The notes below the pieces were generated by a model. That model saw only the letters and a program-made list of their open reading frames with translations, had not been told where the DNA came from and did not search any database. Made by a program: the position numbers and the translations under genes. Positions 1-64,000 of a stretch of DNA of 64,000 nucleotides are shown here, piece by piece. Origin of the DNA: Haladaptatus pallidirubidus (lineage in GTDB: Archaea > Halobacteriota > Halobacteria > Halobacteriales > Haladaptataceae); assembly GCF_020700235.1 (NCBI RefSeq), contig NZ_CP085301.1:1-64000 (forward strand). The letters are read 5' to 3'. Position 1 is the first letter of the stretch, and each line of letters starts with the position of its first letter.

Positions 1-39
1 CGGGAAACCCTGAAGACGGTCGGGCGACGAGTACGCGAT

Positions 40-2196
40 ATGACCGAAAAACCGACGGTTTCCCTCACCGTCAAGGGCGCGGAAAAGCGAGACGGCGGGC
101 GGGGAATCGCCCGGATTCCGGATACGGCGCGACAGCAACTCGGCGTTCTCAGCGGCGACACAATCGCCCTCGATGGCACCCAGACGACGGTCGTCAAGGT
201 GTGGCCCGCCGCGAGTACGGTTCCCGAAAACACGGTACAAATCGACGCCGAAACCCGCGCCAACGCGGGCGTCAAAATAGGCGACAAAGTATCGGTTCGA
301 CCCATCGCCGTCTCCGACGCCGATTCGATTACCGTCGTTCCGAAGGCGAACTTCTCGCTGGACGACGTAGATACGCTCGAATCCGCGACAAAACGTGAAC
401 TACTCGACAGACCGGTGAGCGCCGGAGAGCGCGCACGAATCGAACGCTTGGGTGATGCGGGTCTTTTCGTCGTCTCGAAAACCGATCCCGACGGAACCGT
501 CCGCGTGACGACCGACACCGAGGTGAAAGTCTCCCTATCGAAACTCGCGGACTCCGCGATACCGACCACCTCCGGAAAAACGAGCGAAGTGACGGACGCG
601 ACGGAGGTGACCGGCGCGACCTACGAGGACATCGGCGGCATGGACGAGGAACTGCGCCGTGTCCGCGAGATGGTCGAACTGCCGCTGTCCAACCCCGCGC
701 TGTTCCGCCGACTGGGTATCGACCCGCCGAAAGGCGTCCTACTCTACGGCCCGCCCGGCACCGGGAAAACCCTTATCGCGAAGGCGGTGGCGAACGAGGT
801 CAACGCGCACTTCGTTTCCGTCTCCGGTCCGGAGGTGATGAGCAAGTACAAGGGCGAGAGCGAAGAACGCCTCCGCGAGATATTCAACGAGGCGAGCGAG
901 AACGCTCCGTCCATCATCTTCTTCGACGAGGTGGACAGCCTCGGCGGAAAGCGAGACGACGAAAGCGACATGGAAAATCGATTGGTCGCCCAGATGCTTT
1001 CGCTGATGGACGGCCTCGAATCCCGCGGCGAAATCGTCGTCATCGGCGCGACGAACCGCGTTGACGCCATCGACCCCGCGCTCCGGCGCGGCGGTCGCTT
1101 CGACCGCGAAATCGAAATCGGCGCTCCGGACGCGGCGGGCCGCCGCGAAATCCTCGAAGTCCACACTCGCGGGATGCCGCTCACGGACGACGTCTCTATC
1201 GACCGACTCGCAGCGACGACCCACGGGTTCGTCGGGGCCGACCTCCACGCGCTCGTTACGGAGGCCGCGATGGCCGCGCTCCGCCGGGCGAGAGACGCGG
1301 GTTCGAACGACGAGGAACTCCTCTCGGTCGAAGTCACCCGTGAGGACTTCAACACCGCAATGGCGAGCGTCGAACCCTCGGCGATGCGGGAGTTCGTCGC
1401 CGAAGCGCCCGAGATTTCGTTCGAGGACGTGGGAGGATTGGACGACGCGAAACAGACGCTCATCGAAGCGGTCGAATGGCCGCTCTCCTACACCAACCTC
1501 TTCGAGGCGACGAAGACGGAACCGCCGAGCGGCGTCCTGCTCTACGGCCCGCCCGGAACCGGGAAAACGCTTCTCGCACGGGCCTTGGCGGGCCAAAGCG
1601 ACGTAAACTTCGTCTCGGTCGCCGGGCCAGAACTGCTCGATAGATACGTCGGCGAGAGCGAGAAGTCGGTTCGGGAACTGTTCGACCGGGCGAGACAGGC
1701 ATCTCCGGCTATCGTATTCTTCGACGAAATCGACGCTCTCGCCAGTCAACGCGACGACTCGCACGAAGTCACCGAGCGCGTCGTCTCGCAGTTGCTGACC
1801 GAACTCGACGGCCTGACCGATAACCCGAATCTCGTCGTTCTCGCAGCGACCAATCGCCGGGACGCCATCGACCCCGCGCTCCTCCGCCCCGGGCGAATCG
1901 AATCACACATCGAAGTTCCCGCGCCGGACGAGGCGGGTCGGCGCAAAATTCTCTCGGTACACGCGGACGACAAACCACTCGGCGACGACGTGGATTTAGA
2001 CTCTCTCGCCGAAGAATTGGAGGGCTACACGGGTGCAGACCTCGAAGCACTCGTCCGCAGCGCCTCGATGCGCGCCATCCGAGAGGCCGCAGACGAGTGG
2101 AGTCCGGAGGAAGCCAACGAGCGGGCGGAGGAAATCGTCATCGAAGCGCGCCACTTCGACGTGGCGCGGGAGTTCGTCCAACCGACGATAATGTGA
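40..2196 (+). CDS. CDC48/VAT-family AAA+ ATPase
   Basis: Two-ring AAA+ unfoldase of the archaeal CDC48/VAT family, a cytosolic protein-remodelling ATPase that usually feeds substrates to the proteasome. Residues 1-100 resemble the double-psi-barrel N domain (GRGIARIP). The D1 ring has Walker A GPPGTGKT at about 237-244 and Walker B FFDEVD near 295. The D2 ring has GPPGTGKT at about 503-510 and FFDEID near 560. Both rings carry [10 protein letters not shown] arginine-finger segments. At 718 residues it is slightly short for the family, and haloarchaea usually carry several paralogs. The frame stays open upstream to the window edge, so a longer start cannot be excluded, but the residue pattern of the N domain fits the ATG used here. 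Confidence 0.95.
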
Positions 2197-2228
2197 GGCG
2201 TTCTCGTTGGTTTCAACGTCTTCGACGA

Positions 2229-3253
2229 TTACGGTTGCCAGTAGATGTCGGTTGCGCGGTGGCGTTTGTCGTATCCCTCCAGTCCCTCTCCGAGCAACCA
2301 CCTGAGCCGCAAATCGTCGTACAGCGTGCTGTGCGTGTAGTCCACGAACGTCATCGGGATAACTAACTCACCATCTCGTTTGACCGCGCTAGCGACGCCG
2401 GTGTAGACGTGTTTGTGGCGTTCGTCGTACACCTTCGCACCCATCACCGGAACGTCCTGTTCGTGTGCGGGAACCGAATGGAGTGCTTCGACCGACCGCC
2501 ACGTAAATTCGTAGCAGAACATCCCCGCCGTTTCTCCGGCTTTCATCGCGGAGTATTCCGTCGGTGTTCGAAAATGTTCTCGAAGGTCAACCGACCCGAA
2601 GAGGATGTTGTCCTCAACTGATCCCGCGAGATAGCGCGGAATGTCGTAGTACGTGTCGTCCCGAAAGCCGTCCACGAGACCTTCGAGAACCGCTTTCGGT
2701 TGTTTCGGGGACTTTCCAGTGAACGATTCGATCACCGACGGTTTGACGTGCTGATACCTATTTCCGCGAAGCGCTTCGACCGTGAACGGCCGTGTTTCTG
2801 CGCCGCGAACGCTACGGAAAAATCCTCGTATCCGAGAAATTCGAATCGGTACTCATCGGCCTCAATCGCCGAAAGATCGCCAACTATCTGACCGAGTGGT
2901 TGTCCACCGAGTTCCAGTTCGGCATCCAACTGGTCGGCATCCTCCGCGGATGCTGATACTGGAATAGCTTCCCAACCGTCTCCGTCTTTAACCTCGATTT
3001 CATCTTCGTCGAAGTGAATTCGATGACCTGAAACGGTCGTTTCGAACGGCGACGGTTCGAGTCGCTCGCCTGCAACCGCCGAAAGGTCTTGGTCGTGTAG
3101 GTTCGTGCCGACGAGGACGCCGTAACCAATCAGAACGTTATCCGCCGCTTTCGCACCGCCGAGTACGACGCTACCCCCACCGAATGCGGCAAGTACCTGT
3201 CGTCGGGACAGATTTTTCTCGGTAATTGCAGAGAGCGTACTCGTCCAGTCCAT
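2229..3253 (-). pseudogene. Tat-signal protein of unknown function, split by a frameshift
   Basis: Two abutting frames form one protein. The N-terminal part (start 3253) has a twin-arginine-like signal, SRRQVLAAFGGG, followed by an acidic domain. It leaves the coding pattern near 2800 and stops at 2732. The C-terminal part reads well upstream of its first GTG (2735): the residues before it are GNRYQHVKPSV, in line with the rest. The whole interval is 1025 nt, which is a multiple of three minus one, so one lost base near 2800-2806 would explain it and would give a protein of about 341 residues. I do not recognise the family. It is either an exported or cell-surface pseudogene, or a sequencing error. 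Confidence 0.65.
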
Positions 3254-3362
3254 ACCCCTCGCGTCACGACGAACCGGAATAAGTCTTCTATCTTCGACTA
3301 GCTACGGAGAAACATTCCGCCGCAAAAACTACCGTTCTCGTCGTGGTACGACACAAGATACC

Positions 3363-3599
3363 ATAACTGACGAATTCGTTCACATTCGCGCCGAATCGAC
3401 GTCCGTACTGCACGCCGCGCGCGAAGTCGCCGAAATCGAGGAGGTAACCTCGGCGCACGTCGTCACGGGCGACTACGACGTTATCGCACAAATCGAACTC
3501 GACGACCCGGACGACCTGCCCCACGTCGTCGCCGAGAAGGTTCAGAACGCGCCACCCGTCGAACGAACGATGACGAGCGTGGCGTACGAAGCGGAGTAG
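3363..3599 (+). CDS. Lrp/AsnC effector (RAM) domain protein, no canonical start codon
   Basis: A 78-residue stand-alone Lrp/AsnC ligand-binding domain. EFVHIRAE, then EVTSAHVVTGDYDVIAQIE, then the C-terminal VERTMTSVAYEAE match the beta-alpha-beta RAM fold and its GDYD turn. Such single-domain proteins in archaea sense amino acids or act as partners of full Lrp regulators. No ATG, GTG or TTG occurs in this frame between the stop at 3123 and the conserved domain. The start given is an ATA codon exactly where homologs begin, so the true initiation site is uncertain. It lies in the gap between the frameshifted gene and pcp. Confidence 0.6.
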   Translation: MTDEFVHIRAESTSVLHAAREVAEIEEVTSAHVVTGDYDVIAQIELDDPDDLPHVVAEKVQNAPPVERTMTSVAYEAE

Positions 3600-3616
3600 T
3601 CGCTCGTCTGCGATAC

Positions 3617-4261
3617 TCACTCGCCCGCGAGCGTCACTTCGAACGTCCGCCGAATCGCTTCGGTTTGCATCGACAGGGACAGACTCGGTTTCACGGATGC
3701 ACCCCTGGTTCCATCTCCCTCGCGGGCCTGCTTCGCAGCCATGCCGGGCGTGCAGGGAAGGTGAACGAACCCCATCGGAACGTCTCGTTTTTCGCTCTCT
3801 AGATACGCCCGCGTCGAGTAGAGGACGTTGTTGCAGAGGTGGGTTCCGGCGGTGTTCGAGACGCGCGCCGGAATCCCGTTTTCGAGCAGTTCCTCGACCA
3901 CCGAAACGACGGGGAGCGTGGCGAAGTAGCCCGCGCGGTCGTCGGGGCGGATGCGCTCGTTTCGCGGTTCCGCGTCGGCGTTGTCGGACGTACTCCCGCA
4001 GTCGTTGACGTTGATGCCGACGCGCTCGACGCTGATGCCCGCGCGTCCCGCTGCGAGTCCAGTGGCGGCGATTGCGGTCGGGTCGTGCGTTTCGACGAGT
4101 GTTTGCATTTCGCCCGCTGTTCGCTCGAACTCGACGGGAAGGACGTGGCCCGTGATTTCGTGCCCGGCGATTTCCTCGCCGTCGAGTCCGCGGGCGACCA
4201 CCGCGCTCGGGTTTTCGTCGTGGTCGCCGAACGGTTCGTAGCCCGTCAGAAGCAGTGTCAT
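3617..4261 (-). CDS. pcp: Pyroglutamyl-peptidase I
   Basis: Cytosolic cysteine peptidase of family C15 that removes N-terminal pyroglutamate from peptides. The start LLLTGYEPFG is the family signature. The catalytic triad is visible as Glu79 (ISVERVG), Cys143 (NTAGTHLCNN) and His167 (FVHLP). The length of 214 residues is normal. The ATG at 4261 is the only start that precedes the conserved N-terminal strand. It stands alone; its 3' end faces the Lrp-type protein on the other strand, 17 bp away. Confidence 0.93.
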   Translation of the reverse strand: MTLLLTGYEPFGDHDENPSAVVARGLDGEEIAGHEITGHVLPVEFERTAGEMQTLVETHDPTAIAATGLAAGRAGISVERVGINVNDCGSTSDNADAEPRNERIRPDDRAGYFATLPVVSVVEELLENGIPARVSNTAGTHLCNNVLYSTRAYLESEKRDVPMGFVHLPCTPGMAAKQAREGDGTRGASVKPSLSLSMQTEAIRRTFEVTLAGE

Positions 4262-4634
4262 GGGGATTTATTTTTGAGAGGAAGGCTTAGTTGGTTGCAT
4301 CGCGGAAGAATGGATTTTGTCGTTTAGCGTCGTTCGGGGAAAACGGTGACACAGCAGGCGGTTTCGCTGCTTCGAAAGCCCTCACACGCTCCAGTCCCGC
4401 GAACCGCGCTGCGCGCTTCAGTCGCTCCCTACGGTCGCTCTTTGCAGTGCTTGCGGGTTCGGGGTTCCCGGAGCGCGTTCGCCCTTTCAGTCCACCAGGC
4501 TCACGAAAGTCCGTCGGCGCGGTTCCGGGCGGTTGGTCGGCCTGCCTAAATCGTTGGTTGGTCGGTCTGCCGAAACCGTCGGATGGGAAATCGTCCCGAG
4601 AAAGTTGATAGAAGAACAGAGTGATATCTCGGCT
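4262..4634. other. Non-coding interval with a short direct repeat
   Basis: No convincing gene. It carries the pcp upstream region and a GC-rich stretch without codon bias. A 16-bp direct repeat with one mismatch lies at 4531-4546 and 4556-4571 (25-bp period, GGTTGGTCGG core). Confidence 0.5.
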
Positions 4635-4760
4635 ATGCAACCCCTCGTCGGCCCCGGTGGTTCCGAATTTCTGGGCGCGGAAATCGCCCTCGTCGTCGGA
4701 ATCTGGTTCTGCTGGCGTGTGGTTCGATGGGTGAACAACCGCGTCGGAGACCGAATCTAA
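4635..4760 (+). CDS. Small single-span membrane protein
   Basis: A 41-residue ORF beginning MQPLVGPGG with one hydrophobic segment (EIALVVGIWFCWRVV) and a basic tail. The upstream extension to 4533 lacks coding character, so the ATG at 4635 is preferred. Its last codons overlap the 3' end of the helicase gene by 4 bp, tail to tail. Size and composition resemble the many tiny haloarchaeal membrane proteins, but I do not recognise a named family. Confidence 0.5.
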   Translation: MQPLVGPGGSEFLGAEIALVVGIWFCWRVVRWVNNRVGDRI

Positions 4761-7594
4761 TCCCAAAACGCCTGCGTTCGGGCGTACTGGCGCTCCTTCG
4801 AGAGGATATCCCGATAAAAGTCGTCTTCGTCTTCGCGCAGTTTGGCGATAATTCGCGCGGCGTTCTGCGGGCCGACGCCGCGCGCCGCGAGCGCGATGAT
4901 TGCCCGCTTACCGTGGCTCTGCACGAGGTTCGCGGACTTGTACGCCCGTCTGGTCATCTTCTCCTGTTCGTCGTCCTTCTCCTCGGCCCGAACCGCTTTG
5001 AGCACCTCGTCGGCCCACGGGTTGAGCGCGGCGATTCGCGTCGAACCGCAGTGGATGCATTTGGGTTGGTCGTCGATTTTCTTCACCGTCGTCTTTCGCC
5101 GCCAGTCCTGACAGTGCAGGCAGAACAGCAGCATCTCGTCGTTGCGGATTCGCTCCCGCACGGTTTCGATGACGCTGGCGTCGGCGTTTTCGGGTGCGAG
5201 CAGTTCCCGGCCGGACGAGCGTCCGCCGCTTCCCACGGGGGTTCGGCCACCCGTGGTGACGACTTCAATGTCTCCCGCCCGAATCTTCCGGAGAATCCTC
5301 TGCGCCTGCTCGACTTCGAGGTCGTCGTGGAACACCTCGCGGACCGCTTCGTCGTACATCGGCGTGTCCTCCAGCGCGCCGAGCAAACGGCCCATCGAGA
5401 ACTGTCCCTGTCCCTCCCAGCGATTTAGGGAGCCGAACTTCGCGGCCACCTGCGCGAGGGTGAACTTCAACGTGTCCGAGCGTTTGAGCGACAGTTCGAT
5501 GAGCGGGCCGACGTGTTCCGGGTTGGTTTCCTCGAACACCGCGGTGACTTCCCGGCCATCGACGTTGGCCGGAACGTCCAACTCGATTCGGTAGGGGTCG
5601 ATTTCCATCCCGACCGACGACCCGGTTCGCTGGCCGACGAGGGACGAGAGGACGCGCCCGAGCGTCTCGTTCACTTTGTGGCCGAAGCAGGCGTTGACGA
5701 CGATTTTTCCGGCGGCGTACTCCACCACGAGCCGGTCGCGCGTCGGTATCGGCGTCTCAGCTTCCGCCTGTCTGTCAATTCCTTCGAGGGCGGATTCGGC
5801 GGTGTACAGGTCGGTCGGATAGCGGTTCGTGAACTCCTTCGCGACGCCTTCTCGGGGTGCACCGCGCTCGAACTGCGGGCCGGCGACGGCCCGCAGTTCG
5901 CCGACCTCTTGGGCCACCTCGTAGGGTACCGGAATCTCCTCGCCGACCCACGACGGCACTTCCCCGCCGGGGTCTTCGATAGGCGAGACGTTGACGCGAC
6001 TCTCCTCCTCGTCGATTTCGGCGATACGCCACATCTCGCCGCGCTGGATGAACACCTCTCCCGGCTCGGCGAAGTTGAGAACGAATCGCTCGTCTAAGGT
6101 ACCGACCTGCGTCCCGCTCGCCATGTCGTACACCTCGAACGTTTCCTCGTCGGGAATCATCGAGAGGTTGGCGTAGAAGTACTGCCAGGTCTTGCCCGAT
6201 TTCTCGATTCGGTCTTGTTCCTCGTCTAGCCACACCAACCGATTTCCTTTCAGTTCCCGAACCACGTCCTTGAACTCGCCTTCGGAGAGGTTGCGGAACG
6301 GATACGCCTGGGTGACGATTTCGTAGGCGCGCCGGGCGTCTATTTCGCCGAAATCCATCACCAGTCCCACGATTTGGTTCGCCACTGTGTCGAGACTCGC
6401 GTGGTGGATGTGCGCCGGTTCCACTTCCCCCTCCACGGCTCGCCGTGCAATGGCCATCGACTCCAGCGCGTCGTCGGAGTGCGACGTGATGATGGTGCCT
6501 TCTGACACCTCGTCCATTCGGTGTCCTGCACGCCCCACGCGCTGGAGCAGTCGGGCGACTTCGCGCGGACTCTGGTACTGTACGACGTGGTCGATTCGAC
6601 CTACGTCGATGCCGAGTTCCATAGAGGACGTGCAGAGAAGAGCATCAATCTTGCCAGCTTTGAACCGGTCTTCCACGTCGATTCTGGCCTCCTTCGAAAG
6701 GCTCCCGTGGTGTACTTCGATGTTCGCACCCAGTTCTTTGAACCGCGACCCCAACGCCTCTGCGGTCTGGCGCGTGTTGACGAAGACGAGCGTCGAATCG
6801 TGTTCGTCTACGATGTCCCGAATCGCCCGAACGTGGCTGGCGATGTCTGGATTGGTCATCAGCTCCCCGGCCAATTTTTCGTCCTCCTCTCGAATCTCGG
6901 GTTCGTGGACGCGAAAATCGACCTTGCTCCCCACGTCCACCTCAATTATCTCACAGCCCCGATTTCCGGTGAGGAACTTCCCGACCTCCCTCGGGTCGCC
7001 GACGGTCGCCGACAGTCCGATTCGCTGGAAATCACCCGACAACTCTCGCAGGCGCTCTAACCCGATGGTCAACTGCGCGCCGCGTTTCGCACTAGCGAGT
7101 TCGTGAACTTCGTCCACGACGACGTGGTGAACGTCTTCCAGCGCGATTCGCAGCTTCGACCCGGTGAGCATCGCTTGAAGGGTTTCGGGCGTCGTCACCA
7201 GCACGTCCGGCGGATTGTTCGCCTGTTTCTGGCGCTGATAGTCCGTCGTGTCGCCGTGGCGCACGTCGATGTCGATATCCAGCGTCTGTCCCCACCACTC
7301 CAGTCGCTCGCGCATGTCGCGGTTCAGCGCCCGAAGCGGCGTGATGTAGAGCGCGGAGATGCCGAACCGCGGCTCCGCCTGCGCGATGGAATCCAGAACG
7401 GGGAGCATCGCCGTTTCGGTCTTGCCAGTTCCGGTCGGTGCGATAACCAATCCATGATTGCCGTCTGCGAGGGGCGGAATCGCGCGCTTTTGCGGTTCGG
7501 TGGGCGTCGAAAAGCCGCGTTCCGAGAGCGCCGACCGAACCTCGCTTCCGAGTCGCGCGAAGGCCGCAGAACCCGCGGCCTGCTGGTCGCTCAT
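4757..7594 (-). CDS. lhr: Lhr-type DEAD/DEAH-box helicase
   Basis: Superfamily 2 helicase of the Lhr-core type, a 3'-5' DNA translocase linked to repair. Residues 52-59 are APTGTGKT (Walker A) and 161-164 are DEVH. Later come the SAT motif (IGLSATVGDP), the C-terminal RecA motifs (HHGSLSKEARIDVE, QRVGRAGHR) and a winged-helix plus Lhr-specific beta region. Near the C terminus is an apparent zinc ribbon, CLHC followed by CIHC. The length of 945 residues is typical of archaeal Lhr. It lies 296 bp downstream of the rpa1-rpap1-phosphoesterase operon on the same strand, which supports a repair role. Confidence 0.93.
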   Translation of the reverse strand: MSDQQAAGSAAFARLGSEVRSALSERGFSTPTEPQKRAIPPLADGNHGLVIAPTGTGKTETAMLPVLDSIAQAEPRFGISALYITPLRALNRDMRERLEWWGQTLDIDIDVRHGDTTDYQRQKQANNPPDVLVTTPETLQAMLTGSKLRIALEDVHHVVVDEVHELASAKRGAQLTIGLERLRELSGDFQRIGLSATVGDPREVGKFLTGNRGCEIIEVDVGSKVDFRVHEPEIREEDEKLAGELMTNPDIASHVRAIRDIVDEHDSTLVFVNTRQTAEALGSRFKELGANIEVHHGSLSKEARIDVEDRFKAGKIDALLCTSSMELGIDVGRIDHVVQYQSPREVARLLQRVGRAGHRMDEVSEGTIITSHSDDALESMAIARRAVEGEVEPAHIHHASLDTVANQIVGLVMDFGEIDARRAYEIVTQAYPFRNLSEGEFKDVVRELKGNRLVWLDEEQDRIEKSGKTWQYFYANLSMIPDEETFEVYDMASGTQVGTLDERFVLNFAEPGEVFIQRGEMWRIAEIDEEESRVNVSPIEDPGGEVPSWVGEEIPVPYEVAQEVGELRAVAGPQFERGAPREGVAKEFTNRYPTDLYTAESALEGIDRQAEAETPIPTRDRLVVEYAAGKIVVNACFGHKVNETLGRVLSSLVGQRTGSSVGMEIDPYRIELDVPANVDGREVTAVFEETNPEHVGPLIELSLKRSDTLKFTLAQVAAKFGSLNRWEGQGQFSMGRLLGALEDTPMYDEAVREVFHDDLEVEQAQRILRKIRAGDIEVVTTGGRTPVGSGGRSSGRELLAPENADASVIETVRERIRNDEMLLFCLHCQDWRRKTTVKKIDDQPKCIHCGSTRIAALNPWADEVLKAVRAEEKDDEQEKMTRRAYKSANLVQSHGKRAIIALAARGVGPQNAARIIAKLREDEDDFYRDILSKERQYARTQAFWD

Positions 7595-7890
7595 TCGTGG
7601 TTTCGGGGTAGGGGTTCAGACGAATTAAGCGCGTTGCCCACACCAGCGCGTTTGGTTTGGTTCGGTTTCGGTGAAGCTGCTGGCAGACGAGTATTTTCGT
7701 AAAATGTGTGGTGTGACTTTGTGGAGGTATTGCTAGCTACTTCCGACTCCAATCAAACCGCAACCGCCCACATCCTCCCCAACCGACTCCCTCGCTACGC
7801 TCGTTCGTCCCTCGTGCGGGCGAACCGGAGGTTCGCCGTCACGCACCACCGCGACAGTAAATTCGACCAACCCAGCACATCTACGCCGTC
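7595..7890. other. Non-coding gap with a triloop hairpin
   Basis: No gene seen. It lies between the phosphoesterase and helicase genes. A perfect 8-bp inverted repeat with a GGA loop lies at 7819-7837 (GGCGAACC arm), and could act as a transcript-end or processing hairpin on the minus strand. Confidence 0.45.
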
Positions 7891-8628
7891 TCAAATTCTG
7901 TCGTACCGTCCCAACCGCGCACCATCAAGCAGATACGCTTCCCCGTCCGCCAACCCGTCCGGCAAAAACGGCGCGAGAAATTCCTGTCCTTCGACGTTCA
8001 CCCACGTCCCGCCAGTCAAGTCGTTGAACGCAGGAAAGACGATCAACTCGCCATCCACGGCCAACTCCCCCACCTGCTCCGCAAAGGGTTCCGGATTCAG
8101 TTCCCCGCGCAACCAAATACGCTCCACGCGACTCCCGCCGACGGAATCCTCCAACCGAACGCAGGGATGTTCGTGCCCCACGCAAACCACGTCCGCCGAA
8201 AGCGCGTCCCGCGAGGGCCACGTGTGGCCGTGGACGAATCCAACGTTCCCCAACCGCACACCATCGCTCGGCGTCACCTCGCACTCTATCCACGATTCGA
8301 TAGTCCCGTCGTGGTTGCCCTTGACGAGTGTCACCGGCACGTCGATGGATTCTAGCAGAACCTCGATTTCGCCGCGTTCGGCGCCGCCCGGCCCGGCGAT
8401 GGATTGCATCAAATCGCCGAGAAAGACGACTCTGTCCGGGTCGGTGCGGTCGAGGAGAGCGTCCATCTGCTCGCGCCGCTCGCTCGCTCTACTGTCGAGG
8501 TTGACGCCCTGCTCGTACCGGAGATGGTCTCCGATTCCGGCGTGGAAGTCCGCCACGACGAGTGCTCTCTCCCTACCGAGGTCGGCGGTCGCGGCGGGTT
8601 CCCCCGGAATCGGTTCGACCAGCGCCAT
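7891..8628 (-). CDS. Calcineurin-like metallophosphoesterase, RPA-operon type (PdeM-like)
   Basis: A 245-residue metallophosphoesterase. The metal-binding motifs appear in order: DFHAG (28-), FLGDLMQS, KGNHDG, then GHTW and GHEHPC. In Haloferax the third gene of the rpa1 operon is a phosphoesterase of this type, and the related bacterial PdeM is found with Lhr-type helicases. Here it overlaps rpap1 by one base (start 8628), so it is almost certainly co-transcribed with rpa1-rpap1. The substrate is unknown; a nucleic-acid phosphoester is an inference from context. Confidence 0.88.
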   Translation of the reverse strand: MALVEPIPGEPAATADLGRERALVVADFHAGIGDHLRYEQGVNLDSRASERREQMDALLDRTDPDRVVFLGDLMQSIAGPGGAERGEIEVLLESIDVPVTLVKGNHDGTIESWIECEVTPSDGVRLGNVGFVHGHTWPSRDALSADVVCVGHEHPCVRLEDSVGGSRVERIWLRGELNPEPFAEQVGELAVDGELIVFPAFNDLTGGTWVNVEGQEFLAPFLPDGLADGEAYLLDGARLGRYDRI

Positions 8629-10376
8629 CAGATGGGTTTCAGGGTGTCGTCGCCGGATTCGTAACAGCGTCCGGCCATCAGCGCGTCCTGTAGGGCGTCT
8701 TCAACCTCTGCGGGCGTCACGTCGTAGGCGTTAACCACCGCAGCCAGCAGTCGTTCGCGCTCGACGCCGTCGCCTTCGTTCAACTCCTTCATCTGCTCCA
8801 TCACTGTGTTTTCGAGGTTTCCGGGCACTTCGGTATCGGAATCAGACTCCTCCGTCGAATCTGACGCGCCGGATTCGGCCTCGGATGCGGCCTCGGCTTC
8901 CGGTTCCTCGATTTCGTCCGGCCCCGCTTCGGATTCGGTCGCCTCGGTCTGTTCCGGCTGAGCTGCGTCAGCATCCGGCCCGACCGCTTCCGCGGATTCG
9001 GCGGTGTCGAGGTCAGATTCGGATTCCTGCTCTGGCTCAGTTTCCGATTCCGGCGTTGGCGTCTCGATGCCCGCTTCGCCGGACGGCTCGACTTCAGAGC
9101 CGGTAGAAAAGTCGGTGCCGAACTCCTCCTCGATTCGTTCGCGTTCGCCCTCTTCGAACTCGTACATCTCGCCGCTCACGTCCTCGCCCATGGGTCGACT
9201 GTCGAAGTCGTCGAGTTCGTCGGCTTCGCTGGATTCGGCGGGTTCGTCCGCGGTTTCGGACGTGTCAGAGTCGAAATCGCCGAGACCGTCATCCGATTCG
9301 GAATCCGACTCGATCGCACCGAACTCGCCGAGTTCGTCATCCGATTCGAAATCGTCCCGTTCGTCGCTCGCGCTGGTCGATTCGCGCTTCGTTTCATCTT
9401 CGGCTGAACCGGTTTCCGATTCCGAGACGGCGGAATCGGTTGCTTCGGGATTGGATGACTCGGAATCGATCGGCTCACCACCCGATTCGGGTTTGCGCGC
9501 CTCCGCCGGAGGCGTCGTCGTTTCGGGGTCGGAATCCGGCCCTATTTCCGATTCGGATTCGGTCGCCGATTCAGTTTCTGACCCCATCTCGGATGTCGAC
9601 TCCGGTTTCGAAACGGGCGCAGCGTCCGTTTTAGGTTCCAATCCGGGCGCGTCGAGCGACGTATCGAGGTCGATAACTGCCTCGCCCGGTTCGTCGGGTT
9701 CCGCGTCGAGTGCGCGCACCTCGTCCTTCTCTCCGGCGACGATTTTGGCCGCGTCGAGCGCCACGTCCTGCAACCCCGCGAGGTACGGGGTTGACGTATG
9801 ATAATGGTCGAGCGCCAGCGGAACGCCCGTCGCGAGGCCGTCATCGACGCCGTTTGCTTCGAGTGCCTGCTGAAGTGCATCTCCTCGTTCGCCGGAATCC
9901 AACGCCTGCGCAAACGTTCGAACGCGGGCGAGGGTTTGCTCCGCGGTCTGCACCGACCAACGGTCGCGAGTTTCCGCATCGACCGTGTTGATACTCTCCG
10001 GGCGGATGGAGGTGTATACCACGTCCGAATCGTCCGGTTGGAACGTTCGGGCTTTGCCCGTCACGGCGACGAACATCGGCGGAGACGCGCGTTCGAGGAA
10101 CGCGAGCGCGTCCGGTTGGTACTGTCCCGCGTAGACGACGAACCCGCCGGTCGGGTCGACGATTCGGGCGCGGAGCACTTCGTCGCCAACCTGTTCGATT
10201 TCGGTCAGCACGCCGATGACGAACAGCCGATTGATTCGCGCACCGGTCGGCGTGACGACGTAGTTCGGTGCGCGCTCTTCGTCGCTGTCGGAGTGTTCTA
10301 ACGACGAATCGTTGTACTCCGCCGCGAAGACGCGCCACGCGACTTCGCGTCGTCCCGCGCCGCCTTGGGAACTCAT
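8628..10376 (-). CDS. rpap1: RPA-associated protein (COG3390 OB-fold family)
   Basis: Partner of the single-stranded-DNA-binding protein RPA1. Residues 1-155 carry the conserved OB-like region (REVAWRVFAAEYN, RINRLFVIGVLTEIEQVGDE, ARIVDPTGGFVVYAGQYQP). Residues 215-500 are a long low-complexity Ser/Asp/Glu segment, probably disordered. The last 70 residues form a small helical domain (ENTVMEQMKELNEGDG...). It overlaps rpa1 by 4 bp (ATGA), so translation is coupled. The low-complexity insert makes up nearly half of the 582 residues and is likely to vary in length between relatives. Confidence 0.88.
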   Translation of the reverse strand: MSSQGGAGRREVAWRVFAAEYNDSSLEHSDSDEERAPNYVVTPTGARINRLFVIGVLTEIEQVGDEVLRARIVDPTGGFVVYAGQYQPDALAFLERASPPMFVAVTGKARTFQPDDSDVVYTSIRPESINTVDAETRDRWSVQTAEQTLARVRTFAQALDSGERGDALQQALEANGVDDGLATGVPLALDHYHTSTPYLAGLQDVALDAAKIVAGEKDEVRALDAEPDEPGEAVIDLDTSLDAPGLEPKTDAAPVSKPESTSEMGSETESATESESEIGPDSDPETTTPPAEARKPESGGEPIDSESSNPEATDSAVSESETGSAEDETKRESTSASDERDDFESDDELGEFGAIESDSESDDGLGDFDSDTSETADEPAESSEADELDDFDSRPMGEDVSGEMYEFEEGERERIEEEFGTDFSTGSEVEPSGEAGIETPTPESETEPEQESESDLDTAESAEAVGPDADAAQPEQTEATESEAGPDEIEEPEAEAASEAESGASDSTEESDSDTEVPGNLENTVMEQMKELNEGDGVERERLLAAVVNAYDVTPAEVEDALQDALMAGRCYESGDDTLKPI

Positions 10377-11647
10377 GTGTCCACCTCCGAGAGGAGGGTT
10401 TTCGCACGAATTGCCGGATCGTCGTCTGTTTCGGCGAACTCGCTCGCTTCGAGGTTCGCACCGTAGTCGTCCACCGAGAGATTGCCCCGCACCCGGTACT
10501 CGTGGCCGACGATTTTCTCGCGGATGGTGTCCGCGACGACTTCTTGGTCCATCGCGTCACGGGCCTGTTCGCGGGCCCGTTCGAGGCCGCCGCCGTACAC
10601 CTCTGCGGTGAGTTCGTCGTCTAAAATCGCGGTGACGGTTCCGGTTCCGTCGTCCACGATCGCCTTCACGCGCAGGTCGTCTTCACCGTCCACTTGGCCG
10701 TGGCTTCGGCACTGACCCTTCTGAACCACGCGACCGCACTCGGGGCAGCGCTGGATGAGTCCCGACCCGTCGCGTACGGCGACGATGTTTCCGACGACCT
10801 CCACGTCGAACGCACCGCCGGTTTCGACCGCCTCTCGGACGGACAGTTTGGTCGCAGAGTCGTTCACGTCCACGTCGCGGGCGAGCGGTTCGACCGTCGT
10901 GAACTCCGAGAAGTTGATGGATGGAACGCCCCGGAACTCGCGGACGTAGATGTTGCCAGCGCGAATCGTCGCACCCTCCGCGAGTTCGACGCGCGCCTCC
11001 CAGTCGGTGAATGGGAGGCGCGCCGTCTCGTCGGCGACGACGCCGCTTTTGATTTCGGTTTCGCCGTCGCGTCCGTCGATGACTTTGTCCTCGACTTCGA
11101 GCACTGTCAGTTCGAGCGAGACGCCGCGGTCGCCGGGGCGCACGTCGGCGAGCGACGAGTCGCCGCCGACTTCGTAGGGAACGTCGATGTCGGTTCCCTC
11201 TCGCGCGACGTTGGTACTTTCCCCGAGGTTGAGCTCGGGGTTGCCTTCCCACTCGCGCACACCCGCGTTGCCCGCGGTGATGACTTCGCCGGGCGAGAGG
11301 CTGAAGTCGGTCCACGCCGTGTAGGAGATTTTTTCGGTTTCGTCGGCGAGTTCGCCCTCGAAGATGACCTGTTCGTTGCCCTGATACCGAATCGAGCGTT
11401 TGCCGACGGTGAGCACTTTCGCGGTCACCGTGACGTTGCCCATGTCGGTTGTCACCTCCGCGATGTCGGCGGAGGACGGCTCGGAACTCTCCGTGCTCCC
11501 GTCGCCGTACTTCCGGCGAAGGCTCTGTTTCGCTTCGTTTACCGGCACACTGTACTCGATGAGGTTCTGCAGGTCTGCTTTGACCTCCTCTTTATCGACG
11601 CCGAGGTCGGAGGCAAGCGCCTCGGCATGTTCGTCCACGTTCATCAC
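10373..11647 (-). CDS. rpa1: Replication protein A, multi-OB single-strand-binding protein
   Basis: Single-strand DNA-binding protein for replication and repair. After a short helical N terminus come three OB-fold-like repeats, beginning around VTVTAKVLTVGKRSIRYQG, VSLELTVLEVEDKVIDG and AFDVEVVGNIVAVRDGSG. A zinc-binding insert, CPECGRVV followed by C..H, lies near residue 310. The length of 424 residues fits the haloarchaeal RPA41 type. It is the first gene of rpa1-rpap1-phosphoesterase. Two ATGs open the frame (11647 and 11644). Confidence 0.92.
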   Translation of the reverse strand: MMNVDEHAEALASDLGVDKEEVKADLQNLIEYSVPVNEAKQSLRRKYGDGSTESSEPSSADIAEVTTDMGNVTVTAKVLTVGKRSIRYQGNEQVIFEGELADETEKISYTAWTDFSLSPGEVITAGNAGVREWEGNPELNLGESTNVAREGTDIDVPYEVGGDSSLADVRPGDRGVSLELTVLEVEDKVIDGRDGETEIKSGVVADETARLPFTDWEARVELAEGATIRAGNIYVREFRGVPSINFSEFTTVEPLARDVDVNDSATKLSVREAVETGGAFDVEVVGNIVAVRDGSGLIQRCPECGRVVQKGQCRSHGQVDGEDDLRVKAIVDDGTGTVTAILDDELTAEVYGGGLERAREQARDAMDQEVVADTIREKIVGHEYRVRGNLSVDDYGANLEASEFAETDDDPAIRAKTLLSEVDT

Positions 11648-11668
11648 TCGAAGTTCGGTCGGGATGGA

Positions 11669-13039
11669 TTAAAAGTGTTCGTCGTCGTTCGTTTCCCGCG
11701 ACACTCGAATGGGTAGTTTCGTCTCGATTTTCAGGTTCAGCTCTCGGAGTTCGAAGACGCCCCAGACGAGCAGTGCGAGAACCCCGAGAACCGCCGCGAC
11801 CAGTTCTCCCAGTCCAGCCCACATCGGCAGGACGAACCACATGCCGCTCACGGTCTTTTTCGAAAAGATCGCGTGGACCGAGCGCTCGTAGATGCCGCGG
11901 TCGGCGATGGGTTCGGTTGCCGAGCGAAGTTCGGCCTGCGTCGCGCTCGGCCCTCTCGCGCTCTCGTCCCCGGCTCCGAGTCGTTCGACATCGTAGGGGG
12001 AGTAAATCGGCAGTTCCCAGATTATCTGCCCCTGGCGATTTACTTCCACCACGCGATTCGCGTTGGTGTCCGCGATGAGCGTGTGACCGTTCGGCAGTCG
12101 GTCGGCGTCGCGCGTCCAGACGGTGTCCGAGTCGCTCCACTCCCACGACTGCTTCCACTCGCCGTCTTCGCGCTGGAACTCGACCACGCGGTCGTTCACG
12201 GAGTCGGCGACGACGACCGCCGGGCCGCCGCGCGATTCGGGGATGTAATCCGGATTGTGCTGTTCGTACAGCACGCTGAAGTTGTCCTCCCCGCCGAGCG
12301 TCCACGACTCCATCAAACCGCTCTCGTTCAAGAAGACGACTTGGTCTTGATTCCGGAGGCTGACCATGTAGCGACCGTCCGGCAGGCGCTCCACGTCGTT
12401 CAGGTGCGCCCAATCGACCGGGTACGGCCCGCCCTCCGTTATCGGGAAGTCGTCCTGCGCGTCCCAGCGCCACGACGTGATGTTCGTGGTGGTGTTGACG
12501 ACGTACACCTGGTCTTGGTGGATGTCGCCGACGAGCAGGTTCTCGTCGTCGATTCTGTCCACGTCGTGCCAGTTTGCGCCCCTGTCCTGCGGGATGACCC
12601 GCGAGAAAACGCGCGTTTTTTCGCCGGTCGTGAAGTTCACCCGTTCTACGAACGATAGGGTGCATTTCGCGTCGCACGCCTTTGCTCGGGGGCCGGAAAG
12701 CGGCTTTTCCGCGGTGTACTCCACGGTCATCGACTCGTTCGGAATCGGGTCTACGTCGAAATAACCCGTGTAGGCGTCGTCGTGATATAGTACGGTTCCG
12801 TTCCGCGCAAAGGCGACGAGGGCGGATTCTTCTCCGTCCATTCCGTGCCCCGCGACGACGGTGATACCCGAGGTTTGCGGTGCGACCGATTCGCGCTGGT
12901 CGAGCGGCACGTTCGACTGGTCGTGATACTCGCCGACCGAATTTCGAACCGGGGAAGTGGCGTAGGCGTACCCCACCGTCGCCGAACAGAGGAGGATGAG
13001 CGCGGCGAAAAACGCTCGATACATTTTCGGGGAAACCAT
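11669..13039 (-). CDS. Arylsulfotransferase-family (ASST) membrane-anchored propeller protein
   Basis: A protein of the arylsulfotransferase (ASST)/beta-propeller family. An N-terminal membrane segment (FFAALILLCSATVGYAY) is followed by an extracellular six-bladed-propeller-like region with repeated W-D-V-DRLPNG and HLNDVERLPDG motifs. A C-terminal transmembrane helix (ELVAAVLGVLALLVWGVF) and a charged tail complete it. ATGs at 13039 and 13024 both precede the first membrane segment; upstream codons are only the antisense of the reductase gene. Family members either transfer sulfate between phenols or are uncharacterised; the catalytic His of true ASST was not traced, so the function is open. 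Confidence 0.82.
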   Translation of the reverse strand: MVSPKMYRAFFAALILLCSATVGYAYATSPVRNSVGEYHDQSNVPLDQRESVAPQTSGITVVAGHGMDGEESALVAFARNGTVLYHDDAYTGYFDVDPIPNESMTVEYTAEKPLSGPRAKACDAKCTLSFVERVNFTTGEKTRVFSRVIPQDRGANWHDVDRIDDENLLVGDIHQDQVYVVNTTTNITSWRWDAQDDFPITEGGPYPVDWAHLNDVERLPDGRYMVSLRNQDQVVFLNESGLMESWTLGGEDNFSVLYEQHNPDYIPESRGGPAVVVADSVNDRVVEFQREDGEWKQSWEWSDSDTVWTRDADRLPNGHTLIADTNANRVVEVNRQGQIIWELPIYSPYDVERLGAGDESARGPSATQAELRSATEPIADRGIYERSVHAIFSKKTVSGMWFVLPMWAGLGELVAAVLGVLALLVWGVFELRELNLKIETKLPIRVSRETNDDEHF

Positions 13040-13121
13040 TATTCCATTCGTTCGAGGGAAAGTGCATAAAGTTCCTGATAGCATCGAAAGTCGTTTTCGC
13101 GCGGGCCGCCAATTCGGAGAT

Positions 13122-13754
13122 ATGCACGTGGTCGTCAACGCCGCGATGAGCGCCGACGGAAAACTTTCCTCGCGACGACGCGAACAGGTCGCAATCAGCG
13201 GGGCAGACGATTTCGACCGGATGGACGACCTTCGAATCGAAAGCGACGCGATCGCCGTCGGCGTCGGAACCGTCCTCGCGGACGACCCATCGCTCACCGC
13301 CGACGGCGGGGCGAATCCGCTCCGAATCGTCGCGGATTCACGCGCCCGGACGCCGACGGACGCCCGAGTACTGGACGACCGTGCCGAAACCCTCATCTTC
13401 GTTTCTGAGGGGGCACCAAATGAGCGAGTCGAAAATCTCGGAAATGCGGGTGCAGACGTGGTCGTCGCGGGCGACGACCGCGTCTCGCTCGAAGTCGCCT
13501 TCTCGGAGCTCGAAAAACGAGGAATCGAACGGGTGATGGTCGAGGGCGGCGGCGAACTCATCTTCTCTCTGTTCGCTGCCGGACTGGTGGACGAACTGCG
13601 ACTGTACGTCGGGTCGATGATAATCGGCGGGCGCGATGCGCCGACACTGGCGGACGGCGAGGGATTCGTCGCGCGCGAGCAATTTTCAAATCTCGAACTA
13701 ACGGGCGTTGAGCGAATCGACGACGGAGTTTTGCTCCGCTACTCGGTGTCGTAG
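13122..13754 (+). CDS. 2,5-diamino-6-ribosylamino-pyrimidinone 5'-phosphate reductase (RibD C-terminal domain)
   Basis: Riboflavin/F420-pathway reductase of the RibD C-terminal (dihydrofolate-reductase-like) fold. It reduces the ribosyl side chain using NADPH. MHVVVNAAMSADGKLS, then SGADDFDRMDDLRIESDAIAVGVGTVLADDPSL, and VMVEGGGELIFSLF are hallmark stretches. The length of 210 residues is normal for the archaeal stand-alone enzyme. The ATG at 13122 is chosen because the conserved strand begins there. It is divergent from the ASST gene with an 82-bp spacer. Confidence 0.93.
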   Translation: MHVVVNAAMSADGKLSSRRREQVAISGADDFDRMDDLRIESDAIAVGVGTVLADDPSLTADGGANPLRIVADSRARTPTDARVLDDRAETLIFVSEGAPNERVENLGNAGADVVVAGDDRVSLEVAFSELEKRGIERVMVEGGGELIFSLFAAGLVDELRLYVGSMIIGGRDAPTLADGEGFVAREQFSNLELTGVERIDDGVLLRYSVS

Positions 13755-13780
13755 TTCGAAAAATGTGAAATTCGGTTTGT

Positions 13781-13879
13781 TCAGTAGTCGGTATCGATTG
13801 GAGTGTCGTTGCCGCCGCGAACGCGGTATGCGATTGCCAGTATCGAAGCGAGGACGAGAACTGTGAGTATTCGTTTCAT
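13781..13879 (-). CDS. 32-residue single-span membrane peptide
   Basis: Very short ORF: MKRILTVLVLASILAIAY forms one hydrophobic helix, followed by a short polar tail ending TDTDY. It has its own strong TATA-like element at 13925-13932, about 45 bp upstream of the ATG, and three phased repeats over the presumed transcription start, which argue for real expression. No family is recognised. Confidence 0.5.
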   Translation of the reverse strand: MKRILTVLVLASILAIAYRVRGGNDTPIDTDY

Positions 13880-13885
13880 ACGTTT

Positions 13886-13932
13886 TCCCGGTAAATCCCG
13901 GTAGAAAACTCTATTTCCCGGAAATATATAAA
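13886..13932 (-). promoter_or_regulatory. Promoter with three helically phased TCCCGG repeats
   Basis: On the minus strand a TTTATATA box (13925-13932) precedes the 32-residue ORF. Between it and the ATG are three TCCCGG copies at 13886, 13896 and 13916, that is at 10-bp steps. The copy nearest the TATA box is the palindrome TTTCCCGGAAA. This looks like an operator overlapping the transcription start. Confidence 0.5.
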
Positions 13933-13959
13933 TCTTCTACTGTTCTGTCACTACCGCCT

Positions 13960-14994
13960 TCAGACCCACCCCTCGCGAACGAGTAGTTCGCCGTTCAGGA
14001 GGCTCGCCCCGGCGGCCCCGCGAATCGTATTGTGAGCCAGACAGTTGTACTGCAGTCCGCTCGGTGTATTCTGTAGACCGCCGACCGCGATTTGCATGCC
14101 GCCGCCGAGCGTTCGGTCGAGTCGCGGTTGCGGACGGTCGGGATTCTCGAACACTTCGATGAGGGGGTCGGGCGCGCTCGGAAGGTCGAGCGTCGGCGCG
14201 TCCGCGAACGCGCCGCGCGCGTCATCCGTGTCGATATCCTTCCTCGTCTCTGCCCAGACGTTCTCTAAGTGACCGTCGAGGGTAGGTACGCGGTTGCAGG
14301 AGGCCGAGACATTCACGTCGTGGTGGTCGATTTCGGTTCCGTCGAACGAGCCGAGGAGTTTCCGCGATTCGGTTTCCATCTTCAACTCCTCCCCGCCGAT
14401 GTGCGGGATGACGTTGTCGATGATTTCCATCGAGGTGACGCCGTCGTAGCCCGCGCCGGAGACGGCCTGCAGGGTGGAGACGTGAACCGTCTCCAATCCG
14501 AATCGGTCGAGCGCGGCCAGCGTCGGTACCATCGTGATGGTCGAACAGTTCGGATTTTTCACGAGCGCGCCGTCCCAGCCTCGTTCGTCCTGCTGAACTT
14601 CGAGGAGGTCTAAATGCTCGCCGTTGACCTCCGGGATGACCAGCGGAACGTCGTCCGCCATTCGGGAGTTCGAGGAGTTCGAGGAGACGACGTACCCCGC
14701 CTCGGTGAATCGCGGTTCGACGACCTCCGCGACGCCCGACGGAAGCGACGAGAACAGTAAATCCACGTCGTCCGGCACCGCTTGCGGGTCGGTTTCGCGC
14801 ACTTCGATGTCGCCGACCCAGTCCGGAATCGGAGAATCGACGCGCCACTTCGCGGCTTCGCGGTATGATTTCCCCGCGCTGTCGTCGCTCGCCGTAATCG
14901 CTACCAGTTCGAAATCGGAGTGGCCGTCCAGGAGTTGAATGAACCGCTGTCCGACCGCTCCGGTGCCGCCGAGAATTCCAACGTTGACACTCAT
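13960..14994 (-). CDS. asd: Aspartate-semialdehyde dehydrogenase
   Basis: NADP-dependent enzyme that converts aspartyl phosphate to aspartate semialdehyde for lysine, threonine and methionine synthesis. The Rossmann start VGILGGTGAVGQRF, the catalytic Cys150 in NPNCST and the later SGAGYDGV and GEELKMETE segments are all present. The length of 344 residues is typical of the archaeal class. The ATG at 14994 lies directly before the nucleotide-binding strand. It is upstream of nothing on its strand except the 32-residue ORF, so it is probably monocistronic. Confidence 0.95.
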   Translation of the reverse strand: MSVNVGILGGTGAVGQRFIQLLDGHSDFELVAITASDDSAGKSYREAAKWRVDSPIPDWVGDIEVRETDPQAVPDDVDLLFSSLPSGVAEVVEPRFTEAGYVVSSNSSNSRMADDVPLVIPEVNGEHLDLLEVQQDERGWDGALVKNPNCSTITMVPTLAALDRFGLETVHVSTLQAVSGAGYDGVTSMEIIDNVIPHIGGEELKMETESRKLLGSFDGTEIDHHDVNVSASCNRVPTLDGHLENVWAETRKDIDTDDARGAFADAPTLDLPSAPDPLIEVFENPDRPQPRLDRTLGGGMQIAVGGLQNTPSGLQYNCLAHNTIRGAAGASLLNGELLVREGWV

Positions 14995-15061
14995 GTGCGA
15001 GTGGGTTGCAAGAGGATTCGCAAGTAGCTTTCGACGGCGTCGGTGCTTGCCGCGGAAACGA

Positions 15062-15238
15062 TTATTCTTTCTTCCGGGTGACGTAGCCAGCGATTCGGTT
15101 CCGGACGCCTTTCGAACCGATGTTGGTCAGCTTTTCGACGCTGTCCTTGTTCTGGTCGAAATCCTTCGTGAACGCGTTCGGGTATCGCTCCAACAGGATG
15201 GTTCCCGTCTTCTTGACGTAGTCGGGTTTGATTGCCAT
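15062..15238 (-). CDS. rps17e: Small-subunit ribosomal protein S17e
   Basis: Archaeal/eukaryal small-subunit ribosomal protein. MAIKPDYVKKTGTILLERYP and the rest of the 58-residue chain (NRIAGYVTRKK end) match the family. The start at 15238 is set by this conserved N terminus; the longer upstream frame is not coding. It sits between asd and acylphosphatase on the same strand. Confidence 0.95.
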   Translation of the reverse strand: MAIKPDYVKKTGTILLERYPNAFTKDFDQNKDSVEKLTNIGSKGVRNRIAGYVTRKKE

Positions 15239-15323
15239 GCCGAACTGTTGCCGAGGGCGGGTCTTAAAAGCATTCGTTCGCGCCCGCCGAACGTGAATTT
15301 CCGTCCGGCGAGCGCATCCCGAC

Positions 15324-15602
15324 TTACCGCCGAATTCGAAAGCCGTCTTCACCTTCCGGGTCGCCGTACTCCACTTCCACGTCGTCCACGTCGGCGGCGG
15401 GGCTTCCCGTGTGGCACCATTTCACCATCTCGTTTACGGCCGATTCCGGCCCTTCGAAAACGGCCTCGACGCGCCCGTCCGAGAGGTTTTGTACCCAGCC
15501 ATCGACGCCCTGCTCCTGTGCCGTGTCGCGGGTGTTCGCTCGGTAGTAGACGCCCTGTACGGTTCCGGAGACGAAGACGTGCGCGCGAGTTCGGTCTGTC
15601 AT
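15324..15602 (-). CDS. acyP: Acylphosphatase
   Basis: Small (92-residue) enzyme that hydrolyses acyl phosphates. The signature VFVSGTVQGVYYRANT contains the catalytic Arg, and the catalytic Asn falls in GWVQNLSDGRVEA. The start at 15602 (MTDRTRAHVFV) gives the usual length; an alternative ATG lies 33 bp upstream. Cytosolic, stand-alone. Confidence 0.93.
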   Translation of the reverse strand: MTDRTRAHVFVSGTVQGVYYRANTRDTAQEQGVDGWVQNLSDGRVEAVFEGPESAVNEMVKWCHTGSPAADVDDVEVEYGDPEGEDGFRIRR

Positions 15603-15661
15603 GTGAGTATCCGGTTGTTCTCCTTCACGCGACAAAATTTGTGGGGCCGGTTTTCGGGTCG

Positions 15662-15835
15662 TTACTCCCCGTCACTGCGTTCGTAGGTTAGATGCGTGAC
15701 TGCGGTTCGAACTTCGTTTTTCGACAGTCCGAGTTCCCAGTAAACGAACGTTCGGAGGGCGAGTAGCGCGCCGATACTTGACGCGAGGACGAGAGCGAGA
15801 AAGCCGAGTCCGAACGCGAGGAGGCCAGTAGCCAT
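15662..15835 (-). CDS. Small membrane protein, haloarchaeal
   Basis: A 57-residue protein with one long hydrophobic helix (LLAFGLGFLALVLASSIGAL) and a polar, helical C terminus ending LTYERSDGE. The start is set at MATGLL (15835), since upstream codons lack hydrophobic pattern. Family not recognised; it lies between ogg and the acylphosphatase gene on the same strand. Confidence 0.7.
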   Translation of the reverse strand: MATGLLAFGLGFLALVLASSIGALLALRTFVYWELGLSKNEVRTAVTHLTYERSDGE

Positions 15836-15901
15836 GCGTCCCTTCCGGAAGGTGAACGAATATATCTTTCGACAATCTGGCATCTCCGCGAAGATGAACG
15901 T

Positions 15902-16783
15902 TCAGCTTCGCAAGTGATGAAACACGTAGGTTTGTGCGTAGCCCGCGTACTCGCCGCCGAACTGCTCCCGAATCGCACGCGAGGTTTTCGCGTACGACCC
16001 TCGCTCGCAGTGCGGATAATGTTCCTCGATGGCGCTCTGAATCCACGTATCGAGCGGAACCGCCTCCAGATAATCCAGCGAAAAGAGCAGAACGCAGTCC
16101 GCCACCTTATCGCCGACGCCGACGAACACCTGCACGGCGTCGCGGGCGTCCTCGTACTCTTTCCCTCGAACGTCCTCCGCGGAGGCCGCACCCGAGGCGA
16201 TGAGTTCCGCCGTCTTTCGGACGTAGGGTGCGCGATAGCCCAAATTCAACCCGCGCAGATCGTCCTCCGTCGCGGTCGCTAACTGCTCGGGCGTCGGGAA
16301 TTGGTGATAGATTCTTCCGTCGAACTCGATTTCGTCGCCGAACTCGCGCGCGAGCGCGGTCTGCATCCCGTAAATCCGCCCGACGCGCATCTGCGCCGAA
16401 CAGATGAACGAGATGAGACAGGGAAAAAACGGGTCGCGGACGATTCGCATTCCGCGGTACTCCTCGTAGGCCGATTCGACGAGCGGGTCGTCCGGGGTCG
16501 ATTCCACGATGGCGTCCAAATCGTCGTCGAGGCGGAGCAGGTCGAACAGCAGCGGTTCGGCGTCGGTCGTCGCCTGCCATTCGATTTGTCCATCCCGTTG
16601 GCGGGCGCGGACGACTTCTTCCTCGACGACGGTGTAGTACCACGCCGACTCGCCGTAGGCGTGCGTCGTCTCGTACATTTTTCCATCCTCGCGCCGCCAG
16701 AGGTAGCTCTGACCGCTTTCGACGGTCGATTGCAGGTCGAACCCACCCGGCAAGGACGCGACGGGTATCGAACCGGTTTCCAT
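15902..16783 (-). CDS. ogg: 8-oxoguanine DNA glycosylase/AP lyase, HhH-GPD family
   Basis: Base-excision repair enzyme that removes 8-oxoguanine. An N-terminal OGG domain (SGQSYLWRRE) is followed by the helix-hairpin-helix-GPD core: GVGDKVADCVLLFSL with catalytic Lys226, and the conserved Asp245 in PLDTW. The length of 293 residues matches the Ogg1-like group rather than short archaeal AGOG. The start METGSIPV at 16783 avoids a non-coding extension that overlaps the dipeptidase gene. Confidence 0.93.
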   Translation of the reverse strand: METGSIPVASLPGGFDLQSTVESGQSYLWRREDGKMYETTHAYGESAWYYTVVEEEVVRARQRDGQIEWQATTDAEPLLFDLLRLDDDLDAIVESTPDDPLVESAYEEYRGMRIVRDPFFPCLISFICSAQMRVGRIYGMQTALAREFGDEIEFDGRIYHQFPTPEQLATATEDDLRGLNLGYRAPYVRKTAELIASGAASAEDVRGKEYEDARDAVQVFVGVGDKVADCVLLFSLDYLEAVPLDTWIQSAIEEHYPHCERGSYAKTSRAIREQFGGEYAGYAQTYVFHHLRS

Positions 16784-16847
16784 TGCCGAGGGATTAGAGC
16801 GAGCAAGAGCAAATCTTTCGATTCGCGGATTGGGTTTTGATGCTGTC

Positions 16848-17912
16848 TCACCATGTCTCGGCGAGGACACGCCGCCAGTTCTCGCGCGCGACGTTTTCGA
16901 TATCGCTGTCGCTAAATCCGCGCTCTCGAAGTCGCGTCAAAATTTCGGTGAGCCCGGTTACGTTGCCGATTTCATCCGGAATCCTCGCGCCGTCGAAATC
17001 CGAGCCAAACACGACGTGTTCGACGCCGACGAACTCCGCGACGTGTTCGACGTGGTCAACGACGGTTTCCACGGCGACTTCGGCGTTCGGGTCGGGGTCG
17101 TCGGCCAGTCCCGGTTCGTGGAACGAGATTCCGACGACACCCCCGGAGTCGGCGACTGCGGCGAGTTGCTCGTCAGTCAGATTCCGCGAATGGGGACAGA
17201 GTTCGTGAGCGCCGGAGTGCGAAACGACGAGGGGCGCGTCGGTCGAATCAGCAACGTCCCAGAAGCCCTGTTCGGTCATGTGCGCACAATCAATCACGAT
17301 TCCCCGCTCTTCACAGGCTCGGACGAGGTCGCGTCCCTCGTCCGTGAGTCCGGAGCCGGTGTCCGGACTCCCGGGATAGCGCGACTGTACGCCCTCACCG
17401 AAGGCGTTCGGGCGACTCCAGACCAGGCCGATTGATCGAACCCCCGCAGAGTAGAGAAAATCGAGATTGGCGAGGTCGGGCGCGACTCCCGCCGCACCTT
17501 CGAGGTGCGGAATCGCGCCGAGGGTATCCGACTCGAGACAGGAATCGAGGTCGGAAAGCGTGCGAATCACGCGAAAATCATCGACATCGTACGCGAGTCG
17601 GGCGAGGAGTTCGAGGGTTCGGTACGTGACCTCCCGCGCGTGGTCGTGGGAAACGGCGTCGGGAAGCGGATGTTCGTAGCCGTCTGCCGTGGAAACGAGG
17701 TCGTGTTCCTCATCGCTCAAGACGAACACGGCGAAAAATCCCGCACCGAGTCCCGCTTCGCCTGCGGACGGGCGGTCGATATGGGTGGCCTGGGTTCCGT
17801 TTTCGAACGCCGATATCGGCGAGTCCGCGTCGAGCAGTCGCAAAAGCGTGTCGTTGTGGCCGTCGATAATCGGCGCGTCGGTCATTGCAGGAGGTGTGTC
17901 CGAGCGTGACAT
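16848..17912 (-). CDS. Membrane dipeptidase (peptidase M19 family)
   Basis: Zinc dipeptidase of family M19 (renal dipeptidase-like), an amidohydrolase barrel. The metal ligands are visible: HxD in IDGHND near residue 19, Glu in PHLEGA, His in VVSHSGAHE, and Asp in FGSDFDG. The length of 354 residues is standard and no signal peptide is seen, so it is likely cytosolic. A second ATG (MTDAPII, 17885) is an alternative start. It is divergent from the DUF555 gene across a 78-bp promoter gap. Confidence 0.93.
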   Translation of the reverse strand: MSRSDTPPAMTDAPIIDGHNDTLLRLLDADSPISAFENGTQATHIDRPSAGEAGLGAGFFAVFVLSDEEHDLVSTADGYEHPLPDAVSHDHAREVTYRTLELLARLAYDVDDFRVIRTLSDLDSCLESDTLGAIPHLEGAAGVAPDLANLDFLYSAGVRSIGLVWSRPNAFGEGVQSRYPGSPDTGSGLTDEGRDLVRACEERGIVIDCAHMTEQGFWDVADSTDAPLVVSHSGAHELCPHSRNLTDEQLAAVADSGGVVGISFHEPGLADDPDPNAEVAVETVVDHVEHVAEFVGVEHVVFGSDFDGARIPDEIGNVTGLTEILTRLRERGFSDSDIENVARENWRRVLAETW

Positions 17913-17990
17913 AAGTTGTGGTGTGTCGTCTCAATGTTTCTAAATAGGGCGAAAATTCATACTACTGGCTGTGTAACTGTCTTTGGGATC

Positions 17991-18443
17991 ATGAATTGCA
18001 GAGTTGTCGTCGAAGCCGCGATCCCGGTGTACGACGTTTCGACGCCGGACGAGGCGGTGCGAATCGCCATTTCGAAAACTGGCGAGCTGTTGAATCCGGA
18101 TTTGAACTACGTCGAAATTAACATGGGTGAGCGAACCTCCCCATCCGGTGAGGAACTCCCACCGGCCTTCATCGCCGCGGACGAGGCGCTCGTCGCGTTG
18201 GAACTGGAGATGACGGTGTTCAACGTCGAACGGGAAGAACACGCCTCGCGCATCGCTCGCAAGGAAATCGGTCAACGGCTGGAGAACATCCCGCTCACGG
18301 TTCTCGATGTCAAAGTCCTCGAAGACGAAGACGACGAGGACGAGGACGAAGCGGAAGCCGAAGCCGAAGCCAGCGACGCCGAAAAGGAGGACGAAAGCGA
18401 TGAGGACGACGTCCTGCCGGAGTTCGAAGACCTCATCGAATAG
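17991..18443 (+). CDS. DUF555/UPF0212 family protein
   Basis: Archaeal conserved protein of unknown function. The body MNCRVVVEAAIPVYDVSTPD...NPDLNYVEINMG is characteristic of the DUF555 family. A highly acidic tail (residues 108-145, rich in Glu and Asp) is a haloarchaeal addition. The start at 17991 is given by the conserved MNCRVVVEA; a weak A/T-rich box lies 45-55 bp upstream. Length 150 residues. Confidence 0.88.
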   Translation: MNCRVVVEAAIPVYDVSTPDEAVRIAISKTGELLNPDLNYVEINMGERTSPSGEELPPAFIAADEALVALELEMTVFNVEREEHASRIARKEIGQRLENIPLTVLDVKVLEDEDDEDEDEAEAEAEASDAEKEDESDEDDVLPEFEDLIE

Positions 18444-18726
18444 GCACGTCGATTCGCACAGGTACACCGGTTTGTAGTCGGATTCGGGACGCCCGCGTCT
18501 CCCGAGAGGTTTGTAGGTCGATATTCCGTTTTGCCGGGCGCAGGCCACAGGCGAAAATCGTAGTCAGTACTGTCTCGTAACCGCATCTAAAACGGAGCTT
18601 GTATCCAATCTCTACACACCAACATGTCGAATACGACCACAAAAGATGGAACTATTCTCTGTCGCTTTCAGATCCGAAGTTGCAGGGGTCACAAACAATA
18701 ACCCGGAGGACGACAAACTACCGGGC

Positions 18727-18936
18727 ATGACGGATTACACGACGGTTTCCATTCCGAAGGATCTCGCCGACCGAATCGAGGTGACTATCGAGGGAACGAG
18801 TTTTTCCAGCACGAGCGATCTCGTTCGGTTCCTCTTGCGGAGTATCGTCATTCAACATCAGCAACAGGGAAAACTGACGGAATCGGAGTTCACCGAAATC
18901 ACCGACCAACTGCGCGAATTAGGGTATCTGGAGTAG
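18727..18936 (+). CDS. Ribbon-helix-helix (CopG-type) DNA-binding protein
   Basis: A 69-residue regulator. The N-terminal strand YTTVSIPKDLADRIE and the following two helices (SSTSDLVRFLLRSIV) form a ribbon-helix-helix fold that binds DNA as a dimer. The C-terminal helix (LTESEFTEITDQLRELGYLE) is shared among haloarchaeal members. The ATG at 18727 precedes the DNA-binding strand directly; the in-frame extension from 18646 looks random. Its target is unknown; it is convergent with the next gene. Confidence 0.88.
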   Translation: MTDYTTVSIPKDLADRIEVTIEGTSFSSTSDLVRFLLRSIVIQHQQQGKLTESEFTEITDQLRELGYLE

Positions 18937-18944
18937 GAACACGG

Positions 18945-19355
18945 TTACAGTAGTTCGACGGGCGGTTCGGCATCGACGACGACCAGCTCCTGTTTTCGGC
19001 CGGCCCTGTCGAACGCGGCTATCGTGTCGGTCGTCCACGGCGGCACCGCGACCAACATGACTTCGTGTAAATCGTCCGTTCGAGCGACTTTGAGGCGGCC
19101 CTGTGGATGCGATGTAAAACGCCCTTGCGTCTGTCTGGCAGGAATGGAGAGATCCATCCCGAAGACGGCCGTTACCGACCCACCTGTATTCGGCGGGTAA
19201 AAATGCGTAAAAACGGGCGTCTTCGGTGGAAGGCCGTCTCTACCGCGTAACTCGCTCGCGGACGTTACCGAAAGCGGGACGGTCACCGTTTCTGGTTCGG
19301 CGTCTGATGCCAGTTCAAGGAGCGCGTCTCTCAATCCGCGGGTAACGAACACCAC
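18945..19355 (-). CDS. Conserved haloarchaeal protein, unknown function
   Basis: A 136-residue soluble protein starting MVFVTRGLRDALLELASDAEP. It has a central PPKTPVFTHFYPP segment and a later VAVPPWTTDTIAAFDRAG motif. The pattern resembles a haloarchaea-only family I have seen but cannot name; no catalytic residues are obvious. It is convergent with the ribbon-helix-helix gene, with only 8 bp between the stops. Confidence 0.7.
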   Translation of the reverse strand: MVFVTRGLRDALLELASDAEPETVTVPLSVTSASELRGRDGLPPKTPVFTHFYPPNTGGSVTAVFGMDLSIPARQTQGRFTSHPQGRLKVARTDDLHEVMLVAVPPWTTDTIAAFDRAGRKQELVVVDAEPPVELL

Positions 19356-19493
19356 GCTCTCGTTTCGTGTCGTGGTAAAATAACACCGTCGCTAGACACT
19401 CTCTCACAAATGAAACATATGTCATGAATTCTAAAAAACAATATAATAAAATAATGTCGACAGATGCAGTATATATTCTGAATTTAAAATAGA

Positions 19494-19503
19494 AAATTTA
19501 ATA
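19494..19503 (+). promoter_or_regulatory. TATA-like box for the DUF7503-like peptide
   Basis: AAATTTAATA lies about 30 bp before the ATG at 19528, inside an unusually A/T-rich stretch (19390-19515). The spacing fits a leaderless transcript. Confidence 0.45.
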
Positions 19504-19527
19504 TGTTTTCGTATGAAACGGTATTGT

Positions 19528-19662
19528 ATGGCAGAACACGACCTTACCGCGTACCTCGAAGCGAACCCCCGAATGATCGGCGTGCTGTTTACTATCGCGC
19601 TCATACTCTCGCAAGCGGGAAGTGTCGCAGGCGCTTACGCAGTCGGAACCAGCGGCCCGTAA
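19528..19662 (+). CDS. 44-residue membrane peptide, DUF7503-like
   Basis: Microprotein MAEHDLTAYLEANPRMIG followed by a hydrophobic helix (VLFTIALILSQAGSVAGAY) and a short tail ending TSGP. The NPRMIGVLFT pattern fits the haloarchaeal short-membrane-protein family I recall as DUF7503. An in-frame ATG at 19513 is an alternative start. It is convergent with the CHAT gene, 3 bp between stops. The function is unknown; see findings for a possible link to the CHAT protein. Confidence 0.72.
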   Translation: MAEHDLTAYLEANPRMIGVLFTIALILSQAGSVAGAYAVGTSGP

Positions 19663-19665
19663 AAT

Positions 19666-21762
19666 TCACAATCCGGCAACATCAATATCTACACTCCACA
19701 TCAACTGACCATCTATACTAACGGGAACGTTTTCCAAGGCAAGATGGTCTTCAAGCTCGTCCGCTGAGAGCGTCATCGTCGGAAGTGACCCAGACGTGAG
19801 AAACATTTTGTCCGAGGTTTGGGGCTTGATTATCCCGCCGAGTCCGTCCGCCCCGCCGATGTACGTTTTTCGCTCCAGTTCGAATACGTTCCCTTTCGGC
19901 TTGATTTCGAAAAGGAGTGCAACTGCGCTCTCCGTCTGCACCATATCCACACTTCCATCGCCGACGACAATGTACTGCCCGCCGATGAGACTTCGGTCAC
20001 GTGCGATATCCAGTGCTGCCCAGAGTGGAAAGCCGCGATTCAGCAGTCGCACCATCGCTTTTCCGACCCGAACCGCACCGCTGTTTATCACGTCGTCCAG
20101 CGTGACGACGCCACCGACGGCACCCGCGTCGATGAGCGCCATTCCCTGTTCGTACGACTGACAGGCGTTGAGCAAGAACGCTTCGACACCGACCGTATCG
20201 AGCGTCCTCGCATCGAGTATTCCGTCGGCGCATTCGAACCCACTCTCGTCGATGTGTCCGATGTAGTGAAGGAACTGCGTCTCCGCTTCGAGAATCGACC
20301 GAAGCTCCGTGACGGTGAGGTCGTTATGAACCGTCACGTCAAACGGTAGTTCGTCACGCGACCCGTACACCGAATCAGCGAGGTTACGCTCCTCGTCCAT
20401 CTGTTCATCGTTACAGACGACCGCGATGTCGATTTCTCCCGCCGGTGCTCGCTCGAGGCGGTTGCGGAACGCCGCTGCCGTCGCCTTGCTCGCACCGACC
20501 CGAGCGTCCTCACCGACCCACGCCTGTTCCAGCGAATCCTCGGTCGCTGGTCCGACCAGCGACCGAGGATTCGACGGCATCTCCGTCGTACTTCGGGTGG
20601 TGTCCCCGCCTCGGACGAACTCCTTGACCGCCGGAACCTGTACCGCGGATGTTGACACTTCCACCGCTTGCGGCGTTCGGATGACTGCAAGGTCGTCCAC
20701 GAGGAACGGCAGCATTTCGACGTTCTCGACTGTTGGCGCAACGTGCGTCGTCAGCTGCCAGTCCGGAACGAACCCCTCGATACATTCGAATGGCACCGAG
20801 AGGTACGCCTCCAACTGCTCCGCCAGCGAAGCGTGATAGAGCCGTTCGAAGTCGAAATCGACCACGGATTCGACCTGCTGGCGTTCGTGTAAGTCCACGG
20901 GATACAGCCCCTCGGTTCGGGTTACACAATCGAGGAAAAACGCCTGTTTCAGTACGCGCTCTACTTCTCCCTCGAAACCGCGCGCGCTTCGAAGCTGATG
21001 TTCGAACCCGTCAGCGAGGATTCGCGGAACGTTCCCCGGAACCAACTCCGCGCCGAGGTAGTAGGCCAACGGTGCGACCGGAAAAATAAACTCGTACTCC
21101 GGTGGCACTTCGATTTGGATGTCCGCCTCCGCCAGGCGCAAATTGTCCGGTACGTGGAGTTCATCGCCGAGTTCAATCGTCGGTGGGTGACCCCGCAAGG
21201 TCGGGAACGACCGTTCCGGACTCGTCGTCTTCAGTGCGGGTCCGAACGCCGAAATCGCGGCCATCATATCGACCGGGTCGCTGGTTGTCGTCACGGTTCC
21301 CGCCGGGTGCCGATGGGACGACCGGCCACCGACGAACGTCTCGGTTTCCGACCCGAACTCCAAGACGACGCGGTCGAACGATGCGGTGACGCTCAGCTCT
21401 GTTTCGGCGACGACGTACAGTTTGATCGGGGTACAGAGTTCGATGCTGTACGTCCCCGCAGGAAGTTTCTCGCACCCGATTCCCTCCACGCTTGACAGCA
21501 TCGCTCCGTTTCCATCGCGGACGTACACCGCCGCAGGGGCCGAAAGCGTTAGGCGGTCGGTCGAGATAACGACTGCCTCATCCACCGGGAAACAGCACGA
21601 ACGAGGGTCGGTTGCGACTGGTCGAACCGCGTTCGGCGTCCGAAGCGTACACGTCCGACGCTCCATCGCGTCGCGTATCACGATTCCCGCCTCGTTCTCA
21701 CAGGAATCGAACGAAATGGTCACCGGGTAACCTCCAGATTTCGAGAGGTCTGATACCGGCAC
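19666..21762 (-). CDS. CHAT-domain (caspase-like) protein, haloarchaeal
   Basis: A 698-residue protein with a C-terminal CHAT cysteine-protease-like domain (about 440-610). The presumed catalytic dyad is His503 in FLHYIGH and Cys534 in LLNACQSYEQG, followed by GAVGGVVTLDDVINS, the CHAT core order. Residues 1-160 are beta-rich with several cysteines, and the middle (190-400) is a unique haloarchaeal region. No signal peptide or membrane helix is seen, so it is likely cytosolic. CHAT proteases act in bacterial defence and cell-suicide systems (for example Craspase and gasdermin-activating proteases). Here the substrate is unknown. It lies 70 bp downstream of a degenerate MBL-like gene on the same strand. 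Confidence 0.8.
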   Translation of the reverse strand: MPVSDLSKSGGYPVTISFDSCENEAGIVIRDAMERRTCTLRTPNAVRPVATDPRSCCFPVDEAVVISTDRLTLSAPAAVYVRDGNGAMLSSVEGIGCEKLPAGTYSIELCTPIKLYVVAETELSVTASFDRVVLEFGSETETFVGGRSSHRHPAGTVTTTSDPVDMMAAISAFGPALKTTSPERSFPTLRGHPPTIELGDELHVPDNLRLAEADIQIEVPPEYEFIFPVAPLAYYLGAELVPGNVPRILADGFEHQLRSARGFEGEVERVLKQAFFLDCVTRTEGLYPVDLHERQQVESVVDFDFERLYHASLAEQLEAYLSVPFECIEGFVPDWQLTTHVAPTVENVEMLPFLVDDLAVIRTPQAVEVSTSAVQVPAVKEFVRGGDTTRSTTEMPSNPRSLVGPATEDSLEQAWVGEDARVGASKATAAAFRNRLERAPAGEIDIAVVCNDEQMDEERNLADSVYGSRDELPFDVTVHNDLTVTELRSILEAETQFLHYIGHIDESGFECADGILDARTLDTVGVEAFLLNACQSYEQGMALIDAGAVGGVVTLDDVINSGAVRVGKAMVRLLNRGFPLWAALDIARDRSLIGGQYIVVGDGSVDMVQTESAVALLFEIKPKGNVFELERKTYIGGADGLGGIIKPQTSDKMFLTSGSLPTMTLSADELEDHLALENVPVSIDGQLMWSVDIDVAGL

Positions 21763-21832
21763 TCAGAAAGCATATGTGGGGAATATCAATCAAATAGTAA
21801 AAAGCTATCGGCAATTCGGAATACTCGCGCAA

Positions 21833-22507
21833 CTATATCGGTGCAAACCGCCGAACCGTCGAAGCCAACAACGACGGATAGCGACGACGGGAACCGTCGA
21901 GGGCATCGGCGAGTGTCGCCGCAGCGCTGTCGAACACGCCAGCGCCGTGACCGACGAGGATTCGCTCGGGGGTCAGTCCGCGCAGTTCGTCCGGCGGAAG
22001 CAGTCGAACCATCGGGTGAACGCCGAGTCGTTCGCGCTCGGTTCGAAAGTAGTCCACAGTTCCGATTGATTCCGGAACGATGAGAGTACCGGTCGATTCG
22101 TCGTACAATCCAGCCTCCTGCCACGCGGGATTGTCGAACAGCTTCAAAACGCGGAACCCCGTATCGGCCAGCGACGTTTCGAACCGCCGAACCGGAATTC
22201 CGGTGACGCTCCGTCGAACCCACGTCGGGAGGTAGAGCGGGACACCGTGCCGCCGGGCGATTTTCTCCGCATCGCGCATGTGCCGGCCGAGGAGGACGAC
22301 GACGCCCGCAACCTCGCCGTATTCGTCGAGCAAGTCGTCGAGGTCGGGCGCATCGATCGGGTCGATAACCCACACGTCGCCGTCTACTGCGATGGCGTGG
22401 CTTGCCCTCTGCATCGCCTCGTCGGGATAGGCAATCCACCCGACGCCGCCGTCCCATCTGTCGATTTCTTGGAATCCGTTCGAGGATTGGGTTTCTTTGA
22501 GCGGCAT
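21833..22507 (-). CDS. Metallo-beta-lactamase-fold protein with degenerate metal site
   Basis: About 225 residues. The layout is MBL-like: GGVGWIAYPDE, then WVIDPIDAPDLDDLL, then a strand-loop GVVVLLGRHMRDAEKIARRHGVPLYLP where active enzymes carry HxHxDH, and later ILVGHGAGVFDSAA. The usual metal motif is replaced by LGRHMRDA, so hydrolase activity is doubtful. The start at MPLKETQ (22507) is preferred; an upstream ATG at 22534 is possible. It is followed by the CHAT gene on the same strand. Confidence 0.6.
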   Translation of the reverse strand: MPLKETQSSNGFQEIDRWDGGVGWIAYPDEAMQRASHAIAVDGDVWVIDPIDAPDLDDLLDEYGEVAGVVVLLGRHMRDAEKIARRHGVPLYLPTWVRRSVTGIPVRRFETSLADTGFRVLKLFDNPAWQEAGLYDESTGTLIVPESIGTVDYFRTERERLGVHPMVRLLPPDELRGLTPERILVGHGAGVFDSAAATLADALDGSRRRYPSLLASTVRRFAPI

Positions 22508-22727
22508 GTACTGAAATAGTCCCGCATGCGGCATAAATCGACGGGGCGATAGGTTCGAGGGGAGCGTTCGGGTTGGTTCTGCGAACGGTTGATTCGTGGT
22601 GACGATGTCCGTCGTAAACGATTCGCTCGGTACGGTTGCTCGCCGTCGCGGGCGGCCGCTGACGACTGCCAGTGACCGCTAGCGACCGGTGCGACGTTTT
22701 AAGCGCCGTCGCTGTGTATTCCGGTGC

Positions 22728-23420
22728 ATGCTTTCGGGTCTTCGCTGGCTTGCGCTGGAAGTGAAATATCTCGACCGTGCGCGGGAGTTTTACGAAACGT
22801 TTCTCGACCTCCCGGTTCGGGAGGCAAACGAGCGGGAAGTCGTCTTCGACGCCGGAGAACACACGCTCGTCCTCCGCAGACCGAACGGCGTTCCCCGCGG
22901 CGGCGTTCATACCCACTACGCCTTCTCGACGCCGAAAGCTCGATACGACGACTGGTACGATCGGCTTTCACGCGATTTCGACCTCGTGGAACACGATTTC
23001 GGGTCGGCGCGCTCGCTGTACTTTTACGACTCTGACGGCAACTGCGTCGAAATCGGTAGCACGGACGAGGACGGCGACCCGATTACGGGCATCTTCGAAA
23101 TCGTCCTCGAAGTCGAAAATCTCCCGGAGGCGGAGCAGTTCTACGCCGACCTCGGATTCGAAACGTACAATCGCGGCACCAGTCGAAAACGGGTTCGGAT
23201 GGGCGGTCCCTTCGACCTCGAACTGTGGGAGCCACAGCTCGGTATCGCGGACGCGAGGGGCGGCGTTCACGTCGATATCGGATTCGATGTGGACGATCCG
23301 ATGGCCGCGAAAGCCGACGTAGAAGGCCGTTCTTCCGCGGTCGAAACCGTCGAACCGGGGATTCGAATCCGCGACCCGGACGGCCACTACCTGACGTTCG
23401 TGTCCAGCGATTCGGCGTAA
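22728..23420 (+). CDS. VOC (glyoxalase/dioxygenase superfamily) protein, two modules
   Basis: A 230-residue protein with two vicinal-oxygen-chelate modules: residues 5-115 (LRWLALEVKYLDRAREFYETFLDLPV ... SLYFYDSDGNCVEIGS) and 120-228 (FEIVLEVENLPEAEQFYADLGFE ... IRIRDPDGHYLTFVSS). Metal ligands of each half (Glu in VEIGS; His and Glu elsewhere) are plausible but the substrate is unknown. The ATG at 22728 is set by the first strand. Its 3' end overlaps the next gene tail-to-tail by 34 bp. Confidence 0.85.
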   Translation: MLSGLRWLALEVKYLDRAREFYETFLDLPVREANEREVVFDAGEHTLVLRRPNGVPRGGVHTHYAFSTPKARYDDWYDRLSRDFDLVEHDFGSARSLYFYDSDGNCVEIGSTDEDGDPITGIFEIVLEVENLPEAEQFYADLGFETYNRGTSRKRVRMGGPFDLELWEPQLGIADARGGVHVDIGFDVDDPMAAKADVEGRSSAVETVEPGIRIRDPDGHYLTFVSSDSA

Positions 23421-24187
23421 GCAGTGGCGGACTCCGCGTCCTTCCAAATGTACTCAAACAGTTCTGTTCCCCAACAGCGCGCACGTTCCGATTCCGCGAC
23501 GAACTCGGTTTGCGCGTCGTACGACCCGTCGAGAAGTGGAAGGGAAAATAGGAGACAATCATCCGTCACAGTCAGCGCGAACGCCACGTCCGCCACGCGA
23601 GTCCGGAGGTTGTCTCCCCCGTCATTTTCGCCGACGTCCGCGTCCGTGATCAAATCCGCGAAAACGTCTTCTCCTAACACGAGTCGGGGGTTATCACAAC
23701 CGGCGAGGAACGCATTCGAGTACCGTTCGTTGAAAACCGGAGCGATGACCGACGCCGCGGTCGCCGGTTCGAGTCGTTTTTCGACCTCCCGCACCGCTCG
23801 CGAGGGTTGTGTATCGGTCGCGCGGACGATTTCGCCGTCAGCGAGGTCGGCGAGGCAGGAACGGAATGGACGGGGAAGGACGGTAATATCGTGATTCCGC
23901 CAGTAATCGATATCCGTACGTAGAACGCGCTCTGTTTCCCGTTGATGCTCGATGAGGTCGGCGACGACTGACCCCGTCCCCGTTACCGCCCACCGTTTCC
24001 GTCTCGGGACGTGAATCAGGCCACGGTTCTCCAACTCGGTCAGGGCGTTGTACACTGCTGACTCGCTCGCGAGGTTTCGATTTAACAGCGATTGGGTCGA
24101 GTCACTGCCGTCGGCGATGGCCAGCAGTACGTCGGTACGCGCTCCCGAACGAAGCACGTACTCGATGAAGGGCTGTGGGTTCTCCAT
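23387..24187 (-). CDS. HTH regulator with C-terminal FilR1-like domain
   Basis: A 266-residue transcription factor. Residues 1-75 form a winged helix (SESAVYNALTELENRGLIHVPRRKRWAVTG). The remainder resembles the FilR1/DUF1724 sensor domain common in archaeal regulators, ending WGTELFEYIWKDAES. The start at MENPQPFIEYV (24187) begins the HTH; upstream codons are not conserved. The target is unknown; the neighbouring VOC gene (overlapping 3' ends) is one candidate for antisense coupling. Confidence 0.85.
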   Translation of the reverse strand: MENPQPFIEYVLRSGARTDVLLAIADGSDSTQSLLNRNLASESAVYNALTELENRGLIHVPRRKRWAVTGTGSVVADLIEHQRETERVLRTDIDYWRNHDITVLPRPFRSCLADLADGEIVRATDTQPSRAVREVEKRLEPATAASVIAPVFNERYSNAFLAGCDNPRLVLGEDVFADLITDADVGENDGGDNLRTRVADVAFALTVTDDCLLFSLPLLDGSYDAQTEFVAESERARCWGTELFEYIWKDAESATAYAESLDTNVR

Positions 24188-24313
24188 ACCAGCACATACG
24201 AATTGTATCGTCTGATTCTTTTCACTATCGTTCCTCGCCAATTTTTCATCACATTCCAAACTATTCGGACTGCTCTTCTAACTGTGTAATATTCTAGAAA
24301 CTGAAATGGAATT

Positions 24314-24436
24314 TTTATATACCACGATGCCGCTCACAATAGTTGGGCCACTCTGTGGCCCCCGCTGACGCTTCTCGGGTGCAGTGGACTCACCGTGGCA
24401 TTCTGGTCGCTGTGCCCGCCCTCAGATGTGCGTTTC
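24314..24436 (+). ncRNA. Candidate structured small RNA with its own TATA box
   Basis: A clear TTTATATA box (24314-24321) reads rightward but no ORF follows. About 24 bp later, at 24345-24361, comes a perfect hairpin (GGGCCAC, TCT loop, GTGGCCC), then a GC-rich stretch with further pairing potential (CCCG ... CGGG at 24362-24379; GGTG ... CACC at about 24379-24394) up to the 3' end of the DUF5779 gene. I could not match it to RNase P, SRP or a confident H/ACA guide. Boundaries are estimates. Confidence 0.35.
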
Positions 24437-24727
24437 TCAGAGTTCGCTCGTATCTATCTCGATATCCGGCGGCGAGATGATGAGAAACTTCCTGAAATGC
24501 ACCAAGTTCCCGCCGCACTGTTTCACCGCCGGTGCGAGATCCGCGGCGAGTTCGTTCAAATCGCCGTCGATTGCGAGAACCAGCACGTTCCCGTGTTCGA
24601 TTGCCGCTATTCGCTCTGCGGCGGGAGTGGTTCCGTCGAGGACGCCAAGCATAACTCGTTCTCCGTCGACGAAATCCATCTCCTTCTCGGCCGTTCTCAG
24701 GTCGAGGTCGAAACCCGAATTGCTCAT
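24437..24727 (-). CDS. DUF5779-like haloarchaeal protein
   Basis: A 96-residue protein starting MSNSGFDLDLRTAEKEMDF with the conserved ERVMLGVLDGTTP and NVLVLAIDGDLNELAADLAP segments and an IISPPDIEIDTSEL end. It matches the family I recall as DUF5779; function unknown. The start at 24727 is chosen over 24736 by that N terminus. It precedes no operon partner except the ferritin-like gene 38 bp upstream on the same strand. Confidence 0.78.
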   Translation of the reverse strand: MSNSGFDLDLRTAEKEMDFVDGERVMLGVLDGTTPAAERIAAIEHGNVLVLAIDGDLNELAADLAPAVKQCGGNLVHFRKFLIISPPDIEIDTSEL

Positions 24728-24765
24728 GCAAGCCACCTCTCACCCCCCCGAGAAAAATCCTTGCC

Positions 24766-25215
24766 TTATTTATCGTACTCGCGTTTGAACCCACGGAATT
24801 CCGTCCTGTGGGCCTCCTCGTCGGCGAGAATGGTCACACCGAGGTCCTCGGTCACTGGGTCGTCCGCCTCCTCCGCGGCTGATATGATCGACCGATAAGT
24901 CTCGATGGCGTCCTCTTCGGCTTCCAGCACACCGTCGATAACCGACAGAACGTCCGTGCTGTCTTCGGGCGGTTGTAGGTTTTCCTGTCGCGCCTCGAAG
25001 TCGTAGGACGCCGGTGGTCGTTCGTCCAACTGCTTGAGTCGTTGACCGATCATCTCCGCGTGACCGAGTTCCTCCTGAATGTCTGCTTCGAGGCTCTCTT
25101 TGACCTCCTCCGCACTGACTCCCTCGAGGACGATGGAGTTAGTGAGGTAGTTCATCACCGTTTCTATTTCATCGCTGTACGCTTTCCGAAGGAGTTCGGT
25201 AACGTCGCTTGTCAT
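24766..25215 (-). CDS. Ferritin-like (rubrerythrin/Dps-type) di-iron protein
   Basis: A 149-residue four-helix protein. Helix 1 SDEIETVMNYLTNSIVLEG, helix 2 ADIQEELGHAEMIGQRLKQL (ExxH ligands), helix 3 DGVLEAEEDAIETYRSI and helix 4 GVTILADEEAHRTEF (ExxH) give the di-iron signature. Likely role: iron or peroxide handling in the cytosol. A TATA-like TTATAAT on the minus strand (25309-25315) with an adjacent palindrome may control it. Confidence 0.85.
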   Translation of the reverse strand: MTSDVTELLRKAYSDEIETVMNYLTNSIVLEGVSAEEVKESLEADIQEELGHAEMIGQRLKQLDERPPASYDFEARQENLQPPEDSTDVLSVIDGVLEAEEDAIETYRSIISAAEEADDPVTEDLGVTILADEEAHRTEFRGFKREYDK

Positions 25216-25518
25216 GCTTTCTGTGATACGAGGCCGAGCTACCTTACCGTTGTGGCGAACGCATGCGGCAGTACAGTACGTGCGACAAAGGTTGCGACCC
25301 TCGTAAGTATTATAACACCTGCGTTACAGAGTAACACAGTACAATGGGACTGGTAGACACTGACTCTCATATAACCCCAGTGAGCGGTGGTGCTGTCGGC
25401 GCACGTCTTATTGTAGGGGTCTAACGCCCCTACCCATCCACATCCACGACCTGCTGAACCACATACCAACCGACAGCCGACAGCGTATCAATCCACATTG
25501 GCCGAGGACAGAAAACAT
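25216..25518. other. Non-coding gap with promoters
   Basis: Apart from the TATA/palindrome near 25309-25335, only an inverted repeat flanking TAGGGG (25415-25434, GTAGGGG ... CCCCTAC) is noticeable. No gene seen. Confidence 0.4.
25309..25335 (-). promoter_or_regulatory. Promoter and palindrome upstream of the ferritin-like gene
   Basis: TTATAAT on the minus strand at 25309-25315 is preceded (in the direction of transcription) by the palindrome GTTACTCTGTAAC at 25323-25335. The spacing fits an operator next to the BRE/TATA of the ferritin-like gene, leaving a leader of about 70 nt. Confidence 0.4.
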
Positions 25519-25686
25519 ATGACTGACAACCGACGACCGACAACCGATACCCAGCGAACCGAGAGCGACAACCGACAAAGAACGAACGACGACCAGCAAA
25601 CGATGGCGGACGTTGACCACACGCCACCGCGCGAGGCACCCGGCGCGAACCGCGTGTTCGAGCGCGGCAACGAAGGCCGACGCTAG
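25519..25686 (+). CDS. Short polar protein, possibly haloarchaeal conserved
   Basis: A 55-residue highly polar chain. The N-terminal part is encoded by imperfect CGACAACCGAC repeats (Arg/Asp/Thr-rich, low complexity); the C-terminal QQTMADVDHTPP and NRVFERGNEGR resemble small haloarchaeal proteins I have seen. Either a real microprotein with an expanded N terminus, or a chance frame. Confidence 0.4.
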   Translation: MTDNRRPTTDTQRTESDNRQRTNDDQQTMADVDHTPPREAPGANRVFERGNEGRR

Positions 25687-25754
25687 CCGCCATCGAATCG
25701 GTAAAAGGAGTCGCACTGCGTTTGTTTTCCACCCGTCCCCACACCCCTCCGAAG

Positions 25755-25988
25755 TTAGCGGAGCGGTTCTCGACCGCCGATAAGCTTGGCCGTGTCCACG
25801 TGTTCTGCCCGCGCCCCACCTTTCTTGACCTCCGTGGCGGTCATGCATTCGAGGCATCCGAACACGTCGTTCTCGTTGTTTCCGAACACGCGGGCGAAAT
25901 CGCGAGTCACGAACGAACCACAGCTTCGGCACCGGTTCTCGGCGACGGTGTCATTTCGACTGGTAAGCCTGCTGTCTGTCGTTGTCAT
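25755..25988 (-). CDS. Zinc-ribbon protein, DUF7563-like
   Basis: A 77-residue protein with two CxxC pairs: CRSCGSFVTRDFARVFGNNEND and VFGCLECM. The CGSFVT-FARVFG core is the haloarchaeal family I recall as DUF7563. It probably binds one zinc and could contact nucleic acid; function unknown. Start MTTTDSRL (25988); longer starts look non-coding. Confidence 0.72.
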   Translation of the reverse strand: MTTTDSRLTSRNDTVAENRCRSCGSFVTRDFARVFGNNENDVFGCLECMTATEVKKGGARAEHVDTAKLIGGREPLR

Positions 25989-26210
25989 AGTGAACCTCAG
26001 CGATACGTGTAACACAAGCGTGGGTACTTTGTTATCCGGTCGCTGTCGGTGCGAAATCAACCCCTTCCACTCGGAAAGACAGGTCTGCGAAAGCAGTAAC
26101 GGGTGGTTACTCGGACGAACAGCGAAAATCGAGGTCGAATCGCAGCTAAAACGAGCGCGAATTTGGTTCCGTCCAATCCTTTAATGCCTTCGCGGGCGTC
26201 GGGACAACCG

Positions 26211-26366
26211 ATGCCCAAGATAGAACTCGACGAGAAAACCGTCTCGCGGCTCGATAATCTTCGCGTCGAAGACGAATCCTACGACGAACTCGTCACCGAA
26301 CTCATCAACATCTACGAAGCGGAGGAGTTGACGCTGTTCCACGGCGGCGATTATTCGAGTGACTGA
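26211..26366 (+). CDS. DUF7557-like small protein (VapB/antitoxin-like)
   Basis: A 51-residue protein: MPKIELDEKTVSRLDNLRVEDE, then ESYDELVTELINIYEAEELTLFHGG. The short strand plus two helices resembles the N-terminal dimerisation region of VapB-type antitoxins, and the family I recall as DUF7557. No toxin gene lies next to it, so it may be an orphan or a housekeeping regulator. Start fixed by the conserved MPKIELDE. Confidence 0.7.
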   Translation: MPKIELDEKTVSRLDNLRVEDESYDELVTELINIYEAEELTLFHGGDYSSD

Positions 26367-26402
26367 AGTAAGAAGAAAGCGGGGAAAAACGATGAAGCGC
26401 GA

Positions 26403-27011
26403 CTATTCGTCGGAATTGTGAGCGGCGGATACGGCTAAAACCGTTTCACCCGCGCGGACGCGCTCTCCTTTCGCCACGCCCACGTCCTTCACGTCGAACG
26501 ATTCGGGAAGGAGGACGTCCGCGCGACTGCCGAACGCGATATGGCCGAGTCGTTGCCCTCGCTCCAGCGTCTCACCGCCTTCAACGTATGGGTGAATCCG
26601 GCGCGCGAACGCTCCCGCGATGAGCGTCAACTCGTATTCCGAAAACCGGATGCGGACTTTCTCGTTGTTGTCCGATTCCTTGCTGAAGGCGGGGCGGTGC
26701 TTCCCCGGTTCGTGTTCGACCGACTCGACCTGCCCGGATAGCGGCGCGCGGTTGACGTGAACGTCGGTGACGTTCATGAAGACGCCGACGCGGACGCGGT
26801 TTCCTTCCTCCCGAATCACGGACACCCGGCCATCGGCGGGCGAGAGAACGCCGTATTTCGGCGATTCGCGCACTGGGTCGCGGAAGAAGAGCAGCGTCGC
26901 ACCCCCGAAACCGAGCGCGAACAAGGTGGCAATCGGCGACAGCAACCCGATCGGCCCGGCGAGCAGAAACGCCGGGAGCGCGTACCGCCACGCACCGGGT
27001 GCAAGCTGCAT
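26403..27011 (-). CDS. psd: Phosphatidylserine decarboxylase (archaetidylserine type)
   Basis: Membrane-associated enzyme that converts archaetidylserine to archaetidylethanolamine. Two N-terminal transmembrane stretches (YALPAFLLAGPIGLLSPIATLFALGF) precede the PSD core: YGVLSPADGRVSV, FMNVTDVHVNRAPLSG, and the self-cleavage motif at Gly161-Ser162 (IAFGSRADVLLP), which creates the pyruvoyl cofactor. The 202-residue length fits the short archaeal form. It overlaps the upstream DUF5799 gene by one base (ATGA), so the two are an operon. Confidence 0.92.
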   Translation of the reverse strand: MQLAPGAWRYALPAFLLAGPIGLLSPIATLFALGFGGATLLFFRDPVRESPKYGVLSPADGRVSVIREEGNRVRVGVFMNVTDVHVNRAPLSGQVESVEHEPGKHRPAFSKESDNNEKVRIRFSEYELTLIAGAFARRIHPYVEGGETLERGQRLGHIAFGSRADVLLPESFDVKDVGVAKGERVRAGETVLAVSAAHNSDE

Positions 27012-27457
27012 CACTCCTGTACCGCCGTTCGGACGCGATTCCACTTGTCGTTCGATTCGAGGCGACTCTGGAGTTCGTTGGCGTATTCCTGTGCCAACCC
27101 TTCCGCAGCGGCGAGGCGTTCCTCGTCGATTCCATCGCCGCCACCGCCCATTCCGAGGGCGTCTTTGACGGAGCTAAAGATTCCCTTGCTCTCTTTTTTC
27201 TGCGGCTTTCCACCCATCGTGTTCATCTGCGATTGGATGTTTTTCATCTCGGGCATCACCTGCCGAACCTTGCTCGTGTCGGCGACGAGTTTCGCCCGCT
27301 CGTCATCGCCGGGGTTTTCGATGTCGAACTCGACGGCTGTCATTACCAGACCCCACTCCTGCCGCGAGAAGCGCGAATCGGTGACTCGTTGGGAAAATTC
27401 CCTATCGACGGCCATTCTATCTCCCACGATCATGTCCGTCCACTGTTGTCTGGCCAT
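27011..27457 (-). CDS. DUF5799-like haloarchaeal protein
   Basis: A 148-residue protein: MARQQWTDMIVGDRMAVDREFSQRVTDSRFS, the central WGLVMTAVEFDIENPGDDERA, and a Gly-rich stretch (GMGGGGDG) before a helical end. It matches the family I recall as DUF5799; function unknown. It is translationally coupled to phosphatidylserine decarboxylase, suggesting a lipid or membrane role, which is inference only. Start at 27457 from the conserved N terminus. Confidence 0.78.
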   Translation of the reverse strand: MARQQWTDMIVGDRMAVDREFSQRVTDSRFSRQEWGLVMTAVEFDIENPGDDERAKLVADTSKVRQVMPEMKNIQSQMNTMGGKPQKKESKGIFSSVKDALGMGGGGDGIDEERLAAAEGLAQEYANELQSRLESNDKWNRVRTAVQE

Positions 27458-27933
27458 GGTAGAGAATGGTGCGGCGCGAGACTTGTCGTTTTCGTCTTCG
27501 AGGGGAGTTTGGATGGATTCAGATTTCGGGTGTGGGAGTTCGACCGGTACGTTACTGAAACCGAAGGGACGACTCACATGACCGTGGTTTCTACGTGTAG
27601 ATGTACCTTCGAATGTTGATTTTGACGAGATAGAGATGACAACTGCCGACTCCAAGCCACGTGTTCCAGATGTCTCGAAACCCTCTGTGTTTTGACGGTT
27701 CGGAAGAGCTTCGCTCTTCTGGTGGCTACGGGCGAGGACGTGGCTTGGGGTCGGAATCTGCAACCAAAATAATCGAAACGCGATATTCTCTAGCCACTCC
27801 CGCCAACCACTGCTCACAGACGTGAACGAGCACGCGAGTAGGCGGTGCCTACGGGAGTAACACTCGGTCGTAATCGCTGCTTTCCGAGGAAAATACTACC
27901 GGAATCAAACGCACTCGCCAGTAGTTTCTGACA
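27458..27933. other. Non-coding gap with a triloop hairpin
   Basis: No gene with convincing codon use. A 7-bp perfect stem with TTC loop (GAAGAGC ... GCTCTTC) lies at 27703-27719. A/T-rich patches near 27500-27640 hold no clear promoter order. Confidence 0.45.
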
Positions 27934-28209
27934 CTATTCGTAGGGATAGCGGGACTGGATGCCACAGTCGCAGGTAATGACCACGTGGCCCTCCTGCAAT
28001 CTGACGCGGGCGTTCTTTCCAGGACGGAGGTACGCGTCACAGGAATCGCAGGTAAATCGCTTGAATTGGTGGGGGAGCGAAAGGCGATTTCGCTCGGCGA
28101 TTCGTTTGGCAAGCCGGACATACTCCCGTGCGCGCTCGTCGTTGCAGTCGGCGGCGGCGGTGCTCGCAAGTCCTGCGAGTCGCTCTATTCTCTCTTGAGC
28201 TACAGTCAT
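27934..28209 (-). CDS. rnp4: Ribonuclease P protein component 4 (Rpp21 homolog)
   Basis: Subunit of archaeal RNase P, which trims tRNA 5' ends. The 91-residue chain has the helical N terminus (AQERIERLAGLASTAA) and zinc ligands CDSC and CDC in FTCDSCDAYLRPG and ITCDCGIQSRYP. Start MTVAQERIE (28209). It lies divergent from the glycosyltransferase gene. Confidence 0.9.
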   Translation of the reverse strand: MTVAQERIERLAGLASTAAADCNDERAREYVRLAKRIAERNRLSLPHQFKRFTCDSCDAYLRPGKNARVRLQEGHVVITCDCGIQSRYPYE

Positions 28210-28347
28210 TCGGAATGGGGGGGGGTGGGGGGTTTCCGGGGCGAGACAGGACAAGGATAGAAGGTTCCTGTATTGCCCCATTGGCCTCATGTTCCCATGG
28301 CAAGAAATACTTTGTGGTCATTTAACGATCCCTTTCCGAAAGCGGTA

Positions 28348-29421
28348 ATGGTCGGCTATTCCATCACTTCGCCAGTGCGTGCACTCAACTACCTCGAACT
28401 GGAATCCCAACTCGAACGGAGCGGTATCGGAACCGCCACGAAGCACCAACGAAAGTCTCTCGCGAGGACTGACGTGGATGTCGTCACTTCGCCGTGGCGG
28501 GGCGGAACGCCGGTTCATGGCGTCGCTTCCCGGGCGGTAGGACGCGATTTCTTCGCGGATTTCGACGTAGCCCACTGCAACGTCATCGGGCCGGGTTCGG
28601 TCACGGTCGCGCGCCACGCGAAGCGCGAAGGGATTCCGCTTGTGCTCCACGCGCACGTCACCAGCGAGGACTTCGCGGAGAGTTTTCGGGGTTCGACGCT
28701 CGCTGCGCGACCGCTCCGGCGCTATCTGCGGTGGTTCTACTCGCAAGCCGACATGGTGCTCTGCCCGAGTCAGTACACGAAATCCGTGCTCGAAGCGTAC
28801 CCCATCGACGCGCCGATCCGACCGATTTCGAACGGCGTGGACGCGGAATCGCTGGAAGGATTCGAATCCCTGCGCGAGGAGTACCGCGACAGATACGACC
28901 TCTCCGGGATGGTCGCGTTCACGATGGGCAACGTCTTCGAGCGCAAAGGTCTGACGACGTTCTGCCGACTCGCGCAGCAGACTAATTTCGACTTCGCGTG
29001 GTTCGGTCCCTACGACACCGGCCCGCAGGCCAGTTCGACGGTGAAACGATGGGTACAAAATCCACCGGAAAACGTCACGTTCACCGGGTGGATAGACGAC
29101 AAACGGGGCGCGTTCGCGGCGGGCGACGTGCTTTGTTTCCCGGCGAAGGACGAAAATCAGGGTATCGCCGTCCTCGAAGCGATGGCCTGCGGCAAGGCCG
29201 TCGTCCTCCGAGATATTCCGGTGTTCAGGGAGTTTTACACCCACGGCGAGGACTGTTTGCTGTGCGAGACGGAAGCGGAGTTCCAGCGTGCACTGGAACT
29301 CCTCGACCGAAATCCCGAACTGCGCGAGAAGCTGGGCGAAAATGCACGAAAAACCGCCGAGGAGCACAGTTTGGAACGACTTGGAGATAAACTTACAAAA
29401 ACGTACCGCGAACTCGCGTGA
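28348..29421 (+). CDS. Glycosyltransferase family 4 (first of two)
   Basis: GT-B enzyme using a nucleotide sugar. MVGYSITSPVRALNYLE starts the N-terminal Rossmann domain; the C-terminal one has GNVFERKGLTTF and the donor-binding FPAKDENQGIAVLEAMACGKAVV (E-x7-E). 357 residues. The ATG at 28348 is preferred to 28297 because homologs start near VGYSI. The next gene begins 41 bp later, forming a pair. Likely acceptors are membrane lipids or glycans; the two-GT pair resembles archaeal glycolipid synthases, which is inference. Confidence 0.85.
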   Translation: MVGYSITSPVRALNYLELESQLERSGIGTATKHQRKSLARTDVDVVTSPWRGGTPVHGVASRAVGRDFFADFDVAHCNVIGPGSVTVARHAKREGIPLVLHAHVTSEDFAESFRGSTLAARPLRRYLRWFYSQADMVLCPSQYTKSVLEAYPIDAPIRPISNGVDAESLEGFESLREEYRDRYDLSGMVAFTMGNVFERKGLTTFCRLAQQTNFDFAWFGPYDTGPQASSTVKRWVQNPPENVTFTGWIDDKRGAFAAGDVLCFPAKDENQGIAVLEAMACGKAVVLRDIPVFREFYTHGEDCLLCETEAEFQRALELLDRNPELREKLGENARKTAEEHSLERLGDKLTKTYRELA

Positions 29422-29462
29422 AGTCACAAGCCCTTAACACCTCGTCTGCGAATGGCGAATCA

Positions 29463-30569
29463 ATGAGTCGATGGGTCGCCGCGTTCACGGATACGTATCT
29501 GCCGACGATAAACGGCGTCACCTACACGATTCGGTCGTGGCGCGACTGCTGGGAGAGAAACGGCGGCCGGATGGACGTGGTGTACCCCCGGTCGGACGAA
29601 TACGTACCCGAGAAGGGGGAACACCCCATCGGGAGCCTTCCCTTTCCGTTCTACGACGGCTACCGACTCGGGACACCGCGGATTCCGAAAGCCGTCACCG
29701 GCGCCGAAATCGTTCACGCGCACACCCCGTTTGCCATCGGACTCGGCGGCCTTCGACTCGCGTGGAGACAGGACAAACCGTTCGTCACTTCCTACCATAC
29801 TCCGACGGGCGAGTACGCGGATTACCTCGTCTCGAACGAATCCGCCGCAGAGTACGTCGAACGAGCGTCGGTCGCCTACGAACGTTGGTTTTTCGGGCGC
29901 TCCGACGCGGTACTCACCCCGAGCGAAGCGACCCGGAAATACGTCGTGGAGACGGTCGGCGTGGATGCCCCCGTTCACGTCGTTCCGAACGGCATCGACA
30001 TCGAGCGATTCCATCCCGTCGAAACCGCCGACTTCGTGAACAAATACGACCTCGACGGCGACCGGCCGCTCGTCGGCTACACGGGTAGACATGGCTACGA
30101 AAAGCGACTCTCGGAACTCATTACCGCCGCCGAGGGAACGGGGTTCACCGTCGTTTTCGGCGGCGACGGCCCCGCCCGAAAGTCGCTGGAAAAACAGGCC
30201 AGCGAATCCGACACCGACGTTCGGTTCCTCGGATTTCTTGAGCGGGATGAGATGCCCGCCTTCTACTCCGCGCTGGACGCGTTCGCCTTCCCGAGTCCGG
30301 TCGAAACCCAAGGCCTCGTCGCCCTCGAAGCGAACGCCTGCGGGACGCCCGTGATCGGCGCAAACTCTGGCGCACTGTCAAATACTATTATCGAGGGAGA
30401 AACGGGGTATCACTTCGAAAGCGGCGACACCGAGGGGTTTCAGGACGCCATTCGACGCGCGCTATCGGAGCGCGACCGTCTCAAAGAATTTTGTCTCGCC
30501 CGCCGTTCAGAAGTCAGCGTCGAGCGGGCGATAGACAAATTGGAACGAGTGTACAACAATCTCGCTTAG
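29463..30569 (+). CDS. Glycosyltransferase family 4 (second of two)
   Basis: GT-B enzyme of 368 residues. The N terminus AAFTDTYLPTINGVTYTIRSW is the typical start of GT4 diglucosyl-diacylglycerol-type enzymes; EIVHAHTPFAIG, VPNGID, YTGRHGYEKRL and PSPVETQGLVALEANACGTPVIG follow. The start MSRWVAAFTD (29463) is chosen over the upstream frame. Together with the preceding GT it may build a two-sugar head group on archaeol lipids. Its 3' end overlaps the HD gene by 4 bp, tail to tail. Confidence 0.85.
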   Translation: MSRWVAAFTDTYLPTINGVTYTIRSWRDCWERNGGRMDVVYPRSDEYVPEKGEHPIGSLPFPFYDGYRLGTPRIPKAVTGAEIVHAHTPFAIGLGGLRLAWRQDKPFVTSYHTPTGEYADYLVSNESAAEYVERASVAYERWFFGRSDAVLTPSEATRKYVVETVGVDAPVHVVPNGIDIERFHPVETADFVNKYDLDGDRPLVGYTGRHGYEKRLSELITAAEGTGFTVVFGGDGPARKSLEKQASESDTDVRFLGFLERDEMPAFYSALDAFAFPSPVETQGLVALEANACGTPVIGANSGALSNTIIEGETGYHFESGDTEGFQDAIRRALSERDRLKEFCLARRSEVSVERAIDKLERVYNNLA

Positions 30570-31393
30570 AGTTCCATTCGCTCGACGATGTTGTCGCTCC
30601 CCTCGCGGACGTTCAGGGCGACGATTCGGATGTCGTCTTCCAAGCCGGATTTGTGAAGTTTCGCCTTGAGCAGGTTGTCGACCTGATAGACGCCCGCCGC
30701 GTTCATCATCTCGATTTCCACCAGAACCGGGATGGTGTCGCCCTCTCGGAGGCTGACTCTTTTGATGGCCTGACTGGAAACAGTGTTGATGCCACGGCCG
30801 CCTTTCTCGTACGGTATGCGCGAGCGACCGTGTTCCATGTCGAGTGCGTCGGCGACGCGAATGACGCCCGCTTCGGTCGTGAGCGGGTCTTCTTCGGTGT
30901 GATGACAGAGAATCGCGTGCAGGATTTCACCTTTCATCCGAACCGTATCCGCCGTGTCGTAGAAGTTCGGAAGGATGCGGTCGAGGATATCCGCGGCCAA
31001 CGGAATCGAATAGTACGTGTGGTCGTCGCGGTGGACGACGTGACCGATATCGTGGAGCGTCGCGGCGAACGCGACGATGACGCTTTCGTCTTCCTCGTCC
31101 AGACCCTCGTCCGCAGCACCGTTGAACTCGACGCCGCCGCGCTTTAACAGGTCGTAGAGGAGGAGTGCGCGATTGAGGACGATTTCGATGTGTTTCGAGC
31201 CGTGGTCGTTGTACCCCTTTCGAGCCACGGCGTTGACGTTTTGCGCGTCGAGATACGTCTGAATCTCGATGTCATTGTCGATGAATTCGAGAACCTCGTT
31301 CAGCTTCTCGTCCGGAAAGGCGTGGTCGGCGTCGGGGTCGTATGAACGCCGTCCGTTTGTGACGGGTTCCGTTTCGGGGTCGTCCATGGCCAT
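30566..31393 (-). CDS. HD-domain metal-dependent phosphohydrolase
   Basis: A 275-residue HD-domain protein. The metal-binding residues are visible: KHIEIVLNRALLL, then LHDIGHVVHRDDH, and ILCHHTEED; the final conserved Asp falls in RVADALDMEHGR. The N-terminal 30 residues are polar and disordered. The substrate could be a nucleotide second messenger or RNA; not determinable here. A second ATG lies 6 nt into the frame. Confidence 0.88.
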   Translation of the reverse strand: MAMDDPETEPVTNGRRSYDPDADHAFPDEKLNEVLEFIDNDIEIQTYLDAQNVNAVARKGYNDHGSKHIEIVLNRALLLYDLLKRGGVEFNGAADEGLDEEDESVIVAFAATLHDIGHVVHRDDHTYYSIPLAADILDRILPNFYDTADTVRMKGEILHAILCHHTEEDPLTTEAGVIRVADALDMEHGRSRIPYEKGGRGINTVSSQAIKRVSLREGDTIPVLVEIEMMNAAGVYQVDNLLKAKLHKSGLEDDIRIVALNVREGSDNIVERMEL

Positions 31394-31535
31394 ACCTTTC
31401 CGTCCGGCACAAAAAAGTTCTCGGGCGCGCCGCTCGGTGGAAGACGAGTTAGATGGCTGATCCGAATGTGGAGTACCGTGAACCTGAGTAGAGCAAAAAG
31501 CCTATAATTGCCAATGGGTAAGCAACTGGTAGAGG

Positions 31536-31838
31536 ATGTACGAAATGATACCACTATTCGGGCCGGTTCCCGGTGGGATGGAGCTTGCGGTGATTCTGCT
31601 CATCGCAGTGCTTCTGTTCGGTGCCAACAAGATTCCGAAACTCGCGCGCTCGACGGGCGAGGCGATGGGAGAGTTCAAAAAAGGGCGACAGGAAGTCGAA
31701 GACGAACTCCGCGAGATGCAGGAGTCGGGGTCGTCGTCCAGTTCGCCGTCCGGCGATGCGAGCGAATTTGACGACGAACCGCAGACCCGCACCGAACCCA
31801 ACACCAACACCGAAACCGAGACCGAATCCGGACAGTAA
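31536..31838 (+). CDS. tatA: Sec-independent translocase TatA
   Basis: Pore-forming subunit of the twin-arginine translocon, which exports folded proteins and is the main secretory route in haloarchaea. The N-terminal helix (MELAVILLIAVLLFGANKIPKL), the amphipathic helix (ARSTGEAMGEFKKGRQEVED) and an acidic, Ser/Thr-rich tail are as expected. Starts at 31536 and 31545 are both possible. It is separate from the other tat genes, which are not in this window; tRNA-Arg follows directly. Confidence 0.92.
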   Translation: MYEMIPLFGPVPGGMELAVILLIAVLLFGANKIPKLARSTGEAMGEFKKGRQEVEDELREMQESGSSSSSPSGDASEFDDEPQTRTEPNTNTETETESGQ

Positions 31839-31871
31839 GCGTATTTCTGTGTCAGTTTGTGCGTTTATATA

Positions 31872-31944
31872 GGGCGTGTGGCCTAGCGGATAGGGCGAGA
31901 GGTTCCTAACCTCTCGACCGCGGGTTCGAATCCCGCCACGCCCG
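31872..31944 (+). tRNA. tRNA-Arg (anticodon CCT)
   Basis: A 73-nt cloverleaf. Acceptor GGGCGTG pairs with CACGCCC, discriminator G. The anticodon stem AGAGG/CCTCT carries loop TTCCTAA with anticodon CCT at 31905-31907, and GCGGG TTCGAAT CCCGC is the T arm. Reads AGG. No intron. A TATATA directly 5' (31865-31871) is too close to be its own TATA box, so the promoter is unclear; it could be transcribed with tatA. Confidence 0.95.
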
Positions 31945-32029
31945 CTTCCTTCGCTACGCTCGGTCAACGAGCGTGGCTGACTCCCACTCGCTTTACTTCG
32001 TTCGCTCGCGGGAATCCCGTCACGCCCGC
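31929..32029 (+). repeat. Direct repeat of the tRNA-Arg 3' end
   Basis: The last 17 bases around the tRNA T arm and acceptor (31929-31945, AATCCCGCCACGCCCGC) recur with one mismatch at 32013-32029, 84 bp downstream. This is the form of an integration attachment-site duplication or a scar after element loss. Confidence 0.55.
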
Positions 32030-32085
32030 GCAACGAGGAACGGAGTGACGAGTGAACCGAAAGACGCTCGGTTTTGGTCGCTTTT

Positions 32086-32424
32086 CTAGGGTCGCATGTA
32101 CGCGTAGCCCTCGTTTTCCAACCGCGTGACTTCGACGGCACCCTCCGGAACGGTTTCGATGCCGTCGATGAGGTCGGATTCGTCGAGGTTCATCACGTCG
32201 AGGGTGTTGCTACAGGCTTTGAACGGGACGCCGTCGTCCATCAGCGACTGCACCTGCTCTTCTCGCTCTCCCCCAGCGGTGACGGCTTCGATACCGCCAG
32301 CCTGTGCGACGACCGCCACGTCGTCTATCGTGCCACTCTCGTCGTCAAGGAGGTTTCTGGCGATTGCGAGGGCGGTCTTCTGTTCGCTCTCGTCGCCGGA
32401 AATCAGGTGAATTACGGATTGCAT
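32086..32424 (-). CDS. DsrE/DsrF-like sulfur-relay family protein
   Basis: A 112-residue protein of the DsrE-like fold: MQSVIHLISGDESEQKTALAIA is the first strand-helix, VAVVAQAGGIEAV the second, and PFKACSNTLDVMNL holds the one cysteine that is conserved in this group. Likely sulfur transfer or nucleotide binding; the partner is unknown. It stands alone on the minus strand. Confidence 0.85.
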   Translation of the reverse strand: MQSVIHLISGDESEQKTALAIARNLLDDESGTIDDVAVVAQAGGIEAVTAGGEREEQVQSLMDDGVPFKACSNTLDVMNLDESDLIDGIETVPEGAVEVTRLENEGYAYMRP

Positions 32425-32499
32425 GCGTTGACGGAGAAAGAGAGCAACGGGCTAATAGTTGCTGGCCTTCGCTCGGCGGATTGGACTCCGACGGAGAAC

Positions 32500-32871
32500 C
32501 TACTCGTCGGAGTCGTCCGTCGGTTGGGAGTCGTTACCTTGCAGTTCGTCCGTTTCCTCCTCGGTTGCGGATTGGACTTCGTCCATGTCGATTTCCGAAT
32601 CGAACTCTTCTTCGTCGATTGCGGATTCGAGCGTTTCCTTGTTGGTTACGGCGTCGATTCCGTCCTCCTCGACCGCCGATTGAATCGTTTTCACGTCGAT
32701 GGCGGTTCCGGTGTCCTTGCTCTTTGCGACCGATTTGACCGCTCGCTTCACCGCGAGATAGCCGACCGCTCCGGTACCGCCCGCCACGACCGCACCCGGG
32801 ATCCCGTATCGTTTGTAGCCGAACTTTGCCGCCTTCTTTCCCACCGTAAATGGGCCAATCATCGTATACAT
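32500..32871 (-). CDS. Small membrane-associated haloarchaeal protein
   Basis: A 123-residue protein. A Gly-rich hydrophobic stretch (IPGAVVAGGTGAVGYLAVKRA) near residues 22-45 may be a membrane segment, followed by a long acidic tail with ExxE/DEE runs. Start ATG at 32871 or the internal MIGPFTV (32862). Family not recognised; the tail is probably disordered. Confidence 0.65.
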   Translation of the reverse strand: MYTMIGPFTVGKKAAKFGYKRYGIPGAVVAGGTGAVGYLAVKRAVKSVAKSKDTGTAIDVKTIQSAVEEDGIDAVTNKETLESAIDEEEFDSEIDMDEVQSATEEETDELQGNDSQPTDDSDE

Positions 32872-32944
32872 TACAGTCTTCGAAGCGGCGTAAGCGTTGG
32901 GCCTGCATTCGAAATGAACCTACTCCTGCTGTCCGAAAACGACT

Positions 32945-33277
32945 TCACTTCAACTCGTGTAGTTCGTGTTCCGAAACGCGTTCTCCGCAGTGCGGACAGG
33001 CGTATTTCGTCTCGTGCTGCGATTCCTCCACGAACCCCGAGGCTAAAATCGACGCGAGAAGCGCGAACAGGCCGATTCCGATGACGACGCTCACCAGTTC
33101 GAACAGGTAGAACTCGGCTCCATACGCCGAGTGGAGCGGCTCGACCGTTTCGAGGATGACGGTTGCGACGTTCGCAACGATGAGCGCGAGGATAAACGAG
33201 TCGACGTACTGCCCGATTCGACCACCTGCACCGACCTGAAAGGGCTGATTTACCCGGTGATGAATCTGCCGATACAT
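32945..33277 (-). CDS. Internally deleted ion channel (first helix and tail only)
   Basis: A 110-residue chain that keeps the two ends of an ion-transporter family channel of about 250-270 residues. Residues 15-62 are the first helix (YVDSFILALIVANVATVILETVEPL ... FYLFELVSVV). They run directly into the last transmembrane segment and tail (IGIGLFALLASILASGF, then CPHCGERVSEHE zinc ribbon). The voltage-sensor helices and pore are missing without a frameshift. It could be a decayed channel or a functional mini-protein. Confidence 0.7.
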   Translation of the reverse strand: MYRQIHHRVNQPFQVGAGGRIGQYVDSFILALIVANVATVILETVEPLHSAYGAEFYLFELVSVVIGIGLFALLASILASGFVEESQHETKYACPHCGERVSEHELHELK

Positions 33278-33356
33278 TGGGGGGCGTTCAGAGGACGCTG
33301 TAATAAATATGCACGACTCCGAAAGTAGTCGTCGGAGCCTTCGTCAACTCGCTACC

Positions 33357-33746
33357 TCACGAGTGCGTTTGCATCCACTCGGTACACACCTCGACGATGG
33401 GAAGGAGCGGAACGTCGTCGTTGTCGAATGCGACGAACAGCGACCCGGAATCGCTGGGGAATTGTAAGACGACGGCCGCGTCGAACGTATAAAGTGCAAA
33501 GTTGAGGACTCCGGCACGAAACACGTTTTCCGCGTCTTCTCGCGGTTCGTCAGCGAGCAGTGATTCGTCGTGAATCCGGTTGAAATCGGCGGGCGTGAAT
33601 CGCCCAGCTATGTCTTTTCGGGTGTACAGCATCTCGTACCCGCCGTTTTGTCTGCTGGCCACCGTTCGGAGCGCGGAACCGAGGTGAGATTGCAGAGCGG
33701 CGACGAACGCCTCGTCAGATTCGAACACGGTTGTTACGTTCGTCAA
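33357..33746 (-). CDS. Conserved haloarchaeal protein, unknown function
   Basis: A 129-residue protein: FVAALQSHLGSALRTVASRQNGGYEMLYTRKDIAGRF, later AVVLQFPSDSGSLFVAFDNDDV and a C-terminal WMQTHS. The shape fits a haloarchaeal family I cannot name with confidence; no catalytic residues visible. It stands between the small zinc protein and the truncated channel, all on the same strand. Confidence 0.65.
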   Translation of the reverse strand: MTNVTTVFESDEAFVAALQSHLGSALRTVASRQNGGYEMLYTRKDIAGRFTPADFNRIHDESLLADEPREDAENVFRAGVLNFALYTFDAAVVLQFPSDSGSLFVAFDNDDVPLLPIVEVCTEWMQTHS

Positions 33747-33826
33747 GCGGAACCATCAACGTTTGTGATGGTTCAAAACTGTTGCGTCTTCGGCAGTCGA
33801 TTTTACGGCTTCTACGATCGATTCGC

Positions 33827-33979
33827 TCAATCGATTCGCTCGATGTCGGCCGAATCGCAGTACGGACAGTTCAAATCCGGCAGTTCGACGGAGTACGAAA
33901 ACGTTCGCCCGCAGTAGTGACATCGGTATTCGTTGCCCGTTATCGTGAAAATCTGTCGCACCGAATCGAACAATCCCAT
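33827..33979 (-). CDS. 50-residue zinc-ribbon microprotein
   Basis: Too short for usual gene finding but convincing: MGLFDSVRQIFTITGNEYRCHYCGRTF, then CPYCDSADIERI. Two CxxC pairs form a rubredoxin-like zinc knuckle. The start at 33979 is the only ATG before the pattern. It may assist a partner protein or bind nucleic acid; function unknown. It lies downstream of the 43-residue membrane peptide gene on the minus strand. Confidence 0.75.
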   Translation of the reverse strand: MGLFDSVRQIFTITGNEYRCHYCGRTFSYSVELPDLNCPYCDSADIERID

Positions 33980-34019
33980 TCAAAAACTGTTCATCGCACA
34001 CGCACTTAACGTTCGTCGG

Positions 34020-34151
34020 CTACGCGCTACTAAGCAGTCGCATCGCCGCCCCGATGAGGAGAACGAGCAATCCGAGTCCGGACGTTATCGGTTCTGGGAT
34101 GAAGAACATGACGACGCCAGCCAACATTACGACCGTTGAGATTCGGGCCAT
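34020..34151 (-). CDS. 43-residue two-helix membrane peptide
   Basis: MARISTVVMLAGVVMFFIPEP is a first hydrophobic helix with a Pro-Glu-Pro turn; TSGLGLLVLLIGAAMRLLSS is a second. Small proteins of this pattern are common in haloarchaea. The short leader (start 34151) overlaps the upstream region of the pilin-like gene on the other strand. Confidence 0.65.
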   Translation of the reverse strand: MARISTVVMLAGVVMFFIPEPITSGLGLLVLLIGAAMRLLSSA

Positions 34152-34271
34152 ACCGTGGTTTGGTCGGTACAGGGTACTACCTGTTGTGCCTGTATTTGCA
34201 ACCGAAATGCCGCAATAAAATATTTATATATTTATATGAGCTGGGAAATATCGGCGCAGTAGGCGGAGTTC

Positions 34272-34280
34272 TAAATAATA
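34272..34280 (+). promoter_or_regulatory. TATA box of the large pilin-like gene
   Basis: TAAATAATA about 30 bp before the ATG at 34310, in an A/T-rich stretch; the spacing fits a leaderless transcript and supports the start chosen. Confidence 0.5.
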
Positions 34281-34309
34281 TATTTTCGATATTAGTGCGG
34301 ACGTTTATT

Positions 34310-36040
34310 ATGAATGACGAAAGAAGTGCCGACATGACACTCCCGTCAACTCGCGCGCAGACTGAGACGTTGGGCGTCGTCCTTCTCCTCATGATAACGC
34401 TCGCGGGGACGGGACTCATCGTCGCCCTCGGGTCGTCGGTGCTGGACGACTCGAAGCGTGCAGCCGAACTCGACAGCGCGGAGCACGCGATGACACAACT
34501 GGACTCGAAGGCGAGTCTCGTCGGTATCGGCGAGACGGATATTCAGCGAGTGAATCTCGGCGTCGGAAACGACGGCCAACCCCTCACTCGCACACAGGAT
34601 GGGTGGATGCGCGTCGAGGTTGACCCCGACGACGGAGCGGCGGTGGAGGTGATGAATCAAACGCTCGGTGCGGTCGTTTACCGAAACGACCAAACGACCA
34701 TCGCCTATCAAGGCGGCGGCGTTTGGCGACGAACCGGCGAGGGTTCGACGATGGTTTCGCCGCCCGAATTTCATTACCGAGAGACAACACTCACGCTTCC
34801 GCTGATTATCGTCGGCGGCGATGGGGGGCTCTCCCCGCGTCTCGAAGTTTCGAAAAACGGGAGTGCCGAGTCGAAATTCCCGCTTGCAGAGCCGAAGAAA
34901 ACGAATCCACTCTCGGAAGCGACGGTCAATATCACCGTCGGAAGTGACTCCTACCGCGCATGGGGTAATTTCTTCGAACAACGAACCGGTGGCGAGGTCG
35001 AATACGACCATTCGGCGAACGCCGTGACGCTTACGCTCGTCACGCCGACGAAGGCACCGAAAATCAAACAAGGGTTAGCGTCCACCTCGCCGCAAGAACT
35101 CGTCATCGAGGGGGCGGGCGGATCGTCTTTTACCGACAGTTACAACTCATCGATTGGCCCGTACAGCGAAACCGAGGGGTCGAAGGGAACGGTCAACACC
35201 GTTGGTGGGGTGTCGCTTAGCGGCGGTGCGGAAATCGAAGGTGACCTCGTGACCGGTGGCGGCATCGTGAAAATGCAGAGCGCCAACACGGCCATCACCG
35301 GAAATCTTTCGTACGGCGGAAGCACGTCCCTCCACAAGAAAGCGACCGTCGGCGGATGGACTGCCGACAACGGGTCGGTCGAACAGATAGACCCGATCGG
35401 TTCGATGATAAAGAACCAAGCGGAATCCGTCGAGGCAAACAATGACAACGGTAGGTCGGATGCAATCGACGGACGAGGGCTCGACCCGTCGAAATCGGCG
35501 TGGACGTTGACGAACGGCAACTACTACGTTGACGACCTCGGTCTCAACTCCGGGGAAACCCTTTCTCTCGACCTGCAAAACGGCGACATTGATGTCGTCG
35601 TTGACGACGATGTGATGCTCAACGGCGGCACGATACAGGTACAGAACCCCGACAACGGAACCGCGAACGTCTACGTGCTCGGGGACACGGTGAGCGTGAC
35701 GAATGGGGCCGATGTTTCGATTCCGGGCGACAAATCGAGAGCGTTCCGGATATACGGGCCGCCGGGAACCAGCGCCACGGTTTCCGGCGACGACACGGAG
35801 TTCGTCGGCGTGCTTTACGCCCCGGATTCCAGGAGCCAGTACGGTGACGTTTCGGTTACGTCTCACGGGGAGGTGTACGGCGCTATCGTCGGCGGGAAGA
35901 CGGTTCTCCGCTCCGGCGGGACGGTTCATTACGACCAAGCGCTCGTCATGACGGAGACACTGCCTGCGGATTTCACTACGGTTCCTCGCGTCACGTACAT
36001 GCACGTTTCCACCAACCGAGTGAATGTCACGTCGGCGTAA
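34310..36040 (+). CDS. Large pilin-like protein (DUF7289-like) with beta-solenoid-like C-terminal part
   Basis: A 576-residue exported protein. After a short polar leader comes a type IV pilin-type segment, RAQTETLGVVLLLMITLAG, then a long acidic ectodomain (FHYRETTLTLPLIIVGG). Residues 300-350 and 490-575 have a repeated G-x-V/I-x-G rhythm (GAEIEGDLVTGGGIV, GEVYGAIVGGKTVL) like right-handed beta-solenoid surface proteins. It faces the pilus operon tail to tail (34 bp), and probably adds a large subunit to that machine. Family recalled as DUF7289. Confidence 0.75.
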   Translation: MNDERSADMTLPSTRAQTETLGVVLLLMITLAGTGLIVALGSSVLDDSKRAAELDSAEHAMTQLDSKASLVGIGETDIQRVNLGVGNDGQPLTRTQDGWMRVEVDPDDGAAVEVMNQTLGAVVYRNDQTTIAYQGGGVWRRTGEGSTMVSPPEFHYRETTLTLPLIIVGGDGGLSPRLEVSKNGSAESKFPLAEPKKTNPLSEATVNITVGSDSYRAWGNFFEQRTGGEVEYDHSANAVTLTLVTPTKAPKIKQGLASTSPQELVIEGAGGSSFTDSYNSSIGPYSETEGSKGTVNTVGGVSLSGGAEIEGDLVTGGGIVKMQSANTAITGNLSYGGSTSLHKKATVGGWTADNGSVEQIDPIGSMIKNQAESVEANNDNGRSDAIDGRGLDPSKSAWTLTNGNYYVDDLGLNSGETLSLDLQNGDIDVVVDDDVMLNGGTIQVQNPDNGTANVYVLGDTVSVTNGADVSIPGDKSRAFRIYGPPGTSATVSGDDTEFVGVLYAPDSRSQYGDVSVTSHGEVYGAIVGGKTVLRSGGTVHYDQALVMTETLPADFTTVPRVTYMHVSTNRVNVTSA

Positions 36041-36074
36041 CTGTCGGGAACCACCGTCGACATAACGACCGAAA

Positions 36075-36818
36075 TTACCGCTTCAGTTCGAACTCGACGA
36101 CAGTTTCGGGGATGATGACTCGGTCGGTAACCAACTGATAGGTAACGCTCCCGTCGGCCGCGTCACCGTCGATGGCTGTCAGTCCCTCCTCCTCGAAATA
36201 CCGCTTCCACGCCGTCGATCGCGGCGATTCGACGGTCACGTTCATCCGCGCGTCGGACGCGGTAGCGGTTCGGAACTGGCCATCGAGACCGGCGGACTGC
36301 CGATACGCGACGACGAGCGCGGTCGAATCGCCGGAAAGAGTGCGCTCGTTTCCGCTGGGATAGGTGACGAGGAACGGAACGACCGCCCGTTCGTCGTCGA
36401 ACACGTATCTCGGTTCGCGTCGCATCGTGCTCGCGCCGCCATCGCTTCGGAACACCGCGCCACCGACGTAGACGAGTTCGCTATCCTCGACGCCGGAGTA
36501 AACGAGCGGTCTGGCGTTCATGATGTACGTCGCGTTTTTCGTCGAGACGGTATCGTTGACCTGCACGCGAATCGTCACGGGGTCGCCGTAACCGAGCGTC
36601 GCACCGCCCAAACGAAGTTCGGTCGCCCGACTCGGTGTTCCTTCGCGTTGAACGTCCGCGACGTTGTCGGCCAACACGTCGAAGGCGCGTTCGGCGTTGT
36701 TCACCTGCTCGAACTGTTGCGCGTCGTGCAGTCCTTCGAGACCCGTCGCGTACACCGCACCGACGGTTGCCGTCACGAGGACGAACCCCACCGTTTCGCT
36801 CGCGGCGCGGTCGTTCAC
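36075..36818 (-). CDS. Pilin-like protein (fourth minor subunit of the operon)
   Basis: A 247-residue protein with an N-terminal hydrophobic pilin-type segment (AASETVGFVLVTATVGAVYA) and a secreted beta-rich region (ATELRLGGATLGYGDPVTIRVQVND). Last gene of the pilus operon; its start overlaps the preceding stop by 4 bp. Expected to sit in the pilus or its base on the cell surface. Exact family name not certain. Confidence 0.72.
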   Translation of the reverse strand: MNDRAASETVGFVLVTATVGAVYATGLEGLHDAQQFEQVNNAERAFDVLADNVADVQREGTPSRATELRLGGATLGYGDPVTIRVQVNDTVSTKNATYIMNARPLVYSGVEDSELVYVGGAVFRSDGGASTMRREPRYVFDDERAVVPFLVTYPSGNERTLSGDSTALVVAYRQSAGLDGQFRTATASDARMNVTVESPRSTAWKRYFEEEGLTAIDGDAADGSVTYQLVTDRVIIPETVVEFELKR

Positions 36819-37270
36819 GACCGCACCTCCAACTCGCCGCTGTCCGCGCGGACGATGGTCATTGAACCGCCGGAAATCGCCGTCTCTTCGACCGTCGTGG
36901 TAGTCACAAAGGAAACGCGAACGGTGACGCGAGGTCTGCTCGTCTCTAACACGAACACGCCCGGTTCGACGGTTACCGAATAGGGAACCCCCGCCACGCG
37001 CTCGGGAAGCGACGATTCGATTGCGACCGTCGTACCGCCCGTTTGAACGAGTCTATCGGCGGTTTGAACGTCGGCGGATAGTCGTTGACCGATGACTTGA
37101 AGTTCCGTTCGGACCGCATCTCGGCGTTGGTCTTCGACCATACCACCCGTCGCGGTTAACAGGCCCGCGATGAGCAACGTCGCGACGACGAGATTGAGCG
37201 CGTAGTTCACCGTCACCGAAACGCCGCGGTCGCGGTTCGTTGCCGCTTCCGTTCGGTCGCGGTTACTCAT
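36815..37270 (-). CDS. Pilin-like protein (DUF7266-like)
   Basis: A 151-residue protein: DRGVSVTVNYALNLVVATLLIAGLLT is the membrane/pilin segment; the ectodomain (GVPYSVTVEPGVFVLETSRPRVTVRVSF) is short and beta-rich. The start at 37270 (MSNRDR) overlaps the upstream stop. It matches the group I recall as DUF7266; a probable minor pilin of the locus. Confidence 0.72.
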   Translation of the reverse strand: MSNRDRTEAATNRDRGVSVTVNYALNLVVATLLIAGLLTATGGMVEDQRRDAVRTELQVIGQRLSADVQTADRLVQTGGTTVAIESSLPERVAGVPYSVTVEPGVFVLETSRPRVTVRVSFVTTTTVEETAISGGSMTIVRADSGELEVRS

Positions 37271-38225
37271 CGCTTTCACCCGGAGCAACTCTGATGCGTT
37301 CGGCGTAGGTCAGTCGCGCCGTCTGGTAGTGCAGGTCGAACGTCGCGCTGTAAACGGCGTGGCTGATGTACGGCGACGCGCTGGAGTCCGGTTCGAAATT
37401 CGGGACGTTTACGTTCGCGCCCCCGGACGTGTTCACGGCGACGGAGTAGGTTCCGTTCGCCTTGTTTCCGTACCGGTACTCTACGGAGTACTCGTCGTCC
37501 GGTTCACCGGCGAAATCGAGGGAACAGGACTCGCCACCGAGCGTTCGTGCGGTGAGAGAAAACGTGGTTCTCGCGGCCGTCACCGAGCAGACCGGCGTCG
37601 GCGACCCGCCCGCCGCTGTGTTCGTGGCGACGACGACTTCGCTCCCCTGTCGATAAACGAACACTCGCCGCACGTCATCGCCGTCGTCCGCCACGATTCG
37701 GAACGCCTGCGACGGTGAGGACGCGAGTTGGTCTCGCGAGAGATCGAACCGGAAGCGGCGAAGTTCATTTTCGCCGACGTTCGTCGCCAACGTCCAGTTT
37801 TGATCTCCGTCCGCGCTGACGAACGTCCGCGTCGTGTTTTCGTGACGCAGGGTCATCCCCTCGGCGAGGGAGAGGTTCGAAATTTCGGCCACCGTCGAAC
37901 GCTCCAGGTAACCGCGTTCGAGCAGATCGGCGTACCGACGGATGCCGTAACTGGCGTTTTCGGTCGCGACCTCCGGCGAGGAATGATCCGCGTCGTTCTC
38001 GCTATCGATGACCTGTCCGGTGCCGGTCGCCGCGACGGCACGGAACTCGACCGCATCGCGTCCACCTACGTCCGCGCCCCGCGTGGCGAGGTTCTCGGTG
38101 TAAATGACCGTGTTGAGGAGGAGGACGAGGGCGACCAGAATGACGGCGATGGCGAGGCCAGTTACGAGGATAAGCTGACCGCGGTCGTCGCCAGAAAGTC
38201 GCCGAATCGGTGTCACATCTTCCAT
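37263..38225 (-). CDS. Pilin-like protein (DUF7261-like)
   Basis: A 320-residue protein. DRGQLILVTGLAIAVILVALVLLLNTVIYTENLATRG is the signature start of a haloarchaeal pilin-like family (recalled as DUF7261). The rest is an extracellular domain with one Cys pair (CSVT, SCSLDF). It overlaps both neighbours, so it is co-translated with them. Confidence 0.75.
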   Translation of the reverse strand: MEDVTPIRRLSGDDRGQLILVTGLAIAVILVALVLLLNTVIYTENLATRGADVGGRDAVEFRAVAATGTGQVIDSENDADHSSPEVATENASYGIRRYADLLERGYLERSTVAEISNLSLAEGMTLRHENTTRTFVSADGDQNWTLATNVGENELRRFRFDLSRDQLASSPSQAFRIVADDGDDVRRVFVYRQGSEVVVATNTAAGGSPTPVCSVTAARTTFSLTARTLGGESCSLDFAGEPDDEYSVEYRYGNKANGTYSVAVNTSGGANVNVPNFEPDSSASPYISHAVYSATFDLHYQTARLTYAERIRVAPGESDE

Positions 38226-38818
38226 ACGACGATTCGCACCTCCAAGACGTTGTACAGCCTCGCGTTCGGAGCGGCGTCCGGGGCGTAGAACGAACCGTCA
38301 ACCGTTCCGCCGCCGGATGACGTGAGTCCGTCCTCGTCGAACAGAGTCACGGTGCGGGTAGCGACGACGGCGTTATCGCTCGGCGACCCCATGTACACCA
38401 TCGTCTTCCGGCGAGTCTCGTTGTTCGGCAGTCGGTAGCTGACGAACACGTCGTAGGCGATACGGCCATCACTCGACGTGACGTTGCCGAACGTTTCGTT
38501 CAGTACCGTTCCAAAGGCGTTCGGCGGACCGCCGTTCGCGTAGATGCCGTCGTCGTTCGAACCGGCGAACTGCTCCTCGGTTTCGTTCCAGTACAGCACG
38601 GCTTCGCGGAGTCGGCCGTCGTCCGCAGTGACTGAAAGAAGTCCGTCGGCGGTCGCCTCCTCCTGATTCTCGATGTGCTGGTTCGACGTACTCGCCGTGA
38701 GCGGCGTCACGGCGGTCGCCTGCAACGAAAAGACGACCGCACTGACGATTAACAGTGCCGCGGTGAACGATTCCAACGTGTGTGCTTGTGCTCTATCGTG
38801 CGTTCGTTTCCTGTCCAT
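38213..38818 (-). CDS. Pilin-like protein (DUF7288-like)
   Basis: A 201-residue protein with the conserved start RAQAHTLESFTAALLIVSAVVFSLQATAVTPL, a membrane helix and an ectodomain (NQHIENQEEATADGLL...). The family is recalled as DUF7288, always near PilB/PilC homologs. Overlaps the next gene by 13 bp. Confidence 0.77.
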   Translation of the reverse strand: MDRKRTHDRAQAHTLESFTAALLIVSAVVFSLQATAVTPLTASTSNQHIENQEEATADGLLSVTADDGRLREAVLYWNETEEQFAGSNDDGIYANGGPPNAFGTVLNETFGNVTSSDGRIAYDVFVSYRLPNNETRRKTMVYMGSPSDNAVVATRTVTLFDEDGLTSSGGGTVDGSFYAPDAAPNARLYNVLEVRIVVWKM

Positions 38819-38819
38819 G

Positions 38820-39269
38820 TTACCACGTCCTCACGTACAGTTCGTACTCTTCGCCGTCGATGGAGACGAGGCGCGATGCGACGACGACGGAACCGTTCGT
38901 CGGCGTTGTCGGTCCCGCGCTGAGTTGAGTGCCGCCGATGTCACGAATCGCGCCGCTCGACTCGATAGTCACGTTGACGCGCTCGTTCGCCCCGACGCCG
39001 AGGGCGGCGTTGAGATTGCTCGGATGGCAGGCACCGGACGTGCCGAAGAACTGTTCCGTACACGTTCCGTTCAACACCCCCGGTCGATTTTGCTGTGCAA
39101 GCGTTCCCTCCGTGAGATGGGAGGCGACGCGGTCTGTGCCGAGCAACTCCGAACTGTCGTCGCCCGTGAACGGTGCGAACGTGTTCGGAAGCGTGGCGAA
39201 CACGAAGGCGACCGTGAGCAGGAAGACGCTCATTCCGACCAGAAAGTCAATGCTCGTTTGTCCTCGCAT
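38820..39269 (-). CDS. Pilin-like protein (DUF7287-like)
   Basis: A 149-residue protein: RGQTSIDFLVGMSVFLLTVAFVFATLPN is a TadE-like hydrophobic N terminus, followed by a small ectodomain with two cysteines (CTEQFF, ACHP). First of the four pilin-like genes, 2 bp after PilC stops. Confidence 0.77.
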   Translation of the reverse strand: MRGQTSIDFLVGMSVFLLTVAFVFATLPNTFAPFTGDDSSELLGTDRVASHLTEGTLAQQNRPGVLNGTCTEQFFGTSGACHPSNLNAALGVGANERVNVTIESSGAIRDIGGTQLSAGPTTPTNGSVVVASRLVSIDGEEYELYVRTW

Positions 39270-39271
39270 GG

Positions 39272-41299
39272 TTAGATGAAGATGAACGTGATGAGAGCGA
39301 TGGTCGGGAGGACGACGGCGAACTTCACGCCGGAAAGCAGGTCGGCATCTCGGATGTAGCCCGCGATGAATCCCGAAAGAATCGCCTGTATCGTTACGGC
39401 GTGGAAGAACAACATCGACAGCATCGTCGTGTCGATGCTGGTTCCAAAGCTCACACCCTGCGGCGACCCCGATTCCGCGCCCGACGACTGCCCCGCGAGT
39501 CCGGACATCACGTCAAGGAACTCCACTTTCAAGATGGCCATCACCGCGAGCAAGGTGAGGTAGGTCATGATGATGATGACGACTTGCATCCGCGCACGGG
39601 AGCGGCGCTCCCGCGCGATGTCGTCCTGATTCTCGCTCGTCTGTGCCGCGGTCGTGAGAACCGCGGTAATTTGGCTCGACGCCTCCTGTGCCTTGCTGAT
39701 GAGCGTTATCGTCCGAGCGAGACGCGGCAGATGATAGCGGTTGTTGAACTCGATGAATGCCGTTTTCATGCTCATGCCGTACTGCACCTTGGTGTGAATC
39801 CGGTCGAACTCGTCCGCGAGTTTGCCGGAAGAGGTGTCCGCCACGGTTTTGACGGATTCGAGCAACGTCTGGCCGGTGTCGTTCGCGCTCGATAGCTTTC
39901 GCAAGTCGTCGGAAAGCTTTCGCAATATCGCCCGCCGCGAGTGAACGTTCCACTCGCGGAAGATTGCGAGTGGAATGCCGTTCACGTACAGCGGAACGTA
40001 GACGAAGATGAACGTCGTCCAGATGGGATTTGCCGTCAAACCATCGACCGACGCCGGAGTTGTACCGGTCCACACTGCACTTGCGACGAGTACCATCGAC
40101 GTCGGAAGTGTAATGCCGAGGACGAACAGCGGATTGTCGCGGAAAAAATAGTGGGGGCGTTTGAGCAGTTCGACGGTAGTGTGGGTTCCTTCCTTGCTCT
40201 TGATTCGGTCGAACACGGAAAAATCCCCGACGAACTCCTCGACGAGACCGAGGTGGAGCAGTCCGGCACCGGAGACGGTTTCTAACCGCTGGTTGCCGTC
40301 GCCCGTGTCGAGATAGCCACTACCGGGGTCGTCCTGTTTCACCGTCGAAACGAGAACGAGAAAGGCGATGCCTGTAATCGGAAGCAGGACGTACACTGTT
40401 CCGTAGAGCATGACCTCCTGTGCTTCCCCGAGCATGCTCATGATGACGAGGATGATGATGAGCAAGAGAGGAAACAGAGAGAGCGTCATGTACATCTCGC
40501 CGAACAGTTCCAACGTTTCGAGCGTTAGCTCCTGCTCCTGTTTGGCGGTTCGCATGTGTTTGTCCTTCTTATCGTCCAAAAACTGGCTCATATCTCCACC
40601 GCTGTTGACGATAGAGAGCATATCCGTGAGAAACTGCCCCAACTCGTCGCTGGGCGTTTCGACCGCCCGTTTTCTGATTGCGGTTCGGTAATCCGTATCG
40701 AAATACTCCGTCTCCTGTACGATGCTTTTGAACTCGTGAGATATCTCGCCGTAGGTGTCGTCGGCTTTCGCTATCGCCTCTAAAATCTCCAGTTGATTCA
40801 GGCCGCCGATGGAGAGCGCGTACATGAACGAGATGGCGTCCGGCAGAAGCATGTTGATTTCACGCTTTCGGGCGCTCGCCCGGCTGTAGGGGATGGCGAC
40901 GACGGTTCCGAACCCAACTGCGAAACCGACCGCTCCGAGAACGATGCCGGTTCCGAGAACCAGCGCAGGAATCTTCAGCGCGTTCAGCACGTCCGCGGTC
41001 GTTCCCGAAAGAGGCATTCCGAGCCAGACGCCTTGGCCGACGAATCCTATTGCGACCAGTAAATAGCCGAGAAGGAGACCGACGAGCCACAGCACGACAC
41101 CGGCGAGCGTTCCGACTCCGAGGCCGCGGGAAAGGTACAGCTCCGCGGTTTCCGGCATTCGCGCCTCGGCGAGCTTCTCTTCGAGACCGGTAGCGAAGTC
41201 GCTGTTTTCGGAGAACAGCCGGTCGTACACCGGATAGAAGGCGTCCGCGAGGCGGTCGGCACTCGTTCCGTTTCCGCTCGTCGCGGAACCGTGGCTCAT
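39272..41299 (-). CDS. pilC: Type IV pilus/secretion platform protein PilC (T2SSF family, two modules)
   Basis: A 675-residue integral membrane protein with two T2SSF modules. Each has the conserved cytosolic helices (AFMYALSIGGLNQLEILEAIAKAD; LARTITLISKAQEASSQITAVL) between transmembrane segments (LAGVVLWLVGLLLGYLLVAIGF, TYLTLLAVMAILKV and others). It forms the inner platform that works with the PilB ATPase. It overlaps pilB by 4 bp. Numbered homologs exist in haloarchaea; which one this is cannot be told here. Confidence 0.9.
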   Translation of the reverse strand: MSHGSATSGNGTSADRLADAFYPVYDRLFSENSDFATGLEEKLAEARMPETAELYLSRGLGVGTLAGVVLWLVGLLLGYLLVAIGFVGQGVWLGMPLSGTTADVLNALKIPALVLGTGIVLGAVGFAVGFGTVVAIPYSRASARKREINMLLPDAISFMYALSIGGLNQLEILEAIAKADDTYGEISHEFKSIVQETEYFDTDYRTAIRKRAVETPSDELGQFLTDMLSIVNSGGDMSQFLDDKKDKHMRTAKQEQELTLETLELFGEMYMTLSLFPLLLIIILVIMSMLGEAQEVMLYGTVYVLLPITGIAFLVLVSTVKQDDPGSGYLDTGDGNQRLETVSGAGLLHLGLVEEFVGDFSVFDRIKSKEGTHTTVELLKRPHYFFRDNPLFVLGITLPTSMVLVASAVWTGTTPASVDGLTANPIWTTFIFVYVPLYVNGIPLAIFREWNVHSRRAILRKLSDDLRKLSSANDTGQTLLESVKTVADTSSGKLADEFDRIHTKVQYGMSMKTAFIEFNNRYHLPRLARTITLISKAQEASSQITAVLTTAAQTSENQDDIARERRSRARMQVVIIIMTYLTLLAVMAILKVEFLDVMSGLAGQSSGAESGSPQGVSFGTSIDTTMLSMLFFHAVTIQAILSGFIAGYIRDADLLSGVKFAVVLPTIALITFIFI

Positions 41300-44200
41300 T
41301 CGCCGTCCTCCGGAGCTGAACGCGATTTTTCGTCCTCCGCGACCATCGCTTCCTCGAACTCACCGAACGAATCGTCGTCCAGAGCCGACGGCGACTGGTC
41401 ACCGCGCTGGTCGTCCCGTCGATTCCTCCGTGAGTCGGTGTGGAATTCGGTCGCTGAATCGGAACGAATCGGTTCGTCCGCCGGTTTCGCAGTGTCGGCC
41501 AGCGCCACGGCGAGGCTGTCGTCCCCGACCTGCACGTCGCAGTACTGGTCGAACAGCCTGTTTTCCGCCTCTGCGAGGATATCCTTCGACAGTTGGACGA
41601 TTTCTTCGTCTGGGTCGGGCCGCGGCACCATCTCTTCTTTTTCGGGGTCGATGTCGATGAGGACGCTCTCCATTTCGCGGAGGTTGGCGAGACTGTCCTC
41701 CAATTTGTCGTTCGCGACCATCGCGAGGATGGTGTCCGGGTCGTTGATGAACGCCTGGATCGTCGCTGCGACCTGCGTATACTCGTTCAGACCGTTGTCG
41801 AGGAGATAGGCGAGGATGGTTCGCCGCATGAGCAGCTCCGATTCGAGTCGCTCCTGCGTCCACCCGCGGTCGAACTTAATCTCTTCTAAGGTGTTCGACC
41901 CGGTGAGGCGTTCGTGTTCGTCCGTCTCGGCGCGCCACTGAAACACGTCCTTGACGTTGATTTCGTCGTTTTCCGTGTCGTAGTGATTGATTTCGGTGAG
42001 CGATTTCGTTCGCCTAACTTTGCTTCCTTTGACCCGCGTTTGGGTCTGCACCGAAACCAAATCGAGCGCGGTAAACAGCGTCTTCGAGACGTTGATGGGT
42101 TCCGTGGTGAATCGCTTCAGCACCTCACCCACTGTGTCGGCGTGGAAGGTCGTGTAGGTCGTGTGCCCGGTGGACATGACCTGAAAGAGGGTGCGACCTT
42201 CCTCGCCGCGAATCTCACCCATTACGATGTAGTCGGGACGCTGTCGGAGGGCGGCCTCCAGCAGGTCGAACTCGTCAACGTCACCCCTGTCGTCGTCCGA
42301 AAAGGAGGGCCGGGTGACGCTCGCGATCCAGTTACGCTGCGGGAGTTCGACTTCGCGCGTGTCCTCGATGGAGACAATTTTGGTGTTGCTCGGGATGAAC
42401 AACGACACCGCGTTCAGGCTGGTCGTCTTCCCGGACGCGGTACCTCCAGCGAAGATGAGCGACCGGTGGTTTTCGATTGCCAACCAGAGGAACGCCATCT
42501 CCTCCAGCGAGAAGGTGTTCCAGTTGATGAGGTCGAGCGGCGTGAACGGCACGTCCTTGAACTGACGAATGGTGTAGTTCGTCCCGTGGTCGGAGACTTC
42601 CCGCCCGAGGGTTAACTGGGCGCGGGAACCGTCCGGAAGCGTCGCGTCCACCTGCGGTTGACGCTTGCTGATACCCTTCCCCGACCGCTGTGCGAGTTTG
42701 ACGACGAAGTCGTCCAACTCGCTCTCGCCGTGGTGGACGTTCGTGATTATCTGCTCGTAGTCGGAGTGATACACGAACACCGGGGAGTTGTAGCCGTCAC
42801 AGGAGATGTCCTCCACGTTGATGTCGTGTTTGACGCCGTCGATTCGCTCGTAGCCGATGAAATCCCGTTTCAGCAGGTAGAGCAGCTTTTCGACTTGGTA
42901 CTCCGTGAGCGTATCCGAATCCTCCGCCAACAGGATTGGTTCGGGCCGAGCCATGATGCCGCCGAGCTCGCCACCTTTCTCGTCCGCTTCGTGTTCCTCG
43001 ATTCGGGTTCTGACCCCTCGACGCAAACTTTCATCGCCGACGTGTTCCGCGAGCAAGTCGTTCCAGCGGGTGCGGAGGTCGTCGAGGTACTCCGCGACGT
43101 CGGCGTTTTCGAGTGATCTCTCGTCGATTTTCGTTGGAAGTTCGGTTGCGGTGTTCGCGGGGAGCGTCGTTTCCGCATCCGTCTGGGGTTCTTCCCTTTC
43201 GTTCTCCTTGACGTCACCTTCGGCGGACTCTGGTTCGTCGGCCTCCGTCTCAATCGAATCCGATACGTCGGATTCGATTGAGACGGCGGTCGTCGCTTTT
43301 TCTTCCCCTCCGTTTTGCTCCGCATCTCTTCGTGACTCCGATTTGTCTGGTTCGTTGGCCGTTTCCACCTCCACTTTCCGGAATCGATCGAGGTACGGTT
43401 CTGCTTCTCCCCGGAGCGTTCGAATCGCCTCGCCAGTTTGTGCTCGCGTTTCGGCGCTGTAGCGGTTCCACGTCTCGCGGGCACCGTCGTACTGGGCGAG
43501 TAGTTCGGTCAGCAGTTCGGCGACTTCGTCGTCGCCGAGTTGGTAGAGGTCGTACCGCGAGAGTAGGCGGAGGGTTTCCCGCTCGATTACCGCCTCTCGG
43601 TCTTCCTCCTCGGCCTCCACGACCACGTCGTCGCTAGAGTATTTGATGGAACTACGGAGTTTACCGGTGAGGAACTCCCGGAGGTCGTCTTCGATACGCG
43701 TCCGGTAGGGTTCGATGAGGTAGTATTTCGTCTCGTTTTCCTTCTCGGAGTGGAAGATGACGACGAACGAATTGGGTTTGTTCACCCAGTAGCGGTCTAC
43801 TTCGCGGAAGTGCGCTTTTTTCGGGAGGGGAACCGCCTTCTCCAAGTCGTAGCGGTTGACCACCGTGGTGTGACCTTCGACGGTCGAAAAGAAGTCGTCC
43901 TCGTCTAACTCCTCGGGTACGTCGAGCGTTCGTTCGTCCTCGACTTCGAGAAGTTCGTTCGCCTTCGCCGAGCCCTCTGTGAGCAAATCCGAAAGGTCGT
44001 CTTCCTCGAATCCGAGCCACTCCGATTTGTCGAATTCGATGGTGTTGCCGTCCTCGTCGCGGGGTTTTTCGTGCGGCTTCTCGCGGTCGGGGTCGTAGTA
44101 GTATTCGTAGCGAAAATGCTCCCAGAGGTATTCGCCGAGCGAAACCTCGGTTTCTCCGGGGGCGAGAAACGCCTCGAACTGCCCTCCGAGCGCCTTCGCT

Positions 44201-44457
44201 CGCTTCGCTCCGTCCTCGACGCGCGATTGGGTTTCTTCGGGGTCGAAGCCGAGAAACTCCTCGGCGGGGAACGGGCGCGCTTTTCCACGCCAGTTGGTCG
44301 GCGGGACGCCGTCTTCATAGAAGAACTCCTCTTTGAAGTTCTCCCACGTGTACGTATCGAGGGCGACGCTGGGCGATGACCCGTCCCTGAGACGGATTCC
44401 ATCAGGGCCAGCATCGGGGCCCCCATTCCCGAGCACTTCGGACTCGTCACTAGCCAT
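41296..44457 (-). CDS. pilB: Type IV pilus/secretion ATPase PilB
   Basis: Motor ATPase for pilus assembly. The C-terminal half carries Walker A GGTASGKT at about 671-678, the Asp box KIVSIEDTREVELP, Walker B YIVMGEIRGEEG and the His box MSTGHTTYTTFHADT. The first 350 residues are a haloarchaeal N-terminal region, then an acidic low-complexity linker (about 380-430), giving 1053 residues, longer than bacterial PilB. A TATA-like element (44501-44508 on the minus strand) precedes the gene. First gene of the pilus operon. Confidence 0.93.
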   Translation of the reverse strand: MASDESEVLGNGGPDAGPDGIRLRDGSSPSVALDTYTWENFKEEFFYEDGVPPTNWRGKARPFPAEEFLGFDPEETQSRVEDGAKRAKALGGQFEAFLAPGETEVSLGEYLWEHFRYEYYYDPDREKPHEKPRDEDGNTIEFDKSEWLGFEEDDLSDLLTEGSAKANELLEVEDERTLDVPEELDEDDFFSTVEGHTTVVNRYDLEKAVPLPKKAHFREVDRYWVNKPNSFVVIFHSEKENETKYYLIEPYRTRIEDDLREFLTGKLRSSIKYSSDDVVVEAEEEDREAVIERETLRLLSRYDLYQLGDDEVAELLTELLAQYDGARETWNRYSAETRAQTGEAIRTLRGEAEPYLDRFRKVEVETANEPDKSESRRDAEQNGGEEKATTAVSIESDVSDSIETEADEPESAEGDVKENEREEPQTDAETTLPANTATELPTKIDERSLENADVAEYLDDLRTRWNDLLAEHVGDESLRRGVRTRIEEHEADEKGGELGGIMARPEPILLAEDSDTLTEYQVEKLLYLLKRDFIGYERIDGVKHDINVEDISCDGYNSPVFVYHSDYEQIITNVHHGESELDDFVVKLAQRSGKGISKRQPQVDATLPDGSRAQLTLGREVSDHGTNYTIRQFKDVPFTPLDLINWNTFSLEEMAFLWLAIENHRSLIFAGGTASGKTTSLNAVSLFIPSNTKIVSIEDTREVELPQRNWIASVTRPSFSDDDRGDVDEFDLLEAALRQRPDYIVMGEIRGEEGRTLFQVMSTGHTTYTTFHADTVGEVLKRFTTEPINVSKTLFTALDLVSVQTQTRVKGSKVRRTKSLTEINHYDTENDEINVKDVFQWRAETDEHERLTGSNTLEEIKFDRGWTQERLESELLMRRTILAYLLDNGLNEYTQVAATIQAFINDPDTILAMVANDKLEDSLANLREMESVLIDIDPEKEEMVPRPDPDEEIVQLSKDILAEAENRLFDQYCDVQVGDDSLAVALADTAKPADEPIRSDSATEFHTDSRRNRRDDQRGDQSPSALDDDSFGEFEEAMVAEDEKSRSAPEDGE

Positions 44458-44500
44458 TGAATATCGCCAAACGCTAATCCATTAAAAATTCTTGTTAAAA

Positions 44501-44508
44501 TTAATATA
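44501..44508 (-). promoter_or_regulatory. TATA-like element for the pilus operon
   Basis: On the minus strand TATATTAA, about 45-50 bp before the pilB ATG (44457), within an A/T-rich region (44485-44600). Confidence 0.4.
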
Positions 44509-45085
44509 CATTTGATGGATGTCATATTAGTAGATATCGGATTACAGTCTTGCGCTTTCCACCTACCAGAACCAATATTTATCAATATATTTATATTTAT
44601 TCGAGAGGGGGGAGAACCGGAATCCGACGCGGCAGTTTCTCGAAGTGAGTCCTCCGCGCGGATTCCGTGATGCCTGATTTGGCTTTGAGGCGACGGCTTC
44701 GACGCGAAGCCATCGCATTTCTGGCTGGTTGCTGATGGGTAATAAATCTTTTATTTTTGGAAATGATTCAAAGACGATGGAATCGAGCGGTGAAATTCGT
44801 TCCCGAAAGTGTATGTTGGAGGTTTCATCCCCGCTGTTAGCACTTCGAGGGGACACCCCGGAGCGAGATTCCTGACGAGCTTGTTCTCGAACTGGCGGAG
44901 CTTGCGGATGAGTCTGGGATTGCGAGGTGAGGAATTCCAGTGAGTAGCGTGCAGGCTTGATTTAATTTTTAGGCGCTATTTCGGTGTACTTCCTCAAGAG
45001 AACCATCATTCGCTAAACGACAAGCGAATGACCCGGATATACCACCGACTGTGGACAGAGTGGTAAGTGTGGGCTTTCTGAAAGG
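44509..45085. other. A/T-mixed non-coding gap with hairpin
   Basis: No convincing gene. It holds a 7-bp perfect stem with ACG loop at 44695-44711 (GGCTTCG arm) and a possible decayed fragment (44890-44930, translation ELVLELAELADESG on the plus strand). Composition changes along it suggest old rearrangements next to tRNA-Ala. Confidence 0.4.
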
Positions 45086-45427
45086 CTATTCCCAATTCCG
45101 CTCTGGACGTTCTATAATCTTGGCGACCGAGAGAATGGCGTTGAACTTAGGAGGGGCTTCGGTAAGTTCCACTACTCTCGTCTCGGGGTCGTATTTGACA
45201 TATTCTGCTTCTGATGCTCTTGGCAAATCATTGTGAAGTAATTCAACTTCAATCTGGTCGAGTTTGTCCGCTGGAATGGGGGACGATTCTGGGTTAGTTT
45301 CCCACTCAGCAACTTGCTTCACGACATCATCGATGGGGACTGGTCCATCTTGTTGTTTAATATAGTATAACGCATACCTTCGTCGTTCTTTACCAAGAAG
45401 ATTCAGCACACGATCCACTGATGTCAT
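45086..45427 (-). CDS. Winged-helix protein, DUF7344-like
   Basis: A 113-residue haloarchaeal winged-helix protein: LGKERRRYALYYIKQQDGPVPIDDVVKQVAEWE, then IEVELLHNDLPRASEAEYVKYDPETRVVEL, matching the family of the frameshifted gene at 58.3-58.8 kb (recalled as DUF7344). Likely DNA-binding. Here the linker LLHNDLPRASEA differs from the usual HHTHLPKLDD, so it may be a divergent member. A/T-rich surroundings. Confidence 0.75.
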   Translation of the reverse strand: MTSVDRVLNLLGKERRRYALYYIKQQDGPVPIDDVVKQVAEWETNPESSPIPADKLDQIEVELLHNDLPRASEAEYVKYDPETRVVELTEAPPKFNAILSVAKIIERPERNWE

Positions 45428-45816
45428 TACCTCCTCTTCCCTATACAGAAAGATAACAATTACGCCCTATTGACAGCCATATTTACATAATGCCGCAACA
45501 AATTTTCTGAAATAATATATGCAAATTCTCATGCGGCAAAAATTGCACGCCGGAATTCACATCCATACAGCTACTGGACTCCTGGAGAGTCCTACACTTG
45601 GACACGAATGAATCGCGCCATCTCAAGCGGAGAATAGCCTGTGGAAGTGACCGTAGTACAGAGGTATGTGCAGGATTTCCGTTCTGTCCTCCGATCAGAA
45701 GACTCACCAACGCCCACCTGTAAGGCGGTCGCTCTGTCGCACAACCTCTGCGATAGAACTCACCAATATAAACTCCTCTCCGCCGTCTACGGAATGTGGA
45801 AAATGCGCGAAGCGCA
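45428..45816. other. Non-coding gap downstream of tRNA-Ala
   Basis: No gene with coding signs. It contains a TATA-like box for the wHTH gene (45477-45487 on the minus strand) and short inverted repeats. Being at the 3' side of a tRNA, it may be an old integration scar; no tRNA-end duplication was found. Confidence 0.4.
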
Positions 45817-45888
45817 TGGACTCGCCGGGATTTGAACCCGGGGCCTCTCCCATGCCAAGGGAGTGATCTACCACTGATCTACGAGCCC
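45817..45888 (-). tRNA. tRNA-Ala (anticodon GGC)
   Basis: Minus-strand cloverleaf of 72 nt. Acceptor GGGCTCG pairs with CGAGTCC, giving a G3-U70 wobble, the alanine identity element; discriminator A. The anticodon stem CTCCC/GGGAG holds loop TTGGCAT with anticodon GGC (45854-45856). T arm CCGGG TTCAAAT CCCGG. A TTTATC box at 45925-45934 may be its promoter. Confidence 0.95.
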
Positions 45889-46199
45889 GTGTCTGCACTC
45901 ACACCTTCCGGGTGGCCATTGATAAACCTCTCGAAATTACTGTGACCGCGGTGGGGTGTCGCACGGCGGTCCGAATAGCAATCTTTTAACTGTCTCCGCG
46001 ATTTTCTGTGGTGTACGGGAACGGCACAGCCGCAAATCCGACTCGTTGCGCGCGTTCGCGGGCCTCCGCCCGCTCTCTTCCGGACAGTTTGTCCCTTTGC
46101 GCAACTTGGGATTGCGGACGTGCACCGTGGCACTCGCCACGACTGGCGGAAACCCCGCCAATACACTCTAGCGGCTCGTGCAGTTCCTATCCTCGAACA
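45889..46199. other. Leader region of rps15 and tRNA-Ala promoter
   Basis: On the plus strand a CTTTTAAC box lies at 45983-45990, over 200 bp before the rps15 ATG, so a long 5' leader (about 185 nt) is likely; it contains GC-rich pairing segments (GCGGGCCTCCGCCCGC). A TTTATC box on the minus strand serves the tRNA. No ORF with coding signs is seen. Confidence 0.4.
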
Positions 46200-46661
46200 A
46201 TGGCACGAATGCACACCCGACGCCGTGGGTCGTCCGGTTCGGACCGACCCGTGGCAGACGAACCACCGGAGTGGAGCGACGTAGAAGCAGACGACGTGGA
46301 AGACCGCGTCGTCGAACTCGCGGAAGACGGCTACAGCCCGAGCGAAATCGGCCTGAAGCTCCGCGACGAAGGCGTGACCGGCACGCCCGTTCCGAACGTC
46401 AAGCTCGTCACTGGCAAGAAGGTGACCGAAATTCTGGAGGAAAACGACGCGGGACTCGACCTGCCCGAAGACCTCCGCAACCTGATGGAGCGCGCTGTGC
46501 GCCTGCGCGAACACGTTGACGAAAACCCGCAGGACAAGCACAACAAGCGCGCTCTGCAGAACACCGAGTCCAAAGTTCGCCGCCTCGTGAACTACTACCG
46601 CGGCGACGAAATCGACGAGGACTTCACCTACTCCTACGACGTGGCGAAAGAACTCGTATAA
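46200..46661 (+). CDS. rps15: Small-subunit ribosomal protein S15 (S13e family)
   Basis: Ribosomal protein of 153 residues: MARMHTRRRGSSGSDRP, the RVVELAEDGYSPSEIGLKLRDEGVTG region and the conserved RNA-binding LREHVDENPQDKHNKRALQNTESKVRRLVNYYR. Start fixed by MARMHTRR (46200). First gene of a four-gene run (rps15, recJ-like, pcc1, rps3ae). Confidence 0.95.
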   Translation: MARMHTRRRGSSGSDRPVADEPPEWSDVEADDVEDRVVELAEDGYSPSEIGLKLRDEGVTGTPVPNVKLVTGKKVTEILEENDAGLDLPEDLRNLMERAVRLREHVDENPQDKHNKRALQNTESKVRRLVNYYRGDEIDEDFTYSYDVAKELV

Positions 46662-47795
46662 ATGGCAACATCCGGTCGAACCGCTTCCGAGGACGCCCCT
46701 ACCGCGAGCGACGTTGCTGCGACGCTCCGCGACGCCGACTTCGTTCGAATCGTCGCGTATCCAAGCGGCGACGCACTCGCGGCTGGCGGTATCCTCGCCC
46801 GTACCTGCGCGACTATCGGAACCCCGTTCCAAGTGAGTACGACGCGATTCCCTGCCCGGCGCGCCGAATCCCGCGACGACGAAGTCGTCATGACGATTGG
46901 CGCAGCGGGCGGCGACGTGGCACTTCCGGGATGTCCGGCGAGCCGCACGGCTTTCGAAGCCGGTGAGGAACTCGGCGGAGCCCCCGACGCGGTGCTCGCC
47001 CTCGCAGGCGTCGTCGCTTGTGGAACCACACCGGGCGCTGACGAAAGCGCCCGACTGTTGGACGCCGCGGGCGACCGACTGACGCGCAGACCCGGCGTTT
47101 CGACGCCCACGGAAGACCTCGCGGATGGATTGGCGCATTCGACGCTGATTCACGCGAACTTCTCGGGCAACCCGGGTGCGGTGCAGGCCGAACTCGCGGA
47201 AATCGGTCTGCCCGTCGAACTCGACGATGACGCGCATCGTCGGGTCGCTTCGCTTGTCGCGCTCTCGGTCACTGGACCGGAGAGCGCGACGCCGCGAGCG
47301 GGCGAAACCGTGGAAAACGCGCTTCGCCCCTTCGAACTCGAAGACGGGCCGTTTGCGACGCTCGGCGGCTACGCCGACGTTCTTGACGCGGTCGCACGCG
47401 AGCAGTCCGGAACGGGAATCGCGCTGGCGCTCGGACACGACGCCCGCGCGCCCGCGCTGGACGCGTGGCGCGACCACGCGAAGCAAGCCCACGCGGCGCT
47501 TCGCGAGGCGACGACGGGCCGGTACGACGGTCTGTTCGTCGCTCGCACGGATGACGCGCCCGTCGAGACGGCGGTTCGGCTTCTCGGCGATTTTCGCTCG
47601 CCGGAGCCGATTGCCTTGGTCGTCACGGACGACGAGGCCGCCGCAGTCGCGGTACGCGACAGCGGGTTGGGCGCTGCGATGGAAACCGCCGCGACCGAAC
47701 TCGGCGGCGTCGGAACGGGAAGCGCACGCCGCGGCTACGCACGGTTCGACGCGGACGCAAAGGAGTTCCTTTCGGCATTTCGGGAGGCGCTATGA
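46662..47795 (+). CDS. RecJ-like DHH-superfamily protein (archaeal, lacking classic catalytic motifs)
   Basis: A 377-residue protein adjoining rps15 (zero gap). FVRIVAYPSGDALAAGGILART resembles the DHH start but the metal-binding aspartates of active RecJ nucleases are not evident. The C-terminal third (GYADVLDAVAREQSGTGIALALGHDARA, FVARTDDAPVETAVRLL) fits the nucleotide-binding DHHA1-like part. In haloarchaea such genes always sit between rps15 and pcc1. Probably a RecJ-type partner of the replisome or an inactive relative. Confidence 0.75.
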   Translation: MATSGRTASEDAPTASDVAATLRDADFVRIVAYPSGDALAAGGILARTCATIGTPFQVSTTRFPARRAESRDDEVVMTIGAAGGDVALPGCPASRTAFEAGEELGGAPDAVLALAGVVACGTTPGADESARLLDAAGDRLTRRPGVSTPTEDLADGLAHSTLIHANFSGNPGAVQAELAEIGLPVELDDDAHRRVASLVALSVTGPESATPRAGETVENALRPFELEDGPFATLGGYADVLDAVAREQSGTGIALALGHDARAPALDAWRDHAKQAHAALREATTGRYDGLFVARTDDAPVETAVRLLGDFRSPEPIALVVTDDEAAAVAVRDSGLGAAMETAATELGGVGTGSARRGYARFDADAKEFLSAFREAL

Positions 47796-48031
47796 GACGA
47801 GCGACGATTCGCACGCAACTGGACGACGCGGCCGTACTCGCGGCGTCACTCGAACCGGACAACACGCCCGAAATCGAAACGAGCGTGGAAGACGGACAGA
47901 TAGTGACGCACATCGAACGCGAAACGACCGGCGGACTCCAATCGACCGTGGACGATTACGTCGTCAACCTCTCGGTGGCAGTACAGGCAGTACAGATAGC
48001 GAACGATTACAACGACACGAACCATGAGTGA
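47792..48031 (+). CDS. pcc1: KEOPS complex subunit Pcc1
   Basis: A 79-residue dimerising subunit of the KEOPS complex, which makes the t6A37 tRNA modification. ATIRTQLDDAAVLAASLEPDN, then STVDDYVVNLSVAVQAVQIAND fit Pcc1. Starts 4 bp inside the recJ-like end and ends inside rps3ae by 8 bp, so the run is tightly coupled. Confidence 0.88.
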   Translation: MRRATIRTQLDDAAVLAASLEPDNTPEIETSVEDGQIVTHIERETTGGLQSTVDDYVVNLSVAVQAVQIANDYNDTNHE

Positions 48032-48659
48032 ACGATCAGTCTCTAAGAAGTCACAAGAAAAGCGGTGGTACACCGTCCTCGCTCCCGAGCAGTTCGACCG
48101 AGAGGAGCTTGGAACGACCCCCGCAGATGAACCGGACAAGGTGCTCGGCCGCACCATCGAAACCACGCTGGGCGAACTGACGAACAACGCCAGCGAGAAC
48201 AACACGAAGTTAACCTTCAAAATCAACGACGTCGGTAGCGACTCGGCGTACACCGAGTTCGTTCGACACGAACTCACCCGCGACTACCTCCGTAGTCTCG
48301 GCCGCCGTGGCGCCTCGAAAATCGAGGCCTACATCACGGTGTTGACCTCGGACGACTATCGACTCCAGATTCAGCCCGTCGCATTCACGACGAAGAAGGC
48401 AGACCACAGCCAAGAAAAGGCCATTCGCCGAACCATGATCGACCTCGTGCGGGACGCCGCGAGCGACCGCACGTTCAAAGAGGTCATCGACAGCATCGTC
48501 GAAGGTCGCATCTCCAGCGCGATTTACGGCGAGGCGAAAACCATCTACCCGCTCCGTCGGGTCGAAATTCAGAAGGCAACGCTGGAAGCTCACCCCGAAG
48601 AGGTCGCCGAAGAAGAGGAGACCTCCGTGGACGTGGACGAAGAAGACGTCGAAGTCTAA
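48024..48659 (+). CDS. rps3ae: Small-subunit ribosomal protein S3Ae
   Basis: A 211-residue ribosomal protein. KKSQEKRWYTVLAPEQFDREELGTTP is characteristic, followed by the RNA-binding beta region (TLGELTNNASENNTKLTFKINDV) and an acidic tail. Last gene of the rps15 run. Confidence 0.95.
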   Translation: MSERSVSKKSQEKRWYTVLAPEQFDREELGTTPADEPDKVLGRTIETTLGELTNNASENNTKLTFKINDVGSDSAYTEFVRHELTRDYLRSLGRRGASKIEAYITVLTSDDYRLQIQPVAFTTKKADHSQEKAIRRTMIDLVRDAASDRTFKEVIDSIVEGRISSAIYGEAKTIYPLRRVEIQKATLEAHPEEVAEEEETSVDVDEEDVEV

Positions 48660-48730
48660 TCGGCCACCCTGTTTCGCTTTTTCGCGCAGTTGAAACCGAA
48701 AACACAGCTTCTCGTGGAATGGCTACAAGA

Positions 48731-49153
48731 CTACTCAGTGACGACAATGGTACCTGACATTCCCCCGGACTCGTGTGGAATACAGAAGTAGGCGTACTCT
48801 CCGGGTACTTCGAACGTGTGTTCGTAGGTCGTGTTCGGGTTGATAGTTCCGTTTCCATTTCTCCACGCGTCGCGGGCCGCCTGTTCGGACTCGAAACCGC
48901 CGGAGGCGAAATATTCCGCCCCTTCCGGGATTCCCGCTTCGTACGCCGTCACGCTGTGGTTGCGCATGTCGGTGTTCACCCAGACGACGGTTTCCCCGAC
49001 TTCCACTTCGAACTCCTTCGGATTGAAGGAGACAGACCCCATTCCGATATCGCCGTCCGGGGCGTCTGACCCCGTGTTCAGGATACCCGTACAGCCAGCC
49101 AGCGCGGCGGATGCGGACCCGGCGACCCCGGCCAGAAACGCTCGACGGTTCAT
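48731..49153 (-). CDS. hcp: Halocyanin (type 1 copper lipoprotein)
   Basis: A 140-residue blue copper protein. The N terminus carries a Tat motif (MNRRAFLAGV) and a lipobox LAGC with Cys21, so it is exported and lipid-anchored. Copper ligands: His66, Cys124, His127 and Met132 (NHSV, YFCIPHESGGM). It likely carries electrons on the outer face of the membrane. Its 3' end faces rps3ae, 71 bp away. Confidence 0.92.
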   Translation of the reverse strand: MNRRAFLAGVAGSASAALAGCTGILNTGSDAPDGDIGMGSVSFNPKEFEVEVGETVVWVNTDMRNHSVTAYEAGIPEGAEYFASGGFESEQAARDAWRNGNGTINPNTTYEHTFEVPGEYAYFCIPHESGGMSGTIVVTE

Positions 49154-49811
49154 ACGTCGAACTCGGGTCGCTCTCCGTATATGTCTCTCGAAAGTTCTAC
49201 GATAGTGGGAATTGGTCTGTCGTGAGATGGTTGGTTTTTGATTGTGTGGCGAAACTAGAGTATCGGTTCGAAGGAGACTGCTGGAGTGGTTTGGTCGAAC
49301 TCCTCCCCGCAACGAGGCGGGGCTTCGCCGCGATGGCTCAGCCCCGCCTCCCGACGCGTCCAGTCAGCAGGACGGTCTGGCGATTCACGGTGAATGATTG
49401 ACTTACCGAAAGGGTGCGCCAGCGCGTTCGCGTGAGGGGTGAGCGAAGCGAACACCGAGCACACCTCCGCGCTGTCGAGGAGGAGTGGGGAGACTGCGGT
49501 GGCGGGCCTTGGTGTTCTCGTGAACGGAGTTCTCGTGAGCGCAGCGAGCGAGAGTACGGAAGAGCTCTGCTCTTCCGGTGTGAGTGAGGGCTCGTCAGAG
49601 CTTGTCTCCGACGGTGGATGAAGGGCGAGCGGCCAGCGGGAGCGAGGACCGGGGGAAATCTTCGATTTCCTCGGCCTCGAAAGACGGGACGTCTTCCGGT
49701 GGCTTCGTTTGTTGTCGGGACTTCCCAGCGACTCACGAGATAATACTCGAACTACAAGCACTATTCGAAGCAATCGTCGAAGAAATCCGGATTCTCCCCG
49801 CCAACTAACTT
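49154..49811. other. Long non-coding interval with a series of triloop hairpins
   Basis: Repeated frames here are not coding. It contains a 10-bp inverted repeat at 49314-49350 (GAGGCGGGGC/GCCCCGCCTC) and three perfect stems with 3-base loops: 49557-49577 (CGGAAGAGC/GCTCTTCCG), 49653-49669 (GGAAATC/GATTTCC) and 49681-49695 (AAGACG/CGTCTT). Confidence 0.5.
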
Positions 49812-51068
49812 CTAGGGCCAGTTTCCGCCTTCTTCGTAGGCGTCGATGACGCGCTGGAGGGAGACGACGTAAGCCGCGGTGCGGAAGTTCGGTAGGTCGT
49901 GTTCCTCGTAGGCGTTCGTCAGGTCGTCGAACGAGGAGACGATGATGCTTTCGAGTTCGTCGTTGACGCGCTCTTCGTCCCAGTAGAAGCGCTGTCGGTT
50001 CTGCACCCACTCGAAGTACGACACCGTCACGCCGCCCGCGTTGGCGAGGATATCGGGGAAGACGTGAACGCCGCGCTCCGTGAGCACGTCGTCGGCGTCC
50101 GGCGTGAGCGGACCGTTCGCGGCTTCGACGACGACGTCGGCCTGCACGTCCTGGGCGAGGTCGCCGTCGATCGCGTTCTCCAGCGCGGCGGGAACGAGCA
50201 GGTCAACGTCCAGCGTGAGCAGGTCTTCGTTGCTCATCTCTTTGCCGGCACCGGCGTAGTCCGAAACGCTTCCGGTCTCGTTTTTGTGGTCTTTTACATC
50301 GACGGCGTGGAGGCCGTCCTCGTTGTAAATCGCGCCGCTGGAGTCCGAAACGGCGACGATTTTCACGCCGAGGTTTTCGAGCAGTTTCGCGGCAATCCAA
50401 CCGGCGTTTCCGTAGCCCTGTACGGCCACTGTCGCCCCCTCCATCTCCTTGCCGAGGTAGTCGAAGGCTTCCCGAGCGGTGAGCATGGTCGAGCGACCGG
50501 TCGCCTCGACGCGACCCTCGCTGCCGCCGGAATCGAGCGCCTTACCGGTTATGACGCCCGGTGCCGTCGTGTTTTCGAGCGTCTCGTAAGTGTCTTTTAT
50601 CCAGTTCATCTCGCGCTGGCCGGTGTTCACGTCCGGCGCGGGGATGTCTCGGTCTTCGCCGATGATGGGTCGCAGTTCCTTCGCAAAGGAGCGCGTGACT
50701 CGTTCCAGTTCCGCCTCGCTGTAGTCGGCGGGGTCGATGATGATGCCACCCTTGCCGCCGCCGTAGGGGATGTCTACGACGGCGGTTTTGTAAACCATCC
50801 AGCCGGAGAGGGCTTTCACTTCGTCGCGGCTGACGTTGGGATGATATCGAATACCGCCTTTGTACGGGCCACGGTCGCCGTTAAACTGCGAGCGGAACGC
50901 TTTGAACACCTCGATAGAACCATCGTCCATCTCGACGGAGAGGTTCGTTTCGAGCACGCGCTCGGGGTGTTTGAGCCGTTCGAGAACGTCAGGAGAGACG
51001 TCGATGTACTCGGCTGCGTCATCGATTTGCTCCTGAAGACTCTCGAACGGATTCGCTTGTTCGGACAT
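49812..51068 (-). CDS. gdhB: Glutamate dehydrogenase (first paralog)
   Basis: NAD(P)-linked enzyme interconverting glutamate and 2-oxoglutarate plus ammonium. The 418-residue chain has [10 protein letters not shown] and GGGKGG (substrate lysines), [11 protein letters not shown] and the Rossmann motif [17 protein letters not shown]. End [16 protein letters not shown] is family-typical. Paralogous to the gene 1.2 kb downstream. Cofactor preference cannot be read. Divergent gap to the CoA lyase gene is short. Confidence 0.93.
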
Positions 51069-51150
51069 CGTTTGTCAATCCCACCCACCCCTTGTTAAGC
51101 GTGGCGAATTTGAGATGGGCGCTTATCCGTGAAATTATCCACGGAGAGCG

Positions 51151-51996
51151 CTACTCGTCCGCCTGCGCGTACGCCAGAATACGTTCCGCCTGCGCGATGA
51201 GCGGCGCGTCTATCATCTCCCCATCGACGCGAAAAACCCCGCGCCCGTCGGCGTCGGCCTCCGATTTGGCCGACAGCACCGTTTTCGCCCACTTGACTCG
51301 CTCCGGGTCGGGCGTGAACGCGTCGTTGATGGGCGACACCTGCGCCGGGTGAATCGCCATCTTGCCGTCGTAGCCGAGTTGAATGGCGAACTCGGTTTCT
51401 TCCCCCAATCCGTCGGTGTCGCCGAAATCGGTGTAAACCGTGTCGATGGCGTCCACGCCCGTCGCGCTCGCGGCCAACACGACGTGCTCGCGGGCGTAGA
51501 GTACCTCCGTCCCCTCGTCGGTTCGGGTCGCACCAATGTCCGCCGAGAGGTCTTCGGCACCGAACACGAGCGCGTCGGTCGCGGGTTCCGCGCCGATCTC
51601 AGTCGCGTTGAGGACGCCGCGAGCCGTTTCGACGAGCGCGAGAATCGGAACTTCGCAGTCGTGTTCGGAGAGGAGACGGGCGAGCGTTTCCACGTCGTCG
51701 GCCGATCCCGTTTTCGGGAGCATGACCGAATCGAGCGCGTCGGTCCCCGCCGCGATTCCTCGCAGGTCATCGTCTGCGGTGACTCCCGTCGGATTGACGC
51801 GGACACAGACTTCACAATCGGGTGCGAAACTCGGGTCGGTAAGCACGTCGCGAACCGCTTCGCGCGCTTCGCCCTTCCGCTCGGGTGCGACCGCATCCTC
51901 CAAATCGAATACGATTACGTCCGACCCCGCGTCGGGTGCTTTGCGCATCATCTCTGGGCGGTCTCCCGGCGTGAACATGACGCTTCGTCGTGGCAT
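51151..51996 (-). CDS. HpcH/HpaI-type CoA-ester lyase or thioesterase (CitE-like)
   Basis: TIM-barrel C-C lyase family of 281 residues. MPRRSVMFTPGDRPEMMRKAP, then VIVFDLEDAVAPERKGEAREAV, VCVRVNPTG, MLPKTGSADDVE and LALVETARGVLNATEI are family landmarks with the metal-binding Glu and Asp. Likely substrates: malyl-, citramalyl- or methylmalyl-CoA. In haloarchaea that run the methylaspartate cycle, CitE-like proteins of this size are malyl-CoA thioesterases; other genes of that cycle are not in the window. The start is at MPRRSVMF (51996). Confidence 0.85.
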   Translation of the reverse strand: MPRRSVMFTPGDRPEMMRKAPDAGSDVIVFDLEDAVAPERKGEAREAVRDVLTDPSFAPDCEVCVRVNPTGVTADDDLRGIAAGTDALDSVMLPKTGSADDVETLARLLSEHDCEVPILALVETARGVLNATEIGAEPATDALVFGAEDLSADIGATRTDEGTEVLYAREHVVLAASATGVDAIDTVYTDFGDTDGLGEETEFAIQLGYDGKMAIHPAQVSPINDAFTPDPERVKWAKTVLSAKSEADADGRGVFRVDGEMIDAPLIAQAERILAYAQADE

Positions 51997-52068
51997 GTGC
52001 GAGGCGACGAGGGGATGAGATTTCAACCCACCGGGAACGGTTATGTTACTTCTCATCTCTGGTGTAGT

Positions 52069-52272
52069 ATGGTTCGAACTACCGATGAGAGTGAGAACGG
52101 TGACAACGACGACTCGGACAGCGAAAACGGAAAGCAGATGGGCGTGGGTATGGGCCTCGGTCTCGCCCTCGGCGTTGCAATCGGAGCGGCAATGGATAAC
52201 CTTGCAACCGGAATCGCACTCGGCGTCGTGTTCGGGGTCGCATTCGGTGCAGGTCTGTCGGGACGCGACTGA
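52069..52272 (+). CDS. Gly-rich (glycine-zipper-like) small membrane protein
   Basis: A 67-residue protein with a polar, acidic N terminus and then GVGMGLGLALGVAIGAAMDN and GIALGVVFGVAFGAGLSG, two glycine-zipper-like hydrophobic helices. Such proteins can oligomerise in membranes. Start ATG 52069. Function unknown; it stands alone on the plus strand between two minus-strand genes. Confidence 0.65.
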   Translation: MVRTTDESENGDNDDSDSENGKQMGVGMGLGLALGVAIGAAMDNLATGIALGVVFGVAFGAGLSGRD

Positions 52273-52305
52273 CCGTGATTTTGACGGCGATGTGATTCGG
52301 TGACT

Positions 52306-53580
52306 CTATGGCCAGAGTCCGCGGGCCTGATGCGCTTCCGCGATGCGCGACAGACCGACGATGTAGGCGGCGTCGCGCCACGTCACGTCGCGCTTTTCGA
52401 CTTCGGTGCGCACGCCGTTCCACGCGTCCAGCATCTCCGATTCGAGCTCCTCGTTCACTCGTTCGAGTGACCACTGTCGTCGGTTGATGTCCTGCAACCA
52501 TTCGAAGTACGACACCGTCACGCCGCCCGCGTTGGCGAGGATGTCCGGAATGACGTGAATGCCGCGTGTCTCCATGATTTCGTCCGCGGTTGTCGTCGTC
52601 GGGCCGTTCGCCCCTTCGACGACGATGTCGGCTTTGACTTCGGGGGCGTTCGATTCGGTGAGGACGTTGCCGATTGCTGCCGGGATGAGAACGTCCACGT
52701 CCAGTTCGAGGAGCTCGTCGTTCGAAACGCGCTGTGGCGCGTCGAAGGTCGTCACCGCTTCCGGTTCTTCCTCGTGGGTCGGAATCTCGTCGATGTTCAG
52801 CCCGTCGGGGTCGTAAATCGCGCCGTTCACGTCGGAAACGGCGACGACGTTCGCGCCCCATTCGTGGAGGGAAAGGGCCGCGTTCGCGCCGACGCTACCG
52901 AATCCTTGGATGGCGACTGTCGTGTCGGAGAGCGGGTAGTCGTAGTATTCACACGCCTCGCGGGTGATGATGGCGACGGAGCGTCCGGGAGACTCTTCGC
53001 GTCCGTAGGAACCGCCGATGACCGGCGGCTTGCCCGTAACGACGCCGGGTTGGGTTTCCCCTTCCTGCATCGAGTAGGCGTCCATGAACCACGCCATCGT
53101 CTGCGCGTCGGTTCCCATGTCCGGGGCGGGAATGTCGCGCATCGGACCGATGAAGTCGCGCAGTTCCTCGGCGAATCGTCGGGTAAGTCGCTCTTTTTCT
53201 TCGCTGCTCAGTTCCTTTGGATTCACGACAACGCCGCCTTTCGCGCCGCCGAACGGGAGGTTCATCACGGCGCATTTCCACGTCATCCACATCGACAGGC
53301 CGGTACACTCCTCCTCGGTCACGCCGGGGTGATAGCGCATACCGCCCTTGAACGGGCCGCGCACGCTGTCGTGCTGGGCGCGGTAGCCGGTGAAGATGTC
53401 CGTTTCGCCGTCGTCGCGCTTCAACGGAACCGACACGCGGTGGACTTGGTCGGGGTGTTTCAAACGGTCGATGATTCCACGGTCAACGTCCAAGTGCGCC
53501 GCGGCGCGTTCGAGTTGTCGCCGCGCTGTCTCTGCCGCCGTCTCCGGTTCCTCTTCTTTCTGTTTCCCAGTTGATGACAT
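52306..53580 (-). CDS. gdhA: Glutamate dehydrogenase (second paralog)
   Basis: A 424-residue glutamate dehydrogenase. [28 protein letters not shown], the dinucleotide fold [21 protein letters not shown] and the end [14 protein letters not shown] parallel the other paralog, but the N-terminal 20 residues are a distinct acidic extension ([16 protein letters not shown]). Start MSSTGKQ (53580). Haloarchaea often have a pair with different cofactor use. Confidence 0.93.
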
Positions 53581-53788
53581 GATGTAGCGCCTCCGCGGGT
53601 TCTGACCGGCAATTCTTACCCGACCGGGCAAAGACCTTGCCATCCGAAACGGGAGCGACATGCGATACCACGCCATAGAACGCGGAAAAACAGAACAGCA
53701 CGAACTCCGTACGGAACGTGTACGACGATCCTCGTATCGAGTCGGAACGAAAACGAGGACGGTGTAGGGGGTCGAGAGTTCGGTGAGA

Positions 53789-55249
53789 TTACTGCGGCAG
53801 GGCGTACACCGTTCCCGCCACGTCGCCGACGTAGACGCCGTTCCGTCCGACCGCTGGCGGGGCGACGAGCGCCTCCTGTGCTTTGAACTGCCAGCGAACG
53901 TGACCGTCGGCGCGGTCGAGCGCGAACACCATGCCGTCGTCGTTGCTGACGTACACCAGTTCGTTGGTAAGGGCGGGCGACCCCCACACACGCGCGCCGG
54001 TCTGCACGCGCCACCGAACGGTTCCTTCGCGGGCGTCCAACGCGTAGACATGTCCGTCGGCACATCCGATGTAGATGATACCGCTCACGGCAACCGGGGA
54101 CGACCAGATTCCCGCATTCGTCCGGAATCGCCACTTGGTTTCGCCGGTTTCGGCGTCGATGGCGTACACGCGGTCACCATCGACGGTTCCGACGTATGCC
54201 GTGTCGTTGACGACTTCCGGCGCGCCAGCGACTGCGAGCGACGGGGCGAAGCGGAACTGCTCGCTTCCGTCGGTCACGTCGTGGGCGAAGAGTCCGCCGT
54301 CGAGGCCGGTCGCGTACAAGGTGTCGCCCGCGATTCGGAGCGACGTGAACGCTCGCGCGGGACTCCGGAACGAAAGCCGCTCCTCGCCGGTTTCGGAATC
54401 GAGCGCGAACACCTGCCCATCTCGAGCGGCGACGTAGAGGTCGTCGCCGAGGAGTTGCGGGGCGACTTCGAGTCCGGCGTCCGTTTCGAATCGCCATTCG
54501 CGCGCGCCGCTCGCCGAATCGAGCGCGAACAGATTTCCACTGCGGTCGCCGATGTAAGCGAAGCCGTTTCCGACGCCGGGGGTTCCGACCGCGTTGGACG
54601 CCTGAAACAGCCAGTTGCTCACGCCGTCGCGGTGGTCGATGTCGCAGACGAATCCGTTTTCGGTGCCGACGTAGACCGACCCGTCGCGGACGACGGGCGT
54701 GGTTTCGACCGGCCCGCCGACCTGTGCGTACCAACGGGCGCGGACAGCGTCCGCGCCCGCGTCCAATGCAGTCCTCGACGAATTCCTCATCGGCGAATCG
54801 GTATCGGACGAGTCGTCCGCGAGTTCGGCTCTGGTTTTCGGCTCCGCTCCGCTCTCGGGCCTCGCCGGTGCCGCCCCCGTCTCGAACGAACTGTCGTGGT
54901 CGTCCACGCCGCCGTCGAGTGCCATTCGTCTCGATTTCGAATCTGATTCCGACTCGAAACCGCCGTCGGAGACGAATCGCTTTACGTTCTCGCGGTCGGT
55001 GGCGCGTTCGTCGTTCGCCGGTTCGAGTTCCTCGTCCGATTCGGCAACGTCACCGCTCGTTTCGGAACGCTCGAACGTCCATTCGACGCTCCGCGAAACC
55101 GTGGTGTCCCCGCGCGTGACCACTTGGTCGAACTGGAACTCGCCGGTCGCACTCACGTCGATACCGTCCGATTCGTCCTCGTCGTGAGGGTAACCTGTCG
55201 CATCGAGTTCGCGTCGATTCGTCGGATGTCGCGTGTTTTCGTCCTTCAT
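53789..55249 (-). CDS. PQQ-like beta-propeller protein with acidic disordered N terminus
   Basis: A 486-residue protein. Residues 1-165 are acidic, Ser/Asp-rich and probably disordered; no signal peptide is obvious. From residue 168 it has about eight repeats of the type W-x-x-x-T-G-x-x-x-x-S-P-V-V-x-D-G-x-V-Y-x-G (for example [30 protein letters not shown]) ending [15 protein letters not shown]: a BamB/PQQ-type beta-propeller. Scaffold or enzyme unknown. Stands alone, next to gdhA on the same strand. Confidence 0.82.
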
Positions 55250-55415
55250 GTTTTTCTCCCGACCTGAATATGGTCTGACTGTCTCACTATTCGGATACTA
55301 TCTACTTTGTTATGGACCGATTACACCCTCTTCGCGCCGATGCAACAGTTGAAACGGTCGGAACAATCGGTCCGAGACCGATAGGATTTTTCCGACACAC
55401 GATGCAGATTCTCCC

Positions 55416-55880
55416 ATGACTGGGCTTTACTACGAGGAGTTCGAGGTCGGTGAAACTATCACCCACGAGAAACGGCGCACCGTGAGCGAGAGCGACAACC
55501 AGCGGTTCTGCGATATGACGATGAACCAGCAGCCGCTCCATTTGGACGCCGAGTTTGCTGGCGAGACGCAGTTCGGCAACCGACTGGTCAACGGACTCTA
55601 CACGATGAGCCTCGCGGTCGGCGTCTCGATTCCGGACACCACGGAGGGAACCATCGTCGCCAACCTCTCCTACGACAACGTCTCGCACCCGAATCCTGTT
55701 TTCCACGGCGACACGATTCGCGCCCAATCGACCGTAACGGACAAGCGCGAGACGAGCGACGGCGAGCGCGGCGTCGTCACCATGCACGTCGAAGTGTTCA
55801 AAACTGACGGCGAGGACGAGACGCTAGTCTGCGAGTTCGACCGAACCGCGCTGTCGCTAAAGATGGAGAACGCCGAGTAG
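55416..55880 (+). CDS. MaoC-family hydratase
   Basis: A 154-residue hotdog protein of the MaoC/R-hydratase family, which hydrates enoyl-CoA substrates. YYEEFEVGETITHEKRRTVSESD, then MTMNQQPLHLDAEFA with the catalytic Asp/His pattern, and later TVTDKRETSDGERGVVTMHVEVF. Lies close to the CitE-like lyase, so a shared dicarboxylic CoA-ester route is possible, which is inference. Confidence 0.88.
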   Translation: MTGLYYEEFEVGETITHEKRRTVSESDNQRFCDMTMNQQPLHLDAEFAGETQFGNRLVNGLYTMSLAVGVSIPDTTEGTIVANLSYDNVSHPNPVFHGDTIRAQSTVTDKRETSDGERGVVTMHVEVFKTDGEDETLVCEFDRTALSLKMENAE

Positions 55881-55910
55881 ACTGCGACCTGAAGAGGTGA
55901 GAAGGAGGAG

Positions 55911-56252
55911 CTACACCAACAACGAGAGGTTGACGAACACCGCAATCGTCCACGGAAGCGCGAGTCCCGCAGGGATGAGCGCGACGTACTCTCGCGGGAG
56001 GAGGGGGCGACATGCGAACCCGACCGCCAGCGAGAACGCTTTCAGTCCGAGAAGCGCCGCGAATCCGAACTCTGCGAGCGCGCCCCGTGCAATGGGGTTC
56101 GATTCGGTCAAACCGGTACGTAACCCGATGTAGGTCGTCAGCAGGTCGCCGACGAGAGCGAGCACGACGACGAACCAGAGGATGCGCTCCAACGTGCCGA
56201 AGTTGGGCCGTGCCACGCCGTAAATTCGGGCGGATAACCGCTGGTGGTTCAT
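55911..56252 (-). CDS. DUF5658-like four-helix membrane protein
   Basis: A 113-residue membrane protein: LERILWFVVVLALVGDLLTTYIGL, ESNPIARGALAEFGFAALLGLKAFSLAV and VALIPAGLALPWTIAVFVNLSLLV. The GDLLTTYIGL-TESNP core matches the family I recall as DUF5658; role unknown. Start at MNHQRL (56252). A TATA-like TATAATAA on the minus strand (56302-56311) sits about 50 bp upstream. Confidence 0.75.
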   Translation of the reverse strand: MNHQRLSARIYGVARPNFGTLERILWFVVVLALVGDLLTTYIGLRTGLTESNPIARGALAEFGFAALLGLKAFSLAVGFACRPLLPREYVALIPAGLALPWTIAVFVNLSLLV

Positions 56253-56453
56253 GGTGGTGTGGCGGAGTGTCCGCGTTATACCGACCAACTCCGGAGACGG
56301 GCTTTATTATACAGTTCCTTAACGAGTAGATTTGACGGTAATGATGTGCATAAAATATCGGCTAATCTACCATTCAACGTCACCGACGATATACAAATTG
56401 CCGTCCGCCGTCCCGGCGACGAGGAACCGCCCGCGACCGGTGAACGAGCCGAC

Positions 56454-58157
56454 CTACAGAATCGTCCCGTGTTTCTTATCCGGCAGGCTCTTTTCTAACC
56501 CCGCGTAGAATTCGAAGCGATTTTCCAGTTCCTCGCGCAGGGTGCTCGGCGGGACGATGTCATCGATGACCATCTCGCTGGCCATGCGGTGCGCGTCGAT
56601 GTCTTGTCGGTACTCCTCGCGGAGTTCTTGTTCGCGCTGCGCGCGCTCGTCCTCGTCCTCGATGGCGTTCAGTTTGTTCGCGTACACCGCGTTGATTGCG
56701 GCCTCGGGACCCATAATTCCGATTTCACCCGACGGGAGCGCGATGACGCTCTGTGGATCGTAGGCGGGGCCGGACATGGCGTAGATGCCCGCGCCGTAGG
56801 CCTTCCGGACGACGACGGACTGCTTCGGCACCGTCGCGGAAGAGGTGGCGTAAATCATCTTCTTTCCTTTCTCCAGAATCGAGTCCTTTTCGACCTGCGA
56901 CCCGGCCATGAATCCCGGCGTGTCACAGAGGTAGAGCAGCGGCACTTCGAAGGCGTCACACTTCCAGATGAACTCCGCGGCTTTTTCGGCGGCGTCGGGG
57001 AAAATCGCGCCCGAGCGATGTGCCGGTTGGTTGGCAACGATGCCGACCGGTCGCCCGTCGATTCGGGCGAAGGCGGTGATGATTTCCTCGCCGTAGTTTG
57101 GCCGGAGTTCGAAGTACGAATCCGCGTCCACGACGCGCTCTATCAGATCGGTCATGTCGTAGGCCCGGTTCGGGCTCTGCGGGATGACCTCATCGATGCC
57201 GTTCGGGGACAGTTTCGGTGCCTTCGGTTCGCTCCGCGGCGGTTTCTCGTGCGCTTTGTTCGGCAAGTACGTGATGAGGTCGGCGACGAGTTCGCGAGCG
57301 TGTTCCTCGTCGCCCGCGACGAGGTCGGCACTCCCCGAGTGTTCGGCGTGCATCTGCGCCCCGCCGAGATCTTGCATGCTGATGTCCTCGCCCGTCACCA
57401 TCTGCACCATCCGCGGGGAGGCGATGGCCATCGCGGACATCTCCTCGACCATGATTGTGAAGTCGGCGAAAACCGGGGTGTACGCCGCTCCTGCGATACA
57501 CGGCCCATACAGGACACAAATCTGCGGCACGCGCCCGGAGAGCATCGAATGGTTGTAGTAGTACTTCCCGATACCCTCGCGGTTGGCGAAAAAGCCGGTC
57601 TGTTGGTCGATCCGCCCGCCGGAAGAGTCCATCAGGTAGAGAACGGGATTGCCGCTCTGGAGTGCGCGCTGTTGCATCCGGAGGAACTTCTCAACGCCCT
57701 TCGCAGCCATGCTCCCGGCTTTGACCGTAAAGTCGTTCGCCATGAAGTGGACGTCCCGGCCTTCGAACTCGGCCGCCCCCGTGAGCAGGCCGTCCGCCGG
57801 AAGTTTGTCCTCCGCGTCGAACTCGGCGAATCGGCCGTCTTCGAACTTCAAGCCGTCGTCGCCGAACCAGAGGTCGAGTCGGTCTCGAACGAACAGCTTT
57901 CCCTTCTCGGCGAGACGTTCTTTGTACTTTTCGGGGCCGCCAGCCTCGATTTCTTCGATTTCTTCCCAGAGCTTTTCCTCGCGCTCCGTCGGCCCCAAAT
58001 CGTCTTCTGGCGGTTCTTCCGATTCGCTCCACGTGACGGTGGGTTTGTCTGCGTCCCCGACGTACACGTTCACCTCGCTCCCGACGTGCTGGGCGAGTGC
58101 GCTGGCGATAGCTGAAGCTTCCTCCTCGGTTGCCCCCGCGCCGATGCGGACTTTCAT
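56454..58157 (-). CDS. Acyl-CoA carboxylase carboxyltransferase subunit
   Basis: Carboxyltransferase (beta) subunit of propionyl-/acetyl-CoA carboxylase. The family landmarks SSGGRIDQQTGFFANREGIGKYYY, LYGPCIAGAAYTPVFADFTIMV, PNYGEEIITAFARIDGRPVGIVANQP and SVVVRKAYGAGIYAMSGPAYDPQ are present. A 45-residue N-terminal extension (MKVRIGAGATEEEASAIASAL) makes 567 residues, longer than most 515-residue members. No biotin carboxylase or biotin-carrier gene lies next to it, so it must work with subunits elsewhere. Start at MKVRIGAG (58157). Confidence 0.9.
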   Translation of the reverse strand: MKVRIGAGATEEEASAIASALAQHVGSEVNVYVGDADKPTVTWSESEEPPEDDLGPTEREEKLWEEIEEIEAGGPEKYKERLAEKGKLFVRDRLDLWFGDDGLKFEDGRFAEFDAEDKLPADGLLTGAAEFEGRDVHFMANDFTVKAGSMAAKGVEKFLRMQQRALQSGNPVLYLMDSSGGRIDQQTGFFANREGIGKYYYNHSMLSGRVPQICVLYGPCIAGAAYTPVFADFTIMVEEMSAMAIASPRMVQMVTGEDISMQDLGGAQMHAEHSGSADLVAGDEEHARELVADLITYLPNKAHEKPPRSEPKAPKLSPNGIDEVIPQSPNRAYDMTDLIERVVDADSYFELRPNYGEEIITAFARIDGRPVGIVANQPAHRSGAIFPDAAEKAAEFIWKCDAFEVPLLYLCDTPGFMAGSQVEKDSILEKGKKMIYATSSATVPKQSVVVRKAYGAGIYAMSGPAYDPQSVIALPSGEIGIMGPEAAINAVYANKLNAIEDEDERAQREQELREEYRQDIDAHRMASEMVIDDIVPPSTLREELENRFEFYAGLEKSLPDKKHGTIL

Positions 58158-58326
58158 GTCTCCGTGTCCGTGGGGTGATTTCAAACCGTTTTCCCTTTCG
58201 CACGCGGCAAAAATTTCGACTGGCAAAAAAAGCGGTCGCAGAAAGCGAATCTGAAGGCGGGAGTTTGCGGAGGGAGGTGTTTAGAAGCGTCTTTGGGGTC
58301 GGTGCGGAACGGAGCGCGATAAACGA
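58158..58326. other. Short gap, nothing recognised
   Basis: Between the carboxylase promoter and the frameshifted regulator; no feature of note. Confidence 0.4.
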
Positions 58327-58751
58327 CTACCGTTCTGGCAGTTCCATTGCGGCGACGTGTTCCGCGTACTCTTCGAGGACGGGTTGTCCCCAGTAGCGGA
58401 CGGATTCGCTCCGCGCATCGTAGTCGATGATGTTCGCGTCATCGAGTTTCGGCAGGTGTGTGTGTGATGGAGTGATGCTTCGACGCGCCTTTGGTAATCG
58501 TCCGGAACGTCCCCGGTCGACGTTTCGGTTTCCCACGCGGCGACCTGCTCGACGAGGTCGGAAAGCGTTGCCACGCCCTCCGGCGTTGCCGAGAGATGGT
58601 GAATAGCGTATCGACGTCGCTTCTCCGACAGCAGTTTAAAGATGTCGTCGAACGACGGCCTGCTCACTGCCGGTTCAGCACGAAGTACGTGGGGTGGATC
58701 TGTAGACGGTCGTTTCCCCGAGTCGTCCCGGTATGGTGACTCATTGCTCAT
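58327..58751 (-). pseudogene. DUF7344-like winged-helix regulator, shifted by a dinucleotide repeat
   Basis: The N-terminal frame (start 58751) reads LLSEKRRRYAIHHLSATPEGVATLSDLVEQVAAWE, then SLHHTHTCRNS. Two extra bases put it out of frame at 58456-58466, where (AC)5 occurs on the minus strand. The other frame continues exactly as the family expects: THLPKLDDANIIDYDARSESVRYWGQ to a stop at 58327. With one AC unit fewer, the protein would be a normal member of about 140 residues. The interval is 425 nt, two more than a multiple of three. It is either a recent loss, a sequencing slip or a phase-variable switch. Confidence 0.75.
58456..58466 (-). repeat. Dinucleotide (AC/GT) microsatellite at the frameshift
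   Basis: Plus-strand GTGTGTGTGTG inside the wHTH gene. One unit fewer would restore the reading frame, as expected for slipped-strand change. Confidence 0.75.
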
Positions 58752-58796
58752 GCGACGCTCATCTCCAGTTGATGACCCTCCATAAAGAATGGTGAA

Positions 58797-58810
58797 TCTA
58801 GGTACCTAGA
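58797..58810. promoter_or_regulatory. Perfect 14-bp palindrome before the regulator gene
   Basis: TCTAGGTACCTAGA, with two rare CTAG tetramers, 46 bp upstream of the regulator start (58751) and just beyond a TTTATG box on the minus strand. Candidate operator. Confidence 0.55.
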
Positions 58811-58866
58811 AAGCTGGCAGTCGAACTGAAACCATCGACGCGTATGGTTTTGTTTCTAATAGCTGT

Positions 58867-58889
58867 ATCACCGAATATATTTGGGTGAT
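58867..58889. promoter_or_regulatory. 23-bp near-palindrome around AATATATT
   Basis: ATCACC arms (58867-58872 and 58884-58889, GGTGAT) flank AATATATT (58874-58881). The A/T core could be a TATA box for the repeat-protein gene; the arms could be an operator shared between the divergent genes. Confidence 0.5.
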
Positions 58890-59065
58890 GAGTTCCATCG
58901 AATTGTGGCCAGCGAAACGACGATTACCTCATGAGTTCGGTTCGATTGCCGATAGTGCTCGAAGATAACCTCCACGTGCAGCGTCGGCAACGGGTCGATG
59001 GATTTCAAGAACGGAATTAACAGTGTCGAAGGTTGAAACCGGAATCGACCGTCAGTTACGTGATT

Positions 59066-61513
59066 ATGAGGCGATTTATCCGAACGACGCTCGTGTTCGT
59101 TTTCATCCTGACGCTCGTGAATACTGGTTTCGTTTCGGTGGTGCAACCGACAGCACAGTCGCCGACGGAACCATCCGAATCGGTGGACGTCTCCGCGTCA
59201 GTAGACGCGCAGGCGGCGACGAACGCACCGGACGTGCTGTCGCCGAGCGCACGAGTGAGCGACCAAACCGACGGTTCCCTTTCGGGCGATGTCCTTCAGC
59301 GAGTATCCGTTCGACAACGCCAGCTTTCAGACCGCGAGCGGGCCGCCGTTCGCGGTGCGTTGCAGGGCGCGTCGCTGGCACAGCGGCAAGGCGTTTCGAT
59401 CAGTCAGCAACAACGACAGGCGGTGGCACAAGGTGCCGCGCAAGCGGTTTCTCAGCGCCAGCAAGCGAGCGTTTCGCAAGTGCAGGCAGCGGCCCGCGGT
59501 GCGGCGCACGGAACGCTCCTCCAGAGTCAAACCGTGGATATTCGCCAAATTCAGGTTGCGACCACTGGAGCAACCGCCGGGGTGACGAAACAAGTGCAGC
59601 GCGCAAACGCGTCCCAAGTCCAAGCCGCGGCGTTTGGCGCTGGCCACGGCGCGGTCGCGCAGAGTCAGCGAGCGACCGTCGAACAGATACAAATCGCGGC
59701 GCGAGGGGCCGGAACGGGTGCCGTGAAAGGCGCGGTTCAGAACCAGCAGGCGAGCATTTCGCAGGTTCAAGAAGCCGCACAGGGTGCCGCCTTCGGCGCG
59801 CTTGCCCAGCGCCAGCGAGTCGAAATCAAGCAGGTGCAGTTCGCGGCGCAGGGCGCGGCGACGGGGGCACTACAGACGCAACGCGCGAACGTGAAACAGG
59901 TTCAAGTCGCCGCACTGGGCGCAGCAAACGGAGGGGTAACGCAGGTTCAGCGAGTCGATATTCGACAAGTGCAGGCCGCGACGCGTGGTGCCGCGGCGGG
60001 TGCGATTTCCCAGCACCAACGAGCCAACATCGTCCAGATTCAGATCGCCGCACAGGGCGCGGCGAAAGGTGGAATCACGCAAATTCAACGGGCAACCGTC
60101 AAACAGGTGCAGTCGGCCTGCCGAGGCGCGGCGGCGGGCGCGTTGAGCATCGTCCAGATTCAAACGATAAACATCGTGCAGATTCAGGTCGTCGCGCAGG
60201 GGGCGACGCAGGGAGCCATTCAGGGCGCCGTCCAGAAACAGGTCGTTGAGGTGCAACAGATACAGGCCGCCGCGAGGGGTGCGGCGCGCGGCGGTATCAC
60301 GCAGGTGCAAACCGTTCGAATCCAACAGATTCAGGCCGCGTGCCTTGGCGCGGCGGCGGGCGCAGTGACGCAGAGCCAGCAAGCGAGCATCACGCAAGTA
60401 CAGGCCGCCGCACAAGGCTCCGCGACGGGCGGCGTTTCGGCGAGCCAACGCCAGCAAGTCGATGTCCGGCAGGTGCAAGCCGCCACGCGGGGCGGTGCGA
60501 GCGGCGCGATTTCCCAGAGTCAGCGGGCGAGCATCACGCAGATTCAAGCCGCCGCGCTGGGTTCGGCGAGCGGTAGTATCACGCAGGTTCAGGGAGCTAC
60601 CGTCGAACAGATGCAGGCCGCGTCCGCGGGTGCCGCGGCAGGGTCGGCGAATGCTGCCGCCCAGCAGAACGTGAACGACGCGAGCCAGATTCGGCAAGCC
60701 GCAAGCGCGGGGGCGGCACGAGCGGCTGACCAAATCGCCGAGGGGGAGAACGTGCAACCGCAAACGGTTCGGTCGCTCGCGCAGGACGAGGCGAGTCAGA
60801 TTTCGGCTGTCACGACGACACTGCCACCAACAGCGACGACAACGACTACGCAGAACACCGAGACGACGCAACCGCCACAACCCACCCAGGCAACACCGAA
60901 CGAAACGACGCCACGGACGACTCCGGCGGCTCCGCCGACTCCCGCAACGCAGGCACCCACCGCCACGCCGACTGCCGACGTGACTACCACGGCAAACGGT
61001 ACGACTACTACGCCGAATGTCACGACGACGACCACAACTACGACTCCGACCGCCGAACCGCTCGCGGTTGACCTGAACTGCACCGAAATCACGGCGAACA
61101 CGACACAGCCCCGAGACCTGCAATTGGTCGCGGTATTGGTCGATGTGTCGAATCCGGAATCGGGCGTGCAGGTCACGCAGAACGTCTCGGCGAACAATTT
61201 CGAGCAAGCGCCGGACGGCAATTACACGTGGACGAACACGACGACGGACCTCGATGTCGAAGGTTTCGTCTTCCTCAACGCGACGTTGTTCGACACGAAC
61301 GGGCAGGAAGTCGCGTCTATCGAACAGGACGACGTGCAGGCGTGCATCGAACAGGAACGAGGCGCGCAAACGTCCGTTCCGGGGACGCCCGGAGCGACGA
61401 CTACCGAGACGGCACAACAGGGGACACAAACCGTGACCACTCGACAGACCACGGTTGGTCAGGGGACGACAACGAATCCGACGACCGCACAGCAACCGAC
61501 CACGACGGTGTAG
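59066..61513 (+). CDS. Secreted Gln/Ala-rich tandem-repeat surface protein
   Basis: An 815-residue protein. Residues 1-32 are a signal-anchor-like stretch (RRFIRTTLVFVFILTLVNTGF). From about residue 90 to 560 come 17-18 copies of a 22-26-residue unit, consensus xVxQVQxAAxGAAxGAVxQxQR (for example ASITQVQAAAQGSATGGV, VDIRQVQAATRGAAAGAI), with few charged residues. Then follow a Thr-rich stretch, a small beta domain with two cysteines (VDLNCTEIT, VQACIEQ), and another Thr-rich tail. No PGF-CTERM or LPXTG-like end is seen. The start MRRFIRTT is the first ATG of the signal. Unknown function; likely cell-surface fibre, adhesin or matrix protein. Confidence 0.8.
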   Translation: MRRFIRTTLVFVFILTLVNTGFVSVVQPTAQSPTEPSESVDVSASVDAQAATNAPDVLSPSARVSDQTDGSLSGDVLQRVSVRQRQLSDRERAAVRGALQGASLAQRQGVSISQQQRQAVAQGAAQAVSQRQQASVSQVQAAARGAAHGTLLQSQTVDIRQIQVATTGATAGVTKQVQRANASQVQAAAFGAGHGAVAQSQRATVEQIQIAARGAGTGAVKGAVQNQQASISQVQEAAQGAAFGALAQRQRVEIKQVQFAAQGAATGALQTQRANVKQVQVAALGAANGGVTQVQRVDIRQVQAATRGAAAGAISQHQRANIVQIQIAAQGAAKGGITQIQRATVKQVQSACRGAAAGALSIVQIQTINIVQIQVVAQGATQGAIQGAVQKQVVEVQQIQAAARGAARGGITQVQTVRIQQIQAACLGAAAGAVTQSQQASITQVQAAAQGSATGGVSASQRQQVDVRQVQAATRGGASGAISQSQRASITQIQAAALGSASGSITQVQGATVEQMQAASAGAAAGSANAAAQQNVNDASQIRQAASAGAARAADQIAEGENVQPQTVRSLAQDEASQISAVTTTLPPTATTTTTQNTETTQPPQPTQATPNETTPRTTPAAPPTPATQAPTATPTADVTTTANGTTTTPNVTTTTTTTTPTAEPLAVDLNCTEITANTTQPRDLQLVAVLVDVSNPESGVQVTQNVSANNFEQAPDGNYTWTNTTTDLDVEGFVFLNATLFDTNGQEVASIEQDDVQACIEQERGAQTSVPGTPGATTTETAQQGTQTVTTRQTTVGQGTTTNPTTAQQPTTTV
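59330..60730 (+). repeat. Imperfect tandem repeats of about 66-78 bp inside the surface-protein gene
   Basis: DNA-level repeats of the Gln/Ala unit (CAGGTGCAAGCCGCC-type cores), each 66-78 bp, 17-18 copies, all in frame. Coding, not CRISPR: units run end to end without spacers and keep codon use. Confidence 0.8.
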
Positions 61514-61568
61514 TGTCGGCTCCACAGCCACGTCGAGGAACGAACCGACTTTCGAAAAAACGAGGCGG

Positions 61569-62405
61569 CTACAGCGCCGATTCGAGTCGATCGATGAGTC
61601 CCTCGTTGCCGAGGTGCACCGGAACCCGCTGGTGAAGTTCGTCGGGTTCGATGTCCAACAGCGACCGGTCGCCGTCGGACGACCGGCCGCCCGCGGATTC
61701 GACGATGTACGCGATTGGATTTCCTTCGAACTGCAACCGGAGTTTCCCCTCGGGGCGCGATTGCAGCCCGGGATAGGCGAACACGCCGCCGTAGGTCAAC
61801 ACCTGATTCACGTCGCCTATCATCGAACCACCGTATCGAAGTTTGAGTTCAGTTTCGATTTCGCGAGCGAAGTCGGTGAACTCCTCGAACCAGTCCGGAA
61901 CGCGCCCGCCGAAGCCGTACACCACGGGGTCGTCGGGGAGCGTCAGGTCTTCTTTGACCGTTCTGCGGTCGCCGTCTTCGATGACGTACTCCGTCACGGT
62001 TCCCTCGCGAGCGACCATCATCGTCGTAATCGGACCGAATAGGACGTAGGCTGCCATGACGAGGTTTCGGCCGGACGCTGGCAGGGGGGCGTCGTACACG
62101 CCGACGATGGTGCCCATCGAGTTGTTCGATTTGATGTTCGACGAACCATCGAGCGGGTCGATTGCGACCGAGAGGCCGTCGCCGCAGTCGATGACGCCCT
62201 CGCGCTCCTCGCTGGCGAACTCGCCGACGCCGTCGATAGCCGTCAGTTCGGCTTCGAGGTACTCGTCGGCCCACACGTCCGCCGCCATCTGGGTTTCGCC
62301 GCTGGGGTTTTCCTCGTCGGCCTTTCTGCGACGGCCGGTGAGTCCGCTTCGAACGACGGGCGCGGAGGTCGAAACGACCTCGATGATTGTGTCGAGTGTC
62401 TCCAT
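61569..62405 (-). CDS. fbp: Fructose-1,6-bisphosphatase
   Basis: Gluconeogenic phosphatase of the class I type, 278 residues. IDPLDGSSNIKSN carries the metal- and phosphate-binding Asp residues, GTIVGVY, YGGSMIGDVNQVLTYGGVFAYP and EGNPIAYIVESAGG complete the family pattern. Its start overlaps the fba stop by one base, so the two form a coupled pair. It acts after fba on the path back to glucose. Confidence 0.93.
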   Translation of the reverse strand: METLDTIIEVVSTSAPVVRSGLTGRRRKADEENPSGETQMAADVWADEYLEAELTAIDGVGEFASEEREGVIDCGDGLSVAIDPLDGSSNIKSNNSMGTIVGVYDAPLPASGRNLVMAAYVLFGPITTMMVAREGTVTEYVIEDGDRRTVKEDLTLPDDPVVYGFGGRVPDWFEEFTDFAREIETELKLRYGGSMIGDVNQVLTYGGVFAYPGLQSRPEGKLRLQFEGNPIAYIVESAGGRSSDGDRSLLDIEPDELHQRVPVHLGNEGLIDRLESAL

Positions 62406-63196
62406 TATTCGAGCGTTTCGTCAGCGGTCGCGTCCTCGAAGATGACCTTTTCGAGCGCGTCGAGGATGGCCTCGGGGTCGTCGCGCTGCCAGACGTTGCG
62501 ACCGACTGCGAGTCCCGCACCGCCCGCGTCCATCACGGCTTCGACGCTGGAGAGGAAGTCGTAGTCGCTGGTTTTCGAGCCACCGCTCATGACGACCGGC
62601 ATGTCGGCGGCGGATTTAACGGCCCACTCCATGGATTCGCGGGAGCCGGGGTATTTGACCTTCGCCATGTCTGCGCCGATTTCGAGCGCGATTCGGGTCG
62701 CGTAGGCGATGGTACTTTCCTTAGTATCGTTTTTGAGCCCCTGTCCGCGGGGGTACGACCACATGACGACGGGCATATCGTATTCGCGGTGTGCCCGTTC
62801 TTGCACGTCGCGGAAGTCCTCGTACATCTTCGTCTCGTGGTTCGAACCGGAGTAGACGGTGTACCCGACCGCGTCCGCGCCGAGTTCGGCGGCGTAATCG
62901 ACCGTCCAGTTTTTCGGCGAGTACGGTTCGCCCATCCAGAGGTTGCTCGTGCCGTTGAGTTTGGCGAGCAGGTTCACGTCGTCGTCGTAGGAGGGGTAGT
63001 ACGTCTCCGCGACACCTTTCTGCACTGCGAGGCATGTCACTGCGTCGTGGGTCGCGGTTTCGAAGATTTTCTCGGGGTTGAGCGTGTCCGGAACGGAGCT
63101 GAAGTCGGCCGAAGGGCCGTGCTCCAGACCGTGGTCCATCGCCAGAATAAGTGCTTTGCCGTCTCGCGTGACTTGCGAGTCAGTCAGCGGAATCAT
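62405..63196 (-). CDS. fba: Class I (DhnA-type) fructose-bisphosphate aldolase
   Basis: A 263-residue Schiff-base aldolase of the archaeal DhnA type. ALILAMDHGLEHGP starts the barrel; the Schiff-base lysine lies in DMAKVKYPG (Lys179/Lys181); SGGSKTSD and AGLAVGRNVWQRDDP are the phosphate-binding ends. Followed directly by fbp, forming the gluconeogenic pair. A 2-amino-3,7-dideoxy-heptulosonate-synthase-like activity is an alternative in this family. Confidence 0.92.
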   Translation of the reverse strand: MIPLTDSQVTRDGKALILAMDHGLEHGPSADFSSVPDTLNPEKIFETATHDAVTCLAVQKGVAETYYPSYDDDVNLLAKLNGTSNLWMGEPYSPKNWTVDYAAELGADAVGYTVYSGSNHETKMYEDFRDVQERAHREYDMPVVMWSYPRGQGLKNDTKESTIAYATRIALEIGADMAKVKYPGSRESMEWAVKSAADMPVVMSGGSKTSDYDFLSSVEAVMDAGGAGLAVGRNVWQRDDPEAILDALEKVIFEDATADETLE

Positions 63197-63316
63197 CGTT
63201 CCGAACTGAGCCGACGAAATATATGAGTCTACTGGTAGCGTCCGAGCTGAAAACCCCCGTTTTCGTAGCCCTCGATATGTTTACAGTCCATTCTAGGAAC
63301 TACAATTGTAGTAAAC

Positions 63317-63922
63317 TTACAGCAAGTCGCGGGCGGCGTTCCGCCAGTTTGCGACTCGCTCACAGTCGAAGGATAGCGAGTCGGCCACTCGTTCGGGGTC
63401 GGCGATGGCCATACTACGAACCGACGTGATGCCCGCTTCCGCGAGTTCGTTCGCCAGTCGGTCATCTATTCCCGGCACGTCGGTCACCGGGTCGGGACTG
63501 CTCCGGTCGCGCCACGCCGCTTCCTCCGCCTCGGCGTCGCCGCTCCCGTCGGTCGTGGCGGTTTCGGGCGATTGCTGTTCCCAATCGCCGGAACTGGCGG
63601 CAATCCACGCTCGTTCGTCGTCCTTCAGGCCGCGAATTTTGTTCGATCTCCCCGTGAGGTCACTGCCGGATTCGAACGACCACGAGAGGGAATGTTCCTT
63701 GCGCAGACGACCAGCGACCCCCGGATTGATGCCCGCTTCGCGTAACATCTCGTAAGAAACGGTTCGGTTCTGAATATCCTTCGCGTCAAATTCGGCGCTC
63801 TCGATGACCTCTGCCGTCGCTGGCCCGACGAAATGTACGTTCGTCGGACGGACGGCCTCGGTCTCTCTCCCAGTAATATCGTTTTCGGTCACAACCCTCA
63901 CCGATTCGTTTTGGCCTCCCAC
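63317..63922 (-). CDS. Two-module helix-hairpin-helix-type protein (DUF7409-like)
   Basis: A 201-residue protein. Residues 25-100 include VHFVGPATAEVIESAEFDAKDIQ and a second helical unit (YEMLREAGINPGVAGRLRKEHSLSW); after a variable acidic linker the end is a helix-hairpin-helix (VTDVPGIDDRLANELAEAGITSVRSM). Likely DNA-associated; possibly a partner in repair or replication. Family recalled as DUF7409. Confidence 0.72.
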   Translation of the reverse strand: MGGQNESVRVVTENDITGRETEAVRPTNVHFVGPATAEVIESAEFDAKDIQNRTVSYEMLREAGINPGVAGRLRKEHSLSWSFESGSDLTGRSNKIRGLKDDERAWIAASSGDWEQQSPETATTDGSGDAEAEEAAWRDRSSPDPVTDVPGIDDRLANELAEAGITSVRSMAIADPERVADSLSFDCERVANWRNAARDLL

Positions 63923-64000
63923 TCACTCACCTTGAATGTTTCGCCACTAGACTTGTCTGTTTTATTTCTACCTACGAATATCGATATTTCCGACATAGTT

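Follow-up and report, generated by a model that had tools for sequence, protein, structure and literature searches.

A gene for a protease of predicted caspase-like fold and a convergent gene for a small DUF7503 peptide form a real, class-wide module of haloarchaea. The pair was analysed in the window, the whole 64,000-nucleotide stretch of Haladaptatus pallidirubidus DNA, and its occurrence was followed through further haloarchaeal genomes. The explanation favoured here, held with a little less than even confidence, is that the protease would have its own convergent propeptide as a cognate ligand or substrate, by a logic like that of Rap-Phr. In a literature search of partial coverage no mention of DUF7503, DUF7504 or a CHAT domain in haloarchaea was found, and within the literature searched the pair is so far undescribed.

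The features of the locus are as follows.

19481..19505, plus strand: A/T-rich promoter-like stretch of the peptide gene, resembling elements about 25-45 bp before the ATG at most other DUF7503 loci
19528 (ATG) to 19662 (stop), plus strand: DUF7503 (PF24335) partner peptide of 44 aa, MAEHDLTAYLEANPRMIGVLFTIALILSQAGSVAGAYAVGTSGP; an alternative in-frame ATG at 19513 would give a 49-aa peptide
19633..19659, plus strand: C-terminal nonapeptide AYAVGTSGP of the partner peptide, following the (V/A)-x-(A/G) site V33-A34-G35 with a putative exact cleavage point; its GP end is conserved, and it is the counterpart of the unit tandemly repeated in genus g43
19666..21762, minus strand: CHAT/caspase-fold protease gene, 698 aa, GTG start
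20161..20163, minus strand: codon of Cys534, predicted catalytic, in the motif NACQSY, closing strand 526-534
20254..20256, minus strand: codon of His503, predicted catalytic, in the motif HYIGH, closing strand 495-505
21833..22534, minus strand: MBL-like neighbour gene, ending 70 bp before the protease start

On re-checking, the open reading frames, motif residues and distances of the preliminary description held at every coordinate. The stop codons of protease and peptide are indeed 3 bp apart, and the promoter proposed for the peptide gene corresponds to an A/T-rich, promoter-like stretch upstream of it.

Pairing of the protease with DUF7503 across haloarchaea

The 44-aa peptide matched DUF7503 with 68.6 bits (E 3.3e-19, Pfam gathering score 27) and is a member of the family. 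Relatives of the protease were present in 273 of 294 haloarchaeal genomes, and DUF7503 in 49 of the 59 sampled. In these 59 genomes, 71 of 72 DUF7503 genes lay directly 3' of a protease-family gene and convergent with it (33/33 in 30 genomes, 31/32 in 28 further genomes and 7/7 in the window's own genome). Two of the seven loci in the own genome are identical, an apparent segment duplication, and these seven therefore amount to six independent ones. The suggestion that protease and small peptide are a true conserved pair is thus supported, the co-occurrence being near-obligate and far beyond chance. The single displaced DUF7503 gene (L118, G049:C3) lies 1.4 kb from the protease and on the same strand, with a response-regulator/PAS-type gene between the two.

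DUF7503 was found in none of the seven protease-free genomes among the 59 (G001, G007, G014, G017, G021, G036 and G037). G002, G048 and G058, with divergent or fragmentary proteases only, also carried no DUF7503. The chance that all seven protease-free genomes fall among the ten DUF7503-free ones is 120/341,149,446, or about 3.5e-7 by hand calculation, a value that assumes independent genomes and is optimistic given their relatedness. No DUF7503 was detected outside Halobacteria among the other genomes of the phylum that were searched. From stop to stop, protease and peptide are a median 3 bp apart, and the convergent ends overlap by 4 bp in 11 of 55 pairs; since the gap ranges from -21 to 228 bp, the 3' overlap is no conserved feature.

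In the protease tree (midpoint rooting), the peptide is present in 76 of the 79 members of a large clade. At L109, a seeming exception to the pairing, there is a peptide after all, divergent and ending NNGP. The peptide is mostly absent from the paralogues of subfamily B, three of which (L069, L071 and L074) face divergent, leader-like convergent peptides that end STGP and are unmatched by DUF7503. Distant relatives in four genomes of family f19 of the same phylum (L078-L081; g43 and f19 are genus and family labels of the genome set searched) are without such a peptide, and in L081 the catalytic motifs are degenerate. A third subfamily (L063, L064 and L077) keeps the N-terminal part and has no HxxGH/Cys motifs; its members are possibly inactive relatives. 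Three members of the protease family stand in tandem without DUF7503 at L072 (G023:C1), and two tandem DUF7503 genes lie behind one protease at G012:C1:486534-486796.

Predicted fold of the protease and design of the peptide

The Pfam CHAT family (PF12770) matched the 698-aa protease with 11.3 bits (E 0.23), below the gathering score of 24, and gave weak matches in 10 of 20 relatives (best E 5e-4). With matches this weak, a CHAT assignment made from sequence needed a structural test. An AlphaFold model was built on a 20-sequence alignment. It comprises a beta-rich N-terminal domain (about residues 15-160), a mixed or helical middle domain (160-330), a poorly predicted linker (334-442), a caspase-like domain (445-600) and a C-terminal domain (615-698). 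Confidence in the model was moderate, with a mean pLDDT of 63.5 and values of about 54-89 per ten-residue block over residues 481-550, and poor in the linker. In Foldseek searches the top PDB match was human procaspase-3 (E 1e-3, probability 1.00), followed by caspase-4, caspase-11, separase and gingipain; unrelated glucosidases were also among the top matches. His503 and Cys534 close adjacent core strands of the model, the arrangement expected of caspases. Both residues are invariant in the 20-sequence alignment, and the HxxGH motif and the Cys were found in all 94 peptide-linked homologues. The CHAT fold of the preliminary description therefore stands as a caspase-like prediction in which the two key residues end neighbouring strands. 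By fold and invariant His/Cys, the protein is predicted to be a CHAT/clan CD caspase-like protease and would be active as such. Neither TPRs nor any other known peptide-binding domain was detected by Pfam in the protease and its relatives.

The 88 ordinary DUF7503 peptides follow the pattern YLxx(H/N)PRMxGVLFTxxLLLSQAGxVAA, then a variable stretch, then GP. P10 and F17 are invariant, as are G39 and P40 where present, and Q25 is nearly so. The GP end occurs in 72 of the 88; the other 16 end differently, some of them earlier (for example in ANGGGIR or MAGTID). Only one segment is hydrophobic (median hydropathy 1.73 over 19 residues), and V or A at -3 with A or G at -1 resembles a signal-peptidase I site, beyond which there are mostly 7-11 residues. 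The peptide thus reads like a propeptide, with a conserved hydrophobic segment, a (V/A)-x-(A/G) site and a variable end usually closing in GP. Most peptides have no net charge or a negative one in their N-region, which is atypical of a Sec signal, and the leader residues PRM.GVLFT..LLL.QAG are conserved beyond the need of a plain secretion signal. In nearly all congeneric pairs the peptide dN was well below dS, so purifying selection acts on DUF7503 and it is a real protein. Distances of protease and peptide were correlated (Mantel r 0.45, 0/2000), a correlation that may reflect shared phylogeny alone and not co-evolution.

In genus g43, DUF7503 went unmatched in six of the seven sampled species. 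In its convergent place these six encode a soluble peptide that starts MSxxD and continues with 4-13 copies of (T/N)ADGNxxGISGP. In the seventh species (L016) the peptide is an ordinary DUF7503 member; its N-terminus is similar, its gene has a promoter region near-identical to that of the repeat genes, and from this likeness the repeat genes are most likely homologous to DUF7503. Within three of the arrays the differences between repeats were synonymous only (435 to 0, 46 to 0 and 38 to 0, synonymous to nonsynonymous); the first of these has 13 copies, and every pairwise difference among them is synonymous. The other three arrays gave 12 to 6, 178 to 18 and 61 to 30. This dominance of synonymous changes indicates that the core decapeptide DGNxxGISGP is conserved as an amino-acid sequence and is a repeatable unit. 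As read from these arrays, the C-terminal core is the selected unit and the hydrophobic segment is dispensable in those species. The repeats are the strongest single argument that the peptide is a ligand or substrate and does not form pores. A cut of caspase type after Asp would suit TAD|GN in the repeats; as that Asp is absent from ordinary DUF7503 peptides, little weight was attached to this candidate site.

Possible roles of the peptide

In the favoured explanation, the caspase-fold cysteine protease would probably be cytosolic, and the DUF7503 product would start with a hydrophobic leader and have its active part in the last 7-11 residues, often ...(I/V)xGP. This part would be the cognate ligand or substrate, which either binds and controls the protease or is cut out by it, and the two partners would be expressed independently through separate promoters. 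The peptide may activate the protease, inhibit it or be cut by it. Several observations count against this explanation. The leader is over-conserved and the charge of its N-region is unlike that of classical Sec signals, the protease has no peptide-binding domain in Pfam, and 16 of 88 peptides are without the GP end. The repeat version of g43 has no leader, so export could be general only by way of some other route. Were the core exported by the leader, it would also come to lie across the membrane from the protease.

The RRNPP systems are defined by a small Sec-secreted propeptide adjacent (-60 to 400 bp) to a TPR receptor of 250-500 aa (PMC10075063), and Phr propeptides and fungal pheromones are reported to show duplication of the mature peptide, by gene and within the gene (PMC5199041). 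The haloarchaeal pair resembles them in that a small propeptide gene adjoins the one for the presumed partner inside the cell (PMC10075063, PMC5199041), in the hydrophobic leader with a short, presumably active C-terminal part, in the duplication of the core by gene and within the gene, and in the several paralogous pairs per genome. The peptide of 44 aa and the gaps of -21 to 228 bp fall within the RRNPP definition. For Sec secretion, the -3/-1 site is present and the n-region is not basic. The differences are that the genes are archaeal and convergent, that the leader is unusually conserved and that the peptide has a caspase-fold partner of about 700 aa, in which no TPRs were detected. As the receptor, at 698 aa and without a TPR match, departs from the RRNPP type in length and domains, the haloarchaeal pair may work like RRNPP systems and is not a member of them. 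The TPR-CHAT protease Csx29 (Craspase), which is activated by the effector of a type III-E CRISPR system, is with its substrate Csx30 alike in joining a CHAT/caspase-like protease to a dedicated, gene-adjacent protein partner (PMC10028731); it differs in its TPRs, for which the haloarchaeal protease gave no match, and in its large partner protein in place of a 44-aa peptide.

Within the favoured explanation, pheromone-like signalling in archaea is conceivable and rather unlikely as a whole. The leader peptide would release a short C-terminal peptide, multicopy in one genus, and the caspase-fold protease would act as sensor or responder; with it, the gene family still lacking for haloarchaeal caspase-like activity would also be found.

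The core could instead serve as a pseudosubstrate inhibitor or membrane tether, occupying the active site and holding the protease inactive, as securin does separase, until stress releases it; repeats would then raise the valency. This remains a doubtful possibility. Separase-securin is found among the structural matches, selection acts on the sequence of the core, which can also be multiplied, and the core of g43, having no leader, is probably in the cytosol. Against it, a positive residue N-terminal of the hydrophobic segment in ordinary DUF7503 peptides leads to a core predicted outside the cell, and the variable core residues are unlike a conserved pseudosubstrate.

Bacterial gasdermins are encoded with an adjacent protease. 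The preliminary description proposed a pore- or lysis-like effector. As in gasdermin-protease pairs, the protease would then release or activate a small membrane peptide, by which the cell would be perforated or depolarised. The caspase-like fold, the single hydrophobic segment and the small and polar residues (Q, G) conserved inside it would suit such an effector, and the likeness extends to a caspase-like protease standing beside a partner with a hydrophobic segment. The partner here, however, is a 44-aa peptide that has no gasdermin domain and matches DUF7503 only. The effector role was not borne out by the six g43 species, which dropped the hydrophobic segment and kept and multiplied the C-terminal core. 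Defence genes are typically sporadic, and this pair occurs nearly throughout the class. We consider this role improbable. An annotation as a defence system was rejected, as PADLOC gave no meaningful match to the protease or the peptide; a viral origin was likewise rejected, as no relative of the protease was found in viral contigs.

A conserved leader with a less conserved core, present in multiple copies in g43, would also fit a peptide that is made on ribosomes and then modified, its leader being cut off by the protease; this is very improbable, since the recurrent neighbours of the loci include no conserved modification enzyme and the predicted fold of DUF7504 is KaiC-like and not that of a modifying enzyme. 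That the pair acts at the level of transcripts, the short gaps and overlapping 3' ends giving antisense control with a peptide of little importance in itself, is scarcely credible, given the low dN of the peptide, the solely synonymous changes in three g43 arrays, a GP end kept even at the widest gaps and the persistence of the displaced DUF7503 gene.

Neighbouring genes and the caspase activity of haloarchaea

The preliminary description had also included the MBL-like gene in the system, which was not upheld. This family adjoins the protease in Haladaptatus loci only; the gene was rejected as a component and is probably outside the module. Its similarity to metallo-beta-lactamases is itself marginal (Lactamase_B_5, 12.2 bits, E 0.12, below the Pfam cut-off of 28.4), and the protein had no relative among solved structures. 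The recurrent gene immediately upstream of the protease is DUF7504, found at 36 of 88 peptide-linked proteases as against none of 33 without a peptide. The module is thus often one of three genes, protease, peptide and DUF7504 as recurrent upstream partner. DUF7504 is a large family found in all 59 genomes; at the window's own locus it is not directly upstream of the protease, the MBL-like gene taking that place. By sequence, nothing convincing was found for DUF7504 among solved structures, and no Walker A motif was obvious by eye in its alignment. In its model (pLDDT 75) the fold is predicted to be KaiC-like, with KaiC throughout the top 50 Foldseek matches (E 4e-6, TM-scores mostly about 0.3).

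Extracts of Haloferax volcanii were reported in 2012 to have very high, stress-linked caspase-type activity, with cleavage of LEVD, VEID and IETD, and without a gene homologue (PMC3615174). H. volcanii carries DUF7503, as seen in the control line of the genome searches, and from the linkage found here the protease is very probably present there too. The pair may explain this orphan activity, for which the near-universal caspase-fold family provides a concrete candidate gene. The partner peptide is a candidate for a dedicated ligand or substrate whose active part, of about nine residues, is small enough for direct synthesis and testing; if it is exported, the pair would constitute an archaeal peptide-signalling system. 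A context is now assigned to DUF7503 and partly to DUF7504, both unnamed families.

In the own genome of the window, the identical DUF7503 loci (L037 and L038) lie at C1:1585565 and C1:2137414, 551,849 bp apart, and equal-scoring DUF7504 matches at C1:1768127 and 2319976 are separated by the same 551,849 bp. At least about 183 kb of the genome is apparently duplicated, a duplication that is either real or an assembly artefact, and an artefact would fit the contamination estimate of 15%.
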